Assembly (NCBI GenBank): GCA_028869255.1
Contig: CP110972.1
Coordinates: 2,919,001 to 2,983,000, forward strand
DNA length: 64,000 nucleotides
Source of the DNA: Pseudomonas poae
Lineage (GTDB): Bacteria > Pseudomonadota > Gammaproteobacteria > Pseudomonadales > Pseudomonadaceae
Direction: 5' to 3'
Shown one piece after another: positions 1 to 64,000 of the stretch (the stretch's first letter is position 1; each line of letters opens with the position of its first letter). The position numbers and the translations under genes were made by a program. The notes under the pieces were generated by a model that did no database searches, was not told the DNA's origin, and worked only from the letters and a program-made list of their open reading frames with translations.

Positions 1-674
1 TTTTCCGGCTCGACATAAATGCGCAGCGCCACGGTGCGCTCGGTCATGGTGGTGAACGTGTCTTCCACACACCACAAATCACCGGCTACCAATGCAAACA
101 GGTACGCCGGCTTCTTGAACGGGTCTTCCCAGGTCGCCCAGTGGCGGCCATCTTCACCGGGGCCGCTGGCAATCGGATTGCCGTTGGACAGCAGCACCGG
201 GTAGCTATGCTGCTCGGCGATCACCGTGGTGGTGAAGGTACTCATCACATCCGGGCGGTCGAGGTAGTAAGTGATCTTGCGGAAACCTTCGGCCTCGCAC
301 TGGGTGCAGAACATGCCGCTGGACTTGTACAAACCTTCCAGGGCGGTGTTGGTTTCCGGGTGGATGCGCACGCTGGTGTCGACCGTGAAGGTCTCGCGGG
401 TGGGGTGCAGGGTCAGGTGGCTGTCGGTCAACTGATAGTCAGCCTCCGTCAGTTCCTGATCGCCCAGATTGACGCTCAACAACTCCAGCTGCTGGCCATC
501 CAGCACCAGCGGCGGCAGTCCGGCGCCGCGCTCGGGGTTACGGCGCATCACCAGCTGCGCGTGGACCAGGCTGTGGTCCTCGAACAACTCGAAGGTCAGG
601 TGCGTCTCATCGATCAGGTAGTCCGGCGCCTGATAGTCCTTCAGGTAAATCATCTTCGGTTGTTCGGTGCGCAT
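1..674 (-). CDS. pepN: aminopeptidase N, N-terminal part (cut by window edge)
   Basis: This is the first 224 codons of an M1-family zinc aminopeptidase that removes N-terminal residues from peptides in the cytoplasm. Reading the minus strand from ATG at 674 gives MRTEQPKMIYLKDYQAPDY and then the all-beta N-terminal domain typical of PepN, including HLTFELFEDHSLVHAQLVM. The catalytic GAMEN and HExxH motifs lie beyond position 1. An AGAAGGA Shine-Dalgarno sits about 9 nt before the ATG. The DUF2797 gene ends 13 nt upstream on the same strand, so the two are probably cotranscribed. The frame stays open to the window edge; the family is normally about 885 residues. Confidence 0.9.
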   Translation of the reverse strand, partial: MRTEQPKMIYLKDYQAPDYLIDETHLTFELFEDHSLVHAQLVMRRNPERGAGLPPLVLDGQQLELLSVNLGDQELTEADYQLTDSHLTLHPTRETFTVDTSVRIHPETNTALEGLYKSSGMFCTQCEAEGFRKITYYLDRPDVMSTFTTTVIAEQHSYPVLLSNGNPIASGPGEDGRHWATWEDPFKKPAYLFALVAGDLWCVEDTFTTMTERTVALRIYVEPE

Positions 675-687
675 GGGTGGCATCCTT

Positions 688-1518
688 CTACTGATGCACG
701 GCGAGCTGGTAGGCCGTGTACTTACGAATATTGATAACGCCGGTGTCGAAGATCAGGTATTGGCCCTTGATCCCCAGCAGCGTGCCTTCGGCAATCGGGT
801 TCTTGTCCAGGTTGAAGCTGACGATCTTGGTCGGATATTGCTCTACCGGGTAACGGATTTCGATCGGTTCGATGTCGGTCACCGGTTGGATAGCCTGTAG
901 GCCAAAGCGTTCCTGCAAACTCAGCAAGCCTTCGGCGCACGACGCGAACAGCTCATCGCGCACCTGCGCAAGGTCCACCGACTGCGCATCGCTCTTGAGC
1001 AAGGCACGCCAGTTGGTCTTGTCAGCCACTTGGCTGCGGAACAGGTCTTCGACGAACCCGGACTGCTGGCGGGTCGCCACACGCATGATCGGCAGCGCCT
1101 GGCTCGCGCCCTGATCGAGCCAACGGGTCGGCAACTGGGTGGCACGGGTGATACCGACCTTGATCCCCGACGAATTGGCCAGGTACACCACATGGTCGGT
1201 CATGCAGAATTTTTCGCCCCAGCCCGGATCACGGCAGGTGCCGGCGTCGTAATGGCAACGCTCGGGACTCATGATGCACAGGTCGCACTGGGCCAGTTTG
1301 GTCATGCACGGGTAGCAATAACCCTGGCTGAAACTGGTTTTGGTCTTGCGCCCGCAATGGCTGCAATGGATGGCGCCGAGGTATTCCAGACGCACGTGGG
1401 TACCAATCAACGGGTTGACCGGCACCTCGGTGTCGCCCAGGCGAAATGCGTATTGAACGGTCGGCTCACCGAGTTGCGCCGACATTTTGCTGACTGCACC
1501 GCGACCAATTTCAATCAA
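688..1518 (-). CDS. DUF2797 family protein with Cys-rich N-terminal part
   Basis: A 276-residue protein of the DUF2797 family, function unknown. The N-terminal half carries metal-binding-like cysteine clusters: CSHC, then CYPC, CDLC and further Cys/His residues, which suggests one or two zinc sites. The middle segment (VVYLANSSGIKVGITR) resembles the start of a GIY-YIG-type fold. The start is uncertain. The frame opens with TTG at 1518, overlapping the stop of the DUF1315 gene, while an in-frame ATG at 1485 would shorten it by 11 residues. It lies between DUF1315 and pepN with almost no spacing, so it is likely part of one transcript. Confidence 0.75.
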   Translation of the reverse strand: MIEIGRGAVSKMSAQLGEPTVQYAFRLGDTEVPVNPLIGTHVRLEYLGAIHCSHCGRKTKTSFSQGYCYPCMTKLAQCDLCIMSPERCHYDAGTCRDPGWGEKFCMTDHVVYLANSSGIKVGITRATQLPTRWLDQGASQALPIMRVATRQQSGFVEDLFRSQVADKTNWRALLKSDAQSVDLAQVRDELFASCAEGLLSLQERFGLQAIQPVTDIEPIEIRYPVEQYPTKIVSFNLDKNPIAEGTLLGIKGQYLIFDTGVINIRKYTAYQLAVHQ

Positions 1519-1775
1519 TGGATCGCATCCGACTTGAACAGGATGTTCGGTACCGGCTCAGACTTCGACGCGCACTCCTGCGGGCCCATGTAGCCGGTGC
1601 GCTGGTCTTCCGGCAGGTTCTGGATTTCCCAGGCGATCACCGCTTGCAGGGACAGCTCGCGCTGCTCGGCGGTGAGCTTGCGACCATCGGACCACTTGCC
1701 GATTTCCACGGCGAGCTTGAGGCTCTCGTAGATGTCCGGGGTGATGTTTTCAATCATTTCAGCAAAAGAGGACAT
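1515..1775 (-). CDS. DUF1315 (YeaC-like) small protein
   Basis: An 86-residue protein matching the DUF1315/YeaC family, whose role is unknown. The sequence MSSFAEMIENITPDIYESLK and the later TGYMGPQECASKSEP segment are what I recognise. It has no signal peptide or membrane segment and is probably cytosolic. Its stop codon overlaps the TTG start of DUF2797 (TTGA), and the rhomboid gene ends 15 nt upstream, so it appears to be an internal gene of the nadK-to-pepN run. Confidence 0.75.
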   Translation of the reverse strand: MSSFAEMIENITPDIYESLKLAVEIGKWSDGRKLTAEQRELSLQAVIAWEIQNLPEDQRTGYMGPQECASKSEPVPNILFKSDAIH

Positions 1776-1790
1776 TAGGCTCTTCCTTTA

Positions 1791-2660
1791 TCAAATAGAG
1801 GCTTTGCGGCGGTTGTACAACCCACCCAGCAAACCCGTCAGGCAACCGATGACCAAGCCGCTCACATGAGCCGCGTTGGCGATTTCGCCGAAACCGATCA
1901 TCGAGATCAGCCCCGACATGCACAGCACCAGCCATATCAGCATCATCGCCAGCACCCCGCGAGGCAGGCGATACGCAGGGTTAGGCGACAACAATTGGAA
2001 TATCCAGCAATGCCCGAGCAGGCCATACAACACGCCGGACAAACCACCAAACAGGCTGGGGCCACCGTAAGCGTATTGAGCGTAGTTGGAGACCAGACTG
2101 AACAACAGGGTCAGGCCCAGCAGGTTGATACTGCCCTGGCGCACTTCGATGCGGCGCCCCAGTTCCCAGTACCACATGCCATTCATGGCCAGGTGCAGGA
2201 TGCCAAAGTGAATCAGCATCGGTGTGACCAGGCGCCACCACTGCCCCGAGGCCAATATTTCGGCAAACGGCGTGAACTGGATGTACTCACCCATCACCCG
2301 GAACGGCAGAAAAGTCAGCCAGCTCATGGTCTGCAGGTTTTCACCGAGCAGCGTCACCGCGCCGACAATGATGCTCGCCAGCAACACCAGGGCCGTTACC
2401 GGGCTATGGCGCACTTGCTGAGCAAAACCGGGGCGGGTAATCGGCGCCGGCTCAGGGATATCCAACTGCTGGTCCGGGTCGCCCGCGGGAAAGCGCTGGT
2501 ACAACACGCGCACGTCGTCACTGATGGTGTCGGGCACCCACAACACTTGCTCGCCCGCCTCTTCACTGACGCGATGGGGCACTTGCATGCGTTGCAGCAG
2601 TTTGACGAAACCGCCCAGGTCGACACTCAGTGGCAAACGTAATACAGCCACGGCGCTCAT
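1791..2660 (-). CDS. rhomboid family intramembrane serine protease
   Basis: A 289-residue membrane protein of the rhomboid family, GlpG-like, which cleaves transmembrane segments inside the inner membrane. About 80 N-terminal residues form a soluble domain, followed by six hydrophobic segments. The catalytic serine is in GGLSGVLYG (Ser208), the catalytic histidine in NAAHVSG (His265), and the HxxxN motif (His156, Asn160) is present, so the active site looks complete. The ATG overlaps the stop of the metallophosphoesterase gene (ATGA), which points to translational coupling. The substrate cannot be told from sequence. Confidence 0.88.
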   Translation of the reverse strand: MSAVAVLRLPLSVDLGGFVKLLQRMQVPHRVSEEAGEQVLWVPDTISDDVRVLYQRFPAGDPDQQLDIPEPAPITRPGFAQQVRHSPVTALVLLASIIVGAVTLLGENLQTMSWLTFLPFRVMGEYIQFTPFAEILASGQWWRLVTPMLIHFGILHLAMNGMWYWELGRRIEVRQGSINLLGLTLLFSLVSNYAQYAYGGPSLFGGLSGVLYGLLGHCWIFQLLSPNPAYRLPRGVLAMMLIWLVLCMSGLISMIGFGEIANAAHVSGLVIGCLTGLLGGLYNRRKASI

Positions 2661-3628
2661 AAAATTACCTCGGGCCGCTCAACGTCGACCCATACGAATT
2701 TACGTGGATCCAGCTGGGTTTCCTGGTCCAGTCGATAGGCCACCAACTTGCCGTACAGCACTGCGCTGTAATCCAGGCAGGCCAGGTTCGGGCGAATTGG
2801 CGCCGGTTTGCCACTGCGCCAGTAATGGCCGACGAACAACAGCGGCTCGTCGACGCCGTAGCGCAGCAGGGAATTTTTTTCGGTCGACGACAAGGGCGTA
2901 CGCGCCACCGGCTCCGGCAAGGCATCCGGCTGGAACACGATATCACCGTAGGTTTTCGGGTCGTCTTCCCAGAACTTGGTGCGAAAGAATGAGCGTGTCA
3001 GCCCGTCGCCACCGGTCAGCGTCAGGCCATCCGGCAGGCGCATATCGGTGCCGCGCAGCAAGCGATCGAAGGCGTTGCAGGCAAAACTGCCCGGCACGGC
3101 GGCGGCCTGCAGGAAGTGCTGGTCGATGCAGCCGTCCGGGAACGTGGCGCGCAGCGGCTGGATAAAGCCGTCGTCCCAGCACGCGTGCACCACGCGGAAC
3201 CGCCCGGCGTCGACAAACAGTGGCATGTCGTAGAACCAGCCGAGAAAGTCGTGCCAATCGGCCGGGTGGTGCTCGAACTGGGTCAGGGTTTCCTGGATCA
3301 ATCGCGCATGCCGTGGGTTGTGCTCGCGCACGAACTGCTTGCCACTGCCTGGCGGCGCCGGTGTGCTCCAGCCCAGCGCATTGAACTCATGGTTACCCAT
3401 GATGCACAGCGCCTGGCCAGCCTCAGTCATGTCGTGGACGATATGCAGCGCCTCGCGAATGCGCGGGCCCCGGTCGATGATATCGCCCAGGAACACCGCC
3501 ATCCGCGACGGATGGCGCCAGGTGCCACCCTGCTTGTGGTAGCCCAACTGGTCGAGCAAGTGCTCAAGGGTATGAGCGCAACCGTGCACGTCACCAATCA
3601 GGTCGTAGCTACGCGCGGGATCGAGCAT
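2657..3628 (-). CDS. calcineurin-like metallophosphoesterase
   Basis: A 323-residue metallophosphoesterase of the serine/threonine phosphatase-like class. The three metal-binding motifs are visible near the N-terminus: GDVHG, GDIIDRGP and GNHE, with later histidines (VVHAC, FVGHYW) completing a two-metal centre. The family dephosphorylates proteins or small phosphoesters; the substrate is unknown. The ATG at 3628 shares one base with the nadK stop (TGATG), so it should be translationally coupled to nadK. A longer in-frame reading upstream exists but lies inside nadK and lacks family similarity. Confidence 0.85.
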   Translation of the reverse strand: MLDPARSYDLIGDVHGCAHTLEHLLDQLGYHKQGGTWRHPSRMAVFLGDIIDRGPRIREALHIVHDMTEAGQALCIMGNHEFNALGWSTPAPPGSGKQFVREHNPRHARLIQETLTQFEHHPADWHDFLGWFYDMPLFVDAGRFRVVHACWDDGFIQPLRATFPDGCIDQHFLQAAAVPGSFACNAFDRLLRGTDMRLPDGLTLTGGDGLTRSFFRTKFWEDDPKTYGDIVFQPDALPEPVARTPLSSTEKNSLLRYGVDEPLLFVGHYWRSGKPAPIRPNLACLDYSAVLYGKLVAYRLDQETQLDPRKFVWVDVERPEVIL

Positions 3629-4518
3629 CAGTCGCCTCCACCCCCCAAGCGGCTGCCCCAGCCCAACTTGGTGCGGCACACTTCGTAGTAGTTGTGGTCC
3701 AGCGGGTGGATCAACCGTAACTTCTGCGCCTTCTTGCTCACGGTGATGGTGTCACCGGGGGCGCAGGTGAAATGGTTCTGCCCGTCACAGGAGACTTGCG
3801 GGTAGATCTGCATGTCTTTGGACACCACGATTTTCAGCTCACTGTTGCCATCGACCACAATCGGCCGGCTGGACAACATATGGGGGTACATCGGCACGAT
3901 CACAATGGCATCCAGCTTGGGGTGCATGATCGGCCCGCCGGCCGACAGCGCATAGGCGGTGGAACCGGTGGGCGTGGCGACGATCAGGCCATCGGCCTTC
4001 TGGCTGCACACGAACTGGCCGTCGATATACAGCTCGAACTCGATCATCCGCGTGGACTTGCCGGGGTGCAGCACCACGTCGTTGAGCGCATCACCCTGGC
4101 CGATGGCTTCGCCGTGACGGCGCACTTCGGCTTGCAGCAGGAAGCGGTTCTCCACCAGGTAATGGCCGTCGAGCACCTTGGCCACTTCGACTTCCAGCTC
4201 ATCCGGGCGGATATCGGTGAGAAACCCCAGGCTGCCCCGGTTGATCCCCAGCACCGGCACGTTATGCCGCGCCAGGGCACGGGCCGCGCCAAGCAGGCTG
4301 CCGTCGCCGCCGACCACGATGACCATGTCGCAGACTTCGCCAAGCATCTTGCGCGACGAGGTTTGCAGGCCGTGGCCCGGCAGGATTTCAGCGATGGTGT
4401 CTTCGAGGATCACATGCAGGTGGCGTTCCAGCAGGAACTTCTTCAGCCGGCGGACGGTGTCCAACACCTGGGTACTGCCCAGGCGACCGATAATGCCGAT
4501 ATTGCGAAATTGCTCCAT
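3628..4518 (-). CDS. nadK: NAD kinase
   Basis: NAD kinase (296 residues) phosphorylates NAD to NADP in the cytoplasm, usually with ATP or polyphosphate. The glycine-rich GGDG motif is at residues 70-73 within VVVGGDGSLLGAAR, the conserved NDVVLH is at 148-153, and TPTGSTAYALSAGGP follows. Length and motifs fit the bacterial family. I chose ATG at 4518 (MEQFRNIGIIGR) because homologues start there; an upstream in-frame start at 4548 adds ten unlike residues. It is the first gene of the minus-strand cluster. A plausible sigma-70 promoter (TTGCCT, 16 bp, CATAAT) lies upstream in the gap before the divergent DUF1853 gene. Confidence 0.95.
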   Translation of the reverse strand: MEQFRNIGIIGRLGSTQVLDTVRRLKKFLLERHLHVILEDTIAEILPGHGLQTSSRKMLGEVCDMVIVVGGDGSLLGAARALARHNVPVLGINRGSLGFLTDIRPDELEVEVAKVLDGHYLVENRFLLQAEVRRHGEAIGQGDALNDVVLHPGKSTRMIEFELYIDGQFVCSQKADGLIVATPTGSTAYALSAGGPIMHPKLDAIVIVPMYPHMLSSRPIVVDGNSELKIVVSKDMQIYPQVSCDGQNHFTCAPGDTITVSKKAQKLRLIHPLDHNYYEVCRTKLGWGSRLGGGGD

Positions 4519-4664
4519 GGGGCTCCTGCGGGATTTGGGGTGTGGCAAAAAAAGAACGATTATGGGCGAAAGGCCGTCTCAGGCAAAATCCTTTGTCGCC
4601 GTGAAGCCTTGATGACAACGGTTCTCAGCCACCTGCCGCCTGCGTAAGAGGCTATGCTCGGACC

Positions 4665-5612
4665 ATGACGCCATTCCCAGACCTGCACAACCTGCCTCGC
4701 CAATTACGCCACCCCGAGGTGCGCGACCTGGCGTGGGTGATGCTCGCCCCGCCGATGCTCGCCCAGACGCCCTGGCCGCAACGCCACCCGCTGGCCGGCA
4801 GTGATTGGGTGCAGGCGCCGCACCTGCTTGAACACTGGCTGCGCACACTCGATCACGACAGCAGCGCCTTGCAGCACTGGCTGAGCCTGTCGCGCACCCG
4901 GCGCCTGGGCCTGTACTACGAACGCCTGTGGCAGTTCGCCGTGCAGCATGCGCCGGGCGTGGAACTGCTGGCGGCCAACCTGCCGATCCGGCGCGCCGGG
5001 CATACCCTGGGCGAGCTGGATATGCTGCTGCGCGACCGCGATGGCGTGCACCACTTGGAACTGGCGATCAAGCTCTACCTCGGCCCGCAGCACGGCAACG
5101 GCCAGGACGCCGCGCAATGGCTGGGCCCCGGCTGCCATGACCGGCTGGACCGCAAGCTGGCGCACCTGGCCCAGCATCAACTGCCGATTTCGGCGCGGCC
5201 GGAGAGCCGTGAAGTGTTGGCCGCGCTGGATATCCAGCAGTTTGACGCGCATTTGTGGCTCGGCGGCTATTTGCTCTACCCCTGGCCGGGCCTAGCTGAA
5301 TCGCCCCATGGCGCGCATCCGCAGCATTTGCGTGGGCGCTGGTTGCATCAGCGCGATTGGCCGGACTTCGTAAGCGCCAGTCTGCCCGGCCGCTGGCAAC
5401 CGCTGCCCCGGCATGCCTGGCTCGCGCCCGCGCACTACCTGGCGGATGAGGTGTGGAGTGAGGAGCAAATGCAAGGCTGGCTCGCGGACCTGGAGCCGAT
5501 GGCACCGGCGCAGCTCTTGGTGCGCCTGGTTCAAGTCGGCGAGGATTGGGAGGAAGCCGAGCGGCTGTTTCTGGTGGCGGACCTTTGGCCGAATGTGCCG
5601 GGGGCGGGCTGA
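4665..5612 (+). CDS. DUF1853 family protein
   Basis: A 315-residue protein of the DUF1853 family, conserved in gammaproteobacteria and of unknown function. The pattern [11 protein letters not shown], followed by [18 protein letters not shown] and [11 protein letters not shown], resembles a PD-(D/E)xK nuclease-like core (ELD ... ELAIK), so a nucleic-acid-related role is possible but unproven. No signal peptide or membrane segment is seen. It is divergent from nadK and convergent with chlD; a REP palindrome separates its end from the chlD end. Confidence 0.8.
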
Positions 5613-5639
5613 GTTTTTCGGGGTGGGTTGAAGGGCCTC

Positions 5640-5704
5640 ATCGCAGGCAAGCCAGCTCCCACAGATTGAGCGCATTCCCCTGTGGGAGCTGGCTTGCCTG
5701 CGAT
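5640..5704. repeat. REP palindrome pair, GCAGGCAAGCCAGCTCCCAC type
   Basis: Two inverted copies of the pseudomonad REP unit (CCAGCTCCCACA and TGTGGGAGCTGG, each extended to 24 nt) face each other around a 17-nt spacer, in the gap between the convergent DUF1853 and chlD genes. The transcript could fold into a long hairpin able to end or stabilise both messages. Confidence 0.85.
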
Positions 5705-5708
5705 AGCG

Positions 5709-7363
5709 CTACACATCATCAATATGCCGATAATCCAGCTGCAACCCAGCCGCCAGCTCCCGAGCCCGCCCCAGCCGGATCGGCCCACGTTCAATATCCA
5801 CCAACATCCCCGGGCATTCCAGCAACGGCAACCCGGCAATCGCCTTGAGCCGCCCATCCGTGATCACCAGCAACCTCTGTTGCTCGGCGGGATAGCGTTT
5901 GCGCCGCGCCGCCAGCCATTGCCCAGCCTCGGCCAGCGCCGCCAGCAACGGCGTGCCGCCGCCAGCGCCTAACTGCTGCAACCAACCCGCCAGGCTTTTC
6001 GCCGCCTTCAAGCCCTGCACCTGCCACGTCGGCGACTGCCCACTGGCCGTCAGCAACGCCATGCGCGCCCGCTGTCGGTAAGCATCATCAAACAGCTGGG
6101 CCAATAACCCTTTGGCATCGGTCAAGGCACGATGGCGCCGGGTGGAGGCTGACGCGTCGACAATCACCAGCCATAACTCATGGGCCGACTGGCTGCGCAG
6201 TTGGTAGCGCAGATCCTCGCGGGTTTGCGGCCGCCCACCGAGCAAGGTGCCCGGCCAATTGACCGCGCCCTGCTTAGCGCTGCGCGCCTTGCCCTGCCTG
6301 CCGCTGTTGAGTCGCCCCGCCTTGGGGCAGGCATCCGCCCCCGCGTCAGGTCGGGGGCGAATGCCTAGGGCTTTTTTGGCCAGGCGGGCACGTCGCGGCG
6401 GGCGCCCGTGGGTAAGGCCGGTGCGGGCATATCACCCCACTGGCCCTGGCCAGGCGAAGTGTCCGAGGGGGTCGGGGCCTGGCCCTGATTCGGCGGGCTG
6501 GCCGGCGGCGCTTGCTCCTGACGGCGATGACGCAAGGCAAATTCCGCAACCGCGTCGATGTCTTCCTCGGCAATCGCGCTGGCACCACGCCAGGCAGCAT
6601 GCGCCCGGGCACCGCGCAGCCACACCAGGTCGGCGCGCAAGCCATCGACACCGGCGGCAAAGCAGCGCTCGGTAATCTGTGCCAAGGCCCGATCATCCAA
6701 TTCGATGTCAGCCAGCCGCGCTCGCGCCTCGGTGCAGCGCTCGCGCAACGCCGCCTGTGGCTCGGCCCACTGCGCACAGAACGCTGCCGGGTCGCTGTCG
6801 AAATCCAGGCGCCGCCGGATAATCTGCCCACGCTCGGCCGGCAGCGTCTGCCCGCTCAGCGCCACATTAAAGCCAAAACGGTCGAGCAACTGCGGGCGCA
6901 ACTCGCCCTCTTCCGGGTTCATGGTGCCGATCAGCACAAAGCGCGCCGAATGCCGACGGGAAATGCCGTCGCGCTCGATCAGGTTGGTGCCGCTGGCGGC
7001 GACGTCGAGCAACAGGTCCACCAAATGGTCCGGCAGCAAATTGACTTCATCGACATACAGCACGCCGCCATCCGCCTTGGCCAGCACCCCCGGCGAGAAC
7101 TGCGCCCGGCCCTCGCCCAGCGCGGCGTCCAGGTCCAGGGTGCCCACCAGGCGCTCTTCGGTGGCGCCCAACGGCAAGGTAACAAACTGACCGCTGGCCA
7201 GCAGGTCCGCCAGGCCGCGTGCCAGGGTCGACTTGGCCATGCCTCGCGGGCCTTCGATCAGCACACCGCCGATCTTCGGGTCGATGGCAGTCAGGCACAG
7301 CGCCAGTTTCAAAGCGTCGGCACCCACCACGGCGGACAGCGGGAAATGTGGGGTATCAGTCAT
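5709..7363 (-). CDS. chlD: chlD: cobalt/magnesium chelatase medium subunit, made by -1 ribosomal frameshifting
   Basis: Full-length product of 551 residues if the ribosome slips -1 at 6371-6377. In order: an AAA+ ATPase domain (residues 1 to ~260, Walker A GPRGMAKST at 38-46, Walker B GVLYVDE near 100-106), a Pro/Gln-rich linker around residues 285-335, then a von Willebrand A domain with MIDAS motif DASAS. This is the ChlD/BchD layout. With CobN as the large subunit it would insert cobalt during aerobic cobalamin synthesis. The VWA frame has no ATG near its upstream end but stays open back to the slippery site, so it is best read as the continuation of the ATPase frame. It lies downstream of cobN, separated by a REP palindrome. 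Confidence 0.85.
6330..6377 (-). promoter_or_regulatory. programmed -1 frameshift signal (slippery heptamer plus hairpin) in chlD
   Basis: On the minus strand, A_AAA_AAG occupies 6377-6371 in the correct phase (CCA AAA AAG CCC TAG). After a 5-nt spacer comes a 14-bp stem: arm 6365-6352, 8-nt loop 6351-6344, arm 6343-6330, fully paired with one G-U. The same heptamer is used by E. coli dnaX. I do not see a strong Shine-Dalgarno-like stimulator upstream. Confidence 0.85.
6365..7363 (-). CDS. ChlI-like small chelatase subunit: frame-0 product of the chlD gene
   Basis: Reading frame 0 from ATG 7363 ends at TAG 6365-6367 and gives 332 residues: the AAA+ ATPase module and Pro-rich linker without the VWA domain. 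This matches the size of a ChlI/BchI small subunit. The stop lies one codon after the slippery A_AAA_AAG. Ribosomes that do not slip therefore make this protein, and those that slip make full ChlD. No separate chlI or cobS gene is seen nearby. An upstream extension of the frame (to 7633) crosses the REP element and is not credible. The residue choice MTDTPHFPLSAVVGADALK follows family starts. Confidence 0.8.
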   Translation of the reverse strand: MTDTPHFPLSAVVGADALKLALCLTAIDPKIGGVLIEGPRGMAKSTLARGLADLLASGQFVTLPLGATEERLVGTLDLDAALGEGRAQFSPGVLAKADGGVLYVDEVNLLPDHLVDLLLDVAASGTNLIERDGISRRHSARFVLIGTMNPEEGELRPQLLDRFGFNVALSGQTLPAERGQIIRRRLDFDSDPAAFCAQWAEPQAALRERCTEARARLADIELDDRALAQITERCFAAGVDGLRADLVWLRGARAHAAWRGASAIAEEDIDAVAEFALRHRRQEQAPPASPPNQGQAPTPSDTSPGQGQWGDMPAPALPTGARRDVPAWPKKP

Positions 7364-7390
7364 CCAGGTTCTCTTCAAATTATTCCGTAC

Positions 7391-7521
7391 GTGGCGAGCG
7401 GGCTTGCCCGCGTTGGGCTGCGAAGCGGCCCCTATGAAGCTAAACGTATACTTTCTGAAAAATCGTAGTGTAGGGTTTTGGGGCTGCTGCGCAGCCCAAC
7501 GCAGGCAAGCCCGCTCGCCAC
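7391..7521. repeat. REP-type inverted pair, GTGGCGAGCGGGCTTG type, between cobN and chlD
   Basis: Inverted copies of a REP variant (GTGGCGAGCGGGCTTGCC and its complement) are joined by an inner inverted segment (GTTGGGCTGCGAAGCGGCCCC versus GGGGCTGCTGCGCAGCCCAAC). The unit sits in the 200-nt gap between the stop of cobN and the start of chlD. A partial third copy follows to about 7540. The same subtype recurs at 62223-62355. Confidence 0.8.
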
Positions 7522-7563
7522 AGTAAGCCCGTTTGCCACAACAGGCCGCGTGCCGTGCGCCTA

Positions 7564-10500
7564 CTAACTGTCTTCTTCTATATCCAGCAATAGGTTTTCC
7601 AACGCCTCGCGGTACGCTCCGGGCTCTTGCCACAGGCCGCGCTGCTGGGCTTCGAGCATGCGCTCGGTCATGTCGCGCAAGGCCGCGGGGTTGTGCTGCT
7701 GCACAAAATCCCGCGTTTGAGGGTCGAGCAGGTAGGCATCGGCGAGCAAGGCGTATTGATGATCGTCGATCAGCGCCGTGGTGGCGTCGAACGCGAACAG
7801 ATTGTCCACGGTCGCAGCCATCTCGAACGCGCCTTTATAGCCGTGGCGCTTCACGCCTTCGATCCACTTGGGGTTGGCGGCGCGGGAACGGATCACCCGG
7901 TTCAGCTCTTCCTTCAGGGTGCGGATCTTCGGCAGGTCCGGCTGGCTATGATCGCCATGATAGCTGGCGGCCTTGTCGCCGCTCAGGGTCTCCACGGCGG
8001 CGAGCATGCCACCCTGGAATTGGTAGTAGTCATTGGAATCGAGCAAGTCGTGCTCGCGGTTGTCCTGGTTCTGCAACACCGCCTGCACCTGGCTCAGGCG
8101 CTGGGCGAACTGGTCGCGGGCGGCGGTGCCCTCATCGGACCCGCCATAGGCATAACCGCCCCAGTTAAGGTAAACCTCGGCCAGGTCCTCGCGGCTTTGC
8201 CACAAACGCCCGTCAATCGCGCCCTGCACGCCGGCGCCATAAGCACCGGGTTTGGCGCCGAAGATGCGCCAACCGGCTTGCTTCGCTGCGGCCTCCTCAT
8301 CCAGGCCGGACTTGAGCAGCGCTTCACGTTCGCTGCGCACCTTGGCGGCCAGCGGGTTCATGTCGTCCGGCTCGTCCAGGGCTGCCACCGCCTGCACCGC
8401 CGCATCGAACAGGCGGATCAGATTGGCAAAGGCATCGCGGAAGAACCCGGACACGCGCAACGTCACATCCACCCGTGGGCGGTCCAGCAAACTGATCGGC
8501 AGAATCTCAAAGTCATCCACCCGCTGGCTGCCCGTGGCCCATACCGGGCGCACGCCCATCAGCGCCATGGCCTGGGCGATATCGTCGCCACCGGTACGCA
8601 TGGTGGCGGTGCCCCACACCGAGAGGCCAAGCTGGCGCAAGTGGTCGCCGTGGTCCTGCAAGTGTCGCTCAAGAATCAGGCTGGCGGATTGAAAGCCGAT
8701 ACGCCAGGCCGTGGTAGTGGGCAGGTTGCGCACATCCACCGTGAAGAAATTACGCCCGGTGGGCAGCACATCCAGGCGCCCGCGACTCGGCGCACCGCTG
8801 GGACCTGCAGGCACGAAGCGCCCGCTCAAGGCGTCCAGCAAGCCGCGCATTTCCGCTGGGCCACAGGCATCCAGGCGTGGCGCCACGACGATGCGCAGGC
8901 TCTCAATTACCGACTTCACGTCTTCCCAGCCGGGTTCCTCAAGCTGTTCGAGTGGCCCTTCCAGCGCCTGTTCGATCAAGCGTGCCGCGTACAACTCCAG
9001 GCGTTCGCGGGTGTCACCGGCGGTGCGCCATTGCTGGCCGTCGATCTTGCACAACACCTCGGGGCGGCGCCCGGTCCAGGGCTCGGCCAGGGCGCAGTCC
9101 AACGGATCAAAACCCAGCTCGAACGCCTTGGCCAATACCCGCAGCAAGCTCGATTGCGCGCCACGGCCATCGCCACGCGGAATCCGCAGCAAGGCCAGCA
9201 ACGTGTCGATACGCAGGCGTCCCTCGGGCGACTCGCCGAAGATGTGCAGGCCGTCGCGGATCTGCGACTCCTTCAAGTCGCACAAGTAGGTGTCGAGACG
9301 CGGCAACCAGACCGCCGCGTCGACTTCGCTGTCCAGCTCAAGCTCTTGATCGATATGGGTTTCGCGCACCAGCTTGAGGATATCTTTTTGCAGCTCAAGG
9401 GCGCGGCGCGGGTCGAGCAACTGCGCCTCGTAATACTCGTCCGCCAACAGTTCCAGGTTACGCAACGGGCCGTAGGTTTCGGCGCGGGTCAGCGGCGGCA
9501 TCAAGTGGTCGATGATCACCGCCTGGGTGCGGCGCTTGGCCTGGGCGCCCTCGCCGGGGTCATTGACGATAAACGGGTAGATATTCGGCAATGGCCCCAG
9601 CAATGCATCCGGCCAGCAGTGCTGCGACAGCCCCACGCCCTTGCCCGGCAGCCACTCCAGGTTGCCGTGCTTGCCCACATGGATTACGCCATGAGCGCCG
9701 TAGGTGTGGCGCAACCAAAAATAGAACGCGAGGTAAGCATGCGGCGGTACCAGGTCCGGGTCGTGGTACACCGCACTGTGGTCTACCTGGTAACCCCGCG
9801 CCGGCTGGATGCCGACAAACGTCAGCCCCAGGCGCAGGCCGGCAATCATCATGCGGCCGTCGCGAAACATCGGGTCATTATGCGGTGGGCCCCAGCGCTC
9901 AAGCACGGCCTGGCGGTTGGCTTCGGGCAAGCGCTTGAACATGGCCTCGTAGTCGTCCAGGCCCAAGCTTTGGTGGCACGGGCGCAGGTCGAGGCTGTCA
10001 AGGTCGTTGGTGACCCCGCCGAGCAATTCATGAATCAAGGCGGTGCCGCTGTCCGGCAACTCACTCGGCAGCGGATAACCTTCGGCCTGCAGGGCGCGCA
10101 GGATATTCAGCGCCGCCGCCGGCGTGTCCAGGCCCACCCCATTGCCGATGCGGCCGTCGCGGGTCGGGTAGTTGGCGAGGATCAGGGCGATGCATTTATC
10201 CGCATTCGGCACCCGCGCCAGCTCGACCCAACGGCGCGCCAGCTCGGCGACAAAATCCATACGCTCGGGTGCTGCGCGATAGCACACCACGTCCGACTGG
10301 CTGCGCTCACTGCGCCAGGCCAGGTCCTTGAAACTGATAGGGCGGCTGATGATGCGCCCGTCCAGCTCCGGCAAGGCGATGTGCATTGCCAGGTCGCGAG
10401 GGCCGAGGCCCTGTTCGCTGGCCTCCCAGCCGGGCTGGTTGTCCTGGGCGCAAATGGCCTGGATCACCGGGATATTGCGGCGAAACGGGCGCAAATGCGG

Positions 10501-11326
10501 CGCTTCGGGGGCTGGACTGGGCAAAGCCGGTGGTGTTCAGGATCACCGCCGCACCAACCTCGTCCAGCAGGTCCTCGACCACCGTCAGGCAGCCGGGCTC
10601 TTTCAAACTGGCCACCGCCACCGGCAACGGGTTGAGGCCCGCCGCCTGCAAGCGCTGGCAGAACACATCAATAAAACCGGTATTGGCCGCCTGCAAATGC
10701 GAGCGGTAAAACAGCACCGCTGCCACTGGGCGGTCGAGCTGCCAATCGCGCTGCCAGTCATTCAGGCGCGCATTGGCGGTATGCGGGTGATAAATCGCGG
10801 TGCGCGGCAGGGTTTGCGGCTCGTCCCAGGCGTAGTCGCGGCCCAGGTAAGCGCTGGCCAGGCAGCGATAAAAGTCCAGCGCATTGCTTAAGCCGCCCTG
10901 ACGCAGAAAGTGCCAGAGGCGATCGCGCTCTTGTGCGCCGACGGTGCTCAAACCGCTGAGTTCGGGGTCGGGGCGGTCATCCCCCGGCACCAGGATCAGC
11001 TGCACACCGCGCTCGGCCAGCGCCACCAGACGCTCGATCCCATAGCGCCAATAGCCAATGCCGCCGTGCAGCGAAATCAGGATGACCTTGGCGTGGCGCA
11101 GCACTTCATCGACATACAGGTCGACCGACGCATGGTTTTGCACCTGCATCGGGTTGGCCAGGCGCAGGCTCGGGTAATCGTCGGGCAGTTGCTGGGCCGC
11201 TTCGGCCAGCAGTGCCAGGCTGGAATCGCCGCTGCACAGGATCACCAGCTCGGCGGGGGTTTGGCCTAAGTCGGCAATATTATCGTCCGAGACGAAACCA
11301 CCGGGTTGGGTCCTGAGCAGGTGCAT
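7564..11326 (-). pseudogene. cobN: cobN, cobaltochelatase large subunit, split by a 1-base frameshift
   Basis: CobN is the ~1250-residue large subunit of aerobic cobaltochelatase, binding hydrogenobyrinic acid a,c-diamide. From ATG 11326 the frame reads MHLLRTQPGG... to ...NTTGFAQSSP, then leaves phase at a run of five G (10507-10511). The rest continues in the other frame from EAPHLRPFRRNIPVIQAI to the stop at 7564. Removing one base of the run gives an uninterrupted 1253-residue protein. Conserved segments GKHGNLEWLPGKG and AYLAFYFWLRH are intact. The gene starts 3 nt after cobW. A +1 slip at CCC C is conceivable, but no stimulatory structure was seen, so a sequencing error or recent mutation is more likely. 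Confidence 0.85.
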
Positions 11327-11329
11327 GGG

Positions 11330-12391
11330 TTAAACGCTGAGGGCAGCGCGCAGTTGCGCTTCAAGGCCCGCCGCGTCCAGCGCCTGACCAATCAGCACCA
11401 GGCGCGTGATACGGGCTTCGTCGGCGCCCCAGGCACGGTCGAAGTGCTTGTCGAAACGCGTGCCCACGCCCTGGATCAGCAAGCGCATCGGCTTGTTCGG
11501 GATCGCGGCAAAGCCTTTGACACGCAGGATCCCGTGCTGCACCACCAATTGGGTCAGGGCGTCGAGCAACAGCGCTTCGTCGGCTTGTGGCAGGTCGATG
11601 GAGATGGAATCGAAAGCGTCGTGATCGTGGTCGTCTTCACCGTCGTGGTGATGATCGTGATGGCTGTGGCGACCGTCGATGTGCTCTTCGGAGCCGGCAC
11701 CCAGGCCGATCAGCACGTCCAGCGGCAGGCGACCGCTGCTGGCTTCGATGATCTTGACCGCCGGCGGCAGCTCTTCGGCGACTTCCAGGCGCACGCGGGC
11801 CAGGTCTTCGGCGCTGATCAGGTCGGATTTGTTGAGAATCACCAGGTCGGCGCTGGCCAGTTGGTCGGCGAACAGCTCGTGCAGCGGCGATTCGTGGTCC
11901 AGGTTCGGGTCGAGTTTGCGCTGGGCGTCGACTTGATCCGGGAACGCGGCAAAGGTGCCGGCGGCGACGGCCGGGCTGTCGACCACGGTGATCACCGCAT
12001 CCACGGTGCAGGCGCTGCGGATTTCCGGCCACTGGAAGGCTTGCACCAGCGGTTTGGGCAGGGCCAGGCCGGAGGTTTCAATCAGGATATGGTCGAGGTC
12101 GCCACGACGGGCGACCAGTTCGCGCATCACCGGGAAGAACTCTTCCTGCACCGTGCAGCACAGGCAGCCGTTGGCCAATTCGTAAACCCGGCCATTGGCT
12201 TCTTCCTCGGTGCAGCCGATGGAGCACTGCTTGAGGATTTCACCGTCAATGCCCAGCTCGCCGAACTCGTTGACGATCACCGCAATGCGACGGCCCTGGG
12301 CGTTGTCGAGCATATGGCGCAGCAACGTGGTTTTGCCCGAGCCGAGGAAGCCGGTAACGATGGTGACGGGGAGTTTGGCCAGTGTTTTCAT
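11330..12391 (-). CDS. cobW: CobW, GTPase/metallochaperone of the G3E family
   Basis: A 353-residue G3E GTPase thought to deliver cobalt for cobalamin synthesis. The P-loop GFLGSGKTT is at residues 14-22, the metal-binding CXCC motif (CLCC) is at 76-79, and a His-rich loop near residue 250 (GRHSHHDHHHDGEDDHDHD) can bind further metal. The C-terminal CobW_C domain is present. It is the first gene of cobW-cobN-chlD and lies 104 nt downstream of a cobalamin riboswitch, so it should be repressed by adenosylcobalamin. A hairpin covers its ribosome binding region. Confidence 0.93.
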   Translation of the reverse strand: MKTLAKLPVTIVTGFLGSGKTTLLRHMLDNAQGRRIAVIVNEFGELGIDGEILKQCSIGCTEEEANGRVYELANGCLCCTVQEEFFPVMRELVARRGDLDHILIETSGLALPKPLVQAFQWPEIRSACTVDAVITVVDSPAVAAGTFAAFPDQVDAQRKLDPNLDHESPLHELFADQLASADLVILNKSDLISAEDLARVRLEVAEELPPAVKIIEASSGRLPLDVLIGLGAGSEEHIDGRHSHHDHHHDGEDDHDHDAFDSISIDLPQADEALLLDALTQLVVQHGILRVKGFAAIPNKPMRLLIQGVGTRFDKHFDRAWGADEARITRLVLIGQALDAAGLEAQLRAALSV

Positions 12392-12394
12392 CGG

Positions 12395-12414
12395 ATGCCC
12401 TTTGGGGCGGGCAT
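12395..12414 (-). promoter_or_regulatory. hairpin sequestering the cobW ribosome binding site
   Basis: On the minus strand ATGCCC and GGGCAT pair across an 8-nt loop (GCCCCAAA), placing AAAGGG, the likely Shine-Dalgarno of cobW, partly in the stem just before ATG 12391. It probably serves as, or belongs to, the expression platform of the upstream riboswitch. The loop can alternatively pair with GGGCGGG near 12470. Confidence 0.45.
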
Positions 12415-12494
12415 ACGGGACGATGGGCCCTGCGGCGGCGCGCAGCAGCGGATTTCGTCACCGGATCACCCCGCCCGGTTGAAGTAGAAAATCG

Positions 12495-12675
12495 GTTGCG
12501 AGGCAGGTCTCCTGGCTTGGGGCATGCGGGTCTTGCGACCGGCGCTGGCTGCGCCTTCCCGCCGTTAAGGCAGTGGCGTGGCAGTCAGACAAACCCTTTA
12601 CAGTTGCGGGGGCAGCCGCGGCTTGAACCTCGTTCCCTTCTTAGCTTCGGCCTGGGCCGAAGAACCTCGAAGGTG
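12495..12675 (-). promoter_or_regulatory. cobalamin riboswitch upstream of cobW
   Basis: The minus strand contains the conserved core of the B12 aptamer: AAGGGAAC, GCCGCGGCTGCCCCCGCAAC, a GGCGGGAAGGC segment, and the 3' B12 box AGCCAGGAGACCTGCC, closed by CGAGG/CCTCG as P1. Order and spacing fit the family. It precedes cobW-cobN-chlD and should switch the operon off when B12 is plentiful. Confidence 0.92.
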
Positions 12676-12738
12676 CAAGGCTACAGGGGCACGCCGCATT
12701 TGACTACCGTCGCCCGCCCATGCTCTCCTACACATCTT

Positions 12739-12918
12739 GTTTCGGGTGCCCTTCACAGGGTGAAACGGGAAACCGGTACGTCATATTCCTATGACAAGTC
12801 CGGTGCTGCCCCCGCAACGGTAAGCGAGTGAAGTGTCAGATCCACTGTGCCAACGGCATGGGAAGGCGACGCTTTGTAGACCCAGTGTCCCTCGCAAGCC
12901 CGGAGACCGGCCCGAAAA
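12739..12918 (+). promoter_or_regulatory. cobalamin riboswitch upstream of cbtB-cbtA-cobE-cobM
   Basis: The plus strand shows the B12 aptamer core: GGGTGAAACGGGAA, GTGCTGCCCCCGCAACGGTAA, GGGAAGGCGACGC and the 3' box AGCCCGGAGACCGGCC, with P1 formed by TTTCGGG (12740-12746) and CCCGAAA (12911-12917). It lies about 110 nt before cbtB. Together with the minus-strand riboswitch it leaves only about 63 nt for two divergent promoters. Confidence 0.92.
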
Positions 12919-12993
12919 AATCACATAACAAACCCGCGGTGGGCGGGCGCTGTTCGAACCCTGCGTGCCTGGCTCGCGGGGTTTTCATGCGCT

Positions 12994-13020
12994 CGTTTCA
13001 CCCTGAAACCCAGAAGGGAC
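12994..13020 (+). promoter_or_regulatory. cbtB leader segment complementary to the riboswitch aptamer
   Basis: CGTTTCACCCTG at 12994-13005 is the exact reverse complement of CAGGGTGAAACG at 12756-12767, inside the conserved 5' part of the aptamer. It also forms a local hairpin GTTTCA/TGAAAC (12995-13009) just before AAGGGA, the cbtB Shine-Dalgarno. It may be the switching strand that couples ligand state to translation. Confidence 0.45.
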
Positions 13021-13025
13021 GCGCC

Positions 13026-13214
13026 ATGTCGATCATCAGCAGCACTTCGCATACCGCCAGCAGCACTGCCACGTTGAGCCAACGCCTGACCGCCGCCATC
13101 GGTGCGTCGATCCTCGGGGCGTGCCTGGTGTATTTCGCCGGTTTCTCGCACATCGAGGCGGTGCACAACGCTGCCCACGATACCCGCCACAGCGCCGCGT
13201 TCCCGTGCCACTGA
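13026..13214 (+). CDS. cbtB: CbtB, small subunit of cobalt transporter
   Basis: A 62-residue protein with one transmembrane helix (about residues 24-42, AIGASILGACLVYFAGF) followed by a short His-rich tail, HNAAHDTRHSAAFPCH, that is typical of CbtB and likely binds cobalt. It pairs with CbtA in a B12-riboswitch-controlled cobalt uptake system. The ATG at 13026 has AAGGGA about 7-12 nt upstream. CbtA starts 11 nt after the stop. Confidence 0.88.
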   Translation: MSIISSTSHTASSTATLSQRLTAAIGASILGACLVYFAGFSHIEAVHNAAHDTRHSAAFPCH

Positions 13215-13225
13215 GACCTGCCGAC

Positions 13226-13930
13226 ATGATCAAGCGTATTGCGCAAACCGCAGGTTTCACCGGCCTGCTGGCCGCCCTGCTGCTGACCCTGCTACAAAGT
13301 TTCTGGGTCGCCCCGCTGATTCTGCAGGCGGAAACCTTTGAAAATGCCCCGGCTGCCGCCGAAGTCGCCCATGAGCACGCTGCAGGCGCTGCCGCTCACA
13401 CCCATGACGCCGAAGCCTGGGAGCCGCAAGACGGCTGGCAGCGCGTGCTGTCCACCACCGGTGGCAACCTGGTGGTCGCCGTCGGTTTTGCGCTGATGCT
13501 GGCGGGTCTCTACACCCTGCGCGCACCTACCCGTACCGCCCAAGGGCTGCTGTGGGGCCTGGCCGGTTACGCGACTTTCGTACTGGCGCCCACACTGGGC
13601 CTGCCACCTGAGCTGCCAGGCACCGCCGCCGCCGACCTGGCGCAACGGCAGATCTGGTGGATCGGCACCGCCGCCTCGACTGCCGCCGGCATTGCGCTGA
13701 TCGTGTTTGGTCGCAACTGGCTGCTCAAAGTGCTGGGCGTGGCGATCCTGGCCGTGCCCCACGTAATTGGCGCGCCACAGCCGCAAGTGCATTCGATGCT
13801 GGCCCCGGAGGCGCTGGAAGCCCAATTCAAGATCGCGTCGCAGCTGACCAACGTGGCGTTCTGGCTAGCGCTGGGCCTGATCAGCGCCTGGCTGTTCCGC
13901 CGCAACCGCGACGATCAATACTCGGCATGA
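13226..13930 (+). CDS. cbtA: CbtA family cobalt transporter subunit
   Basis: A 234-residue inner-membrane protein with about five predicted helices. A His-rich loop near residues 48-60 (HEHAAGAAAHTHDAE) fits a cobalt-handling role, and HVIGAPQP is conserved in CbtA. It follows cbtB and shares its riboswitch. Its stop overlaps the cobE start (ATGA), so the downstream biosynthetic gene is translationally coupled to cobalt uptake. Confidence 0.88.
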   Translation: MIKRIAQTAGFTGLLAALLLTLLQSFWVAPLILQAETFENAPAAAEVAHEHAAGAAAHTHDAEAWEPQDGWQRVLSTTGGNLVVAVGFALMLAGLYTLRAPTRTAQGLLWGLAGYATFVLAPTLGLPPELPGTAAADLAQRQIWWIGTAASTAAGIALIVFGRNWLLKVLGVAILAVPHVIGAPQPQVHSMLAPEALEAQFKIASQLTNVAFWLALGLISAWLFRRNRDDQYSA

Positions 13931-14319
13931 CCCTGGTGGTCGGCCTGGGCTGCCAGCGGGGCTGTGATGTTCAGACCCTGCTGGCGCTGTTCAACGCCGC
14001 CCTCGCCGACGGCGGGATCGAGCGTCAGCGCATCACCGCGCTGGCGAGTATCGACCTCAAACAGGATGAGCCTGGGCTGTTGGCGCTGGCCCAGGCCCTG
14101 GACCTGCCGCTGCAGTGTTTCAGCGCTGGACAGTTGGCGGTGTATGAAAGCCGATTGAGCCATAAATCGGCAGTCGCCTTTGCGCATACCGGCTGCCATG
14201 GCATCGCCGAAAGCGCCGCGCTGGCCCTGGCCGAACACCTCGGCAACGCCCCCGCCCGCCTGCTGATCACCCGCAAAAAAACCGCCCAGGCCACCCTGGC
14301 ATTAGCCTGCACCGGTTAA
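13927..14319 (+). CDS. cobE: CobE / CbiG C-terminal-like cobalamin biosynthesis protein
   Basis: A 130-residue protein matching CobE, the free-standing equivalent of the CbiG C-terminal domain. It is an accessory of the aerobic corrin pathway whose exact step is not settled. The start MTLVVGLGCQRGC and the later LSHKSAVAFAHTGCHGIAESAAL segment are typical. It overlaps cbtA by 4 nt and is followed after 69 nt by cobM. The gap holds a small inverted repeat (CATGAGC/GCTCATG, 14345-14361). Confidence 0.85.
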   Translation: MTLVVGLGCQRGCDVQTLLALFNAALADGGIERQRITALASIDLKQDEPGLLALAQALDLPLQCFSAGQLAVYESRLSHKSAVAFAHTGCHGIAESAALALAEHLGNAPARLLITRKKTAQATLALACTG

Positions 14320-14388
14320 AATCCCGATAATCGCCCTTTCTGAACATGAGCAACGCTCATGCTCGCCCGTTTTCGACAGGAATGCTCC

Positions 14389-15135
14389 ATGACCGTCTAC
14401 TTTATCGGCGCCGGCCCCGGCGATCCGGAATTGATCACCGTCAAAGGCCAGCGACTGATCCGCAATTGCCCTGTGATCATCTATGCCGGCTCGCTGGTAC
14501 CGGCGGCGGTGCTGGAAGGTCACCAGGCCGAACAGGTGGTCAACAGCGCCGAACTGCACCTGGAACAGATCATCGACCTGATCAAGGCGGCCCACGCCAA
14601 TGGCCAGGATGTGGCGCGCGTGCATTCCGGCGACCCAAGCCTGTATGGCGCGATTGGCGAGCAGATTCGGTATTTGCGTGAGCTGGGCATCCCGTTCCAG
14701 ATCATCCCCGGCGTCACGGCGGTAGCCGCCTGTGCAGCGTTGCTGGAAACCGAATTGACCCTGCCGGACATCGCCCAAAGCGTGATCCTGACCCGCTACG
14801 CCGATAAAACCAGCATGCCGGCCGGTGAAGACTTCGACAGCCTGGCGAACCATGGCACGACCATGGCGATTCACCTGGGGGTCAACCACCTGGAGAAGAT
14901 CGTTGCCGAACTGCTGCCGCACTATGGCGCAGACTGCCCGATTGCCGTGGTGCACCGGGCGACGTGGCCGGATCAGGACTGGGCGGTGGGTACGCTCAGT
15001 AATATTGCCGAGAAAGTCGCAGCGAAGGGCTTTCGGCGTACGGCACTGATTGTGGTGGGTCGGGTGTTGGCCAGTGATAATTTCAGCGAGTCATCGTTGT
15101 ATCGGGCCGGGCATGCACATCTTTTTCGATCGTGA
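14389..15135 (+). CDS. cobM: precorrin-4 C11-methyltransferase
   Basis: CobM (248 residues) transfers a methyl group from S-adenosylmethionine to C11 of precorrin-4 in aerobic cobalamin synthesis. The N-terminal VYFIGAGPGDPELITVKG is the SAM-dependent tetrapyrrole methylase signature, and GDPSLYG and PGVTAVAACAA are further family motifs. I chose ATG 14389, ten residues inside the longest frame, because of the family start and GACAGGA upstream. It is the last gene of the plus-strand B12 operon; a REP pair and a bidirectional terminator follow. Confidence 0.93.
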   Translation: MTVYFIGAGPGDPELITVKGQRLIRNCPVIIYAGSLVPAAVLEGHQAEQVVNSAELHLEQIIDLIKAAHANGQDVARVHSGDPSLYGAIGEQIRYLRELGIPFQIIPGVTAVAACAALLETELTLPDIAQSVILTRYADKTSMPAGEDFDSLANHGTTMAIHLGVNHLEKIVAELLPHYGADCPIAVVHRATWPDQDWAVGTLSNIAEKVAAKGFRRTALIVVGRVLASDNFSESSLYRAGHAHLFRS

Positions 15136-15197
15136 TATTTAACATCACATAAACAACATAACTACCTGTTTTAATTTAATAAATAAAAAATAAAAAA

Positions 15198-15271
15198 TGT
15201 GGGAGCGGGCTTGTTTCAGTGAAAAATCTATAGGCTGACACTGCGCATTCGCGAGCAAGCCCGCTCCCACA
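15198..15271. repeat. REP palindrome pair
   Basis: TGTGGGAGCGGGCTTG and, inverted, CAAGCCCGCTCCCACA flank a 40-nt spacer; the left copy is degenerate beyond TTG. It follows a very AT-rich stretch (15137-15197) after cobM in which I see no gene. Confidence 0.8.
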
Positions 15272-15320
15272 CTTAACCTTTGTTGTCAGATAAACTGTGC
15301 AAGAACATGAATTTAAAGCA

Positions 15321-15353
15321 AAAAAAACGGCGCTCACGGGGCGCCGTTTTTTT
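15321..15353. terminator. bidirectional rho-independent terminator between cobM and nfuA
   Basis: A7-ACGGCGC / GCGCCGT-T7 stem with a 7-nt loop. The A-run on one side and T-run on the other let it work on both strands for the convergent cobM and nfuA transcripts. Confidence 0.85.
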
Positions 15354-15373
15354 GTTCGCAGTGAACACCTTAC

Positions 15374-16096
<723 letters not shown>

Positions 16097-16856
16097 GGTT
16101 CCGCTCTTACAGCGGGTCACTTTTGGAAGAGCGCCAAAAGTAACCAAAAACGCTCCGCACCAACACTCGGCACCTCGCCTCCGGCTCGGTGTGCCCGCAC
16201 GCAGACTTGAATCCGTGGGCCGCCGCGATGGGCCATCCTTGGCCCAGCGCGGCTAACCCGGCGTCCTGCCGGGTTACCCACGGATTCAAGCCTGCGTGCG
16301 GCCAGCGTGTTTAACGGGGCGCCAAGGATCAAGATCAAGATCAAAAGCGCAAAAGATCGCTGACTTCGTCAGCGCAAAGGATGTAAGGGCCAGATCAAAA
16401 ACAAAGCAAAGCACGGCGGCCTGACAGCCGACCTGAAGCCATACTCGGTCAAATGTGGGAGCTGGCTTGCCTGCGAAAGCATCAACTGGGTTTGCCTGAT
16501 GTACCGAGTTGCCAGCATCGCAGGCAAGCCAGCTCCCACAGAAAAGCCAATCCACTGGGATCCCGCTCTTGATCCACACCACTCAGGTCGGCTACCAGGC
16601 CGCCGTGCTCTGCTTTTGACTTTGATCTAAGACGCCCCGTCAATCACGCTGGCCGAACGCAGGCTTGAATCCGTGGGCAACCCGGCAGGACGCCGGGTTA
16701 GCCGCGCTGGGCCAAGGATGGCCCATCGCGGCGGCCCACGGATTCAAGCCTGCGTGCGGGCACACCGAGCCGGAGGCGAGGTGCCGAGTGATGGGGCGAG
16801 GACCTTTTGGTTACTTTTGGGTCCTTCCAAAAGTGACCCGCTGTAAGAGCGGAACC
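16097..16856. repeat. large nested palindromic repeat element between nfuA and cti
   Basis: Two arms of about 225 nt (16097-16322 and 16632-16856) are near-identical inverted copies. Inside each arm is a further hairpin with 14-bp ends (CTTGAATCCGTGGG ... CCCACGGATTCAAG, for example 16206-16290). Between the arms lie weaker inverted copies (GCACGGCGGCCTG...) and at the centre a REP pair. Short open frames in the arms are by-products of the repeat. It carries no transposase. A partial copy occurs at 53465-53697. Confidence 0.85.
16454..16540. repeat. REP palindrome pair at the centre of the large repeat
   Basis: TGTGGGAGCTGGCTTGCCTGCGA and its inverse flank a 40-nt spacer. It forms the core of the surrounding 760-bp palindrome. 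Confidence 0.8.
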
Positions 16857-16907
16857 ATAAGCGGCCGTTACCGCAGCAACGGAGCCCCCCCCAAACCCCG
16901 CCTCACC

Positions 16908-19199
16908 TCACAAATTCTCATACCTATTCATATCCAAAACCCCCTCCTCCAACGGCGTACTCTCCCGAACATACCGCGACAAATCATGAAAATACTGCCA
17001 AAACAACGGATGACTACGCCGCACACCCCAACGGTCAACAATCCTCTCAAAGCGCTTGGCATCCTTGGCCCGCTCCATCTGCCCCACAAACTCCGGCACT
17101 TCCTGCGCCGGAATATTGAACATGAAATTCGGATAACTGCTAAGCACCCCCGGGTAAATCGTCACAGTGTCCAACCCCGGCTGATAGCGATACGCCTCCC
17201 CCAGCAAAAACGCCACATTACTGTGAGCCCTATTGCGCAACATGCTGTAAACCACCCGCTTACCACTGCCCGTCTCAACACGCAGCATCGTAGCTTCGGG
17301 CAACTGATCGATAACCTTGAGCCCGGCTGCCGGGCGCGATGTCAGGCGGCTCAACGCCTGCTCAGCATCCTGCAACGCCGGATCAACACCATCACGCGAA
17401 CAAAAAGCCCCGCTGCATCGGTTGATCGGATCCGGACTGGCATTCAGATCTCCATAACGGCTGAGCAACTGGTTGGCAAAGTCGCGCTTCGGGTCCTTTT
17501 CATCCAGATGCAACCCGGTCGGCTTGTCATCGTCAATCGCCTCATAATCCAGCCATAGCTTGATCTTGCCGCTGTTCTGGTACCAGTCATCCAAAAAGCC
17601 ATCACGGCTGTCGGCCGGCATTAAACGCAGGAAGTTCTGCTCGGCCCCATTGCGGATCAGGTCGAAGTACAGCCGGGTCTGGGCCTGATGCGACACATTG
17701 CCGAACACATCGAAATTCACCGCCAACTGGTAATAGGTCCGCTCCAGCAGCGGGTAGTCAAACAGCCACATCGTCTGCGGCACCTCGCCGATCAGGCCCT
17801 TGGTCACCGAGGCGCTGTCGAAATGCCGGAAAATCGTCAGCAAGGCATTGTCATTGCCCGCCCACAGGCTCGACCAGCTCGGCGGCGGCACGTCGGCATA
17901 ACTGTCACGGCGCAACGCCTCGTACTGATTGCGCTTGTCGCGATAGGCCAGCCACAGGCTGAGCACGCTGCCCACATCGTCGTTCTGCCCCGGCATCGCC
18001 AGCAGCGGCGTGGCCTGGCCGCGATAGCGCGCATCGGTGATGTACAGGTCGTGGTCGGGGTCCTGGAACAGGGTCCAGAAGTTGTCGCGGATCACGTCCG
18101 TGGCGATCTGCCCACGACACACCGGCCCGCGAATAAAGGTGCGCACGAAGTATTCGGCGTTATCCAGCATGAACTGGTAGCGTGCCTTGGCCGGGATCGC
18201 CTCAAACGTTTCGAACGGATTGGCGCGGCGCCCTGGCCCGTAACCTGGCAAGGCGTTGACCTGCCAATTACCGGCGTAGAACAGCTCCTTGATCCGCGCC
18301 ATTTTCGCCGCGCTGAACGGGTAAGTGATGTGGGTTTTATGCACGATCACGCCCTGTACCGGCCACAGGCGGTAGTACACCTGGGTGCCGGGGTCGTCGT
18401 TGGGGCGGCGCGTGGCGATCAGGTCGATCGGCTGGCCACTCGGCGTGCGCGAACGCACCCACTGGAAGAAATGCCCCGGCTCGCCGTTCTCGAAATAGAT
18501 GTGGGCCAGGAACAAATGCTCGAACAACCAGCGCGCCACCAGGCTTTCACGGGCGCCGGGCTGATTGAACAGGTTTTCCCACTGCTGCACCTGCAAGGCT
18601 TCCTTGGCGCTGGGCGCCAGGCCCTGCTCATCAATCGGCGCACCGGAGGCCAGCCAGCGTTGCAGGGTCTGGTATTGCTGGTCAGTCAGGCCGGTGACCG
18701 CCAGCGGCATACCTTCCTTGGGATGGGCGCCGGCGTAGGCATTGAACTCGCCAGGCAGCGCACACTTGTTTTCGCGGTTCAGGCCCAGCGCGATCTCGTC
18801 GGGCAGCTTGGCGTTGGGCTGCAGCGGCGCGTTATGCCCCAGCTCCAGCATGCGTGCCATCAAGGCGGCCTGGCTGCCCTGCGCGTCGAGCACCGAATAA
18901 AAGCCCTTCTGCTGCCAGGCTTGCTTACCGAACGCGTCATAGAACAAACGGGTGGTGGGCGTTGCCTGGCTGCGTTCGCCGTCGTACACCGGCACTTTGG
19001 TCGCCCCGCGTGCCGCGCCCTCGGCACTGCCCAGGTTGAGCTGGCAGGCGGAGTCGTAGCAGGCGTGGCAGGCCACGCATTTCTCGGTGAAGATGGGTTG
19101 GATGTCGCGGGTATAGGAGATCGCCGGAGCGGGACCTTCTGCCAAGGCGGTGCTGGCGATCAAGGCCAGGACGGCGCTGACGATAAGACGAAGTGACAT
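16908..19199 (-). CDS. cti: fatty acid cis/trans isomerase, periplasmic haem protein
   Basis: Cti (763 residues) converts cis- to trans-unsaturated fatty acids in membrane phospholipids, a fast response of pseudomonads to solvents and heat. A cleavable signal peptide (MSLRLIVSAVLALIASTALA) precedes a c-type haem motif CVACH near residue 40, within CVACHACYDSACQ, as in known Cti proteins. Length agrees with the family. It stands alone; a large palindromic repeat lies beyond its 3' end. Its ATG at 19199 faces metH across 167 nt, so the two promoters are divergent. Confidence 0.93.
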   Translation of the reverse strand: MSLRLIVSAVLALIASTALAEGPAPAISYTRDIQPIFTEKCVACHACYDSACQLNLGSAEGAARGATKVPVYDGERSQATPTTRLFYDAFGKQAWQQKGFYSVLDAQGSQAALMARMLELGHNAPLQPNAKLPDEIALGLNRENKCALPGEFNAYAGAHPKEGMPLAVTGLTDQQYQTLQRWLASGAPIDEQGLAPSAKEALQVQQWENLFNQPGARESLVARWLFEHLFLAHIYFENGEPGHFFQWVRSRTPSGQPIDLIATRRPNDDPGTQVYYRLWPVQGVIVHKTHITYPFSAAKMARIKELFYAGNWQVNALPGYGPGRRANPFETFEAIPAKARYQFMLDNAEYFVRTFIRGPVCRGQIATDVIRDNFWTLFQDPDHDLYITDARYRGQATPLLAMPGQNDDVGSVLSLWLAYRDKRNQYEALRRDSYADVPPPSWSSLWAGNDNALLTIFRHFDSASVTKGLIGEVPQTMWLFDYPLLERTYYQLAVNFDVFGNVSHQAQTRLYFDLIRNGAEQNFLRLMPADSRDGFLDDWYQNSGKIKLWLDYEAIDDDKPTGLHLDEKDPKRDFANQLLSRYGDLNASPDPINRCSGAFCSRDGVDPALQDAEQALSRLTSRPAAGLKVIDQLPEATMLRVETGSGKRVVYSMLRNRAHSNVAFLLGEAYRYQPGLDTVTIYPGVLSSYPNFMFNIPAQEVPEFVGQMERAKDAKRFERIVDRWGVRRSHPLFWQYFHDLSRYVRESTPLEEGVLDMNRYENL

Positions 19200-19271
19200 G
19201 TATCCGGTCCCGATTCAATGCGTGCGCTGAAAAATTGCCGACGATTCTACCGATGTCGACACGCCATCAAC

Positions 19272-19286
19272 ATGAACGATATTCAT
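19272..19286. promoter_or_regulatory. MetR-type operator upstream of metH
   Basis: ATGAACGATATTCAT is a perfect palindrome containing TGAA-N5-TTCA, the recognition pattern known for MetR, the homocysteine-responsive LysR activator of met genes. It lies about 40 nt before an extended -10-like TGCTATGAT (19322-19330), a sensible place for an activator of metH. Confidence 0.6.
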
Positions 19287-19366
19287 GCAAAAACCTGCCA
19301 TGCTCCAAAAGCGCACAGGTTTGCTATGATCCACGCCCTCCGTAATGCCTGACCTAGAGTAGTCCC

Positions 19367-23077
<3,711 letters not shown>

Positions 23078-23129
23078 GGTCGGGTTGATTGTCTATGCTG
23101 TCCCTCACACACCTTGTGTCGAGGGATGT

Positions 23130-23348
23130 ATGGACGATCCGGACAACAATAAGCCGCCTACCTTCTGGCAGATGCTCCACAGCGTTATGGCTGCCGCCTT
23201 TGGCGTGCAGAGCGGCAAGAACCGCGCGCGCGACTTCACCCACGGCAAGCCCAGCCACTTTGTGATCCTGGGCATTCTGTTTACCGCCGTGTTCGCGCTG
23301 ACGTTATTTGGCGTCGTCCAGCTGGTGTTGCACTTGGCCGGCGTGTAA
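23130..23348 (+). CDS. DUF2970 family small membrane protein
   Basis: A 72-residue protein matching the DUF2970 family. A basic N-terminal part (FWQMLHSVMAAAFGVQSGKNRARDF) precedes one hydrophobic helix near the C-terminus (about residues 47-70, FVILGILFTAVFALTLFGVVQLVL). Function unknown. ATG 23130 follows GAGGG closely; the longer frame from 23085 has no such support. It follows metH by 52 nt on the same strand. Confidence 0.75.
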   Translation: MDDPDNNKPPTFWQMLHSVMAAAFGVQSGKNRARDFTHGKPSHFVILGILFTAVFALTLFGVVQLVLHLAGV

Positions 23349-23360
23349 ACCCTAGCAAAA

Positions 23361-23449
23361 TGTGGGAACGGGCTTGCCCGCGATGGCGGTGTGTCAGAGA
23401 AGAATATTTCGACTCAAACACTGCTATCGCGGGCAAGCCCGCTCCCACA
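23361..23449. repeat. REP palindrome pair
   Basis: TGTGGGAACGGGCTTGCCCGCGAT and its inverse TATCGCGGGCAAGCCCGCTCCCACA flank a short spacer, just after the DUF2970 gene. Confidence 0.85.
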
Positions 23450-23484
23450 GGGGGTCCTCATCCGTTTTGGTGATCGCCCTCTTC

Positions 23485-23598
23485 CTACTGATGGCTGACC
23501 CAGAATACAGCGGCTCCCACCACCAGGATAATCAGGAACAGAATCGCCCAGGCATCCACGGTACTGTCAGGTTTACGGGCTTTGGTCGGGTTACTCAT
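23485..23598 (-). CDS. 37-residue predicted single-pass membrane protein
   Basis: A very short gene found by reading the minus strand: MSNPTKARKPDSTVDAWAIL followed by a strongly hydrophobic stretch (FLIILVVGAAVFWV) and the ending SHQ. It has a good Shine-Dalgarno (AGAGGCG) 5 nt before ATG 23598. The design (basic soluble head, one helix, three-residue tail) is that of a genuine small membrane protein. Function unknown; it lies antisense to the flanking genes, between DUF2970 and cysI. Confidence 0.65.
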   Translation of the reverse strand: MSNPTKARKPDSTVDAWAILFLIILVVGAAVFWVSHQ

Positions 23599-23704
23599 GG
23601 CATCGCCTCTTATCGGTTTTATAGGTGATTGCACTCAAACACGCTCACAGTAAAGTCGACGATTGCCCGCATGACAAATGTGGGTATCGCGATAACCGTT
23701 CTCA

Positions 23705-23732
23705 TTAGTCATTTTGGTTATTTGCATATACT
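23705..23732 (+). promoter_or_regulatory. putative cysI promoter
   Basis: TTAGTC (23705-23710), 16-bp spacer, TATACT (23727-23732). The weak -35 and AT-rich upstream DNA would suit an activator such as CysB. An inverted repeat TTTGCG/CGCAAA (23743-23760) lies in the leader. Confidence 0.4.
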
Positions 23733-23832
23733 CAAACATCACTTTTGCGCATAAACGCAAACTGGTATCGTGCGCCGGCTCCGTTAGGGAGTGCGCGGCC
23801 GTGCGCGCAGATTTGCCGAGAACAGGACCTAT

Positions 23833-25490
23833 ATGTACGTATACGACGAATACGATCAGCGCATCATCGAGGACCGCGTCAAGCAGTTCCGTGATCAGAC
23901 CCGACGCTATCTGGCAGGTGAACTGAGCGAAGAAGAGTTCCGCCCTCTGCGCCTGCAAAATGGCCTTTATGTTCAGCGCTTTGCGCCGATGCTGCGGGTG
24001 GCCGTGCCCTATGGCCAGCTGACTTCGCGCCAGATGCGCATGATGGCCAAGATTGCCCGCGACTTCGACAAAGGCTACGCCCACATCAGTACCCGCCAGA
24101 ACGTGCAGTTCAACTGGCCGGCCCTGGAAGATGTGCCGGATATCCTGGCTGAACTGGCCACCGTGCAGATGCACGCGATTCAGACCAGCGGTAACTGCCT
24201 GCGCAACGTGACCACCGACCAATTCGCCGGTGTTGCCGCCGACGAGTTGATCGACCCACGCCCCTGGTGTGAAATCGTGCGTCAGTGGACCACCTTCCAC
24301 CCGGAATTCGCCTACCTGCCGCGCAAGTTCAAGATCGCCGTCAATGGCTCGACCTCGGACCGCGCAGCCATCGAAGTACACGATATCGGCCTGGAGCCGG
24401 TGTACAACGCGGCCGGCGAACTGGGCTTCCGCGTACTGGTGGGTGGCGGCCTGGGCCGTACCCCGGTAGTCGGTGCGTTTATCAACGAATTCCTGCCCTG
24501 GCAGGACCTGTTGAGCTACCTCGACGCCATCCTGCGGGTCTACAACCGCTATGGCCGTCGCGACAACAAATACAAGGCCCGGATCAAGATCCTGGTCAAA
24601 GCGCTGACGCCTGAAGTGTTCGCACAGAAAGTCGACGCTGAAATGGAACACCTGCGCGGCGGCCAGACCACCCTGACCGAAGCCGAAGTGCATCGCGTCG
24701 CCAAGCATTTCGTCGACCCCGAATACAAGGCCCTGACCAATCAGGACGCCGAGTTCGCAGCGCTTGATAAAGAGCATCCAGGTTTCGCCCGCTGGCGCAC
24801 CCGCAACACCCTGGCGCACAAAAGCCAGGCTATGTGGCCGTGACCCTGTCGCTGAAACCTACCGGTGTTGCACCGGGCGATATCACCGACAAGCAGCTGG
24901 ACGCCGTCGCCGACCTGGCCGACCGCTACAGCTTCGGCCAACTGCGCACCTCCCACGAGCAGAACATCATCCTCGCGGACGTTGAGCAGAGCCAACTGTT
25001 CAGCCTGTGGGGCGAGCTGCGCGAAGGCGGTTTCGCCACGCCGAACATCGGCCTGTTGACCGACATCATCTGCTGCCCGGGTGGCGATTTCTGCTCCCTG
25101 GCCAACGCCAAGTCGATCCCGATTGCCGAATCGATCCAGCGCCGTTTCGACGACCTGGACTACCTGTTCGACATCGGCGAGCTGGACCTGAACATCTCCG
25201 GTTGCATGAACGCCTGTGGTCACCACCACGTCGGCCACATCGGCATCCTGGGCGTGGACAAGAAAGGCGAAGAATTCTACCAAGTGTCCCTGGGTGGCAG
25301 CGCCAGCCGCGATGCGAGCCTGGGTAAGATCCTCGGCCCGTCCTTCGCCCAGGAAGCCATGCCCGAGGTGATCGGCAAGCTGATCGACGTGTACATCGAA
25401 CAGCGCACCGAAGATGAGCGTTTCATCGACACCTACCAGCGCATCGGCATTGACCTGTTCAAGGAGCGCGTCTATGCAGCGAATCATTAA
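23833..25490 (+). pseudogene. cysI: cysI, sulfite (nitrite/sulfite) reductase haemoprotein, split by a 1-base frameshift
   Basis: The family reduces sulfite to sulfide with six electrons for cysteine synthesis. From ATG 23833 (MYVYDEYDQRIIEDRVKQF) the frame runs to TGA 24841 after ...RNTLAHK, but the protein continues in the next frame with KPGYVAVTLSLKPTG to the stop at 25490. One extra A in the run at 24820-24823 restores a 552-residue protein, the length I recall for the P. aeruginosa homologue. The sirohaem/[4Fe-4S] ligands are in the second part (IICCPGGDFC and SGCMNACGHHH). No slippery heptamer is in phase at the break. Loss would cause cysteine auxotrophy, so an error is likely. Confidence 0.9.
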
Positions 25491-25968
25491 AAACAACGAA
25501 GTCCTCGACGAAACCTGGCACCTGCTGCCCAAGGACGCGAGCTTCGACGGCATTTCCAACTGCGACGACCTGATCGTGCCGCTGGCCCTGTGGCGCGAGC
25601 ACGGCCATGCCCTCAAGGCCCGCGACGGCGGCCTGGGCGTGTGGCTGGACGCCGATGAAGAAGCCGAGGAAATCGGTGAAGACGTGGAGCACTTCCAGGT
25701 CATCGCCCTGAACTTCCCGGCCTTTACCGACGGCCGCAACTACTCCAACGCCCGCCTGCTGCGTGACCGCTATGGTTACAAGGGCGAGCTGCGGGCAATT
25801 GGCGACGTGCTGCGCGACCAACTGTTCTACCTGCGCCGTTGCGGGTTCGATGCCTTCGCCTTGCGCGCCGACAAAGACCCGTACGAAGCGCTGGAAAGCC
25901 TCAAGGACTTCTCGGTGACGTACCAGGCTGCAACGGATGAGCCGCTGCCGCTGTTCCGTCGGCGTTGA
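25474..25968 (+). CDS. DUF934 family protein, sulfite-reductase companion
   Basis: A 164-residue DUF934 protein (MQRIIKNNEVLDETWHLLPKDA, later PAFTDGRNYSNARLLRDRYGYKGELRAIGDVLRDQLFYLRRCGFDAF). Its gene regularly follows this type of cysI in pseudomonads and rhizobia, and here overlaps it by 17 nt, so it probably serves assimilatory sulfite reduction. The biochemical role is unknown. A strong terminator follows. Confidence 0.85.
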   Translation: MQRIIKNNEVLDETWHLLPKDASFDGISNCDDLIVPLALWREHGHALKARDGGLGVWLDADEEAEEIGEDVEHFQVIALNFPAFTDGRNYSNARLLRDRYGYKGELRAIGDVLRDQLFYLRRCGFDAFALRADKDPYEALESLKDFSVTYQAATDEPLPLFRRR

Positions 25969-25981
25969 GGCTTCGTGCTTG

Positions 25982-26009
25982 AAAAACCCTGGCATGCCAG
26001 GGTTTTTTT
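25982..26009 (+). terminator. rho-independent terminator after cysI-DUF934
   Basis: AAAAACCCTGGC / GCCAGGGTTTTT, a perfect stem closed by ATG-type centre CATG and followed by seven T. Confidence 0.92.
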
Positions 26010-26168
26010 ATGGGTTGAATTTGATCAATGATGGTTAATCACCCGGCACACCCGCCAATACTGCACCCCCATGACGCAATCTTCACATTAAGCGCGGAGC
26101 ATTCGCCGTGATCGAACTGTCCCCTATTGATCAGCACGTTTTAACCTCACTGACGATTGGAGTTCTTC

Positions 26169-27893
26169 ATGGCGAAAATCAACCTGGCCCAGCAGCTGGC
26201 GACCACCCTTGAACAGGCGGGCATCAAGCGCATCTGGGGCCTGACCGGCGACAGCCTCAACGGCCTGACTGATGCGTTGCGCAGCATGGACAGCATCGAG
26301 TGGATGCACGTGCGCCACGAAGAAGTGGCCGCGTTCGCTGCCGGTGCCGAGGCGGCCGCCACCGGTGAGCTGACCGTGTGCGCCGGCAGCTGCGGGCCGG
26401 GCAACCTGCACTTGATAAACGGCCTGTTCGACTGCCATCGCAACCATGTGCCGGTGCTGGCGATTGCTGCGCAAATCCCCTCCTCCGAAATTGGCTTGAA
26501 CTACTTCCAGGAAACCCATCCCCAGGAGCTGTTCAAGGAGTGCAGCCACTTTATCGAGCTGGTCACCAACCCCGAGCAGATGCCCCACGTGCTGCACCGC
26601 GCCATGCGCTCGGCGATCCTCAATCGTGGCGTGGCGGTGGTGGTGATTCCAGGCGACGTGTCGCTGCTCGAAGTGGAAGACAAGCTCAAGCCCTGGCCGG
26701 CCCTGCATGCACCGCGCACCTTGCCGGCGGAACAGGATCTGCAGCGCCTCACCGAAATCCTGCACAGCAGCAAGAAAGTCACCCTGCTATGCGGCAGTGG
26801 CTGCGCCGGCGCCCATGACCAAGTAGTGGCCCTGGCCGACACGTTGGGTGCGCCGGTGGTGCACGCCCTGCGCGGCAAGGAGCATGTGGAATGGGACAAC
26901 CCGTTCGATGTGGGCATGACCGGCCTGATCGGCTTCAGCTCCGGTTACCACGCCATGCTCGACTGCGACACGCTGATCATGCTCGGCACCGACTTCCCTT
27001 ATCGCCAGTTCTACCCGACTGACGCGAAGATCATCCAGGTCGACCGCAACCCACAGGCACTCGGCCGGCGCGCCACGCTGGACCTGGGCATTGCGGCGGA
27101 TGTCAGCGAGACCATCGCCGCGCTGCTGCCGCGCCTGACGCGCAAGACCGATCGCAGCTTCCTCGACACCTCGCTGAAGCACTACGAAAAAGCCCGCCAG
27201 GGCCTGGATGACCTGGCGCAACCGTCCAAGGCCGACCGGCCTATTCACCCGCAATACGTGGCGCGTTTGCTCAGCGAACTGGCGGACGACGACACGATCT
27301 TCACCGCCGACGTCGGCTCGCCCACCGTATGGGCTGCACGTTACTTGAAGATGAATGGCAAACGCCGCCTGATCGGCTCGTTCAACCACGGCTCCATGGC
27401 CAACGCCATGCCCCAGGCAATCGGCGCACAGGCGGCATTCCCTGGGCGGCAGGTGATTTCGATGTCCGGCGACGGCGGGTTTGCGATGCTGATGGGGGAT
27501 TTCATCTCACTGGCGCAGTTGAACTTGCCGGTAAAAGTCATCGTGTTCGATAACTCGTCCCTGGGGTTTGTCGCCATGGAAATGAAGGCAGCAGGTTACC
27601 TGGACACCGGTACCGAGCTGAAAAACCCGGACTTCGCCGCGATGTCCAACGCCATGGGCATCCTCGGCATTCGCGTGGAGCAGTCCGAAGATCTGGAACC
27701 GGCCCTGCGCCGCGCCCTGGCCCATGACGGCCCAGTGCTGGTGGATGTGGTCACCGCGACCCAGGAGCTGGTAATGCCGCCGAGTATCAAGCTGGAACAG
27801 GCTAAAGGTTTCAGCCTGTATATGCTCAAGGCGGTGATGAGTGGGCGCGGTGACGAGGTGATTGAACTGGCGCGGACTAACTGGCTGCGTTAA
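26169..27893 (+). CDS. poxB: PoxB-like thiamine-diphosphate-dependent pyruvate dehydrogenase (quinone)
   Basis: A 574-residue ThDP enzyme of the pyruvate oxidase / pyruvate:quinone oxidoreductase type, giving acetate and CO2. The N-terminal ThDP-binding domain ([20 protein letters not shown] with the catalytic Glu), central FAD/Rossmann-like domain, and C-terminal ThDP motif GDG...N ([14 protein letters not shown] to VFDNSSLGF) are present in order. Sulfur-free membrane association through the C-terminal tail is known for E. coli PoxB. ATG 26169 follows GGAG. It stands alone between a terminator and a REP pair. Confidence 0.88.
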
Positions 27894-27899
27894 CCCCCC

Positions 27900-27988
27900 T
27901 GTGGGAGCGGGCTTGCTCGCGAAGACGGTGGTTCAGTCGATATATAGTCGACTCAGACACCGCCTTCGCGAGCAAGCCCGCTCCCACA
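27900..27988. repeat. REP palindrome pair
   Basis: TGTGGGAGCGGGCTTGCTCGCGAAG and its inverse CTTCGCGAGCAAGCCCGCTCCCACA between the convergent poxB and FMN reductase genes. Confidence 0.88.
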
Positions 27989-28006
27989 ATGGATGCTATT
28001 GCCCAA

Positions 28007-28564
28007 TCAAGCGCGCTGTTTTTCCACCCACTTGGCGTAGGCATCAATAAACGCCTGCAAGAACGGCTTGGTCTTTTCCGACAGCTTGCCTGATTCATCA
28101 AACACGCTGCCCGCACCGCCGAGGTAAGCCTCAGGTTGCTGCATGCAGGGCACATCGAGGAACACCAGGGACTGGCGCAGATGGTGGTTGGCGCCAAAAC
28201 CGCCAATGGCGCCCGGCGACACGCTGATGATCGCCCCCGGCTTGCCACTCCAGGCGCTTTGCCCATAGGGGCGGGAGCCCACGTCAATCGCGTTCTTCAA
28301 CGGCGCGGGTACGGAGCGGTTGTACTCGGGGGTCACGAACAGCACCGCGTCGGATGAACGTACCTGCTGACGGAAAGTACTGTAGGCTGCCGGTGGTGCA
28401 GCACCGTCGATGTCTTCGTTGTAGAGCGGCAAATCGCCAATTTCCACAATGTTCAACTTCAGGTTGGCAGGGGCCAGTTCGGCCAATGCCAGGGCGACCT
28501 TGCGGTTGATCGAGTCTTTTCTCAAGCTGCCAACCAGGACGGCAATCGTGTAGACCTTGCTCAT
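28007..28564 (-). CDS. NADPH-dependent FMN reductase (ChrR/YieF-like)
   Basis: A 185-residue flavodoxin-fold NAD(P)H:FMN oxidoreductase. The N-terminal phosphate-binding loop GSLRKDSINRKVA and the later TPEYNRSVPAPLKNAIDVGSRP match the chromate/quinone reductase subgroup. Such enzymes reduce quinones, and incidentally chromate, by two electrons and protect from redox cycling. It is monocistronic; the ATG at 28564 has no strong Shine-Dalgarno, but family alignment supports it. Confidence 0.85.
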   Translation of the reverse strand: MSKVYTIAVLVGSLRKDSINRKVALALAELAPANLKLNIVEIGDLPLYNEDIDGAAPPAAYSTFRQQVRSSDAVLFVTPEYNRSVPAPLKNAIDVGSRPYGQSAWSGKPGAIISVSPGAIGGFGANHHLRQSLVFLDVPCMQQPEAYLGGAGSVFDESGKLSEKTKPFLQAFIDAYAKWVEKQRA

Positions 28565-28790
28565 TGGGGTTTCCCGACGTCTGACTAAAGGAGCTAGTAG
28601 TTATAGAGGCTTCGCGGCGCGATCACCAGAAGGTTTTGCTCACCCGTCGGGCGTGTGTCTCGCACCTTGACGTGTAGGAAGCGTCTGAAAACATCAGCGA
28701 ATTTTATTTTTTTCCATAGGTAAACTACCCCGCGCTATGACGGTCTACAGAACCGCAAATCGAGTGTTTATCTCCAGAGGTTCTAAACAG

Positions 28791-29027
28791 ATGGCAGCAG
28801 TACTAGTCGGACAGTTTCATGCCAGAGACGCAGAAGGACGTGTGTACTCGGTGCATGAGTTCCAGGAATCCAACCCGGCGCAAGGCGACCTGGCTGGCTC
28901 GGCACCCACCACCACCTACAAGCTGGCCATTGGCGACCGTGTAGAAAAGCTGGAAGGCGATGAGTTCAAACTGATCCAGTCGGGGACTATCATCGTCCGC
29001 GAATCGCAAACCACCCTCGCTTCATAA
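28791..29027 (+). CDS. hypothetical 78-residue protein, conserved-looking
   Basis: A small soluble protein, MAAVLVGQFHARDAEGRVYSVHEFQE..., ending QSGTIIVRESQTTLAS. I do not recognise a named domain; the sequence reads as a small beta-rich fold. ATG 28791 follows AGAGG; an alternative GTG/ATG upstream at 28737 adds 18 residues of unlikely sequence. The AT-rich stretch at 28700-28725 may hold its promoter. Confidence 0.65.
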   Translation: MAAVLVGQFHARDAEGRVYSVHEFQESNPAQGDLAGSAPTTTYKLAIGDRVEKLEGDEFKLIQSGTIIVRESQTTLAS

Positions 29028-29089
29028 GCTGACCCCGCGAACGTACCTGCTCAGTCCTGGCCAATGACGGCATTGACTGGGCCGGGCGA

Positions 29090-29434
29090 TCATGGCCTGC
29101 GAATTTCCGTCACTTCAGCCCCCGCCTCACCGTCCATTTGCTTGAGCGTCACCATCAACCTCCCCCGCTCGCCCTCCACCGCATACATCGAACGCTTGTA
29201 GCCCGGCGAATTGTGCGCGGGATACGCCACCACCTGCCTGACCAGCGTGACACCCAGCACTGCGCCCACCTGCTCAGCCACGGGTTCCTGGGCGCGGATA
29301 AACGTTTCGAGTGCGAGGTTTTCGGGCGTGATGTCGTCGTGACTGCCGAAGAGATAAGCAGCCACGCAGCCGATGGTCACAAGAACCAGCAGTTGCTTGG
29401 CCGTTACCCCGAGAAATGTCGAGGGTAGAGGCAT
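29090..29434 (-). CDS. hypothetical protein with N-terminal membrane segment
   Basis: A 114-residue protein with one N-terminal hydrophobic segment (about residues 11-29, AKQLLVLVTIGCVAAYLFG), then a soluble, probably periplasmic, part (SYKRSMYAVEGERGRLMV-like region, PGYKRSMYA). No known domain recognised. The GspG-like gene lies 85 nt upstream on the same strand, so the two may share a transcript. Confidence 0.55.
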   Translation of the reverse strand: MPLPSTFLGVTAKQLLVLVTIGCVAAYLFGSHDDITPENLALETFIRAQEPVAEQVGAVLGVTLVRQVVAYPAHNSPGYKRSMYAVEGERGRLMVTLKQMDGEAGAEVTEIRRP

Positions 29435-29519
29435 ATGAGACCAGACCTGTTTTTGTTGTATTGGTCGTTAATGATCAGACCAGTCATTTTAATCAGGTCG
29501 GTGGTTAATGCCAGATGAT

Positions 29520-29966
29520 TCACTGGTCGCCGTAGGTAATATCCTTGTTCTCCCCCACACCACCCACTGTCCGGTCCTTGCCGAACGAAAACAGGTCGAA
29601 AGGCGTCCGGGCCTGGGTTGGCGGGTAATGGTACTGATACGCGACGCCCCATGGGTCGCTCAGCAAGTCTTCGTCGACGTAGGGCCCCTTCCATTGCGCC
29701 TCACCCGCAGGCTGCTTGACTAGGGCGTCCAGGCTCTCCTCATCGGTGGGGTAGCGACCGGTGTCTTGGTGGAACTGTTCAACGGCCTTGCCCAATGTGG
29801 CCACCTGAGCCTTGGCCGTGGCAATTTCCGCCAACGCCACGTCGCCGAACAATCGTGGGCCCAGCGCCAGCGCCAATACGCCAACGATGACCAACACCAC
29901 CAGCACCGCCCACCGCGTAAAAGCGCGCTGGGTACTTAGTGTTTCGACAGCTGTACGTCGTGGCAT
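29520..29966 (-). CDS. GspG-like type II secretion pseudopilin, isolated and without a canonical prepilin site
   Basis: A 148-residue protein with the GspG core after one N-terminal hydrophobic helix: IATAKAQVATLGKAVEQFHQDTGRYPT, then WKGPYVDEDLLSDPWG and the C-terminal Ca-binding-like region FDLFSFGKD. The usual prepilin peptidase motif G|FTLIE is replaced by A|FTRWA, with no Gly at -1 and no Glu at +5. No other gsp genes are near. It may be a retired or specialised pseudopilin, or a periplasmic relative. Confidence 0.75.
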   Translation of the reverse strand: MPRRTAVETLSTQRAFTRWAVLVVLVIVGVLALALGPRLFGDVALAEIATAKAQVATLGKAVEQFHQDTGRYPTDEESLDALVKQPAGEAQWKGPYVDEDLLSDPWGVAYQYHYPPTQARTPFDLFSFGKDRTVGGVGENKDITYGDQ

Positions 29967-30106
29967 GGTGAGGCTCCCCTTTTTCCCCGGTGATCAAGTG
30001 GGTTATACGTCCTGCAGGTTGCACTTGCCTACAGGGTTATTGGAACGGCCCTGCTGTTTTTTGCCGGACCATTGAATCCCCGCCCTGCTGACCCTAGACT
30101 CCGGCC

Positions 30107-31000
30107 ATGCGTTTACGTCATATCGAAGTGATTCAGGCCATCTTGCAGACCGGACACCTCGGCACGGCCGCCGAATGGTTGCAACTCCCTGTGGGCGATG
30201 CAGAAGCGGCGCTCAAGGAGGCCGAGCAGCAACTGGGCTTCATGCTGTTTGCCAGCGTCCGCGGGCGCTTGCAAGCCACGCGTGAGACCCTGGAATTACA
30301 GGCCGCGATTGCCCACGTGTATGAAGCGCTGGAGCCGGTACAGCGCCTGGCCAGCCGCTTGAAACACCATCACGCCCCAACCCTGCGCGCCCTGTGCACA
30401 CCGCCCCTGGCCAATCAATTGTTGCCACAAAGCATTGCGGTACTGCGCCGGCGTTTCCAGGACACCCCCTGCAACCTGTCGAGCCAGCCAACCCGCGACA
30501 TCGTCAGAAGCCTGCTGCTGCACGAAGCCGACGTAGGGCTGAGCCTGCATGACCCGCAGCACCCGCAAATCCAGAGCAGCGTGCTGGCCCAAGGCAAATT
30601 GCAACTGTTGGCGCCCCATGGCTGGCTCAAGCCCAAGCAAAAGTACAGCGCCCTGCAGGACCTCGCCGGCCAATCGATGATCGGGCTGGAGGGGCAAGAC
30701 CCGCTCAGCCGCCTGCTGGACGCCAAGCTGCAAGCCTTGCGCCCGCTGCCGGTGGTGCAGACGCGGGTACAGACCTACCAGATGATGCGCAGCATGGTCG
30801 AGGCCGGTGAAGGCTTGGCGATTGTCGACCCGTTTACCGCGTTCGGCGCTCGCGAGGCGGGGCTGGATGCGTGCCCGCTGTCGCCGCCGATCATGGTCAG
30901 CCTGTATGCGCTGACACTGAAGGATGGCGTGGCCACACCGGCACTCAATGCGTTGCTCGAGATCGTCACCCAAAAGGCGCAAAGCCTGCTCGCGATTTAA
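30107..31000 (+). CDS. LysR family transcriptional regulator with divergent HTH
   Basis: A 297-residue LysR-type protein: N-terminal winged HTH (MRLRHIEVIQAILQTGHLGTAA) and a C-terminal periplasmic-binding-like effector domain from about residue 90. The recognition helix region reads LPVGDAEAALKEAEQQLGF, where relatives have a QPAVT-type helix. DNA specificity may thus be altered or lost. Its stop overlaps the stop of the convergent GNAT gene by 4 nt. No divergent partner gene is tightly linked; the GspG-like gene is 140 nt away in the opposite direction. Confidence 0.8.
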   Translation: MRLRHIEVIQAILQTGHLGTAAEWLQLPVGDAEAALKEAEQQLGFMLFASVRGRLQATRETLELQAAIAHVYEALEPVQRLASRLKHHHAPTLRALCTPPLANQLLPQSIAVLRRRFQDTPCNLSSQPTRDIVRSLLLHEADVGLSLHDPQHPQIQSSVLAQGKLQLLAPHGWLKPKQKYSALQDLAGQSMIGLEGQDPLSRLLDAKLQALRPLPVVQTRVQTYQMMRSMVEAGEGLAIVDPFTAFGAREAGLDACPLSPPIMVSLYALTLKDGVATPALNALLEIVTQKAQSLLAI

Positions 31001-31584
31001 GCCAGTTCGACTTCGGCCTTGAACAAGCGATACCAGAAAATCGCCACCTCACGGGTTTGCGGATCAATCCCGCGATAGCGCAAGTGGTCGATCCCGCCCA
31101 TCACATAGCCGCTGCGCTCATACAACCGGCAGGCGCCCAGGTTGTTGTTCTGGGTTTCCAGCATCATGCCCGGCAGGTTTTTCTTGCGGCTCCAGAACTG
31201 CGCCACATCCAGCAGGGCCTTCGCCACCCCGTGGCGGCGTGCGGGCAAGGCCACGGCCAATTCATCGACGTGGGCAAAGCCGTTCCAGTTGGTGCTGACC
31301 ACGATATGCCCCACCGCCCGATCATCCAGGTAGGCCATGAAGATCGCGCTGTCCGGCGCATCGCGAAAGCTGGCGAACTCTTCGGGATCGATGCCGTAGC
31401 ACTTGCGGTACGGCACAATACGCTCCACGGGCCACTGATCGACCCGCTTGCCCATCTGCGGCTCACCGTAGGCGCTGACCTCAAAGCTGAAGTCATTGCC
31501 CCACACGTAGGCATCAAAGCCTTCATCGGCGACCCGTACACTGAGCCCCGGAAACTTCGGGTTCATTACAGCTTGCATAAACAT
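30997..31584 (-). CDS. GNAT family N-acetyltransferase
   Basis: A 195-residue acetyltransferase. The acetyl-CoA fold motifs are visible: VDELAVALPARRHGVAKALLDVAQ (motif A, with R-x-x-G-V-A) and LETQNNNLGACRLYERSGYVMGG (motif B). Substrate unknown. The start ATG 31584 lies 2 nt after the ldcA stop, so it is translationally coupled to that decarboxylase, and an amine or amino-acid product is a reasonable guess for the substrate. Confidence 0.82.
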   Translation of the reverse strand: MFMQAVMNPKFPGLSVRVADEGFDAYVWGNDFSFEVSAYGEPQMGKRVDQWPVERIVPYRKCYGIDPEEFASFRDAPDSAIFMAYLDDRAVGHIVVSTNWNGFAHVDELAVALPARRHGVAKALLDVAQFWSRKKNLPGMMLETQNNNLGACRLYERSGYVMGGIDHLRYRGIDPQTREVAIFWYRLFKAEVELA

Positions 31585-31586
31585 TT

Positions 31587-33841
31587 TTAACCCTTGATGC
31601 AATCGACGGTGTAACAACGACCGGTGCCGTCGTCTTCGTGTTGCAACCCATGAACATCCGCGACAAAACCGGGGAAACTGCTATCGAACGTCCGGGCAAA
31701 CGCCAGGTAATCGATGATCGATCGGGTTGACTCGGTAAAGCGCTCGCCCGGCATGATCAGTGGAATCCCGGGTGGATAAGGCACAAGCATCACGGCAGCG
31801 ATGCGCCCTGGCAAAGCGTCGATGGACACCGCCTCCACTTCCCCCTGACCAACTGATCGTAGGCGTGCGCCGGCTTCATCGCGATTTCCGGCAGCACCGT
31901 GTACATCCGCTTAAGGTGCTTGGCCGTCGCGTTGCTACGGTAACAGCTATGCAATTGATCGCACAGGTCGCGCAAACCCAGGCCCTGATAGCGCGAAGGG
32001 CCTTGGGCGAACACCGAGGACAAACAACTGGCCAGGCTGACATTGGCGTCGTAACTGCGCTTGAACTCCAGCAGTTCGGTGAGCAAGGTACTCCATTTGC
32101 CCTTGGTGATGCCCATGGAAAACAGCACGAGGAAGGAATACAGCCCGGTCTTTTCCACCACCAGGCCACGCTCCCAGAGGAATTTGCTGACCACTGCCGC
32201 CGGAATCCCGCAATCGCTCAAGGCGCCGCCGGCGGTAAGGCCGGGCATCACCAGCGTCACTTTGATCGGGTCCAGCAGCACGTAATCTTCGGCAACATCC
32301 CCGAAGCCGTGCCAATCGTCCTGGGGTTGCAGCAGCCAGTCCGCCGTCGCCACCCGGTCGATACCGGCCACCGAGGGTGGCTGCCAGATCGAAAACCACC
32401 AGTCTTCGGCGGCGATATGCTGGCGCAGGTTGGCCAGGGCGCGGCGAAAACTCAGGGCCTCGTCGAACATTTCCTGCAACAGCGAACGCCCGGCGGGGCC
32501 TTCCATCATCGCCGAGGCCACGTCCAGTGAGGCGATGATGCTGTACTGCGGCGAGGTGGAGATATGCATCATGAACGCTTCGTTGAAACGGTCACGGTCC
32601 AGCTGACGTGCACCGCCGTCCTGTACATGGATCATTGAAGCCTGACTGAACGCCGCCAGCAGCTTGTGGGTGGAGTGGGTGGTGAACACCAGCGGGCTGT
32701 CCGGCGTGCGCGAGGTGCCCATGCCGTAACGCCCGGCGAAGAATTCGTGGAAGGCCGCATAGGCGTACCAGGCTTCGTCAAAGTGCAACACCTCGACACT
32801 GTTGCCCAGTTGCTGCTTGATCAGCTCGGCGTTGTAGCACAGGCCGTCGTAGGTGGAGTTGGTGACCACCGCCAGCTTGACCTTCGGCGGACGACCACGG
32901 GCCAGGGGGCTGGCTTCGATCTTGGCGCGAATCGACTCCGGGCTGAATTCGCTGAGCGGAATCGGCCCGATGATTCCCAGCTCGTTGCGCTCCGGGCACA
33001 GGTACAGCGGGATGGCGCCGGTCATGATGATCGAGTGCAACACCGACTTGTGACAATTGCGGTCGACCAGCACCAAGTCATCGCGCCCTACCATGGAGTG
33101 CCACACGATCTTGTTGGCGGTCGAAGTGCCATTGATCACGAAGAACGTATGGTCGGCGCCGAAGTTGCGCGCAGCGCGGGCCTCGGCCTCGGCCAGCGGC
33201 CCGGTATGATCGAGCAGCGAGCCCAGTTCGGGCACCGAGACCGACAAGTCCGAGCGCAGGGTATTTTCCCCGAAAAACTGATGAAACGCCTGCCCCACCG
33301 GGCTTTTGCGATAGGCCACACCGCCGCCATGGCCGGGGGTGTGCCAGGAGTAATTGGAGTCGGCGGTGTGCTGCACCAGCGCTTTGAAAAAGGGCGGCAA
33401 CAGGCCATCCAGGTAGGTGCGCGCCGCACGGGCCACTTGCCGGGCGAGAAACGGCACCGTGTCTTCGAACAGATACAGAATCCCGCGCAGCTGGTTAAGC
33501 TCGCTCATGGCATCGGCCGGCGCGTTTTCCAGGGTGACTTGCTCGCCCAGGGCAAAGATCGGCAGGGCAGGCGCCCGCACCCGCGCCAGACGGATCAGCT
33601 CGACCATGTTTTGCAGCAGGTGGGTATTTTCGCCTGCGCCTTCGGCGGCAATCAGCATGCACGCGAGGCCGTGATGGGTTGAGGCCACCAGTCGCCCTTC
33701 GGCGTAGTCCATTGCAGAAAAGATACTGAAACCTTCTTGTTCCAGTTCTTTGGCGATGCCTCGGACCCGGTCACCGGCAACGGTGTCGGCCTTGATGTCA
33801 CGGTGCACGATCAGAACGGGGAACTTCAGGTCTTTGTACAT
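31587..33841 (-). pseudogene. ldcA: ldcA-type Orn/Lys/Arg decarboxylase, split by a 1-base frameshift
   Basis: PLP-dependent amino acid decarboxylase of the large fold-type-I class, closely resembling LdcA (lysine decarboxylase) of P. aeruginosa. It has an N-terminal wing domain (residues ~1-130), a PLP domain with the Schiff-base lysine in THSTHKLLAAFSQ, and a C-terminal domain. The main frame from ATG 33841 breaks at AYDQLVRG near a run of five C (31841-31845, plus strand) and the end EVEAVSIDALPGRIA... lies in the next frame to 31587. Adding one base gives 751 residues, the length I recall for LdcA. Only the last ~80 residues are affected. Confidence 0.88.
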
Positions 33842-33932
33842 GAGTGCGTAGAGTCCTGAGGGCTATGCACTCAAGGGTAGAAGGTGGGGCGGGATGTGGC
33901 GAATGAAGATTTTGAAAGCAATGGAGATCAAG

Positions 33933-34021
33933 TGTGGGAGCTGGCTTGCCTGCGATGTCGGTGTATCAGTGACAATCAGGCTAGCTGGCCCACCGCTATC
34001 GCAGGCAAGCCAGCTCCCACA
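33933..34021. repeat. REP palindrome pair
   Basis: TGTGGGAGCTGGCTTGCCTGCGAT and its inverse ATCGCAGGCAAGCCAGCTCCCACA, upstream of ldcA and downstream of dnaQ. Confidence 0.88.
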
Positions 34022-34044
34022 TTGGACCGTGTTCAGTCTTGGGG

Positions 34045-34791
34045 TTATTGCTGGGTCAGTTGAGTCCACAACGCCGGCGCACCCGCCGACTTGGCAATCG
34101 CCTCCAGGCGCGCCGCATGCTCGGCCAGGTCCTGCTCGCTGGCGCGGATGATGGTGGTCGGCTTGCGATCGGCCGGCAGGCGGCGGATTTCCGAAGGGCG
34201 GTTGCCCGAACCTTCCGCCGAACCGCTGCCGTCGGAGGCATTGCCCGCCAGCGACAGGCTGGTCTGCCCGCCGGTCATGGTCAGGTAGACGTCGGCGAGA
34301 ATCTCGGAGTCGAGCAAGGCGCCGTGAAGTTCACGGCCGGAGTTGTCGACACCATAACGTTTGCACAAGGCATCGAGGCTGTTGCGCTGGCCGGGGTGAC
34401 GTTCACGGGCCATCATCAAGGTGTCGAGGATCGAACAGTGCCGGGAAATGTCCGCACGGTCCGTCTGGCCCATCAGGGCAAACTCGTTGTTGATGAAGCC
34501 GACGTCGAACGCCGCGTTATGGATGATCAGCTGGGCGCCGTTGATGAACTCGAAGAACTCGTCCGCCACTTCAGCGAAACGTGGCTTGCCCTTGAGGAAT
34601 TCATCGGTGATGCCGTGGACGCCGATCGCGCCTTCGTCACTGTCACGATCCGGTTGCAGGTAGACGTGAAAATGACGCCCGGTCAGGCGCCGCCCCATCA
34701 GTTCGACACAGCCGATTTCAATGATCCGGTGGCCGTCGGTCACCGGCATGCCGGTGGTTTCGGTATCGAGTACAACAGATCGGATGGCCAT
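34045..34791 (-). CDS. dnaQ: DNA polymerase III epsilon subunit (3'-5' proofreading exonuclease)
   Basis: DnaQ (248 residues) is the proofreading exonuclease of the replicative polymerase. The DEDDh motifs are present: DTETTG at residues 9-14, HNAAFDVGFIN in the middle, and HGALLDSEILADVYL with the catalytic His and Asp. The C-terminal tail after ~residue 180 would carry the contact to the alpha subunit. It lies 64 nt downstream of rnhA, the common bacterial pairing. Confidence 0.95.
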   Translation of the reverse strand: MAIRSVVLDTETTGMPVTDGHRIIEIGCVELMGRRLTGRHFHVYLQPDRDSDEGAIGVHGITDEFLKGKPRFAEVADEFFEFINGAQLIIHNAAFDVGFINNEFALMGQTDRADISRHCSILDTLMMARERHPGQRNSLDALCKRYGVDNSGRELHGALLDSEILADVYLTMTGGQTSLSLAGNASDGSGSAEGSGNRPSEIRRLPADRKPTTIIRASEQDLAEHAARLEAIAKSAGAPALWTQLTQQ

Positions 34792-34855
34792 CAGGGTTCA
34801 GCTCTCAACGGTGTGGTGTGTATCAAAGGGCGCGATGTTAACACGTCAGCCAGCC

Positions 34856-35308
34856 TCAGCTCTGCTTGTAGCCGCGCACTTCGTCCACGCCTCTATTGGC
34901 GAGCTGGTCGGCGCGCTCGTTGCCTGGGTGGCCGATGTGCCCGCGGACCCACTTCCAGGTGATGTCATGGCGATTGCATTGCTCATCGAGCAGTTGCCAC
35001 AGGTCGGCGTTTTTTACCGGCTCTTTGGCGGCGGTCTTCCAGCCGCGCTTCTTCCAGTTGACCATCCACTCGTTGATACCTTTCATCACGTATTGCGAGT
35101 CGGTCACCAGCAACACATTGCAGCGACGCTTGAGCTCTTCCAGCCCGCGAATGGCGCCCATCAGTTCCATGCGGTTATTGGTGGTGTTGGCTTCGCCGCC
35201 CCACAACTCCTTCTCCACGCCCTTGCACACCAGCAACGCGCCCCAGCCGCCAGGGCCCGGGTTGCCCTTGCAGGCGCCATCGGTGAAGAGTTCTACGCTA
35301 TCGGTCAT
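34856..35308 (-). CDS. rnhA: ribonuclease HI
   Basis: RNase HI (150 residues) cuts the RNA strand of RNA-DNA hybrids. The catalytic carboxylates are visible: Asp in [16 protein letters not shown], Glu in NRMELMGAI, Asp in VTDSQYV and Asp in NERADQLAN. The handle region [19 protein letters not shown] is present. I chose ATG 35308 ([11 protein letters not shown]); the ATG at 35323 would add five residues. It lies between the methyltransferase gene and dnaQ, all minus strand. Confidence 0.95.
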
Positions 35309-35353
35309 CGTTGCTTCCATCAAAACAGGCGGGGTCTGAAATCAAAAAAGGTT

Positions 35354-36112
35354 TTACGGTTCGCTTTGCTTGCGGTTGACCTTGGCCATCGGCATCGGCA
35401 CCAGCTTGCCCATGGGCTGACGCTGGACCTGACGCACCGGCCGCAGCCCGACCACGATCTTGCGTGCTACCAATAAATAGAAGCCGCCGCCCGACAGTTG
35501 CCAGGCACCCGCCCGGCGTTCCCAGCCGGCCAGACGGCCTTGCCACTTGGTCGAGGCAAGCGGCGGACGATAGCACCCGAAGCGGCGTTTCTCCAGCGCG
35601 AAGCCCAGCAGGTTCAGCCAGTCGCCCACCCGTGATGGCGAGATGCAGCGCGCCTGACGCAGGCCGTCGTGGGCGAACACGTGGCGCAGGCCCCAGCTGC
35701 TCCAGGGGTTGATCCCGATAATCAGCAAATGGCCACCAGGGCGCACGCTGCTCGCCGCTTCGCGCAGCAAGCCGTGGGGTGACAGGCAGAAATCCAGGCC
35801 ATGCTGCAACACCACCACATCGGCGGCGTGCTCGCTCAAGGGCCAGGCCTGTTCCTCACATACAATTTCCACCCCCGGCAACGGCGCCCCCAGGCGCACA
35901 TTGCGTTGCACCTGCGGCGCGGCGGGCGGGGTCTGGGCGGACGGGCCGTAATGCACCAGATAGCCGCCAAAGAACCGGCCCAACTCGTCTTCGAGCATGC
36001 GCCGCTCTTCATCCAGCAAAAATTGCCCGATCGGCCCGGACAGCCATTCACGGGCGGCGCCGATCAAAGCCAGCCACTCAGGATCGGCCTGGGCGAACGC
36101 TTTATCAGTCAT
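35354..36112 (-). CDS. class I SAM-dependent methyltransferase
   Basis: A 252-residue methyltransferase commonly found between gloB and rnhA in gammaproteobacteria. It shows the methyltransferase type 11 pattern: [48 protein letters not shown]. The usual glycine-rich motif I is poorly conserved ([12 protein letters not shown]), so SAM binding may be unusual. Substrate unknown. The divergent gloB start is 66 nt away, and the shared gap must hold both promoters. Confidence 0.8.
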
Positions 36113-36177
36113 TGCATTCTCCAACTCGCCTAGACGTTCTAAGATGCACCAATGTGTTCAGCTTGGCGAATCGAAGA

Positions 36178-36945
36178 ATGATACAGATCAGTGCCCTGCC
36201 CGCCTTCACCGATAACTACATCTGGTTGTTACAGGACCCGCACACCCAACGCTGCGTCGTGGTCGACCCTGGCGACGCCGCGCCCGTGCTGGCCTGGCTC
36301 AAGCAGAACCCGCAATGGGCCCTGAGCGACATCCTGGTGACCCACCATCACCATGATCATGTCGGCGGCGTCGAACAACTCAAAAATCTGACCGACGCCA
36401 AGGTCTACGGCCCGGCGCATGAAACGATCCCGGCGCGGGATGTGGCCCTGCAGGATAACGACCGCATCAACGTGCTGGGCTGGGATTTCGATGTCTACGC
36501 CGTGCCCGGCCACACCCTGGGCCACATCGCCTTTTATCATCCGGGCGTGTTGCTGTGTGGCGACACCCTGTTCGCCGCCGGTTGCGGGCGCCTGTTCGAA
36601 GGCACGCCAGAGCAGATGCACACCTCGCTCGAGCGCCTGGCCGCGCTGCCGGCCGACACGTTGGTGTACTGCACCCACGAGTACACACAAAGTAACCTCA
36701 AATTTGCCCAGGCGGTGGAGCCGGACAATGCCGATATCGCCAAACGGGTGGAACACGTCAACCAATTGCGGGCCCGCGGCGAGATGACGCTGCCCTCCAA
36801 CCTGGCCCTGGAAAAACGTACTAACCCTTTTTTACGTACCGCTGAAACATCCGTTAAACAAAAAGCGGACGAACGGAATGGACGCGACAACCGCTCTGGG
36901 GCCGAGGTGTTTGCTAGTTTGAGGGCATGGAAAGATAAGTTCTAA
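36178..36945 (+). CDS. gloB: hydroxyacylglutathione hydrolase (glyoxalase II)
   Basis: GloB (255 residues) hydrolyses S-lactoylglutathione to lactate and glutathione, the second step of methylglyoxal detoxification. The metallo-beta-lactamase motif THHHHDH is at residues 55-61; further metal ligands are in VPGHTLGH and [17 protein letters not shown]. The C-terminal domain ends KRTNPFLR ... [11 protein letters not shown], as in the family. The start [10 protein letters not shown] fits ATG 36178. Confidence 0.94.
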
Positions 36946-36978
36946 CGGGATGCAATCTGATACGGATTTTCTGAATGG

Positions 36979-37007
36979 TTGACCGCAACCAAAGTGCTTT
37001 CTAGAAT
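36979..37007 (+). promoter_or_regulatory. sigma-70 promoter for mltD
   Basis: TTGACC (36979-36984), exactly 17 bp, TAGAAT (37002-37007), about 36 nt before the mltD ATG. It is one of the best promoter matches in the window. Confidence 0.65.
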
Positions 37008-37043
37008 CGCCCGACATTTTTGCCCGGAACTTACTTCCAGCCA

Positions 37044-38453
37044 ATGTCGTCATCTATTCGTAAATCCAACCATTCAGACGCATTGACCCGCCTGGCTCAA
37101 GCCGTGGCGGTGGCTGTGTCCGCGACTCTGGCGGGCTGCCAATCGACAAATTTCGCTGCACAATCCACCGTGCAACCCAAACCCAATCTTGCCGCCAAGA
37201 TCAAGCAAAAACCTATTTGGCTCTCAGAGAAGCCCAGCCCCGAAGTCCCCCAGGATGTCTGGGAGCGCATGCGCCGGGGCTTTCAATTGCAGGACGGCCT
37301 GGGCGTCAACCCGCGCATCGAGCAACAGCGCTTGTGGTTCGCCAGCAACCCGTCCTTCCTGGAGAACGCCGGTGAACGCGGCAGCCTCTACATTCATTAC
37401 ATCGTCGAACGCCTTGAAGAACGCAACATGCCCCTGGAGCTGGCGCTGCTGCCAGTGATTGAAAGTGCCTACAACCCAATGGCTTATTCGCGCAGCGATG
37501 CGGTCGGCCTGTGGCAGTTCATCCCCTCCACCGGGCGCTATTTCAACCTGCGCCAGACCCGCGCCTACGACGGCCGCCGCGATATCACCGCCTCCACCAC
37601 CGCCGCCCTGGACTACCTGACCCGTCTGCACGATATGTTCAACGGCGACTGGCTGCTGGCCCTGGCGGCCTATAACGCCGGCGAAGGTACGGTGAGCCGG
37701 GCCATCGAGCGCAATGAAAAGCTCGGCCTGCCGACCGACTACTGGAACCTGCCCCTGCCCCAGGAAACCAAGGACTACGTGCCCAAGTTCCTGGCGCTCT
37801 CCCAAGTGGTGCTGGCCCCTGAAGCCTATGGCGTCAACCTGAACCCGATCGCCAATACCCCGTATTTCGAAGTGGTTGAAGTCAAGCAAAGCATGGACCT
37901 GTCACGGGTCGCCGCGCTGGCCGAAATCGACGAAGACGAGCTGTTCCAGCTCAACCCGGCGCTCAAACAACGCACCACCCTTGACGGCCCTCAGCATTTG
38001 CTGGTGCCAAGCTCCAAAGCGCAACTGCTGACCAGCACGCTTTCGACGATGAAGCCTGAAGAATTACTGGCAATGCGCCCGAAAAAGCAGGTGTTCGACG
38101 AAGTCGAGACGGCCCGAGTGGCCGGGCGCACCCGCAATTACAAGGTGCGCAGTGGCGACAACCTCACCCTCATCGCCAAGGCGAACAAGGTGGATGTGCA
38201 CGACCTGCAGCGCTGGAACAAGCTCAACGGCCAGGCCCTCAAGGTTGGCCAGACGCTTGTGATGCAGGACACCCGCAAGCTGGTGGCCAAGGCAGACAAG
38301 AAGCCGGTGCAATACAAAATCAAGAAAGGCGACTCGCTGTACACCGTCGCCAAGCGCTTCAACGTCGAGATGCAACATCTCAAGCGCTGGAACCCGCGTA
38401 CCGGCCAGGCATTGAAGCCTGGGCAGATGCTGGTGGTTTCCGGGCCGCGCTAA
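37044..38453 (+). CDS. mltD: membrane-bound lytic murein transglycosylase D
   Basis: A 469-residue lipoprotein that cleaves peptidoglycan glycan strands. The lipobox LAGC places the modified cysteine at residue 32. The SLT catalytic domain follows with the catalytic Glu in LPVIESAYNP and the motif AVGLWQFIPSTGRYFNL, then two LysM peptidoglycan-binding modules at the C-terminus (YKVRSGDNLTLIAKAN... and YKIKKGDSLYTVAKRFN...). I use ATG 37044; an upstream in-frame ATG at 37020 is less likely. It follows gloB by 98 nt with its own promoter. Confidence 0.94.
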   Translation: MSSSIRKSNHSDALTRLAQAVAVAVSATLAGCQSTNFAAQSTVQPKPNLAAKIKQKPIWLSEKPSPEVPQDVWERMRRGFQLQDGLGVNPRIEQQRLWFASNPSFLENAGERGSLYIHYIVERLEERNMPLELALLPVIESAYNPMAYSRSDAVGLWQFIPSTGRYFNLRQTRAYDGRRDITASTTAALDYLTRLHDMFNGDWLLALAAYNAGEGTVSRAIERNEKLGLPTDYWNLPLPQETKDYVPKFLALSQVVLAPEAYGVNLNPIANTPYFEVVEVKQSMDLSRVAALAEIDEDELFQLNPALKQRTTLDGPQHLLVPSSKAQLLTSTLSTMKPEELLAMRPKKQVFDEVETARVAGRTRNYKVRSGDNLTLIAKANKVDVHDLQRWNKLNGQALKVGQTLVMQDTRKLVAKADKKPVQYKIKKGDSLYTVAKRFNVEMQHLKRWNPRTGQALKPGQMLVVSGPR

Positions 38454-38478
38454 GGCCTCAAGCACACTGGGGAGCTAA

Positions 38479-38567
38479 TGTGGGAGCGGGCTTGCTCGCG
38501 AATGCGGTGGAACATTCAACAGCTATGTTGACTGACATACTGCATTCGCGAGCAAGCCCGCTCCCAC
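38479..38567. repeat. REP palindrome pair
   Basis: TGTGGGAGCGGGCTTGCTCGCGAAT and its inverse ATTCGCGAGCAAGCCCGCTCCCAC, between mltD and the first peptide-binding protein gene. Confidence 0.88.
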
Positions 38568-38664
38568 CTTGAATTCTCAGTGGTTTCAACAGCCTTTTTC
38601 CAACCGGAACAAGCTGTTACTGTACCGATCATAAAGCCCAAGCTGCCTGGATCGGATCTCTGAC

Positions 38665-40494
38665 TTGACGCGTCCCCTCCTTCTACTAATAAGTCTGGCC
38701 TTGAGCTTTGCTGCGAACGCGACGATTACCGAGAGCCACGGTTATACGCAGTTCGGCAGGCTCAAGTACCCGGCCAAATTCACCCACTTCGATTGGGTAA
38801 ACCCTGCAGCGCCGAAAGGCGGGACCCTGCGGGTCATGGCATTTGGCACGTTCGATACGCTCAACCCCTACACCTTCAAGGGCTCAAGCCCGGTGTCCAC
38901 CCCCAACTTCCTGCAGTACGGCGTCAACGAGCTGAACGAGCCGTTGATGGTTGGCACCGGCCTGTATGCGCCCTCCGGCGATGAACCGACCTCCAGCTAC
39001 GGGCTGATCGCCCAGTCGGTGGAATACAGCGAAGACCGCAGCTGGGTAGTGTTCAACCTTCGCCCCGAAGCGCGCTTTCACGATGGCAAGCCGATTACCG
39101 CCTATGACGTGGCGTTTTCCTATCGCACCCTGCTGACCGAAGGCCACCCGCAGTACCGCACCAACCTGCAGGAAGTGGCACGGGTCGACATCCTCAACCG
39201 CCATCGCATTCGCTTTGTCTTCAAGCGCGCCGGCAACCCGCTGCTGATCCTGCGCCTGGGCGAACTGCCGGTACTGCCCCAGCATTACTGGAAGAACCGC
39301 GACTTCAAGGCCACCACCTTCGAACCGCCGCTGGGCAGTGGGCCGTACCGTATCAGCAAGGTGACACCGGGCCGCCAGCTGGTGTTTGAGCGGGTCAAGG
39401 ATTACTGGGGCAAAGACCTGCCGGTCAACCAGGGTTTCTATAACTACGACAAGGTCGAAGTGGAGTTCTACCGCGACAGTGACGTGGCCTTCGAAGCCTT
39501 CAAGGCCGGTGAGTTCGATATCTATATCGAACACCAGGCCAAGAACTGGGCCAATGGCTACAACTTCCCGGCGATCAACCGTGGCGACGTGATCAAGGCG
39601 CAGATCGCCCACCAAATCCCCACCCAGAGCCAGGGCCTGTTCATGAACAGCCGCCGCCCGACCTTCAGCCAGACCAAGGTGCGCGAGGCCCTGGGGCTGA
39701 TGTTCGACTTCGAGTGGACCAACCGCACGCTGTTCAGCAGCGCCTATAAACGCAGCTTGAGTTATTACCCCAACAGCGAATTCTCCGCCACCGGGGTTCC
39801 AACCGGCCATGAATGGCTGATGCTCTCGCCCTACCGCGACCAGTTGCCGCCCAACCTGTTTACCCAAGCTTTCAGCCTGCCGCAGACCGACGGGCGCGGC
39901 ATCCCGCGCGAAACCATGCGCCGCGCCCTGGCCCTGCTCGGCGAAGCCGGCTGGAAGCTGTCGGGGCAACGCCTGCAGAACAAGGACGGGCAGCCGCTGC
40001 GCTTCGAAATCCTGCTGGTCAACCCGAACCTGGAGCGCATCCTGCAGCCCTACGTCGAGAACCTGATCAGCATCGGCATCGACGCACGCCTGCGCACCGT
40101 TGACCGGGCGCAATACAAGCAGCGCCTGGATCAGTTCGACTTCGACATGATCCTGATCACGCTCAACCAAACCTTGAGCCCCGGCCTCGAGCAGTGGCAG
40201 TACTTCCACTCCAGCCAGGCCGCGATCAAGGGCAGCAAGAACTACGCAGGCATCAACAACCCCATCGTCGATCACCTGCTGGAACAACTGCTGGCCGCGC
40301 AGACCCGCGAAGAACAATTGGCCGCCGGCCGCGCCCTGGACCGGGTGCTGCTGTGGCAGCACTACAGCATTCCCAACTGGTACCTCAACTATCATCGCTT
40401 GGCGTACCGCAACCGGTTCGCCTTTGTCACCACGCCGCCCTACAGCCTGGGCCTGAGCGCGTGGTGGCTGAAAGCTTCGGAGAAAGCCCAATGA
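38665..40494 (+). CDS. extracellular solute-binding protein family 5 (first of two YejA-like proteins)
   Basis: A 609-residue periplasmic binding protein for peptides. A signal peptide (MTRPLLLLISLALSFAANA) precedes the SBP_bac_5 fold with YPAKFTHFDWVNPAAPKGGTL, LRPEARFHDGKPITAYDVAFS and GSGPYRISKVTPGRQLVFERV. The start is TTG at 38665, since no ATG lies near the signal peptide. It is the first gene of a five-gene operon and overlaps the next, related, binding protein by 4 nt (ATGA). The two proteins resemble each other along their length, so they are paralogues. Confidence 0.88.
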   Translation: MTRPLLLLISLALSFAANATITESHGYTQFGRLKYPAKFTHFDWVNPAAPKGGTLRVMAFGTFDTLNPYTFKGSSPVSTPNFLQYGVNELNEPLMVGTGLYAPSGDEPTSSYGLIAQSVEYSEDRSWVVFNLRPEARFHDGKPITAYDVAFSYRTLLTEGHPQYRTNLQEVARVDILNRHRIRFVFKRAGNPLLILRLGELPVLPQHYWKNRDFKATTFEPPLGSGPYRISKVTPGRQLVFERVKDYWGKDLPVNQGFYNYDKVEVEFYRDSDVAFEAFKAGEFDIYIEHQAKNWANGYNFPAINRGDVIKAQIAHQIPTQSQGLFMNSRRPTFSQTKVREALGLMFDFEWTNRTLFSSAYKRSLSYYPNSEFSATGVPTGHEWLMLSPYRDQLPPNLFTQAFSLPQTDGRGIPRETMRRALALLGEAGWKLSGQRLQNKDGQPLRFEILLVNPNLERILQPYVENLISIGIDARLRTVDRAQYKQRLDQFDFDMILITLNQTLSPGLEQWQYFHSSQAAIKGSKNYAGINNPIVDHLLEQLLAAQTREEQLAAGRALDRVLLWQHYSIPNWYLNYHRLAYRNRFAFVTTPPYSLGLSAWWLKASEKAQ

Positions 40495-42329
40495 TGTATT
40501 TGCGCAACGCACTGCTTGGCAGCCTGTTGCTGTGCACCGCGGCCCACGCCGCGCCACAACATGCGCTGACGCTCTACAACGAGCCGCCGAAATACCCCGC
40601 CGACTTCAAGCACTTCGACTACGTAAACCCGGATGCCCCCAAGGGCGGCACCTTTCGCGAATCGAGCATGGGCGGCTTCGACAGCCTCAATCCGTTTATC
40701 AGCAAGGGTGTGCCGGCCGACAATGTCGGCCTGATCTACGACACCCTGGCCATGCAAAGCCTGGATGAACCGATCACCGAATACGGCCTGGTGGCCGGCA
40801 AGATCGAAAAGGCGCCCGACAACAGCTGGGTGCGTTTCTACCTGCGCCCCGAAGCGCGCTTCCATGACGGCCACCCGATCCGCGCCGAAGACGTGGTGTT
40901 CACCTTCCGGGAACTGATGAAGGAAGGCTCGCCGATCTATCGCACCTACTATGCCGATGTCGATGAAGTGGTCGCCGAAGACCCGTTGCGAGTGTTGTTC
41001 AAGTTCAAACGCACCAATAACCGCGAATTGCCGCTGATCCTCGGGCAACTCCCGGTATTACCCAAGCACTGGTGGGCCACCCGCGACTTTGCCAAGGGCA
41101 ACCTGGAAGTGCCGCTGGGCAGCGGGCCGTACAAGGTCGCCGAGGTCAAGGCCGGGCGCATGATCCGCTACGAGCGGGTCAAGGATTACTGGGCCAAGGA
41201 CCTGCCCGTCACCAAAGGTTTCTACAATTTCGATAACCGCATCACCGACTACTACCGCGACAGCACCGTGTCGCTGGAAGCCTTGAAGGCCGGGCAGTTC
41301 GACTACTGGCTGGAATTCAGCGCGAAGAACTGGGCCAACGCCTACAACATTCCCGCCGTGGCCCAGGGCCGACTGATCAAGGAAGAAATCCCCAACGGCA
41401 ACCCCACCGGCATGCAGGGTTTCGTGTTCAACACGCGCAAGCAAATGTTTCAGGACGTGCGCGTGCGCAAGGCCATCAGCCTGTTGCTGGATTTTGAGTG
41501 GAGCAACAAACAGCTGTTCAACGGCGCCTATACCCGTACCCGCAGCTACTTCGAAAACTCGGAAATGGCCGCCACCGGCCTGCCGGGCCCGGATGAGTTG
41601 AAGATCCTCGAACCGCTGCGCGACAAAATCCCCGCCGAAGTCTTCACCCAAGCTTTCGAACCTGCAAAAACCGACGGCAGCGGCATGATCCGCACTCAGC
41701 AGCGCGAGGCCTATCAGCTGTTGCAGGAAGCCGGCTGGCGTATCGTTGACGACAAGATGGTCGACACCACCGGCAAACCGGTGACCATCGAGTTCCTGCT
41801 GGCCCAGACCGAATTCGAACGCATCCTGCTGCCCTTCAAGCGCAACCTCGCCGACCTGGGCATCGACCTGGTGATCCGTCGGGTGGACGTCTCGCAGTTC
41901 GTCAACCGGATCCGCTCACGGGACTTCGACATGCTGGTGGGCAGCTTCCCGCAATCCACCTCGCCGGGTAACGAACAACGTGAGTTCTGGAAGTCCTCCA
42001 GCGCCGATAAACCCGGCAGCCGTAACTACATGGGGCTCAAGGACCCGGCGGTCGATCAGTTGGTAGAGGAATTGATCGACGCCGACTCGCGTAAAAGCCT
42101 GGTCGCCCATGCCAAGGCCCTGGACCGCGTGTTGCAGTTTGGCTACTACGTGATCCCCAACTGGCATATCAAGACCTTCCGCGTGGCCTACTGGGATCAC
42201 CTTGGCCACCCCAAAGTCCCACCGCGCTACGACGTGGGCACGGCCACCTGGTGGGCCAAGCCCAACGCCAAACCGGCGGTCTCCCTCGACACCACCCAGA
42301 CCGCCGATCCGGCGAGTGGAGGCGATTAA
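40491..42329 (+). CDS. yejA: YejA-like periplasmic peptide-binding protein
   Basis: A 612-residue SBP_bac_5 protein with signal peptide (MMYLRNALLGSLLLCTAAHA). Motifs match those of the upstream paralogue: YPADFKHFDYVNPDAPKGGTF, YLRPEARFHDGHPIRAEDVVF. YejA serves oligopeptide uptake and, in enterobacteria, microcin C entry. The start may be ATG 40491 or 40494. Its stop directly abuts the yejB ATG at 42330. Confidence 0.88.
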   Translation: MMYLRNALLGSLLLCTAAHAAPQHALTLYNEPPKYPADFKHFDYVNPDAPKGGTFRESSMGGFDSLNPFISKGVPADNVGLIYDTLAMQSLDEPITEYGLVAGKIEKAPDNSWVRFYLRPEARFHDGHPIRAEDVVFTFRELMKEGSPIYRTYYADVDEVVAEDPLRVLFKFKRTNNRELPLILGQLPVLPKHWWATRDFAKGNLEVPLGSGPYKVAEVKAGRMIRYERVKDYWAKDLPVTKGFYNFDNRITDYYRDSTVSLEALKAGQFDYWLEFSAKNWANAYNIPAVAQGRLIKEEIPNGNPTGMQGFVFNTRKQMFQDVRVRKAISLLLDFEWSNKQLFNGAYTRTRSYFENSEMAATGLPGPDELKILEPLRDKIPAEVFTQAFEPAKTDGSGMIRTQQREAYQLLQEAGWRIVDDKMVDTTGKPVTIEFLLAQTEFERILLPFKRNLADLGIDLVIRRVDVSQFVNRIRSRDFDMLVGSFPQSTSPGNEQREFWKSSSADKPGSRNYMGLKDPAVDQLVEELIDADSRKSLVAHAKALDRVLQFGYYVIPNWHIKTFRVAYWDHLGHPKVPPRYDVGTATWWAKPNAKPAVSLDTTQTADPASGGD

Positions 42330-43406
42330 ATGCTGGCTTATATTGTTCGCCGCCTGTTGCTGATTATCCCCACGCTGTTCGGGATCTTGCTGATCAACTT
42401 CGTGATTATCCAGGCCGCCCCCGGTGGCCCGGTGGAGCAGATGATCGCCAAGCTCGAGGGTTTTGAAGGCGCCACCAGCCGGATTGCCGGCGGCGGTGCC
42501 GAAGTTTCGGTGGCCGGTTCCAGCAGCTATCGCGGCGCCCAGGGCCTGGACCCGGCACTGATCAAGGAAATCGAAAAGATGTACGGCTTCGACAAGTCGG
42601 CGCCGGAACGTTTGTGGATCATGGTCAAGAACTACGCCCAACTGGATTTCGGCAACAGCTTCTTCCGTGACGCCAAGGTCATCGACCTGATCAAGGAAAA
42701 GATGCCGGTGTCCATCTCGCTCGGGTTATGGAGCACGCTGATCATGTACCTGGTGTCGATCCCGCTGGGGATCGCCAAGGCCACGCGGCACGGCAGCCAT
42801 TTTGACGTGTGGACCAGCTCGGCGATCATCGTCGGCTATGCAATCCCGGCGTTCCTGTTCGCGATCCTGCTGATCGTGGTGTTTGCCGGGGGCAGCTATT
42901 TCGACTGGTTCCCCTTGCGCGGGCTTACGTCCAACAACTTTGACGAGCTGAGCTGGGGCGGCAAGATCCTCGACTATTTCTGGCACCTGGCGCTGCCGAT
43001 CACCGCGCTGGTGATCGGCAACTTCGCGACCATGACCCTGCTGACCAAAAACAGCTTCCTCGACGAAATCAACAAGCAGTACGTGGTCACCGCCAAGGCC
43101 AAAGGCCTGACCAACCATCGCGTGCTCTACGGCCATGTGTTCCGTAACGCGATGCTGCTGGTGATCGCCGGTTTCCCCTCGGCTTTTATCGGCATCTTCT
43201 TCACCGGCTCGCTGCTGGTGGAAGTGATCTTCTCCCTCGACGGCCTGGGCCTGATGAGCTTTGAAGCGGCAATTAACCGCGACTACCCGGTGGTGTTCGG
43301 CACGCTGTTTATCTTCACCTTGCTGGGGCTGATCGTGAAACTGATCGGCGACCTCACCTACACCCTGGTCGATCCGCGTATCGACTTTGGCAGCCGGGAG
43401 CATTGA
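42330..43406 (+). CDS. yejB: YejB, peptide ABC transporter permease
   Basis: A 358-residue inner-membrane permease of the DppB/OppB class. The N-terminal helix ([21 protein letters not shown]) and the large loop (about residues 35-100) are typical; the cytoplasmic EAA-like loop is seen at [24 protein letters not shown]. About six membrane segments. It pairs with YejE. Confidence 0.92.
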
Positions 43407-43407
43407 G

Positions 43408-44427
43408 ATGAATCTATCCCCCCTCAATCGCCGCCGGTTCGAGCGTTTCAAGGCCAACAAGCGTGGCTGGTGGTCGCTGTGGCTGTTCCTGATTCTGTTT
43501 GTGCTCAGCCTGGGCGCGGAGTTGATCGCCAACGACAAGCCACTGGCGGTGCACTTTGACGGCGACTGGTATTTCCCGGCCCTCAAACGCTACCCGGAGA
43601 CCACCTTCGGCGGCGAATTCCCGCTCGAGGCCAACTATAAGAGCCCGTATATCCAGGAGTTGCTCAAGGCCAAGGACGCCTGGACCTTGTGGGCGCCGAT
43701 CCCGTTCAGCTACCAGAGCATCAACTACGACCTGAAAGTGCCGGCCCCCGCGCCGCCGTCTTCAGCGAACCTGCTGGGCACCGATGACCAGGGTCGCGAT
43801 GTGCTGGCCCGGGTCATCTACGGCTTTCGCGTGTCGGTGTTGTTTGCGCTGACCCTGACCGTGCTCAGCTCGATCATCGGCGTGATCGCCGGGGCTTTGC
43901 AGGGTTTCTATGGCGGCTGGGTCGACCTGGCCGGGCAGCGCTTTCTGGAGATCTGGTCCGGGTTGCCGGTGCTGTACCTGCTGATCATCCTTGCCAGCTT
44001 TGTGCAACCGAACTTCTGGTGGCTGCTGGGCATCATGCTGCTGTTCTCGTGGATGAGCCTGGTGGACGTGGTACGCGCCGAGTTCCTGCGCGGGCGCAAC
44101 CTGGAATACGTGCGCGCCGCCAGGGCGCTGGGCATGCAGAATGGCGCGATCATGTTCCGCCACATTCTGCCGAATGCCATGGTCTCGACCATGACCTTCA
44201 TGCCCTTTATCCTCACCGGCGCCATCGGCACCCTGACCGCCCTGGATTTTCTCGGCTTCGGCCTGCCTGCGGGTTCGCCGTCGTTGGGTGAGCTGGTGGC
44301 CCAGGGCAAATCCAACCTGCAAGCGCCGTGGCTGGGCATGAGCGCGTTTGCCGTGCTGGCGATCATGCTGAGTTTGCTGGTGTTTATCGGCGAGTCCGCT
44401 CGCGATGCCTTCGACCCGAGGAAATGA
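43408..44427 (+). CDS. yejE: YejE, peptide ABC transporter permease
   Basis: A 339-residue DppC/OppC-type permease. A long periplasmic segment (about residues 45-125) with NLLGTDDQGRDVLARVIYGFR precedes the membrane core; the EAA loop is LEYVRAARALGMQNGAIMFRHILPNAM. ATG 43408 comes 1 nt after the yejB stop and is the family start (MNLSPLNRRRFERFKANKRG). Confidence 0.92.
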   Translation: MNLSPLNRRRFERFKANKRGWWSLWLFLILFVLSLGAELIANDKPLAVHFDGDWYFPALKRYPETTFGGEFPLEANYKSPYIQELLKAKDAWTLWAPIPFSYQSINYDLKVPAPAPPSSANLLGTDDQGRDVLARVIYGFRVSVLFALTLTVLSSIIGVIAGALQGFYGGWVDLAGQRFLEIWSGLPVLYLLIILASFVQPNFWWLLGIMLLFSWMSLVDVVRAEFLRGRNLEYVRAARALGMQNGAIMFRHILPNAMVSTMTFMPFILTGAIGTLTALDFLGFGLPAGSPSLGELVAQGKSNLQAPWLGMSAFAVLAIMLSLLVFIGESARDAFDPRK

Positions 44428-44428
44428 G

Positions 44429-46030
<1,602 letters not shown>

Positions 46031-46046
46031 TGTACGCAGATCAAAA

Positions 46047-46135
46047 TGTGGGAGCGGGTTTGCTCACGAATGCGGTGTGTCAGTGAATACATCTATAACT
46101 GAACCGCCGCATTCGCGAGCAAGCCCGCTCCCACA
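46047..46135. repeat. REP palindrome pair
   Basis: TGTGGGAGCGGGTTTGCTCACGAATGCGG and its inverse CCGCATTCGCGAGCAAGCCCGCTCCCACA, between yejF and the AraC-type gene. Confidence 0.86.
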
Positions 46136-46190
46136 CTTGGTACTCCCCCAATAGCAAATCCCCGATCTCCCAAGGGATGGAGCCACCGCC

Positions 46191-47084
46191 ATGTCGCTGA
46201 ACACCACCGCTCACCCGGCGCAGGCGCCGCGCTTCTGGCGCGACGCGCGTTTGCCGTTCATCGAGGCGCGGACCATCGCCGACGGGCGAAAAGTCACCTA
46301 CACCCGGCATGCCCATGAGCATTTCTCGATCGGCGCAATCACCACCGGGCGCAGCTATTACCACTATGGCGCAGAGACCTTCCAGATCAGCGCCGGCACC
46401 GTAGTGCTGATGAACCCAGGCGATGTGCATGCCTGCAACCCGATCCACGACCAGCCCTGGTCCTATCACATGCTGTACCTCGACACGCCCTGGCTGACCG
46501 ACCTGCAATACCAGCTGGGTTTCAGCACCGACCAGGGCTATCGCCCCTTCAACACGCCGTACACCCGCGACACGCGGCTGTACAACGGCTTGATCGAGCT
46601 GTACGCGATCCTGCTGGATCAACAGGCCGAGCTGCTGCAAAAACAGAGCGCACTGGTGAGTTATTTCAGTGAAGTGCAGCAACGCCTGAACCCGTCACTC
46701 GCCCCGGTGCGCGAGGTGAACCACAAGCTGGAACGCGCCGCCGAGTACATCCGCGAACACTGCACCCAAGCCTTGAAACTCGAAGATATCTGCCTGGCTG
46801 CCGAGCTGTCGCCGTCGTACCTGATCCGCGCCTTCAAGCAGTATTACGGGCTGACGCCGCATGCTTTTCTGGTGAACCGCCGCATCCAGTTTGCCCGTAC
46901 CCAGCTGCGCAACGGCGAGCTGATCGCCGATGTGGCCCTGGCCGCAGGTTTTGCCGACCAGGCGCATTTCCAGCGCACCTTCAAGCAGCACTTCGCCGCC
47001 ACGCCCGGGCAATACCGCGACGTGCTCAAGCCATCAGCAAATAACCCACACTGGCCACCAGCAACGCGGCCATTGAACGGTTGA
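46191..47084 (+). CDS. AraC family transcriptional regulator
   Basis: A 297-residue regulator with an N-terminal cupin-like AraC ligand domain (HAHEHFSIGAITTGRSYYHYGAE, later LMNPGDVHACNP) and a C-terminal double HTH (LKLEDICLAAELSPSYLIRAFKQYYG and IADVALAAGFADQAHFQRTFKQHF). It converges on a LysE-type exporter gene and overlaps its 3' end by 59 nt. AraC/LysE pairs often form a regulator and its target exporter, but here the target is only a guess. Confidence 0.88.
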   Translation: MSLNTTAHPAQAPRFWRDARLPFIEARTIADGRKVTYTRHAHEHFSIGAITTGRSYYHYGAETFQISAGTVVLMNPGDVHACNPIHDQPWSYHMLYLDTPWLTDLQYQLGFSTDQGYRPFNTPYTRDTRLYNGLIELYAILLDQQAELLQKQSALVSYFSEVQQRLNPSLAPVREVNHKLERAAEYIREHCTQALKLEDICLAAELSPSYLIRAFKQYYGLTPHAFLVNRRIQFARTQLRNGELIADVALAAGFADQAHFQRTFKQHFAATPGQYRDVLKPSANNPHWPPATRPLNG

Positions 47085-47613
47085 ACAGGCGCACGCCCCG
47101 GGGATCGCCCAAGTAACGCCGCAAAAAGGTCCCGGCATAGGCCCAGCACGCCACCGACAGGTAGCAGATCACCAGGTAAAGCCCGGCAAACAGCCAGACC
47201 TGCGCCGCGTCGCCATCCGCCACAAACAGCCCCATCCCGGCCACGCAGGCCAGCCAGGCTTTGGGGTTGAGCCACTGCATGATCGCACCGTAGAGCATCG
47301 ACGGCGCCGTGGCGCTGCCGTCGGCGTCCAGCCGGCCATCATCCACCGCCAGTTTCCAGGCCATGTACAACAAAAAAGCGACCCCACCCCACTGGACCAA
47401 CTGGGTCAGGATCGGCCAGCGCACCAGCACTTCATGCAAGCCCAGGCCGATCAACACCAGCAGCAAGGTAAAGCCGACAGCGGCGCCGAACACGTGTTTC
47501 TGGCTGGCGACAAACCCGAAGCGCGCCCCTGAACTCAGTGCCACCACATTCACCGGGCCCGGCGTGATGGAGGTGGCCAGGGCGAAGGCAGCCATGGAAA
47601 TGATCAAGCTCAT
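47026..47613 (-). CDS. LysE/RhtB family amino acid exporter
   Basis: A 195-residue inner-membrane exporter with about six hydrophobic segments. The N-terminal family signature is clear: AFALATSITPGPVNVVALSSGARFGF. The family expels amino acids or derivatives such as lysine, threonine or homoserine lactone. Its 3' end overlaps the AraC gene. ATG 47613 has GGGAA upstream, and the 160-nt gap to the divergent hydrolase gene must hold both promoters. Confidence 0.9.
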   Translation of the reverse strand: MSLIISMAAFALATSITPGPVNVVALSSGARFGFVASQKHVFGAAVGFTLLLVLIGLGLHEVLVRWPILTQLVQWGGVAFLLYMAWKLAVDDGRLDADGSATAPSMLYGAIMQWLNPKAWLACVAGMGLFVADGDAAQVWLFAGLYLVICYLSVACWAYAGTFLRRYLGDPRGVRLFNRSMAALLVASVGYLLMA

Positions 47614-47773
47614 TGCAGTTCCCTTTTATGATGCGCCGTGAAGAGGCCACAACGGTATAAGAGCCATCCAAAACGGTATTGAACAAAATCACCCTGGGCC
47701 CACAAACCTGGCCAGGGCCGGTGCTAGAGTTCACGACCAAGTATTGATTCGATCACTGCAAGAAGGAATCGCC

Positions 47774-48616
47774 ATGTCACATCGTCTACTGGCAGTTGCC
47801 TGCCTGTTGCTGTCTGTCTCCACGGCCCAGGCCGCTGAACGCTGGGAAACCCTGCCGCCGACACCCGCCCCGGTGACCGCCGCAAAAACCGGGTATGCCG
47901 CCGTCAACGGCATCAAGGTCTACTACACCCGCACCGGCCAGGGTTCGCCGGTGGTGCTGCTGCATGGCGGGCTGTCCAACTCCGACTACTGGGGCCACCA
48001 GGTCAAGGCGCTGTCGGCCAAGCACACGGTGATCAGCATCGACAGCCGTGGTCATGGGCGCAGTTCGCGGGATGAAAAACCCTTTGGCTACGACCTGATG
48101 GCCGATGACGTAGTCGCCGTGCTCGACAGCCTGAAGATTCCCCGCGCCGATATCGTCGGCTGGAGCGACGGCGCGATCATCGGTATCGACCTGGCCCTGC
48201 GTCACCCGGAGCGTATCGGCAAAGTGTTCGCCTTCGCCGCCAACACCCAGACCGCCGGTGTGAAGGACGGCGTGGAGAAAAACCCGACCTTCGCCGCGTT
48301 TATCGAACGCGCCGGCAAGGAGTACGCCAAGCTGTCGCCGACGCCCAAAGAGTACGACGCGTTTGTAGAGCAGATCAGCCATATGTGGGCCAGCCAGCCG
48401 AACTGGACCGACGCGCAGTTGGCGAGCATCAAGACACCGATCCTGATTGCCGATGGCGACCACGACGAAGCGATCAAGCGCGAGCACACCGAGTACATGG
48501 CCGCGACCATTCCCGGTGCCGGCCTGCTAATCCTGCCGAACACCAGCCACTTCGCGTTCCTGCAGGACCCGGCGCTGTTCAACGCCGCGCTGCTGGGCTT
48601 TCTCGACGGCAAATAA
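47774..48616 (+). CDS. secreted alpha/beta hydrolase
   Basis: A 280-residue alpha/beta-fold hydrolase with a signal peptide (MSHRLLAVACLLLSVSTAQA), so probably periplasmic. Oxyanion/lid motif LLHGGLSNSDYWG, nucleophile elbow GWSDGA (Ser), acid in ADGDHDEAI and catalytic His in NTSHFAFLQ form a complete triad. The substrate is unknown. ATG 47774 follows AAGGA. Confidence 0.87.
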   Translation: MSHRLLAVACLLLSVSTAQAAERWETLPPTPAPVTAAKTGYAAVNGIKVYYTRTGQGSPVVLLHGGLSNSDYWGHQVKALSAKHTVISIDSRGHGRSSRDEKPFGYDLMADDVVAVLDSLKIPRADIVGWSDGAIIGIDLALRHPERIGKVFAFAANTQTAGVKDGVEKNPTFAAFIERAGKEYAKLSPTPKEYDAFVEQISHMWASQPNWTDAQLASIKTPILIADGDHDEAIKREHTEYMAATIPGAGLLILPNTSHFAFLQDPALFNAALLGFLDGK

Positions 48617-48622
48617 CCCAGC

Positions 48623-50311
48623 CTACTTGACGAACAACTCCCGGTCCCGGGCCTTCACATGGCCGGGTCGGTAGTAGGCGTCGAACCAAGGCTTCTCCCC
48701 CGCCGCCGGCGGTTTGGCCAGGCGCAGGGTCTGCAGCGCGCCGGGCTGGCTCGCATTGACACGGAAGTGGAAATGGTCGAACAGGCGCAACGCCTCGATG
48801 GCATACACCACAGCAATCTTGCGGTCTTCGATGCGGATCAGGTGGTCGCCGTTATTCTTCTCCCCGCCCCCGGCCAGGTTGGAGGAGCCGGTGTAGACCG
48901 TGGGGTTGGCGCCGTTGAAATCAGTCACCACAAACTTGTTGTGCACCATATTCCCCGCATTGCCCGACCACTCCGCCTTGAACGGCGCCGGCGCATTGCT
49001 CGCCAGGTAAGCAAACGGCAGCAACCCCACCGAGCCATCCGGCTTGCGCACCGCCAGCTTGCCGGTGCGCTGGGCCACGCCGTAGGAAAACAGCGCACGC
49101 TGCATCAACTCATCCAGCGCGGTGCGTACTTTGCCGTTGATCAGGCTGAGGAACACGATGGAATACAGCACCGAACTGGTGGCCTGCTCGATGCTGGTGG
49201 CAATAGGGTCCAGCGATAGCGCACTGTCGGCATGCGGCGCGAAGCACAACGACACCCTGGAGCCGGGCTCGTCGCGCACCACCCACCACTGCTGCGAAAG
49301 CGCGTGCTTGCGAAACGTACCGGGCGCGGTCCAGTAGGCATCGAAGACTTCGGCAAACTTGCCGGCCACCGTTTCGTCATCAAACAACAGCACATTATTG
49401 GCCTGGATATACAGGCCGCGCAGGGCAAAGTTGGTGGAGCCGCCAAGCACCCGGATCGCCTTGCCGGCGCGCCGCACGATCAGCACTTTGTTGTGCTGCT
49501 GGCTGGAAAAATGCAGGCGCTTGACCTGCGCACCGGCCGCACTCAAACGCGTGGCACTGAGGCTTTCGCAGCTGTCGGCGGCGCCTTGGTCGCCATGGTC
49601 GTCGATGATCGCCCGCAAACGCGGGCCGAGCTGTTCGAGGCGGCGCAGAATGTCCGGTTCCTTGCTTTCGTAGATCAGCGCGTCGAGGGTCAGTTCGGGG
49701 TCATTCGCCACCTGTTCCAGCACTTGCAGGATCAACTGCCGGGCTTCGAAACCCAGCCATTGGTAATTGGCTTCGAAGGGCGCCATGTCCAGGTCCAGAT
49801 AGGCCCTGGGGGCGGAGCGCGCCGGCGGCAGGATGCGGGTTTCATTGTCGAAACGATCGCCATACGCCTGGGAGGACGCAAAGCCCCGAGTAAAGCCGAT
49901 GTTCACGAAGTCGCTGATGGTTTGCGCTTGCAGCGACACCTGGCCTTCCACCCCCACCCCTTTGCGCAGCGTGCCGTCGGCCTGCATATAACAGGCAGTG
50001 ACCCGGTAGCGGAACAGCCCCGGCAGGATCTCGCTGGGCACATGAATCCAGCGAAATTTCTGGAACGGCGCCTCGGTGGAAGCAAAGGTGCGCGGCCGCT
50101 CGGGGGTGGGCGGGTAGTCGAAGTGCAGGCGGTTATGCAGCACGCCCCAGTGGTTGGCACCGGGGTAACGCACTTCGATGCTGAAGCCGACAAAGTCGAC
50201 CGTGGCCAGGTCCGGCGCGAGGTCAAATGCCAGCAAGGCAGCGCCCTCTCCGCGATACAGCTTGAAGGTCAACCCTTGAAACGTGGTCTTGCTCTCGAAG
50301 TCGGTGCTCAA
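48623..50311 (-). CDS. phospholipase D-like protein with one intact and one degenerate HKD motif
   Basis: A 562-residue protein of the PLD superfamily. About 130 N-terminal residues form a beta-rich domain; two PLD halves follow. The second HKD motif is complete (MVHNKFVVTD, then TGSSNLA). In the first (QQHNKVLIVRR, then GGSTNF) the aspartate is Arg. No signal peptide is evident. The start is TTG 50311, with AGAAGGG 7 nt upstream. It is linked, same strand, to an RNase T2 gene whose end overlaps its start, so both may act on phosphodiesters. Could be a lipase, nuclease or toxin-like effector. Confidence 0.8.
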   Translation of the reverse strand: MSTDFESKTTFQGLTFKLYRGEGAALLAFDLAPDLATVDFVGFSIEVRYPGANHWGVLHNRLHFDYPPTPERPRTFASTEAPFQKFRWIHVPSEILPGLFRYRVTACYMQADGTLRKGVGVEGQVSLQAQTISDFVNIGFTRGFASSQAYGDRFDNETRILPPARSAPRAYLDLDMAPFEANYQWLGFEARQLILQVLEQVANDPELTLDALIYESKEPDILRRLEQLGPRLRAIIDDHGDQGAADSCESLSATRLSAAGAQVKRLHFSSQQHNKVLIVRRAGKAIRVLGGSTNFALRGLYIQANNVLLFDDETVAGKFAEVFDAYWTAPGTFRKHALSQQWWVVRDEPGSRVSLCFAPHADSALSLDPIATSIEQATSSVLYSIVFLSLINGKVRTALDELMQRALFSYGVAQRTGKLAVRKPDGSVGLLPFAYLASNAPAPFKAEWSGNAGNMVHNKFVVTDFNGANPTVYTGSSNLAGGGEKNNGDHLIRIEDRKIAVVYAIEALRLFDHFHFRVNASQPGALQTLRLAKPPAAGEKPWFDAYYRPGHVKARDRELFVK

Positions 50312-51003
50312 GCGATATCCCTTCTGCCGGCAGGCGGTCTCTTGAGTCTAGCGCCTGCGCCGCATAATGCTGCCCTAGCGCTGGGAGGGATGCGGATATC
50401 GCCGCCGCGGCACTGGGTTTTCACACTGCCTGGGCAGCCGGCAAACGCCAGGTCTTTGGTCAGGCACACGCGCACCTCCGACAGCACCTTGCCTTTGCAG
50501 ATTACCGCCAGGCCATGGCCGCCCAGGCGCGGGTTGCTCTCGCGAAACAACGCCTCGATCTCACGCGCCGGCAACGACGGTGGCGTATTGAAAGGCTGCA
50601 ACTGCGGTGGGATGACCACCCCACCCAACGCGGCATCCGTCTTGTCCAGGTAGGCCAGCGGCTCAAGCCCGGTGCAGGTCCCGTGTTTGGCCCATTCGTG
50701 CTTGAGCAACGCACGCGTCGGGAACAGCGCCGCGCCCTTGTCCAGTTCTTCAGCGTTCAGCGGTGATTGCGGCGCACACGACGCCGGCCACCCTCCCCTT
50801 GCGTATTGCGGCCACAGGCCGTGCAGCACAAAGCCGTAGCCCTTGCCCGAGCACTGTTCGTTACCCGGGTGGGTGAGGCAAAAGGTCGGTGACCAGGACA
50901 ACGACAGCACATAAAAATCAAACTCGCCTGGCGTCCCTTGGCTACGCGGAGCCGCCATTGCACTGGTTGCGACAGCCAGCCACAACGCTATCCAGTATTT
51001 CAT
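50308..51003 (-). CDS. ribonuclease T2 family, secreted
   Basis: A 231-residue RNase of the T2 (RNase I) family with a signal peptide (MKYWIALWLAVATSAMA). The two catalytic segments are present: CAS I in VLHGLWPQY and CAS II in KHEWAKHGTC. Several cysteines fit the family disulfides. It degrades RNA in the periplasm or outside the cell. The last ~20 residues (after GGDIRIPPS) look foreign: one extra C near 50384 would end the protein at TAG 50375-50377 as IPPQR, so a small indel is possible. Confidence 0.87.
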   Translation of the reverse strand: MKYWIALWLAVATSAMAAPRSQGTPGEFDFYVLSLSWSPTFCLTHPGNEQCSGKGYGFVLHGLWPQYARGGWPASCAPQSPLNAEELDKGAALFPTRALLKHEWAKHGTCTGLEPLAYLDKTDAALGGVVIPPQLQPFNTPPSLPAREIEALFRESNPRLGGHGLAVICKGKVLSEVRVCLTKDLAFAGCPGSVKTQCRGGDIRIPPSARAALCGAGARLKRPPAGRRDIA

Positions 51004-51040
51004 CGGGTTATTCCTTGGAAAAAAAACAGGTATACCGCGA

Positions 51041-52021
51041 CTACCCCGGCAAATTGGGGTTACGTTGTAGCACCTTGTCCAGGATCCGATCGGTCTTCAA
51101 CGCTTCGATGCCCAGCGACGGATGCTCGGCCTCGCCACGAATGTGCGCGTTCATCGCCAACACGTGGTGCCACTGGATATGGGCGTGGCAAGGCACTTCC
51201 AGCACTTCGTTGACCTCACCTTCGAGACGCAGCGGCTGGTCTTCGAACACCGAGAACTGAATGCGCCCGCGGCTGCCGATCAACTCGACCAGATCCTCGC
51301 GACGGTCCGCGACAAAGTTCCAGCAGCCCATGCCCAGCGCGCCCGAGCTGAAGGTCCAGCAGGCCGTCACCGCATCTTCGGCTGCGTAGCCTCCGGCCTG
51401 GCGTGCGGTAAAACCCGAGACTTCGACGATATCCCCGACCAGGAACTGGAACAGGTCAAAGCCGTGGCTGGCCAGGTCGGCAAAGTACCCGCCACCGGCG
51501 ATCAGCGGGTCGGTGCGCCAGTTAGTGGCGCTGGCATCCTCGGCGCCCGGGGGCTTGCACAGGGTCCAGGTCAGGTGGCGCAACGCGCCGATGCGCCCGT
51601 CTTGCAGCCAGTCGCGCACTTGCTGGAAGCGCGGCAGCGAGCGCCGGTAATAGGCGACAAACAGGTGCAGCCCGGCTCGCTCGAAAGTGCGCTGCATCAA
51701 GGCACTCTGCTCGGCGTTCAGCGCCATCGGCTTTTCGACGCAGCAATGCTTGCCGGCCGCCGCGACCATCAGGCTGTATTCGAGGTGGCTGTCAGGCGGC
51801 GTGGCGATGTACACCGCATCCACCTCGGGGTCGTCGATCAGTGCCTGGGCGTCGGTATAGAACCGACCAATGCAATGGCGTGCCGCATAATCGCGCACGG
51901 CTTCTTCGCGTCGCCCCATCACGGCCACCAGCGCCGAACCTGGCGCTTTGTAGAAGGCGGGTCCACTCTTCAGTTCAGTGACACTGCCACAGCCGATCAT
52001 GCCCCAACGTACGGTGCTCAT
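51041..52021 (-). CDS. Gfo/Idh/MocA family oxidoreductase
   Basis: A 326-residue NAD(P)-dependent dehydrogenase. The N-terminal Rossmann fold begins RWGMIGCGSVTELKSGPAFYK, followed by VDAVYIATPPDSHLEYSLMVAAAGKHCCVEKPMAL with the EKP motif of the family. The family oxidises sugars, inositols or related alcohols; the substrate is not evident. It lies upstream of, and on the same strand as, RNase T2 (37-nt gap). Confidence 0.87.
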   Translation of the reverse strand: MSTVRWGMIGCGSVTELKSGPAFYKAPGSALVAVMGRREEAVRDYAARHCIGRFYTDAQALIDDPEVDAVYIATPPDSHLEYSLMVAAAGKHCCVEKPMALNAEQSALMQRTFERAGLHLFVAYYRRSLPRFQQVRDWLQDGRIGALRHLTWTLCKPPGAEDASATNWRTDPLIAGGGYFADLASHGFDLFQFLVGDIVEVSGFTARQAGGYAAEDAVTACWTFSSGALGMGCWNFVADRREDLVELIGSRGRIQFSVFEDQPLRLEGEVNEVLEVPCHAHIQWHHVLAMNAHIRGEAEHPSLGIEALKTDRILDKVLQRNPNLPG

Positions 52022-52148
52022 CAGTTTTCCTCGTCCGTTTTCATCAAGCGGGCAGTATCCACATACCTACCCCGGCACGCCACACCCACCTAGCATGACA
52101 ATTGCATTACACTTTTATGACAATCATCCCGCTGCGGAGGCACAGACG

Positions 52149-52511
52149 ATGAAAATACGCGCAACGGTCATTTGCGAACACGAGGGGCATATTCTCTTCG
52201 TGCGCAAGGCCAGATCAAAATGGGCTTTGCCGGGCGGCAAGGTCGAGCGGGACGAGCGGCCGGTCGGCGCGGCAGAACGCGAGCTGGAAGAAGAAACCGG
52301 GTTGAACGTGGACGGGTTGCTCTACTTGCAGGAGCTTAAGGCCCGCGACACCGTGCACCATGTGTTCGAAGCGTCGGTGGTGAACATCGCCGATGCAAAA
52401 CCTTGCAATGAAATAATCGATTGCCAGTGGCACCCCTATCGCGCCATGGACGACCTGGACACCACCGACACTACCCGTCACATCGTCAAATCCTTCCTAC
52501 GTCGCCTGTAG
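52149..52511 (+). CDS. Nudix hydrolase
   Basis: A 120-residue Nudix protein that would hydrolyse a nucleoside diphosphate linked to another moiety. The Nudix box GGKVERDE...RELEEETGL (Gx5Ex7REUxEExGU) is complete at about residues 31-55. ATG 52149 starts MKIRATVICEHEGHILFVRK. Its 3' end overlaps the convergent solute-binding protein gene by 15 nt. Substrate unknown. Confidence 0.88.
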   Translation: MKIRATVICEHEGHILFVRKARSKWALPGGKVERDERPVGAAERELEEETGLNVDGLLYLQELKARDTVHHVFEASVVNIADAKPCNEIIDCQWHPYRAMDDLDTTDTTRHIVKSFLRRL

Positions 52512-53209
52512 TTCAGCACTTTGGCCGCTGGCCAACAGACCGCGCTTGACCACGCCATTCTCTTTCTGCCGTTCGACAAAGGATTTGACGAACGCGGCAG
52601 CGGCTGCGTGCGCCACCGGTACTGCCATGGCTTGGCGAATGGTCATGAAGTCGTCCTCCACCAGGCGCCATTGATCAGAAACCCGGGTTTGCAGGAAATC
52701 CCGCACGCCCGCCGCCGCATCCAGGCCCTGCTCGGCAAACCAGTCCACCGCGGCGGCTGAGGTGGGCGCGCGCACCAGTTCGGCGTGCTGCAGCGTGCGG
52801 CTCAGGTACAGGTCGTAGGCCGCGCCCTGACCAACGGCAATGCGCCGGCCCGGTGCGTCCATCTGCGCTACTTGGCTCAGTGCCGAATCACCGCGCACCA
52901 GATACGTGCCCTTGATGGCCACGTAAGGCGCACTGAAGGCAATTTCCTCTTCGCGCACCGGCTCGATCGCCAGGAACGCCACGCGCCACACGTCATCGGC
53001 CAAGGCAGCAAAGACCTTGCCCGCCGCCTCAAAGGTGATCAGCTCCAGGCCCACCCCCAATTCCTCGGCCAACGCCTTGGCCAATACCACCGAAACACCC
53101 TGAGGCTCGCCCCCGCACCGCGTTGCGCCAGCACCGGGTTACCCAGATTGATGGCGGCGCGCAGCACCCCATCGGGGGCCAACTGTTGCAGTACCTTGGG
53201 GTCAATCAT
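52497..53209 (-). pseudogene. solute-binding protein family 3-like, split by a 1-base frameshift near the N-terminus
   Basis: A protein resembling amino-acid ABC transporter binding proteins (family 3) but without a signal peptide. From ATG 53209 it reads MIDPKVLQQLAPDGVLRAAINLGNPVLAQRGAG and loses phase at a run of five C (53110-53114, plus strand). The rest (GVSVVLAKALAEELGVGLELITFEAAGKV...) continues in the other frame to 52497. Adding one base restores 237 residues. The missing leader suggests a cytoplasmic role or an enzyme relative rather than a transporter part. No permease or ATPase genes adjoin it. Confidence 0.78.
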
Positions 53210-53464
53210 CGAGCGCTCCTAGACGAATTCATTGCACGGTTTTGCGAATCACAAACGGCGGTACGCCGCCGTGTTCAAGGTACCCAAGCGCTTGCAGTGA
53301 GTCGAGTAGTGAGTGTTTGAAGGGAATCGCGTGAGCGTCGCCCGCACCCAGTGCTGGTGGGGGCAGGTTGTGGTGAGCGGGCAAGCCCGCTCAACCGATA
53401 AACGTTTGAGAATCCGCCCGGTCGCACCACCGAGGCGCCTGCATCGCAGCGGTGCGGCGATCCG
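53210..53464. other. intergenic region with one short hairpin
   Basis: About 255 nt upstream of the solute-binding protein gene. It holds GAGCGGGC-AA-GCCCGCTC, a perfect 8-bp hairpin (53375-53392) that looks like a compressed REP pair. I see no credible gene; short open frames here lack Shine-Dalgarno sites. Confidence 0.5.
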
Positions 53465-53697
53465 ACAAGCCAGCTCCCACAGAAAAGCCCACTGCATACG
53501 CCGAGCCGCTCTTGATCTACACCACTCAGGTCGGCTACTAGGCCGCCGTGCTCTGCTTTTGATCTTGATCTTGATCTGAGGCGCCCCGTCAACCACGCTG
53601 GCCGCACGCCGAGCCTAAGCGAGGTGCCGAGTGGTGGGGCAAGAGCCCTTTGGTTACTTTGGGGCTTTTCCAAAGTGACCCGCCGTAAGGGCGGAAC
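53465..53697. repeat. truncated copy of the large palindromic repeat
   Basis: Begins with a REP arm (CAAGCCAGCTCCCACAGAAA) and then follows 16527-16856 closely, including CTCTTGATC, ACCACTCAGGTCGGCTAC and the terminal CCAAAGTGACCCGC...GCGGAACC. It lacks the ~85-nt inner hairpin and has no second arm, so it is a half element with an internal deletion. Confidence 0.8.
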
Positions 53698-53709
53698 CAT
53701 AACCCGCCG

Positions 53710-54222
53710 TTACCCCAAAAACGGATATACCCCCGCCCCCTCAACCTCAAGACCGCGGCTTCCCCCCACTACCCTGGCCTGCCCCCGCAAATACAACGCC
53801 TCCACCAACTTCTGCCGCTCCCCCTGCGGCAGCCCACTGGCAAACTGCGCCAACGTCGCATCCACCAACGCCCTGAGCGCCGCATCAGCCTCACGCGCCT
53901 TGGCCAACTGCGCCACCAACACCTCACGATCCAATGTCGGCGCCTCCAACTGCTTGATCACCCCCATGCGCGCCTCACGCCCCGCCATGATCAGCGGCTG
54001 ACTGTCAGCACTGTTATGCCGCAACAATTGGCGCAACTCACGGCGCCGTTCCGGCGGCAACCTGACCATCGCCTGGCGCAACCCATGCTGGTTAACCACC
54101 CCCTCAGCCGGCTTGGCGCCGATGGCCATCCAGTGATAAAGCCCACCGCCCACCCCGCCGATCAAAAATACATTGAGCAGGATCGAAACAAACAACCACG
54201 GTTTCAAGGATCTGGCGGTCAT
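53710..54222 (-). CDS. periplasmic heavy-metal-sensor-like protein (CnrX/ZraP class)
   Basis: A 170-residue protein with an uncleaved N-terminal membrane anchor (about residues 9-31, WLFVSILLNVFLIGGVGGGLYHW) and a long helical periplasmic part with MVRLPPERRRELRQLLRHN and later repeats typical of metal-resistance/CpxP-like sensors. It overlaps the anti-sigma-like gene by 4 nt (ATGA). With that gene and the sigma factor it forms a CnrYXH-like signalling cluster. Metal-ligand residues are few, so the signal may be envelope stress rather than metal. Confidence 0.72.
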   Translation of the reverse strand: MTARSLKPWLFVSILLNVFLIGGVGGGLYHWMAIGAKPAEGVVNQHGLRQAMVRLPPERRRELRQLLRHNSADSQPLIMAGREARMGVIKQLEAPTLDREVLVAQLAKAREADAALRALVDATLAQFASGLPQGERQKLVEALYLRGQARVVGGSRGLEVEGAGVYPFLG

Positions 54223-54644
54223 TGTTCGGCTTCCTCGGCATTGACGGTAAAGACGACTTCCGCATCGCCCTGGTCGAAGACACTCGGCAGCACTTCAGAT
54301 GACAACATCGGCAGCGGCACGCTCATGGAAGCCACCAGCATCCCCGTGACGATGCCGGCAATGCCCACGCCCACCAGGCCCGCAGGCGATAACCAACCGG
54401 CATAGCGTGACCAGAACGAGCGTGGCGCCGATTGGCGTATCTCCCGGATCAAGGCCGGGTCCGCGAACGCGGGGGCATGGCTGTCCAACCGGCGGTCGAG
54501 CCAGCGCGCCTGGTGCACGGCGTCAAGGGCGTTAACATCACCGCTGTCGAGCAACGCCTGGGCGGCGACCTGTTCAGCCGCAGGCCAGCGATGCAGGTCG
54601 GCTCCGTAGGCGTCGGCCAGGTAAACAAAGCGTTCGGGTGTCAT
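54219..54644 (-). CDS. probable anti-sigma factor, single-pass membrane protein
   Basis: A 141-residue protein (MTPERFVYLADAYGADLHRWP...) with a cytoplasmic N-terminal part, one transmembrane helix (about residues 86-107, LSPAGLVGVGIAGIVTGMLVASM) and a short periplasmic tail. Position between an ECF sigma factor and a periplasmic sensor makes an anti-sigma role likely; no zinc motif is seen. ATG 54644 follows AAGGGGAAATC. The frame opens 14 residues earlier, inside the sigma gene. Confidence 0.7.
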   Translation of the reverse strand: MTPERFVYLADAYGADLHRWPAAEQVAAQALLDSGDVNALDAVHQARWLDRRLDSHAPAFADPALIREIRQSAPRSFWSRYAGWLSPAGLVGVGIAGIVTGMLVASMSVPLPMLSSEVLPSVFDQGDAEVVFTVNAEEAEQ

Positions 54645-55239
54645 GATTTCCCCTTCCCGGGCGGGCAAGCCCGGGTGTGTCGGCAAGTTGGCTGCGCAAC
54701 TGGCGTCGGGCCCGCGACAGCAGGCTCTCCAGTGCCTCGACGCTGATATTCATCAGGGCCGCGGCGTCGATATTCGACAGTTCCTGGTAATACTGCAGCA
54801 CGACGGCTTCGCGCTGGCGTTCCGGCAAGGCCGCCAACGCAGCGGCCATGCGTGCGCTGCGGTCCAGGGTTTCGAGCTGTTCATCCGGTGACGGCGCACT
54901 GTCTACCAGCTCCAGCGCGTGCTCATCGCTCAACGGGCGCTCCTTGCGCCGTCGCAGGCGGTCATGACACAGGTTGAGCGCGACCCGGTGCAGCCAGGTG
55001 TCGAAGCGTGCCTCGCCGCTGCGCCAGTTGGCCGCCTGGCGCCAGATACGCAGGAAGCTCTCCTGGGCCACATCTTTGGCCTCGTCGGCATCGCCCAGGA
55101 TCCGACTGGCGAGCGCCAGCAAACGCGGCAGTTTGCGCGTCACCATTTCGTTGACGGCGGCAGGTTCGTTATTGCCGATACGCGCCAGCAGTTCAACGTC
55201 CGGATCGGTGTCTTTCAATCGGCTGATTCTCAGGGCCAA
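54574..55239 (-). CDS. ECF-type RNA polymerase sigma factor
   Basis: A 221-residue sigma-70 family factor of the ECF group: region 2 (LASRILGDADEAKDVAQESFLRIW, then FDTWLHRVALNLCHDRLRR) and region 4 (LPERQREAVVLQYYQELSNIDAAALMNISVEALESLLSRARRQLR). The start is TTG 55239, since there is no ATG in the first region. The last ~30 residues (after LADTPG) overlap the anti-sigma gene by 71 nt and look unlike a sigma tail. A small indel in ACACA near 54680 would end the protein with an ATGA overlap, so the C-terminus is uncertain. Confidence 0.82.
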   Translation of the reverse strand: MALRISRLKDTDPDVELLARIGNNEPAAVNEMVTRKLPRLLALASRILGDADEAKDVAQESFLRIWRQAANWRSGEARFDTWLHRVALNLCHDRLRRRKERPLSDEHALELVDSAPSPDEQLETLDRSARMAAALAALPERQREAVVLQYYQELSNIDAAALMNISVEALESLLSRARRQLRSQLADTPGLARPGRGNHDTRTLCLPGRRLRSRPASLACG

Positions 55240-55250
55240 GGGTCAGGTGT

Positions 55251-55562
55251 TCAACGGATCCAATGCCCTTCGCGCCAATACCAGTTCGGGCCATGCGCTT
55301 CCCAATGGCCCGGCTCCCAACGTGCATTGCGCATCACCGGCTGCCAGTGGCCAGGCACCCAGCCGTAGCCGCGCCCTTCCCAACGCCAGTGCCCACGGTC
55401 CCAGGCGTAACCGGGGCGCTCGACGGGGATCACCTCCACACGCTGCGGCGGCGGTGCCTGCTGGATGATGATTTCGCTCTGGGCAAACGTCGGGGTGCTG
55501 ATAAACGCGGCAAGGGCCAGCGGAGCAAGCAAGGCAAAACGCAAATTGGCCAGGGGTCTCAT
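55251..55562 (-). CDS. YXWGXW-repeat secreted protein
   Basis: A 103-residue secreted protein with a signal peptide (ALLAPLALAAFISTPTFA, cut about residue 28) and Trp/Gly/His-rich repeats of the YXWGXW kind: PGYAWDRGHWRWEG, GYGWVPGHWQPV, ARWEPGHW, NWYWREGHW. Function unknown. ATG 55562 follows GAAGGAG. It lies 11 nt upstream of the sigma factor gene on the same strand, so it may be the first gene of the sigma operon and could report on the envelope. Confidence 0.78.
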   Translation of the reverse strand: MRPLANLRFALLAPLALAAFISTPTFAQSEIIIQQAPPPQRVEVIPVERPGYAWDRGHWRWEGRGYGWVPGHWQPVMRNARWEPGHWEAHGPNWYWREGHWIR

Positions 55563-55626
55563 GGCAACTCCTTCATGCAACGAGCGAAAGTGCAGGTTGC
55601 TGATGGGTTGAACGGCGGGAGTGGAA

Positions 55627-55732
55627 AAATCCGTCGCGGGCGGCGCAGTTTTTTTTGGGCAGGGCTCGAGCGCAGTATTGCTCAGGGGATGGCGGGGTTT
55701 GATGAAATGTTTGAAAGCTTCGCGACGGATTT
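55627..55732. repeat. 12-bp perfect inverted repeat in the divergent regulatory region
   Basis: AAATCCGTCGCG (55627-55638) and its exact inverse CGCGACGGATTT (55721-55732) enclose 82 nt that include eight consecutive T. The region lies between the YXWGXW gene and the divergent small lipoprotein gene. It could be an operator pair or an RNA stem. Confidence 0.45.
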
Positions 55733-55785
55733 ACCTAGGCGCCGACGTTGAAGGATTAACGCAGGTAAACCCAAGAGGAAACACC

Positions 55786-55926
55786 ATGTACCGTCGTCTT
55801 ACCATGCTGGTTGCCGCCTTGCTGATCGTCAGCCTCAGCGGCTGCGTGATCCTGCCGGAGCACCGCCATTGCTGCTGGCGCTATTACGGCGCGCTCGACA
55901 CGCCAACCCACTCCGTGAACAGCTAA
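55786..55926 (+). CDS. 46-residue putative lipoprotein
   Basis: A tiny protein, MYRRLTMLVAALLIVSLSGC, with a lipobox LSGC placing the modified cysteine at residue 20, followed by VILPEHRHCCWRYYGALDTPTHSVNS. It is too short for most gene finders but has AAGAGGAA upstream and a clear lipoprotein signal. Function unknown. Its stop overlaps the stop of the convergent DUF1652 gene by 4 nt. Confidence 0.7.
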   Translation: MYRRLTMLVAALLIVSLSGCVILPEHRHCCWRYYGALDTPTHSVNS

Positions 55927-56171
55927 CCAACTGCCGCAAAGCCACGGCGCCCGGCCTTGAGTTCGGTGCGCAGTTCGCCGATCAGGTTTGAGATGGAACG
56001 GATGCTGTCCAAACCTTCGGGGGACACGCAGGTCAGCAGCAGGTCGACACGCCCGGACACCGGCTCGAATACACTGATGCGCAACGAGCCATCACTGTTT
56101 ACGGTGCAGTCGCAAGAAAGTGGCAGGAAGCCCGAGGCCATGATGCGGTTGAATTCGACGATGGAAATCAT
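55923..56171 (-). CDS. DUF1652 family protein
   Basis: An 82-residue protein of the DUF1652 family, found mainly in pseudomonads: MISIVEFNRIMASGFLPLSCDCTVNSDGSLRISVFEP and LLLTCVSPEGLDSIRSISNLIGELRTEL. Role unknown. It is probably cytosolic. ATG 56171 is the family start; an in-frame start at 56255 would add 28 unlike residues. Confidence 0.75.
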   Translation of the reverse strand: MISIVEFNRIMASGFLPLSCDCTVNSDGSLRISVFEPVSGRVDLLLTCVSPEGLDSIRSISNLIGELRTELKAGRRGFAAVG

Positions 56172-56417
56172 GAAAAGCCCCCTGCCCTGGGCCCCACCCG
56201 GTGGTTGTAATGGGGACAGCGTAGATGAGGTTTTGCGCGGTATCGAACTATTCATACGAAGTGTTAACCCTGCCTCATTTCATTCCAAAAACGCCGATCC
56301 ACTGACGCCAGAAAACCCGCTTCACGACCTCTCGTCTGCTGCCCAGGCTGGTGCTTGACTCACGGCGCCGATCACAAGAGGCTCTTGGCTTTTGGCCACT
56401 ACCCCGAGCACATCAGC

Positions 56418-57362
56418 ATGAGCATCGCCCCTCCGAGCCAACCCGACAGTGACGTGTACAAAACGCTGCTGGAGTCGACCAAGGCCATCCCCTGGCGCAT
56501 CGACTGGCAGACCATGACCTTCAGCTATATCGGCCCGCAGATCGAGACGTTGCTTGGCTGGACCCCGCAAAGCTGGATCAGCGTCGACGACTGGGTCGAG
56601 CGCATGCACCCGGATGACCGTGAATACGTGGTGAATTTCTGCGTGTCGCAATCGCGGGCCGGGGTCGACCACGAGGCCGATTACCGGGCGCTGACGGTGA
56701 ATGGCGACTACGTGTGGATTCGCGACGTGGTGCATGTGGTGCGCAAGGAGGGCGAGGTCGAGGCGCTGATTGGTTTTATGTTCGATATCAGCGAACGCAA
56801 AAAGACCGAAGAGCACTTGGTGCGCCTGCAGAAGCAACTTGAGGAATATTCCTACCGGGACGGCCTGACCGGCATCGCCAACCGGCGCATGTTCGACACC
56901 GTGCTGGAGCGCGAATGGGCCAGTGCCCAGCGCAGCCAGTTACCGCTGTCGCTGATCATCCTGGATATCGATTTTTTCAAGCAGTACAACGACCACTACG
57001 GGCATATCAAGGGCGACGAATGCTTGCGTCAGGTAGCGCGCACCCTGTCACAGGCGGCCAACCGGCCACGGGATTTCATCGCACGGATCGGTGGTGAAGA
57101 GTTCGTGTGGTTGCTGCCGGAAACCGATGCGGCATCCGCCAGGCAAGTGGCCGGGCGCTGCCTGCACCTGATCCGCCAACAGCAGATCGAGCATGGCTTT
57201 TCGGCGGTGTCGAACCTGCTGACTTTGAGCTTGGGCGTCGGTACCCGGCTGGTCAGCCTCGACAGCCCGATGCTGGGTTTTGTCGAGGAAGTCGACAAGT
57301 TGCTGTACCAGGCCAAACGCAATGGGCGGATGCGCGCAGAGTTTGCCGAGAATCAAGTTTGA
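56418..57362 (+). CDS. diguanylate cyclase with PAS sensor domain
   Basis: A 314-residue cytosolic protein: an N-terminal PAS fold (about residues 15-135, FSYIGPQIETLLGWTPQSWISVDDWVERMHPDDRE) and a C-terminal GGDEF domain (about 150-310, YRDGLTGIANRRMFD). The active site reads GGEEF at residues 225-229, so it should make cyclic-di-GMP from GTP. An RxxD motif (RPRD) lies five residues upstream, the product-inhibition I-site. ATG 56418 is chosen; the frame opens at 56355. It likely affects motility or biofilm. Confidence 0.88.
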   Translation: MSIAPPSQPDSDVYKTLLESTKAIPWRIDWQTMTFSYIGPQIETLLGWTPQSWISVDDWVERMHPDDREYVVNFCVSQSRAGVDHEADYRALTVNGDYVWIRDVVHVVRKEGEVEALIGFMFDISERKKTEEHLVRLQKQLEEYSYRDGLTGIANRRMFDTVLEREWASAQRSQLPLSLIILDIDFFKQYNDHYGHIKGDECLRQVARTLSQAANRPRDFIARIGGEEFVWLLPETDAASARQVAGRCLHLIRQQQIEHGFSAVSNLLTLSLGVGTRLVSLDSPMLGFVEEVDKLLYQAKRNGRMRAEFAENQV

Positions 57363-57383
57363 CGCCGGGGTCAAATCGCAGGC

Positions 57384-57421
57384 AAAAAAAATCCCAAGTA
57401 GCTGATGGAAACTTGGGATTT
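57384..57421. terminator. rho-independent terminator downstream of the diguanylate cyclase gene
   Basis: AAATCCCAAGT / ACTTGGGATTT, a perfect 11-bp stem with an 11-nt loop. Eight A precede it on the plus strand, so it has its T-run on the minus strand and acts best there; on the plus strand it still forms the stem. Confidence 0.75.
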
Positions 57422-57627
57422 AAAAATGCATAAACCGTGGGAGGTGAACGCCCGGCTATAGTAACGATTGTAAAAAGCTGTAACAAGAATATTTTAATCC
57501 TTTCGTCGGATTAAAAGCGGTGTAAGTCATTCAATAACCACACATTTTTAAAGGTAGTCGGCGCTATAAGTGCCACTTTTTGGTGCAACTACCGGCTGTA
57601 TATCACCGTATAAAGAAAGGTTATCGG
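57422..57627. other. AT-rich intergenic region with a hairpin
   Basis: About 200 nt of low-GC DNA. It holds a stem TTTAATCC/GGATTAAA (57494-57515) and no frame with a start and Shine-Dalgarno longer than about 11 codons. A small RNA is possible but not supported further. Confidence 0.4.
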
Positions 57628-57888
57628 TTACTGCGGCGCGGCACTGTTTGCTGACTGTTCAATCAACTGTTTGCAGCTATCGCGAAGTTCAACCCCACTG
57701 GGTGTGGCCGCACTGGCGACTCGCTCAACTTGCCGACAGAGTGCCAATCGCTCGGCAGCCTCCTCCCGCTGGCGATCCGCCTTGGCGTTGATCTGCACGA
57801 AATAGCCTCCCAGCACTACTGCCACGCACAGCACGCCGACCGCGAAATAGCGCAGGCTGTTGGGCGATGGATCGTCTGGCGGGTGCAT
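57628..57888 (-). CDS. hypothetical single-pass membrane protein
   Basis: An 86-residue protein: MHPPDDPSPNSLRYFAVGVLCVAVVLGGYFVQINAK with one helix (about residues 14-31), then a charged periplasmic part with two cysteines (LCRQVERVASAATPSGVELRDSCKQLI). No family recognised. ATG 57888 is preferred; an in-frame ATG at 57939 adds 17 residues. Confidence 0.55.
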   Translation of the reverse strand: MHPPDDPSPNSLRYFAVGVLCVAVVLGGYFVQINAKADRQREEAAERLALCRQVERVASAATPSGVELRDSCKQLIEQSANSAAPQ

Positions 57889-58005
57889 GATTGTGGAGCG
57901 CTCTGCTCTATCTGCGTCGAAGCGCGCAATTGTATGCAAATAGAAACACAGTGATTGTCGTGGATTTGTAAAACACGTTCTCTGCAGCAGCGACCAGGCT
58001 CGCGC

Positions 58006-58914
58006 CTACAGCGCTTGCGTGTGTTGTTGCCGGCGAAACTGCCCCGGTGCCAACCCGTGGGCCTTGCGAAAACACCGCGAAAAATACGCCTCATCGGTAA
58101 ACCCGCAACGGTGGGCGATGGCGCCGATCATCTGTGTACCGTTAAGCAACAAGGTGCGCGCCAGTTGCATACGGCGGTCGAGCACCAGTTGCGAAAACGG
58201 CTTGCCGGTTTCCTTGCGCAGCAGGTGGGTCAGGTAGTTGGGGGACAGGAAGGCGGCGGCGGCCGTATCCGTCAGGCTAAGGCTCGGGTCATGCAGGTGC
58301 TCGCGGATATGCGCCTGCACCCGCGCCAGGGCATCCTTGCGCCCACGCCGGGTGGCATTGCTGGCGGCAAACGCCTGCAACGGCTCGGCGTATTGCTCGC
58401 AGACCAGGCCGATCAGTTGAAACAGGTAGCCCTTGAGGCGCTCGCGGGCGCCGAAGGTGCGATGGGCATCGAGCTCGCGCATATGCGCAAGCCAGGTTTT
58501 CAGCGCGTCAAAGGCCGCGTCATCGAGGATGAAATCCAACTGTTCCTGAAAGCGAAACGGCGAGAGTTCCGGCGCCTGGCCGATGGGAATGTCTTCCAGG
58601 TCCAGCGGGTCGCAGGTCAGTTGCGGCAGGAAAAACGCCTGGCTGAAGTTGATCAGCATGAATTCGCCGTCCTCGGGATGGGGAATCACATGCAGTCGGT
58701 GGGGCAGGATGAACGCCAGCGCCTTGCGCGGAAACGGCCGCACCGCACCGCCGATATGCTGCACGGTGTCGCCGCCGAGGTTGATCTGGATCTGGAAATA
58801 CTCATGCCGATGGGGGCTGGTCAGCGCCGCCCTGCCGCGTTTGTCGCGGATATAGAAGTCGGGGCGGTCGCTGCGTTGTTCCATGCCATAAGTGGTGACG
58901 CGGGTGCCTGGCAT
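58006..58914 (-). CDS. AraC family transcriptional regulator
   Basis: A 302-residue regulator with an N-terminal cupin domain (SPHRHEYFQIQINLGGDTVQHIGG, ILPHRLHVIPHPEDGEFMLINF) and a C-terminal AraC HTH pair (LSLTDTAAAAFLSPNYLTHLLRKETG and IGAIAHRCGFTDEAYFSRCFRKAHG). ATG 58914 follows GAGAGA; an internal ATG at 58884 is possible. It lies 36 nt downstream of the FAH-family gene on the same strand, so it may be the last gene of abrB-FAH-araC. Confidence 0.87.
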   Translation of the reverse strand: MPGTRVTTYGMEQRSDRPDFYIRDKRGRAALTSPHRHEYFQIQINLGGDTVQHIGGAVRPFPRKALAFILPHRLHVIPHPEDGEFMLINFSQAFFLPQLTCDPLDLEDIPIGQAPELSPFRFQEQLDFILDDAAFDALKTWLAHMRELDAHRTFGARERLKGYLFQLIGLVCEQYAEPLQAFAASNATRRGRKDALARVQAHIREHLHDPSLSLTDTAAAAFLSPNYLTHLLRKETGKPFSQLVLDRRMQLARTLLLNGTQMIGAIAHRCGFTDEAYFSRCFRKAHGLAPGQFRRQQHTQAL

Positions 58915-58950
58915 AACGGTCTCTCGGGTGGCCTGGGCACCACTGTAGCC

Positions 58951-59645
58951 TCAACCTTGGCCGAGGGTGAACTGCAACTCGCCGAGGCCATCGATACCGG
59001 CCGTCACGGCAGCGCCGGGTTGCAACACGCCGACGCCTGAGGGGGTGCCGGTGAAAATCAGGTCGCCGGGCTGGAGCGCCACGGATTTTGAGGCGTGGCT
59101 GATCACTTCGCTGACGGACCAGATCAAGTCAGCCAGGTCGCCAACCTGACGTTGTTCGCCATTGACCTTGAGCCAGATTTTGCCCGTGGCCGGGTGCCCG
59201 ACTGCACTGACCGGCTGCAGCGCAGTGGTCGGCGCCGATTCATCAAACGCCTTGGCCCATTCCCACGGGCGTGAGAGTTTTTTCGCCTGGGCTTGCAGGT
59301 CGCGGCGGGTCAGATCGATGCCAACCGCGTAGCCCCAAACATGCGACAGCGCTTCCTCGGGACTGATATCCACCCCGCCCTTGCCGATGGCCACCACCAG
59401 TTCCACTTCATGATGCAGGTCAGCGGTCAACGGCGGGTAGGCAATCACGCCCTTGGCCGGCACCACGGCGTCCGCCGGTTTCATAAAGAAGAACGGCGGC
59501 TCGCGATCCGGGTCGTGTCCCATTTCGCGGGCGTGTTCGCTGTAGTTTCGGCCCACGCAAAACACGCGGCGCACGGGGAAGCGCGCATCGCTGCCCTGTA
59601 CCGCCAGGGAGGGGTTGGCGCGGGGGTGAATACATACTCGGTCAT
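58951..59645 (-). pseudogene. fumarylacetoacetate hydrolase family protein, split by a 1-base frameshift near its start
   Basis: The family (FAH/5-oxopent-3-ene-1,2,5-tricarboxylate decarboxylase-like) cleaves or decarboxylates beta-diketone acids using a metal. From ATG 59645 the frame reads MTEYVFTPAPTP and then leaves phase at a run of four G (59611-59614). The remainder, SLAVQGSDARFPVRRVFCVGRNYSEHAREMGHDPDREPPFFFMKPADAVV..., continues in the other frame to 58951. One extra base gives 231 residues. The metal-binding HHEVELVVAIGKGG and GYAVGIDLTRRD motifs are intact. It is downstream of the AbrB-type gene (66-nt gap). Confidence 0.78.
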
Positions 59646-59711
59646 GGCCTGTGCCTCTTGGTTTATCTGGCGCCAGTATGGCCAGAGGCGCCAGGGCGAA
59701 GTTGGACAGGC

Positions 59712-60764
59712 TTACGCAGATTTTGCACTGGGCGGTGCTTGCACCCTCGGCCCGCGCTCCAGCAGCCGATACAGCGGCAGGCAAGCCGCCTGGATCAGCA
59801 ACATGCGGATCACCTGCATCGCCGTCACCAGCGTCACTGCCAGGCCCAGCGCCTCGGCGGTCAGGCTCATTTCCGGCGCGCTGCCAGGCATCATGCCCAG
59901 GGCCAGCGACAGCCACGGCATCCCCAGCCAAGCCCCCAGCGCCCAGGCGGCGAGCGCCGTGGCCATCACCGAGCCCGCCAGCAACAGCAGCACCTTGGAC
60001 AGCAGGCCCGGCGCCCGGCGCAAAAAGCTGCGGTCGAATGCAACCCCGAGAGCACAGCCGATCAACAACTGCCCGCTGCCACTGAGCCAACCCGGCATGC
60101 TCATCGACAGGTTATTGCACCCCACGCCCACCGCGCAGATCAGGAACGGCCCGAACGTCCAGGGGTTGGGCAGGCGGCACTGCTTGAAGCCCAGGGCGGC
60201 CAGCCAGCCCATCGCGAGGATGAACATGAGCCACGGCCAGATCACCGGTAACGCGGGGCGAGCCTCTATGTGCGACACCCCGAAGGTAACGACGGCAGGT
60301 ACGGTCAACAGGATCAGCAGCAAGCGAATGCTATGAGCTGCAGCGATAAAGCTGGTGTCCGCCTGGCGCTGACGGCCCAGGTGCACCATCTCGGAAGAGT
60401 TGGCCGGCATCAACGCAAAGAACGCCGTGTGCAATGGCACGCCCCAGCGATGCAGGATAAGCACCGAACCCAGCGCCAGCATCAGCGTGAGCACTACCGC
60501 GACCACGATCAACCCCAGGTGCGCCGCCACTTGTTGCATCACCGGCAAGGTGAAATGGCAACCGATGGCGACGGCCACAATCAACTGCCCGGCTTGGCGG
60601 CCGTGGGGGATCTCCGGCAACAACCCACCGGCACAGCGGGTCAGCAGCACCGCCACCAACGCACCAATCACCCAGGGCAACGGCCACCCGGACCAACTGG
60701 CGAGACTGCCACCCAGGGCGCCGACGATCAGGGTTAACAGCCAATACTGGCGAAGGTTGAGCAT
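59712..60764 (-). CDS. AbrB family (AmoA-like) membrane transporter
   Basis: A 350-residue membrane protein with about ten hydrophobic segments, belonging to the AbrB/putative ammonia monooxygenase family (duplicated AbrB domain): WPLPWVIGALVAVLLTRC and MPANSSEMVHLGRQRQAD in the first half, NNLSMSMPGWLSGSGQLLIGCALGVAFDR and GMMPGSAPEMSLTAEALG in the second. The two PAS/GSAPEM-like motifs mark the repeats. Substrate unknown; such genes are often beside catabolic genes, here an FAH-family hydrolase. Divergent from a LysR gene. Confidence 0.82.
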   Translation of the reverse strand: MLNLRQYWLLTLIVGALGGSLASWSGWPLPWVIGALVAVLLTRCAGGLLPEIPHGRQAGQLIVAVAIGCHFTLPVMQQVAAHLGLIVVAVVLTLMLALGSVLILHRWGVPLHTAFFALMPANSSEMVHLGRQRQADTSFIAAAHSIRLLLILLTVPAVVTFGVSHIEARPALPVIWPWLMFILAMGWLAALGFKQCRLPNPWTFGPFLICAVGVGCNNLSMSMPGWLSGSGQLLIGCALGVAFDRSFLRRAPGLLSKVLLLLAGSVMATALAAWALGAWLGMPWLSLALGMMPGSAPEMSLTAEALGLAVTLVTAMQVIRMLLIQAACLPLYRLLERGPRVQAPPSAKSA

Positions 60765-60834
60765 AAGGTTGAACCCGGCATGGAGAAGAATGCCGACAGG
60801 TTATAGACTTGCCTTCATCACAAAAAATATCCAT

Positions 60835-60863
60835 TTGTTAAGCAAGCCATCAATCTTTGTTAT
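60835..60863 (+). promoter_or_regulatory. putative promoter of the LysR gene
   Basis: TTGTTA (60835-60840), 17 bp, TGTTAT (60858-60863), ending only about 10 nt before ATG 60874. If used, the mRNA would be nearly leaderless. Confidence 0.35.
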
Positions 60864-60873
60864 CAGAGCATCT

Positions 60874-61773
60874 ATGAACCTCAAAGCGCTGGAATACTGC
60901 GTCGAAATCGCCCGCCAAGGCAGCTTCACCAAGGCCGCGCAGGCGCTGCATGTGGCGCAACCGGCGCTGAGCATGGCGGTCAGCCGCCTGGAGGATGAGC
61001 TGGGCGTGGCGTTGTTCAACCGCGCCACCCGGCAGATCAGCGTGACCGCCGAAGGCCAACTGTTCCTGGCCCGCGCCGAAGCCTGCCTGCAGGGCCTGGC
61101 GGGTGCCCGCCGCGAACTGCAGGACCTGACCCACTTGCACAGTGGCGAAATCCGCATCGGCGTGCCGCCCATGTATGGCATCCGCCATATTCCGGAACTG
61201 CTGATGCAGTTCCGTGCGCGCTACCCCGGCATCGCCATGCACGTGGTGGAAGGCAGCGCCGATGACATCAGTGAACGCCTGGCCACGCGGCAGATCGATG
61301 TGGCGCTGCTGGAGTCAAGGCGGGTTGATCCGGGCTGGGAGTCGGTGCTGCTGGGCAGTGATGAGATGGTGCTGTGCATGAGTGATCGGCACCCGCTGGC
61401 GGGCCAACTGTCGATCCCGGCAGAGCGCTTGAAGCACGAGGCAATGCTGGTGTTCGACAACACCTTCCTGCAGCGCCACCTGCTGGACGCCTTTTGCAGC
61501 AATGCCCGCGTCAGTTTCAAGATCGCCCTGGAAAGCAACTTCGTGCCGCTGGTGATTGCCGCCACCCGCAGTGGCATGGGCGTGTCCACCCTGCTGCGCT
61601 CCGTGCAGGAACAGGAACCGGGGCTGGTTGGCGTCTCGTTCGAGCCTGCGCAGTTCATGCACTTCAACCTGTGCTGGCGCGCCAGTGAATACCTGTCCCA
61701 GGCCAATCGACGGTTTATTGAAACGGCAAAGGTGTATTTCCAGGAGGATGCCAGCTCGCCGCTCACCCGCTAA
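60874..61773 (+). CDS. LysR family transcriptional regulator
   Basis: A 299-residue LysR protein with a canonical N-terminal HTH (MNLKALEYCVEIARQGSFTKAAQALHVAQPALSMAVSRLEDELG, residues ~1-60) and a C-terminal co-inducer domain from ~90. Divergent from the AbrB-FAH-AraC genes across 109 nt, so it is the natural candidate regulator of that operon. Confidence 0.9.
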   Translation: MNLKALEYCVEIARQGSFTKAAQALHVAQPALSMAVSRLEDELGVALFNRATRQISVTAEGQLFLARAEACLQGLAGARRELQDLTHLHSGEIRIGVPPMYGIRHIPELLMQFRARYPGIAMHVVEGSADDISERLATRQIDVALLESRRVDPGWESVLLGSDEMVLCMSDRHPLAGQLSIPAERLKHEAMLVFDNTFLQRHLLDAFCSNARVSFKIALESNFVPLVIAATRSGMGVSTLLRSVQEQEPGLVGVSFEPAQFMHFNLCWRASEYLSQANRRFIETAKVYFQEDASSPLTR

Positions 61774-61785
61774 GCGGCGGCAGGC

Positions 61786-62115
61786 TTATTTGCGCGCCAC
61801 TTTGTAGCGCACGCAATCCTGGTAGAAGCTCTGGCGAATCGCCTCGGGTTTGAGCCGGGAACGGCTGTCGTAGGTCTGTTCGGTGATGCCCATGGCCATC
61901 ATGCGCATCCATGATTTGTTGAATTTGATGGTCTGGATCTTCTGCCGGGCGGCGTACAGCGACACCCCCGACAGCTTCAGTTCCTGGGCCCTGGCGGCGG
62001 TGCCGGCGCCCCAGCTGCACATGTACTTGTCACCCTCGCGCAGCTCCCGTGCCTGCACGGCAGCCGCGCCGCCCGCCAATGAGCAGGCGATCAGCATGAT
62101 TCCAACAGTGCGCAT
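61786..62115 (-). CDS. hypothetical secreted protein
   Basis: A 109-residue protein with a signal peptide (MRTVGIMLIACSLAGGAAAVQA) and a mature part beginning RELREGDKYMCSWGAG, with two cysteines that could bridge. No family recognised. It is convergent with the LysR gene. ATG 62115 is chosen; a GTG at 62127 is possible. Confidence 0.6.
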   Translation of the reverse strand: MRTVGIMLIACSLAGGAAAVQARELREGDKYMCSWGAGTAARAQELKLSGVSLYAARQKIQTIKFNKSWMRMMAMGITEQTYDSRSRLKPEAIRQSFYQDCVRYKVARK

Positions 62116-62222
62116 TTGCTTCCCCACCTAACCACCTGAAAATAAAAGCGATTCTGGCGAGGATTTGGTTACAAAGGGGCCATTAAATTGCCTTCTTACG
62201 CAGGAGATTCGCCGCGAGTCAA

Positions 62223-62355
62223 TGTGACGAGCGAGCTTGCTCGCGTTGGGGCGCGAAGCGGCCCCTCTTCAGCATGACCGAGTTCATCAGGTAAACCGCG
62301 GTGCCTGGTTTTGGGGCCGCTACGCCGCCCAACGCGAGCAAGCTCGCTCGCCACA
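62223..62355. repeat. REP-type inverted pair, CGAGCGAGCTTGCTCGCG type
   Basis: Same subtype as 7391-7521: outer arms GTGACGAGCGAGCTTGCTCGCG and its inverse, and inner arms GTTGGGGCGCGAAGCGGCCCC versus GGGGCCGCTACGCCGCCCAAC. Lies in the 275-nt gap between the hypothetical secreted protein and the TonB receptor gene. Confidence 0.8.
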
Positions 62356-62390
62356 TTGACGGTGCTGGCCACAACAAGCTTGCTCACCGA

Positions 62391-64000
62391 TCACCACTGA
62401 TAGGTCGCACTTGCCTGCACGGTGCGCTGTGAGCCATACCAGCACCACGAGTAGGAATAGCACGACGCGACATACTCTTTATTCGCAAGGTTGGTGGCGT
62501 TCAGCGCCAGGCGCAGGTTGTCCTTGAGGTTGGCGATATTCGGGATGTCGTAATGCACCGCCGCATCAAACAGGGTGTAACCCGGCACCTTCAAGGTGTT
62601 GGCGGTATCGCCCCAGGACGAACCGACATACCGTGCGCCCGCCCCCACACCAAAGCCCTTGAGGTTGCCATCATGGAAGGTGTAATCGGCCCAAGCCGAC
62701 GCGGTGTGGCGCGGCACGCCGTAGGTGGTGGTGCCTTCGACCGGGATCGCCGGGCCTACGCCTTTATCGGTGAGGGGCGCGTACTGCACGGTGCTGTTGG
62801 ATTTGCTCGCACGGTTATCCAGGTAGGCATAGGCCGCGGTGATGTCCAGGTTATCGTTGAGGCTGGCCTTGCCTTCCAGTTCAAAGCCACGGGATTGCTG
62901 TTCGCCGTCCTGAATGCTGCAACGCCCGTTGCCGCACAGATGGGTGGGGTCCGGGTCCATGGTCGGCACGTTGGACTGGCGCAGGTCGAAAATCGCCGCC
63001 GTGATAAAACTGTTGCTGCCTGGAGGCTGGTACTTGATACCAATCTCGTACTGCTTGCCTTCGGTCGGCTTGAACACCGAGCCGCCGAAACCGGTGCCCG
63101 ACTGCGGGTTGAACGACTCCGAATAGCTGGCATACGGCGCCAGGCCATTATCGAACAGATACACCACCCCTACGCGGCCGGTAAACGCCTTGCTGTCCAG
63201 GGACGATTGACTCTTGGCGCCGGTCCGGATGGTTTTGGTGGTGCTGTCGGTGCTGGCCCAGTCATAACGGCCGCCCAGCAACAGCACCCACTTGTCCCAT
63301 TTCATTTGTTCCTGCAAGTAAACGCCAGTCTGCTCGCTGCGCGAGGTGGCGTCGGTGGCGAACGCTGGCGTGGTCACAGGCGCGCCGTAGACCGGATCGA
63401 AAATATCCAGCGTCGGGCCCACACCATAGCCGGCCTTCGTGTCGGTGCTGGTGTTCTGGTAGTCGAGGCCCATCAACAAGGTGTGCTGCAACGGCCCGGT
63501 ATCGAATTTGGCCTGCACCTTGGTTATCGAGGGTGTAGGCGTCCATATCCACATCGGTGGCGATGGTCGAACGGTTGGAGGTGCGGTAATCCGCCTGGAG
63601 GTTGCTGTTGTAGATGCTCCGGTAAACCCCTTCGGCGCGCAGGTAACGCGCGTTCTGGCGCACGGTCCAGACATCGTTGAAACGATGTTCGAACGCGTAG
63701 CCGAGCGAATAATACTCACGGTCGCTTTTCTCGAAGTTCTTCTCACCGTCGTAGAAGTCCACATCGATCTTGCGCCCGGTCGGGCTGTGCAACACCGACC
63801 CCCAGGCGGGCACCGAACCATAGGACGCGCCCTTGGGGTCCTTCTGGAAATGCCCGAACAAAGTCAGCGACGTGTCATCGTCCGGGCGCCAGGTGAAGGC
63901 GCTGGACAATGACTGACGGCGGGTCTCGGTGTGTTCGACCTGCCCGTCGGCATCGTCGAAAAGGCCGGCGACGCGGTAGGAATATACGCCCTGGTCGTCA
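62391..64000 (-). pseudogene. TonB-dependent siderophore receptor, 3' part, split by a 1-base frameshift and cut by the window edge
   Basis: Outer-membrane siderophore receptor; only the beta-barrel end lies here, and the frame is open to position 64000. Barrel strands (LDNRASKSNS..., YVGSSWGDTANTLKVPGYTLFDAAVHYDIP, LALNATNLANKEYVASCYS) end in the typical terminal aromatic residue (ATYQW). The CYSYSWCWYGSQRTVQASATYQW end resembles ferrioxamine/ferrichrome-type receptors. Near 63522 one extra base puts DMDAYTLDN out of phase with KVQAKFDTGPLQHTLLMG. No slippery motif is seen. Expected to be Fur-controlled, but the promoter is outside the window. Confidence 0.82.

What the first reader, a model, noticed from the sequence alone, without database searches (positions are those of the whole stretch)
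6330..7363. chlD carries a textbook -1 programmed frameshift signal that can make both small and medium chelatase subunits
Seen: frame 0 ends CCA AAA AAG CCC TAG on the minus strand, containing A_AAA_AAG in phase; 5 nt downstream begins a 14-bp perfect hairpin (6330-6365). The -1 frame stays open through a Pro-rich linker to a VWA domain with the MIDAS motif DASAS. No start codon with a Shine-Dalgarno precedes the VWA part. Known: frameshifting in chlD has been described in cobalamin producers that lack a chlI gene (Antonov 2020, as I recall it), and dnaX uses the same heptamer. Inferred: one gene makes ChlI (332 residues) and ChlD (551 residues) to work with CobN. Many annotations will wrongly show two genes or a broken one.
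Basis: partly seen in the sequence, partly recalled or inferred. Interest (0 to 1): 0.9.

Follow-up and report, generated by a model that had tools for sequence, protein, structure and literature searches.

The report
One gene, two B12 chelatase subunits
A Pseudomonas gene appears to make two parts of the enzyme that puts cobalt into vitamin B12 by letting some ribosomes slip one base backwards; this was already known, but related marine bacteria seem to do the same trick in reverse.

Summary
On the minus strand A_AAA_AAG (6377-6371) lies in phase, a TAG stop follows three bases later, and a 14-bp hairpin (one U.G pair, so not 'perfect') spans 6365-6330. The -1 frame runs to 5709 and encodes a VWA domain; products of 332 and 551 residues are expected. 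It is neither chance nor assembly error: 53 of 55 same-genus relatives and 78 of 80 named Pseudomonas loci keep the signal, and one hairpin pair covaries. No separate ChlI or CobS was found in the genome; CobN is there. All this is in print for Pseudomonas chlD (2013, 2016 and 2022 papers, read in part; the 2020 paper is not held). The window feature is already known.

Following it outward gave something I did not find in print. Marinomonas has chlD as one uninterrupted frame, CobN, and no second ChlI-like match (44 of 44 genomes with chlD). In 38 of 44 its linker holds G_GGA_AAG, codon-frozen in the main clade, with a Shine-Dalgarno-like element upstream and a nearby -1 stop: the same device in reverse, long by default, short by frameshift. 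In another genus both polarities occur around an A9 run. All is sequence inference. Separately, cobN in this window carries an extra base.

The parts
6365..7363 (-). Zero-frame ORF: short product, ChlI-like AAA+ small subunit, 332 aa
   Evidence: Pfam AAA_5 and AAA_lid_2; TIGR02442 403 bits and TIGR02030 331 bits, both below their whole-protein cut-offs; ChlI 8osf E 3e-82
7226..7252 (-). Walker A-like GPRGMAKST of the AAA+ domain
   Evidence: sequence
6371..6377 (-). Slippery heptamer A_AAA_AAG, in phase
   Evidence: conserved in 53 of 55 same-genus relatives with chlD and 78 of 80 named loci
6365..6367 (-). Zero-frame stop TAG, three bases after the heptamer
6330..6365 (-). Downstream hairpin, 14 bp with one U.G pair, 8-nt loop
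   Evidence: z -5.2; covariation at columns 18-43
5709..6371 (-). -1 frame part of the long product (ChlD, 551 aa in all): linker and VWA domain
5853..6170 (-). VWA_2 domain
6144..6158 (-). MIDAS-type motif DASAS
7564..10524 (-). cobN, C-terminal piece (large cobaltochelatase subunit), directly upstream of chlD
   Evidence: TIGR02257 1455 bits
10307..11326 (-). cobN, N-terminal piece, out of frame with the rest
10507..10511 (-). Run of five C; one base more at this place than in relatives; breaks the cobN frame

Best explanation
The window holds a member of the known frameshifted chlD genes. Ribosomes that keep frame stop at TAG and release a ChlI-like AAA+ subunit of 332 residues. A fraction slips back one base on A_AAA_AAG, helped by the hairpin whose base sits 5 nt downstream, and goes on into the VWA frame to give a ChlD-like subunit of 551 residues. 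With CobN these would form an aerobic cobaltochelatase. Shown here: the signal, its conservation and covariation, and the failure to find other small-subunit genes. Inferred: that slippage happens in this host, its rate, and the function of both products.
For: Heptamer and -1 layout in 53 of 55 same-genus relatives with chlD, 78 of 80 named Pseudomonas loci (some are the same genomes), and 9 of 9 further loci of the family fetched. Pair 18-43 of the hairpin: UA 21, CG 11, UG 5, none unpaired in 37 sequences; in 108 sequences 107 pair against 94.8 expected from independent columns, and C-A never occurs against 12.2 expected. In the -1 frame the 3' change swaps D (GAT) and N (AAT) while the 5' change (ATT, ATC) is silent, so the pairing is kept although the protein changes (sequences). 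Own genome: one match to the N part at E <= 1e-10, no CobS match at E <= 1e-5, CobN present. The AAA+ part is closest to solved ChlI structures. Literature: PMC3711429, one section read (cluster of 23 genes including Pseudomonas; three cassettes gave 63, 40 and 10% shift in E. coli); PMC5009743, one section read (A_AAA_AAR under purifying selection in Pseudomonas, stem-loop of P. protegens); PMC9227772, three of four parts read (P. aeruginosa as stage 8).
Against: No protein or ribosome-profiling evidence. The tested cassettes carried 7, 9 and 11 A; six A plus G was not among those named in the section read. L030 and L063 lack the layout or the heptamer, but cobN of their genomes is also in pieces, so these look like indel-ridden assemblies. 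L131 and L140 have one A fewer; L131 is also broken in its first part. Only one hairpin pair shows changes on both sides; most others do not vary. cobN is out of frame in this assembly.
Confidence: 0.95

Rival explanations
1. Two separate genes: ChlI ends at TAG and the VWA protein starts on its own by coupled re-initiation.
For: Such loci were annotated as two adjacent genes in RefSeq (PMC3711429). Possible starts recur: TTG at codon 44 of the -1 part in 94 of 131 loci, GTG at codon 70 in 108 of 131.
Against: The window's candidate starts have no good SD match; an ATG or GTG with a match of 4 or more is found in 12 of 131 loci, half of them at codon 70, inside the VWA domain. It would not explain the frozen heptamer, fixed spacing and covarying hairpin.
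Confidence: 0.03
2. Pseudogene or assembly error at the A run.
For: This assembly has small frame breaks in cobN and in a comM-like gene, and two assemblies of relatives differ at this very A run.
Against: The two-frame layout is conserved across the genus and family.
Confidence: 0.01
3. Transcriptional slippage on the A run rather than ribosomal frameshifting.
For: Runs of 9 A near the same place in some relatives (L064, L065, L197, L198, L202) could slip in transcription.
Against: The window has only six A followed by G, usually too short (recalled), and transcription slippage gives no reason for the hairpin and fixed 5-nt spacer.
Confidence: 0.02

Closest known systems
Frameshifted chlD (fs-chlD) genes, Antonov and co-workers 2013, 2020, 2022
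   Same: Same gene, same heptamer class A_AAA_AAR, -1 direction, downstream structure, Pseudomonas among the reported genera, no chlI, cobN present.
   Different: Nothing of kind. New here are the genus-wide counts, the covariation, and the sequence of this strain.
E. coli dnaX (gamma and tau)
   Same: A_AAA_AAG with a downstream hairpin and an upstream SD-like element; two subunits from one gene (PMC3711429, passages seen).
   Different: In dnaX the frameshift product is the short one; in Pseudomonas chlD it is the long one. The Marinomonas and L253-L255 chlD genes would have dnaX polarity.
E. coli copA
   Same: -1 frameshift gives a product much shorter than the zero-frame one (PMC5009743, passage seen). 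This resembles the reversed chlD proposed for Marinomonas.
   Different: Unrelated gene.
CobNST and ChlIDH chelatases
   Same: AAA+ small subunit, medium subunit with a VWA domain, CobN-type large subunit.
   Different: Those have separate genes for small and medium subunits.

Membership tests
fs-chlD gene | ChlI-like frame followed by VWA frame in -1 | tested here: met
fs-chlD gene | In-phase A-rich slippery heptamer at the overlap | tested here: met
fs-chlD gene | Downstream RNA structure kept by selection | tested here: met
fs-chlD gene | No separate small-subunit gene in the genome | tested here: met
   one match at E <= 1e-10; no CobS match at E <= 1e-5; Pfam PF01078: besides chlD, a comM-like gene and weaker matches at E 3e-5 or worse
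fs-chlD gene | CobN present | tested here: met
   but in two frames in this assembly
fs-chlD gene | Two products made in cells | not testable with these tools
   no expression data
Reversed-polarity chlD recoding (Marinomonas) | In-frame long ORF, no separate ChlI, CobN present | tested here: met
   44 of 44 genomes with chlD (CobN in pieces in G463, G466, G469); CobS not tested there
Reversed-polarity chlD recoding (Marinomonas) | In-phase slippery heptamer frozen at codon level | tested here: met
   heptamer in 38 of 44 loci; codon freezing tested on the 31 loci of the main clade only, where it is the top of 222 codon triples
Reversed-polarity chlD recoding (Marinomonas) | Downstream hairpin | tested here: inconclusive
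   median z -1.45, 14 of 31 below -1.5
Reversed-polarity chlD recoding (Marinomonas) | Short product in cells | not testable with these tools
   no data

The most novel reading that the evidence does not exclude
The chlD recoding switch exists in both polarities. In Marinomonas (44 genomes with chlD, one uninterrupted frame of 580-628 codons, CobN, no second ChlI-like match) a linker site G_GGA_AAG, present in 38 of 44 loci, with an SD-like element about 6-10 nt upstream and a -1 stop 1 to 11 codons after it, makes a fraction of ribosomes drop off to give a ChlI-like product (376-403 residues in the 29 main-clade loci, counted from the first possible start). The long ChlD is the default. In genus g89 an A9 run at the matching place serves either polarity: long by default in three genomes with a -1 stop one codon later, short by default in two. 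Two-ORF frameshift finders would be expected to miss the reversed form because the gene looks ordinary.
Probability: 0.75. Interest if true: 0.6.

Novelty: already known. Interest (0 to 1): 0.42.

Why it matters
For the window itself: annotators should treat the two frames as one gene with a small and a medium subunit, not as a broken gene. For the wider result: many B12 makers in this order have cobN and one chlD but no visible small-subunit gene, whether or not chlD is split. If Marinomonas makes the small subunit by a hidden frameshift inside an intact ORF, then absence of a two-frame gene no longer means absence of recoding. It also gives a clean natural comparison, because shifting can yield either the long or the short subunit, and so a way to ask what ratio of the two the enzyme needs.

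Tried and rejected
Slippery sites of the A/T type in the in-frame linkers: scattered hits, most not shared between families, so rejected as a general rule. The codon-freezing scan on 30 loci of family f36 (unnamed) found no comparable site, so in-frame chlD without chlI stays unexplained there. Downstream hairpin in Marinomonas: weak, not claimed as established. Internal start for the VWA part: rejected. Overlapping antisense gene as a reason for the frozen Marinomonas codons: the longest stop-free antisense stretch over the site varies from 32 to 158 codons in 29 loci, so no shared antisense frame is apparent. A conserved DNA or RNA motif of another purpose at the Marinomonas site is not excluded.

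Selections to know about: alignment A1 holds 37 of 111 distinct sequences, picked by hand because their hairpins have equal length; one search scored 108 of 111 (L046, L108, L115 left out by the matching rule). The 131 loci are those with the heptamer (L030, L063 and the two five-A loci left out; L067 not included). Of 391 order genomes searched 96 matched; I fetched loci of 60 of these and already held 11 (nine of them used, with L067 as the tenth). Not fetched: 9 Pseudomonas, 9 with a BchD-like match and 7 with matches near E 1e-9. Searches scored at most 8 and 28 candidates per genome.

A correction made on re-checking: the 13 Marinomonas loci that my notes call 'clade 2' are three groups on the tree, not one clade.

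Full report
OBSERVATION. The minus strand of the window reads CCA AAA AAG CCC TAG at the end of a frame that starts with ATG at 7363. A_AAA_AAG occupies 6377-6371, the stop 6367-6365, and a hairpin with 14 pairs, one of them U.G, spans 6365-6330. RNAfold extends it to 16 pairs, -33.2 kcal/mol, z -5.2, with 0 of 200 shuffles as stable. The -1 frame is open to 5709 and carries a VWA domain. The short product is 332 residues, the long one 551. The best NCBIfam model for both halves is TIGR02442, 'putative cobaltochelatase', a 641-position model that takes in both parts; each half alone scores below its whole-protein cut-off. The AAA+ half is closest to solved ChlI proteins and has a Walker A-like GPRGMAKST (sequence).

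CONSERVATION. Of 58 same-genus relatives searched, 55 have the VWA part. Of these 55, 53 have A_AAA_AAG in phase before the first-frame stop with the VWA part in -1. The two exceptions are L030 and L063, from genomes G034 and G052 whose cobN is also in pieces. Among 80 named Pseudomonas loci, 78 have the same layout at the same distance from a TAG stop; L131 and L140 have five A instead of six. The two sets overlap in part. In L037 the stop lies 18 bases further on. Six further loci of other genera of the family and three more Pseudomonas loci also have it.

HAIRPIN. In 37 sequences with hairpins of equal length 96.1% of pair cells are standard, against 33-52% for slid partners; column pair 18-43 is UA in 21, CG in 11 and UG in 5, never unpaired. 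Only this one pair shows changes on both sides; most others do not vary or vary on one side. In 108 of 111 distinct sequences 107 pair there against 94.8 expected, and C-A is absent against 12.2 expected. On the 3' side the change swaps GAT and AAT in the -1 frame, so an amino acid changes while the RNA pair is kept.

GENOME. The window lies in a 6.8 Mb single-contig genome. A search with the AAA+ part finds one place at E <= 1e-10, chlD itself. Pfam PF01078 finds, besides chlD, a comM-like gene and weaker matches at E 3e-5 or worse. No CobS match at E <= 1e-5; CobN is present. So no separate small-subunit gene was found.

LITERATURE. PMC3711429 (abstract, passages and section 24 read) reports a magnesium chelatase cluster of 23 two-frame genes including Pseudomonas, with 63, 40 and 10% shifting for three cassettes in E. 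coli. PMC5009743 (section 18 read, other passages seen) names Pseudomonas, A_AAA_AAR and the P. protegens stem-loop, and states that G_GGA_AAG is highly shift-prone in E. coli. PMC9227772 (parts 1-3 of 4 and found passages read) lists P. aeruginosa as using a frameshifted chlD for both subunits. Antonov 2020 is cited there but is not held; I know it only from its title and recall. The feature in the window is therefore already known.

WHERE IT LED. Across the order, chlD is not always in two frames. Of 70 loci compared, 52 are in frame and 18 shifted. The genomes of the 52, searched with the window's AAA+ part, show one match each, the chlD itself (5, 47). The search does see separate ChlI-type proteins: nine genomes with a more distant, BchD-like match gave their only hit in a separate frame of 213-421 codons. 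So a missing chlI does not by itself predict a two-frame chlD. CobS was tested in 5 of the 52: no match in four, a weak one in G064, 114 bits against a cut-off of 559.

MARINOMONAS. One in-frame family (f26) is Marinomonas by the names and contig lengths of its proteins (M. posidonica contig 3,899,940 = G118; Marinomonas sp. THO17 contig 3,920,899 = G170). Of 48 genomes searched, 44 have chlD. All 44 have a single AAA+ match at E <= 1e-15 and CobN (in two pieces in G463, G466 and G469). Three of the four without chlD were checked and lack CobN. In the 31 loci of the main clade the linker motif E-V-x-P-G-K is CCG GGA AAG in 29, which in phase is G_GGA_AAG; exceptions are L233 and L238. It ranks first of 222 conserved codon triples and is the only one with codon identity of 0.85 or more at all three codons. 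GGA is 97% fixed there while the next best of 35 conserved glycine columns reaches 81%; GGA makes up 10% of glycine codons in these genes. In a first set of 15 loci four-fold sites differ by a median of 65% between pairs. A -1 stop follows after 1 (19 loci), 3 (6) or 11 (4) codons. GAGGT, an SD-like element, lies just upstream in 29 of 31; of the two without it, L238 lost the heptamer too, while L223 keeps it.

The other 13 Marinomonas loci fall in three groups on the tree. Seven have CCG GGA AAG about 50 codons earlier, with a -1 TGA after 7 codons; two have TCG GGA AAG in a different protein context with a -1 TGA after 5 codons; the remaining group of four (L244, L249-L251) has no G_GGA_AAG, though L249 and L250 have G_GGA_AAA with -1 stops after 9 and 20 codons. 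SD-like matches of 5 or more are found in 28 of 29 main-clade and 4 of 9 other loci with the heptamer, against 3 and 5% in the background. In all, 38 of 44 have the heptamer; a tree needs three changes for this label, with long branches that make some joins unsure. Expected short product in the 29: 376-403 residues from the first possible start.

BOTH POLARITIES IN ONE GENUS. In g89 of family f28 three genomes (L253-L255) read through CTA AAA AAA AAG in frame to the VWA part and have a -1 stop one codon later; two (L256, L257) have A9 followed by C at the corresponding place and stop in the zero frame. Five of five have CobN; four of five show one AAA+ match, G479 a second partial one. Two of these assemblies are under 90% complete.

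LIMITS. Everything is sequence inference. Shared descent inflates counts of loci. The Marinomonas hairpin is weak. CobS was not tested in Marinomonas. Codon freezing was tested only in the main clade and shows selection on the DNA or RNA letters, not frameshifting itself. Thirty loci of family f36, also in frame, show no such site, so the small subunit there is unexplained. My searches for prior print were in an open-licence library only.

Noticed in passing
window 10507-10511 (-): cobN is split in two frames by one extra base at a C run; 76 of 76 named loci in which the place could be read (of 80) have the shorter form. Mutation or sequencing error.
   Followed up: partly
L001 (G000:C1 about 6,051,000): A comM/YifB-like gene of the same genome is also broken by a small frame change.
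   Followed up: partly
L214-L243, L195; L154-L157, L245-L248, L252: Marinomonas chlD: G_GGA_AAG with SD-like element and nearby -1 stop inside an intact frame, codon-frozen in the main clade; would be the window's switch with reversed polarity.
   Followed up: yes
L253-L257: One genus with an A9 run at the matching place in chlD, used in either polarity.
   Followed up: partly
L262-L291 (family f36): In-frame chlD genes without such a frozen site; members tested also show no separate ChlI. How the small subunit is made is unclear.
   Followed up: partly
G463:C20 77027-80400 and G466:C38 35503-38879: cobN of two Marinomonas genomes is split at the same model position, about 907-912. The same break twice could be real.
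   Followed up: no
G041:C1 3620392-3621321, G042:C25 133977-134906: Two same-genus genomes without a chlD or CobN match carry a CobS-like gene (E about 1e-146, below the family cut-off).
   Followed up: no
L131, L140: Two related draft genomes have five A instead of six at the chlD shift site; L131 is also broken upstream.
   Followed up: partly
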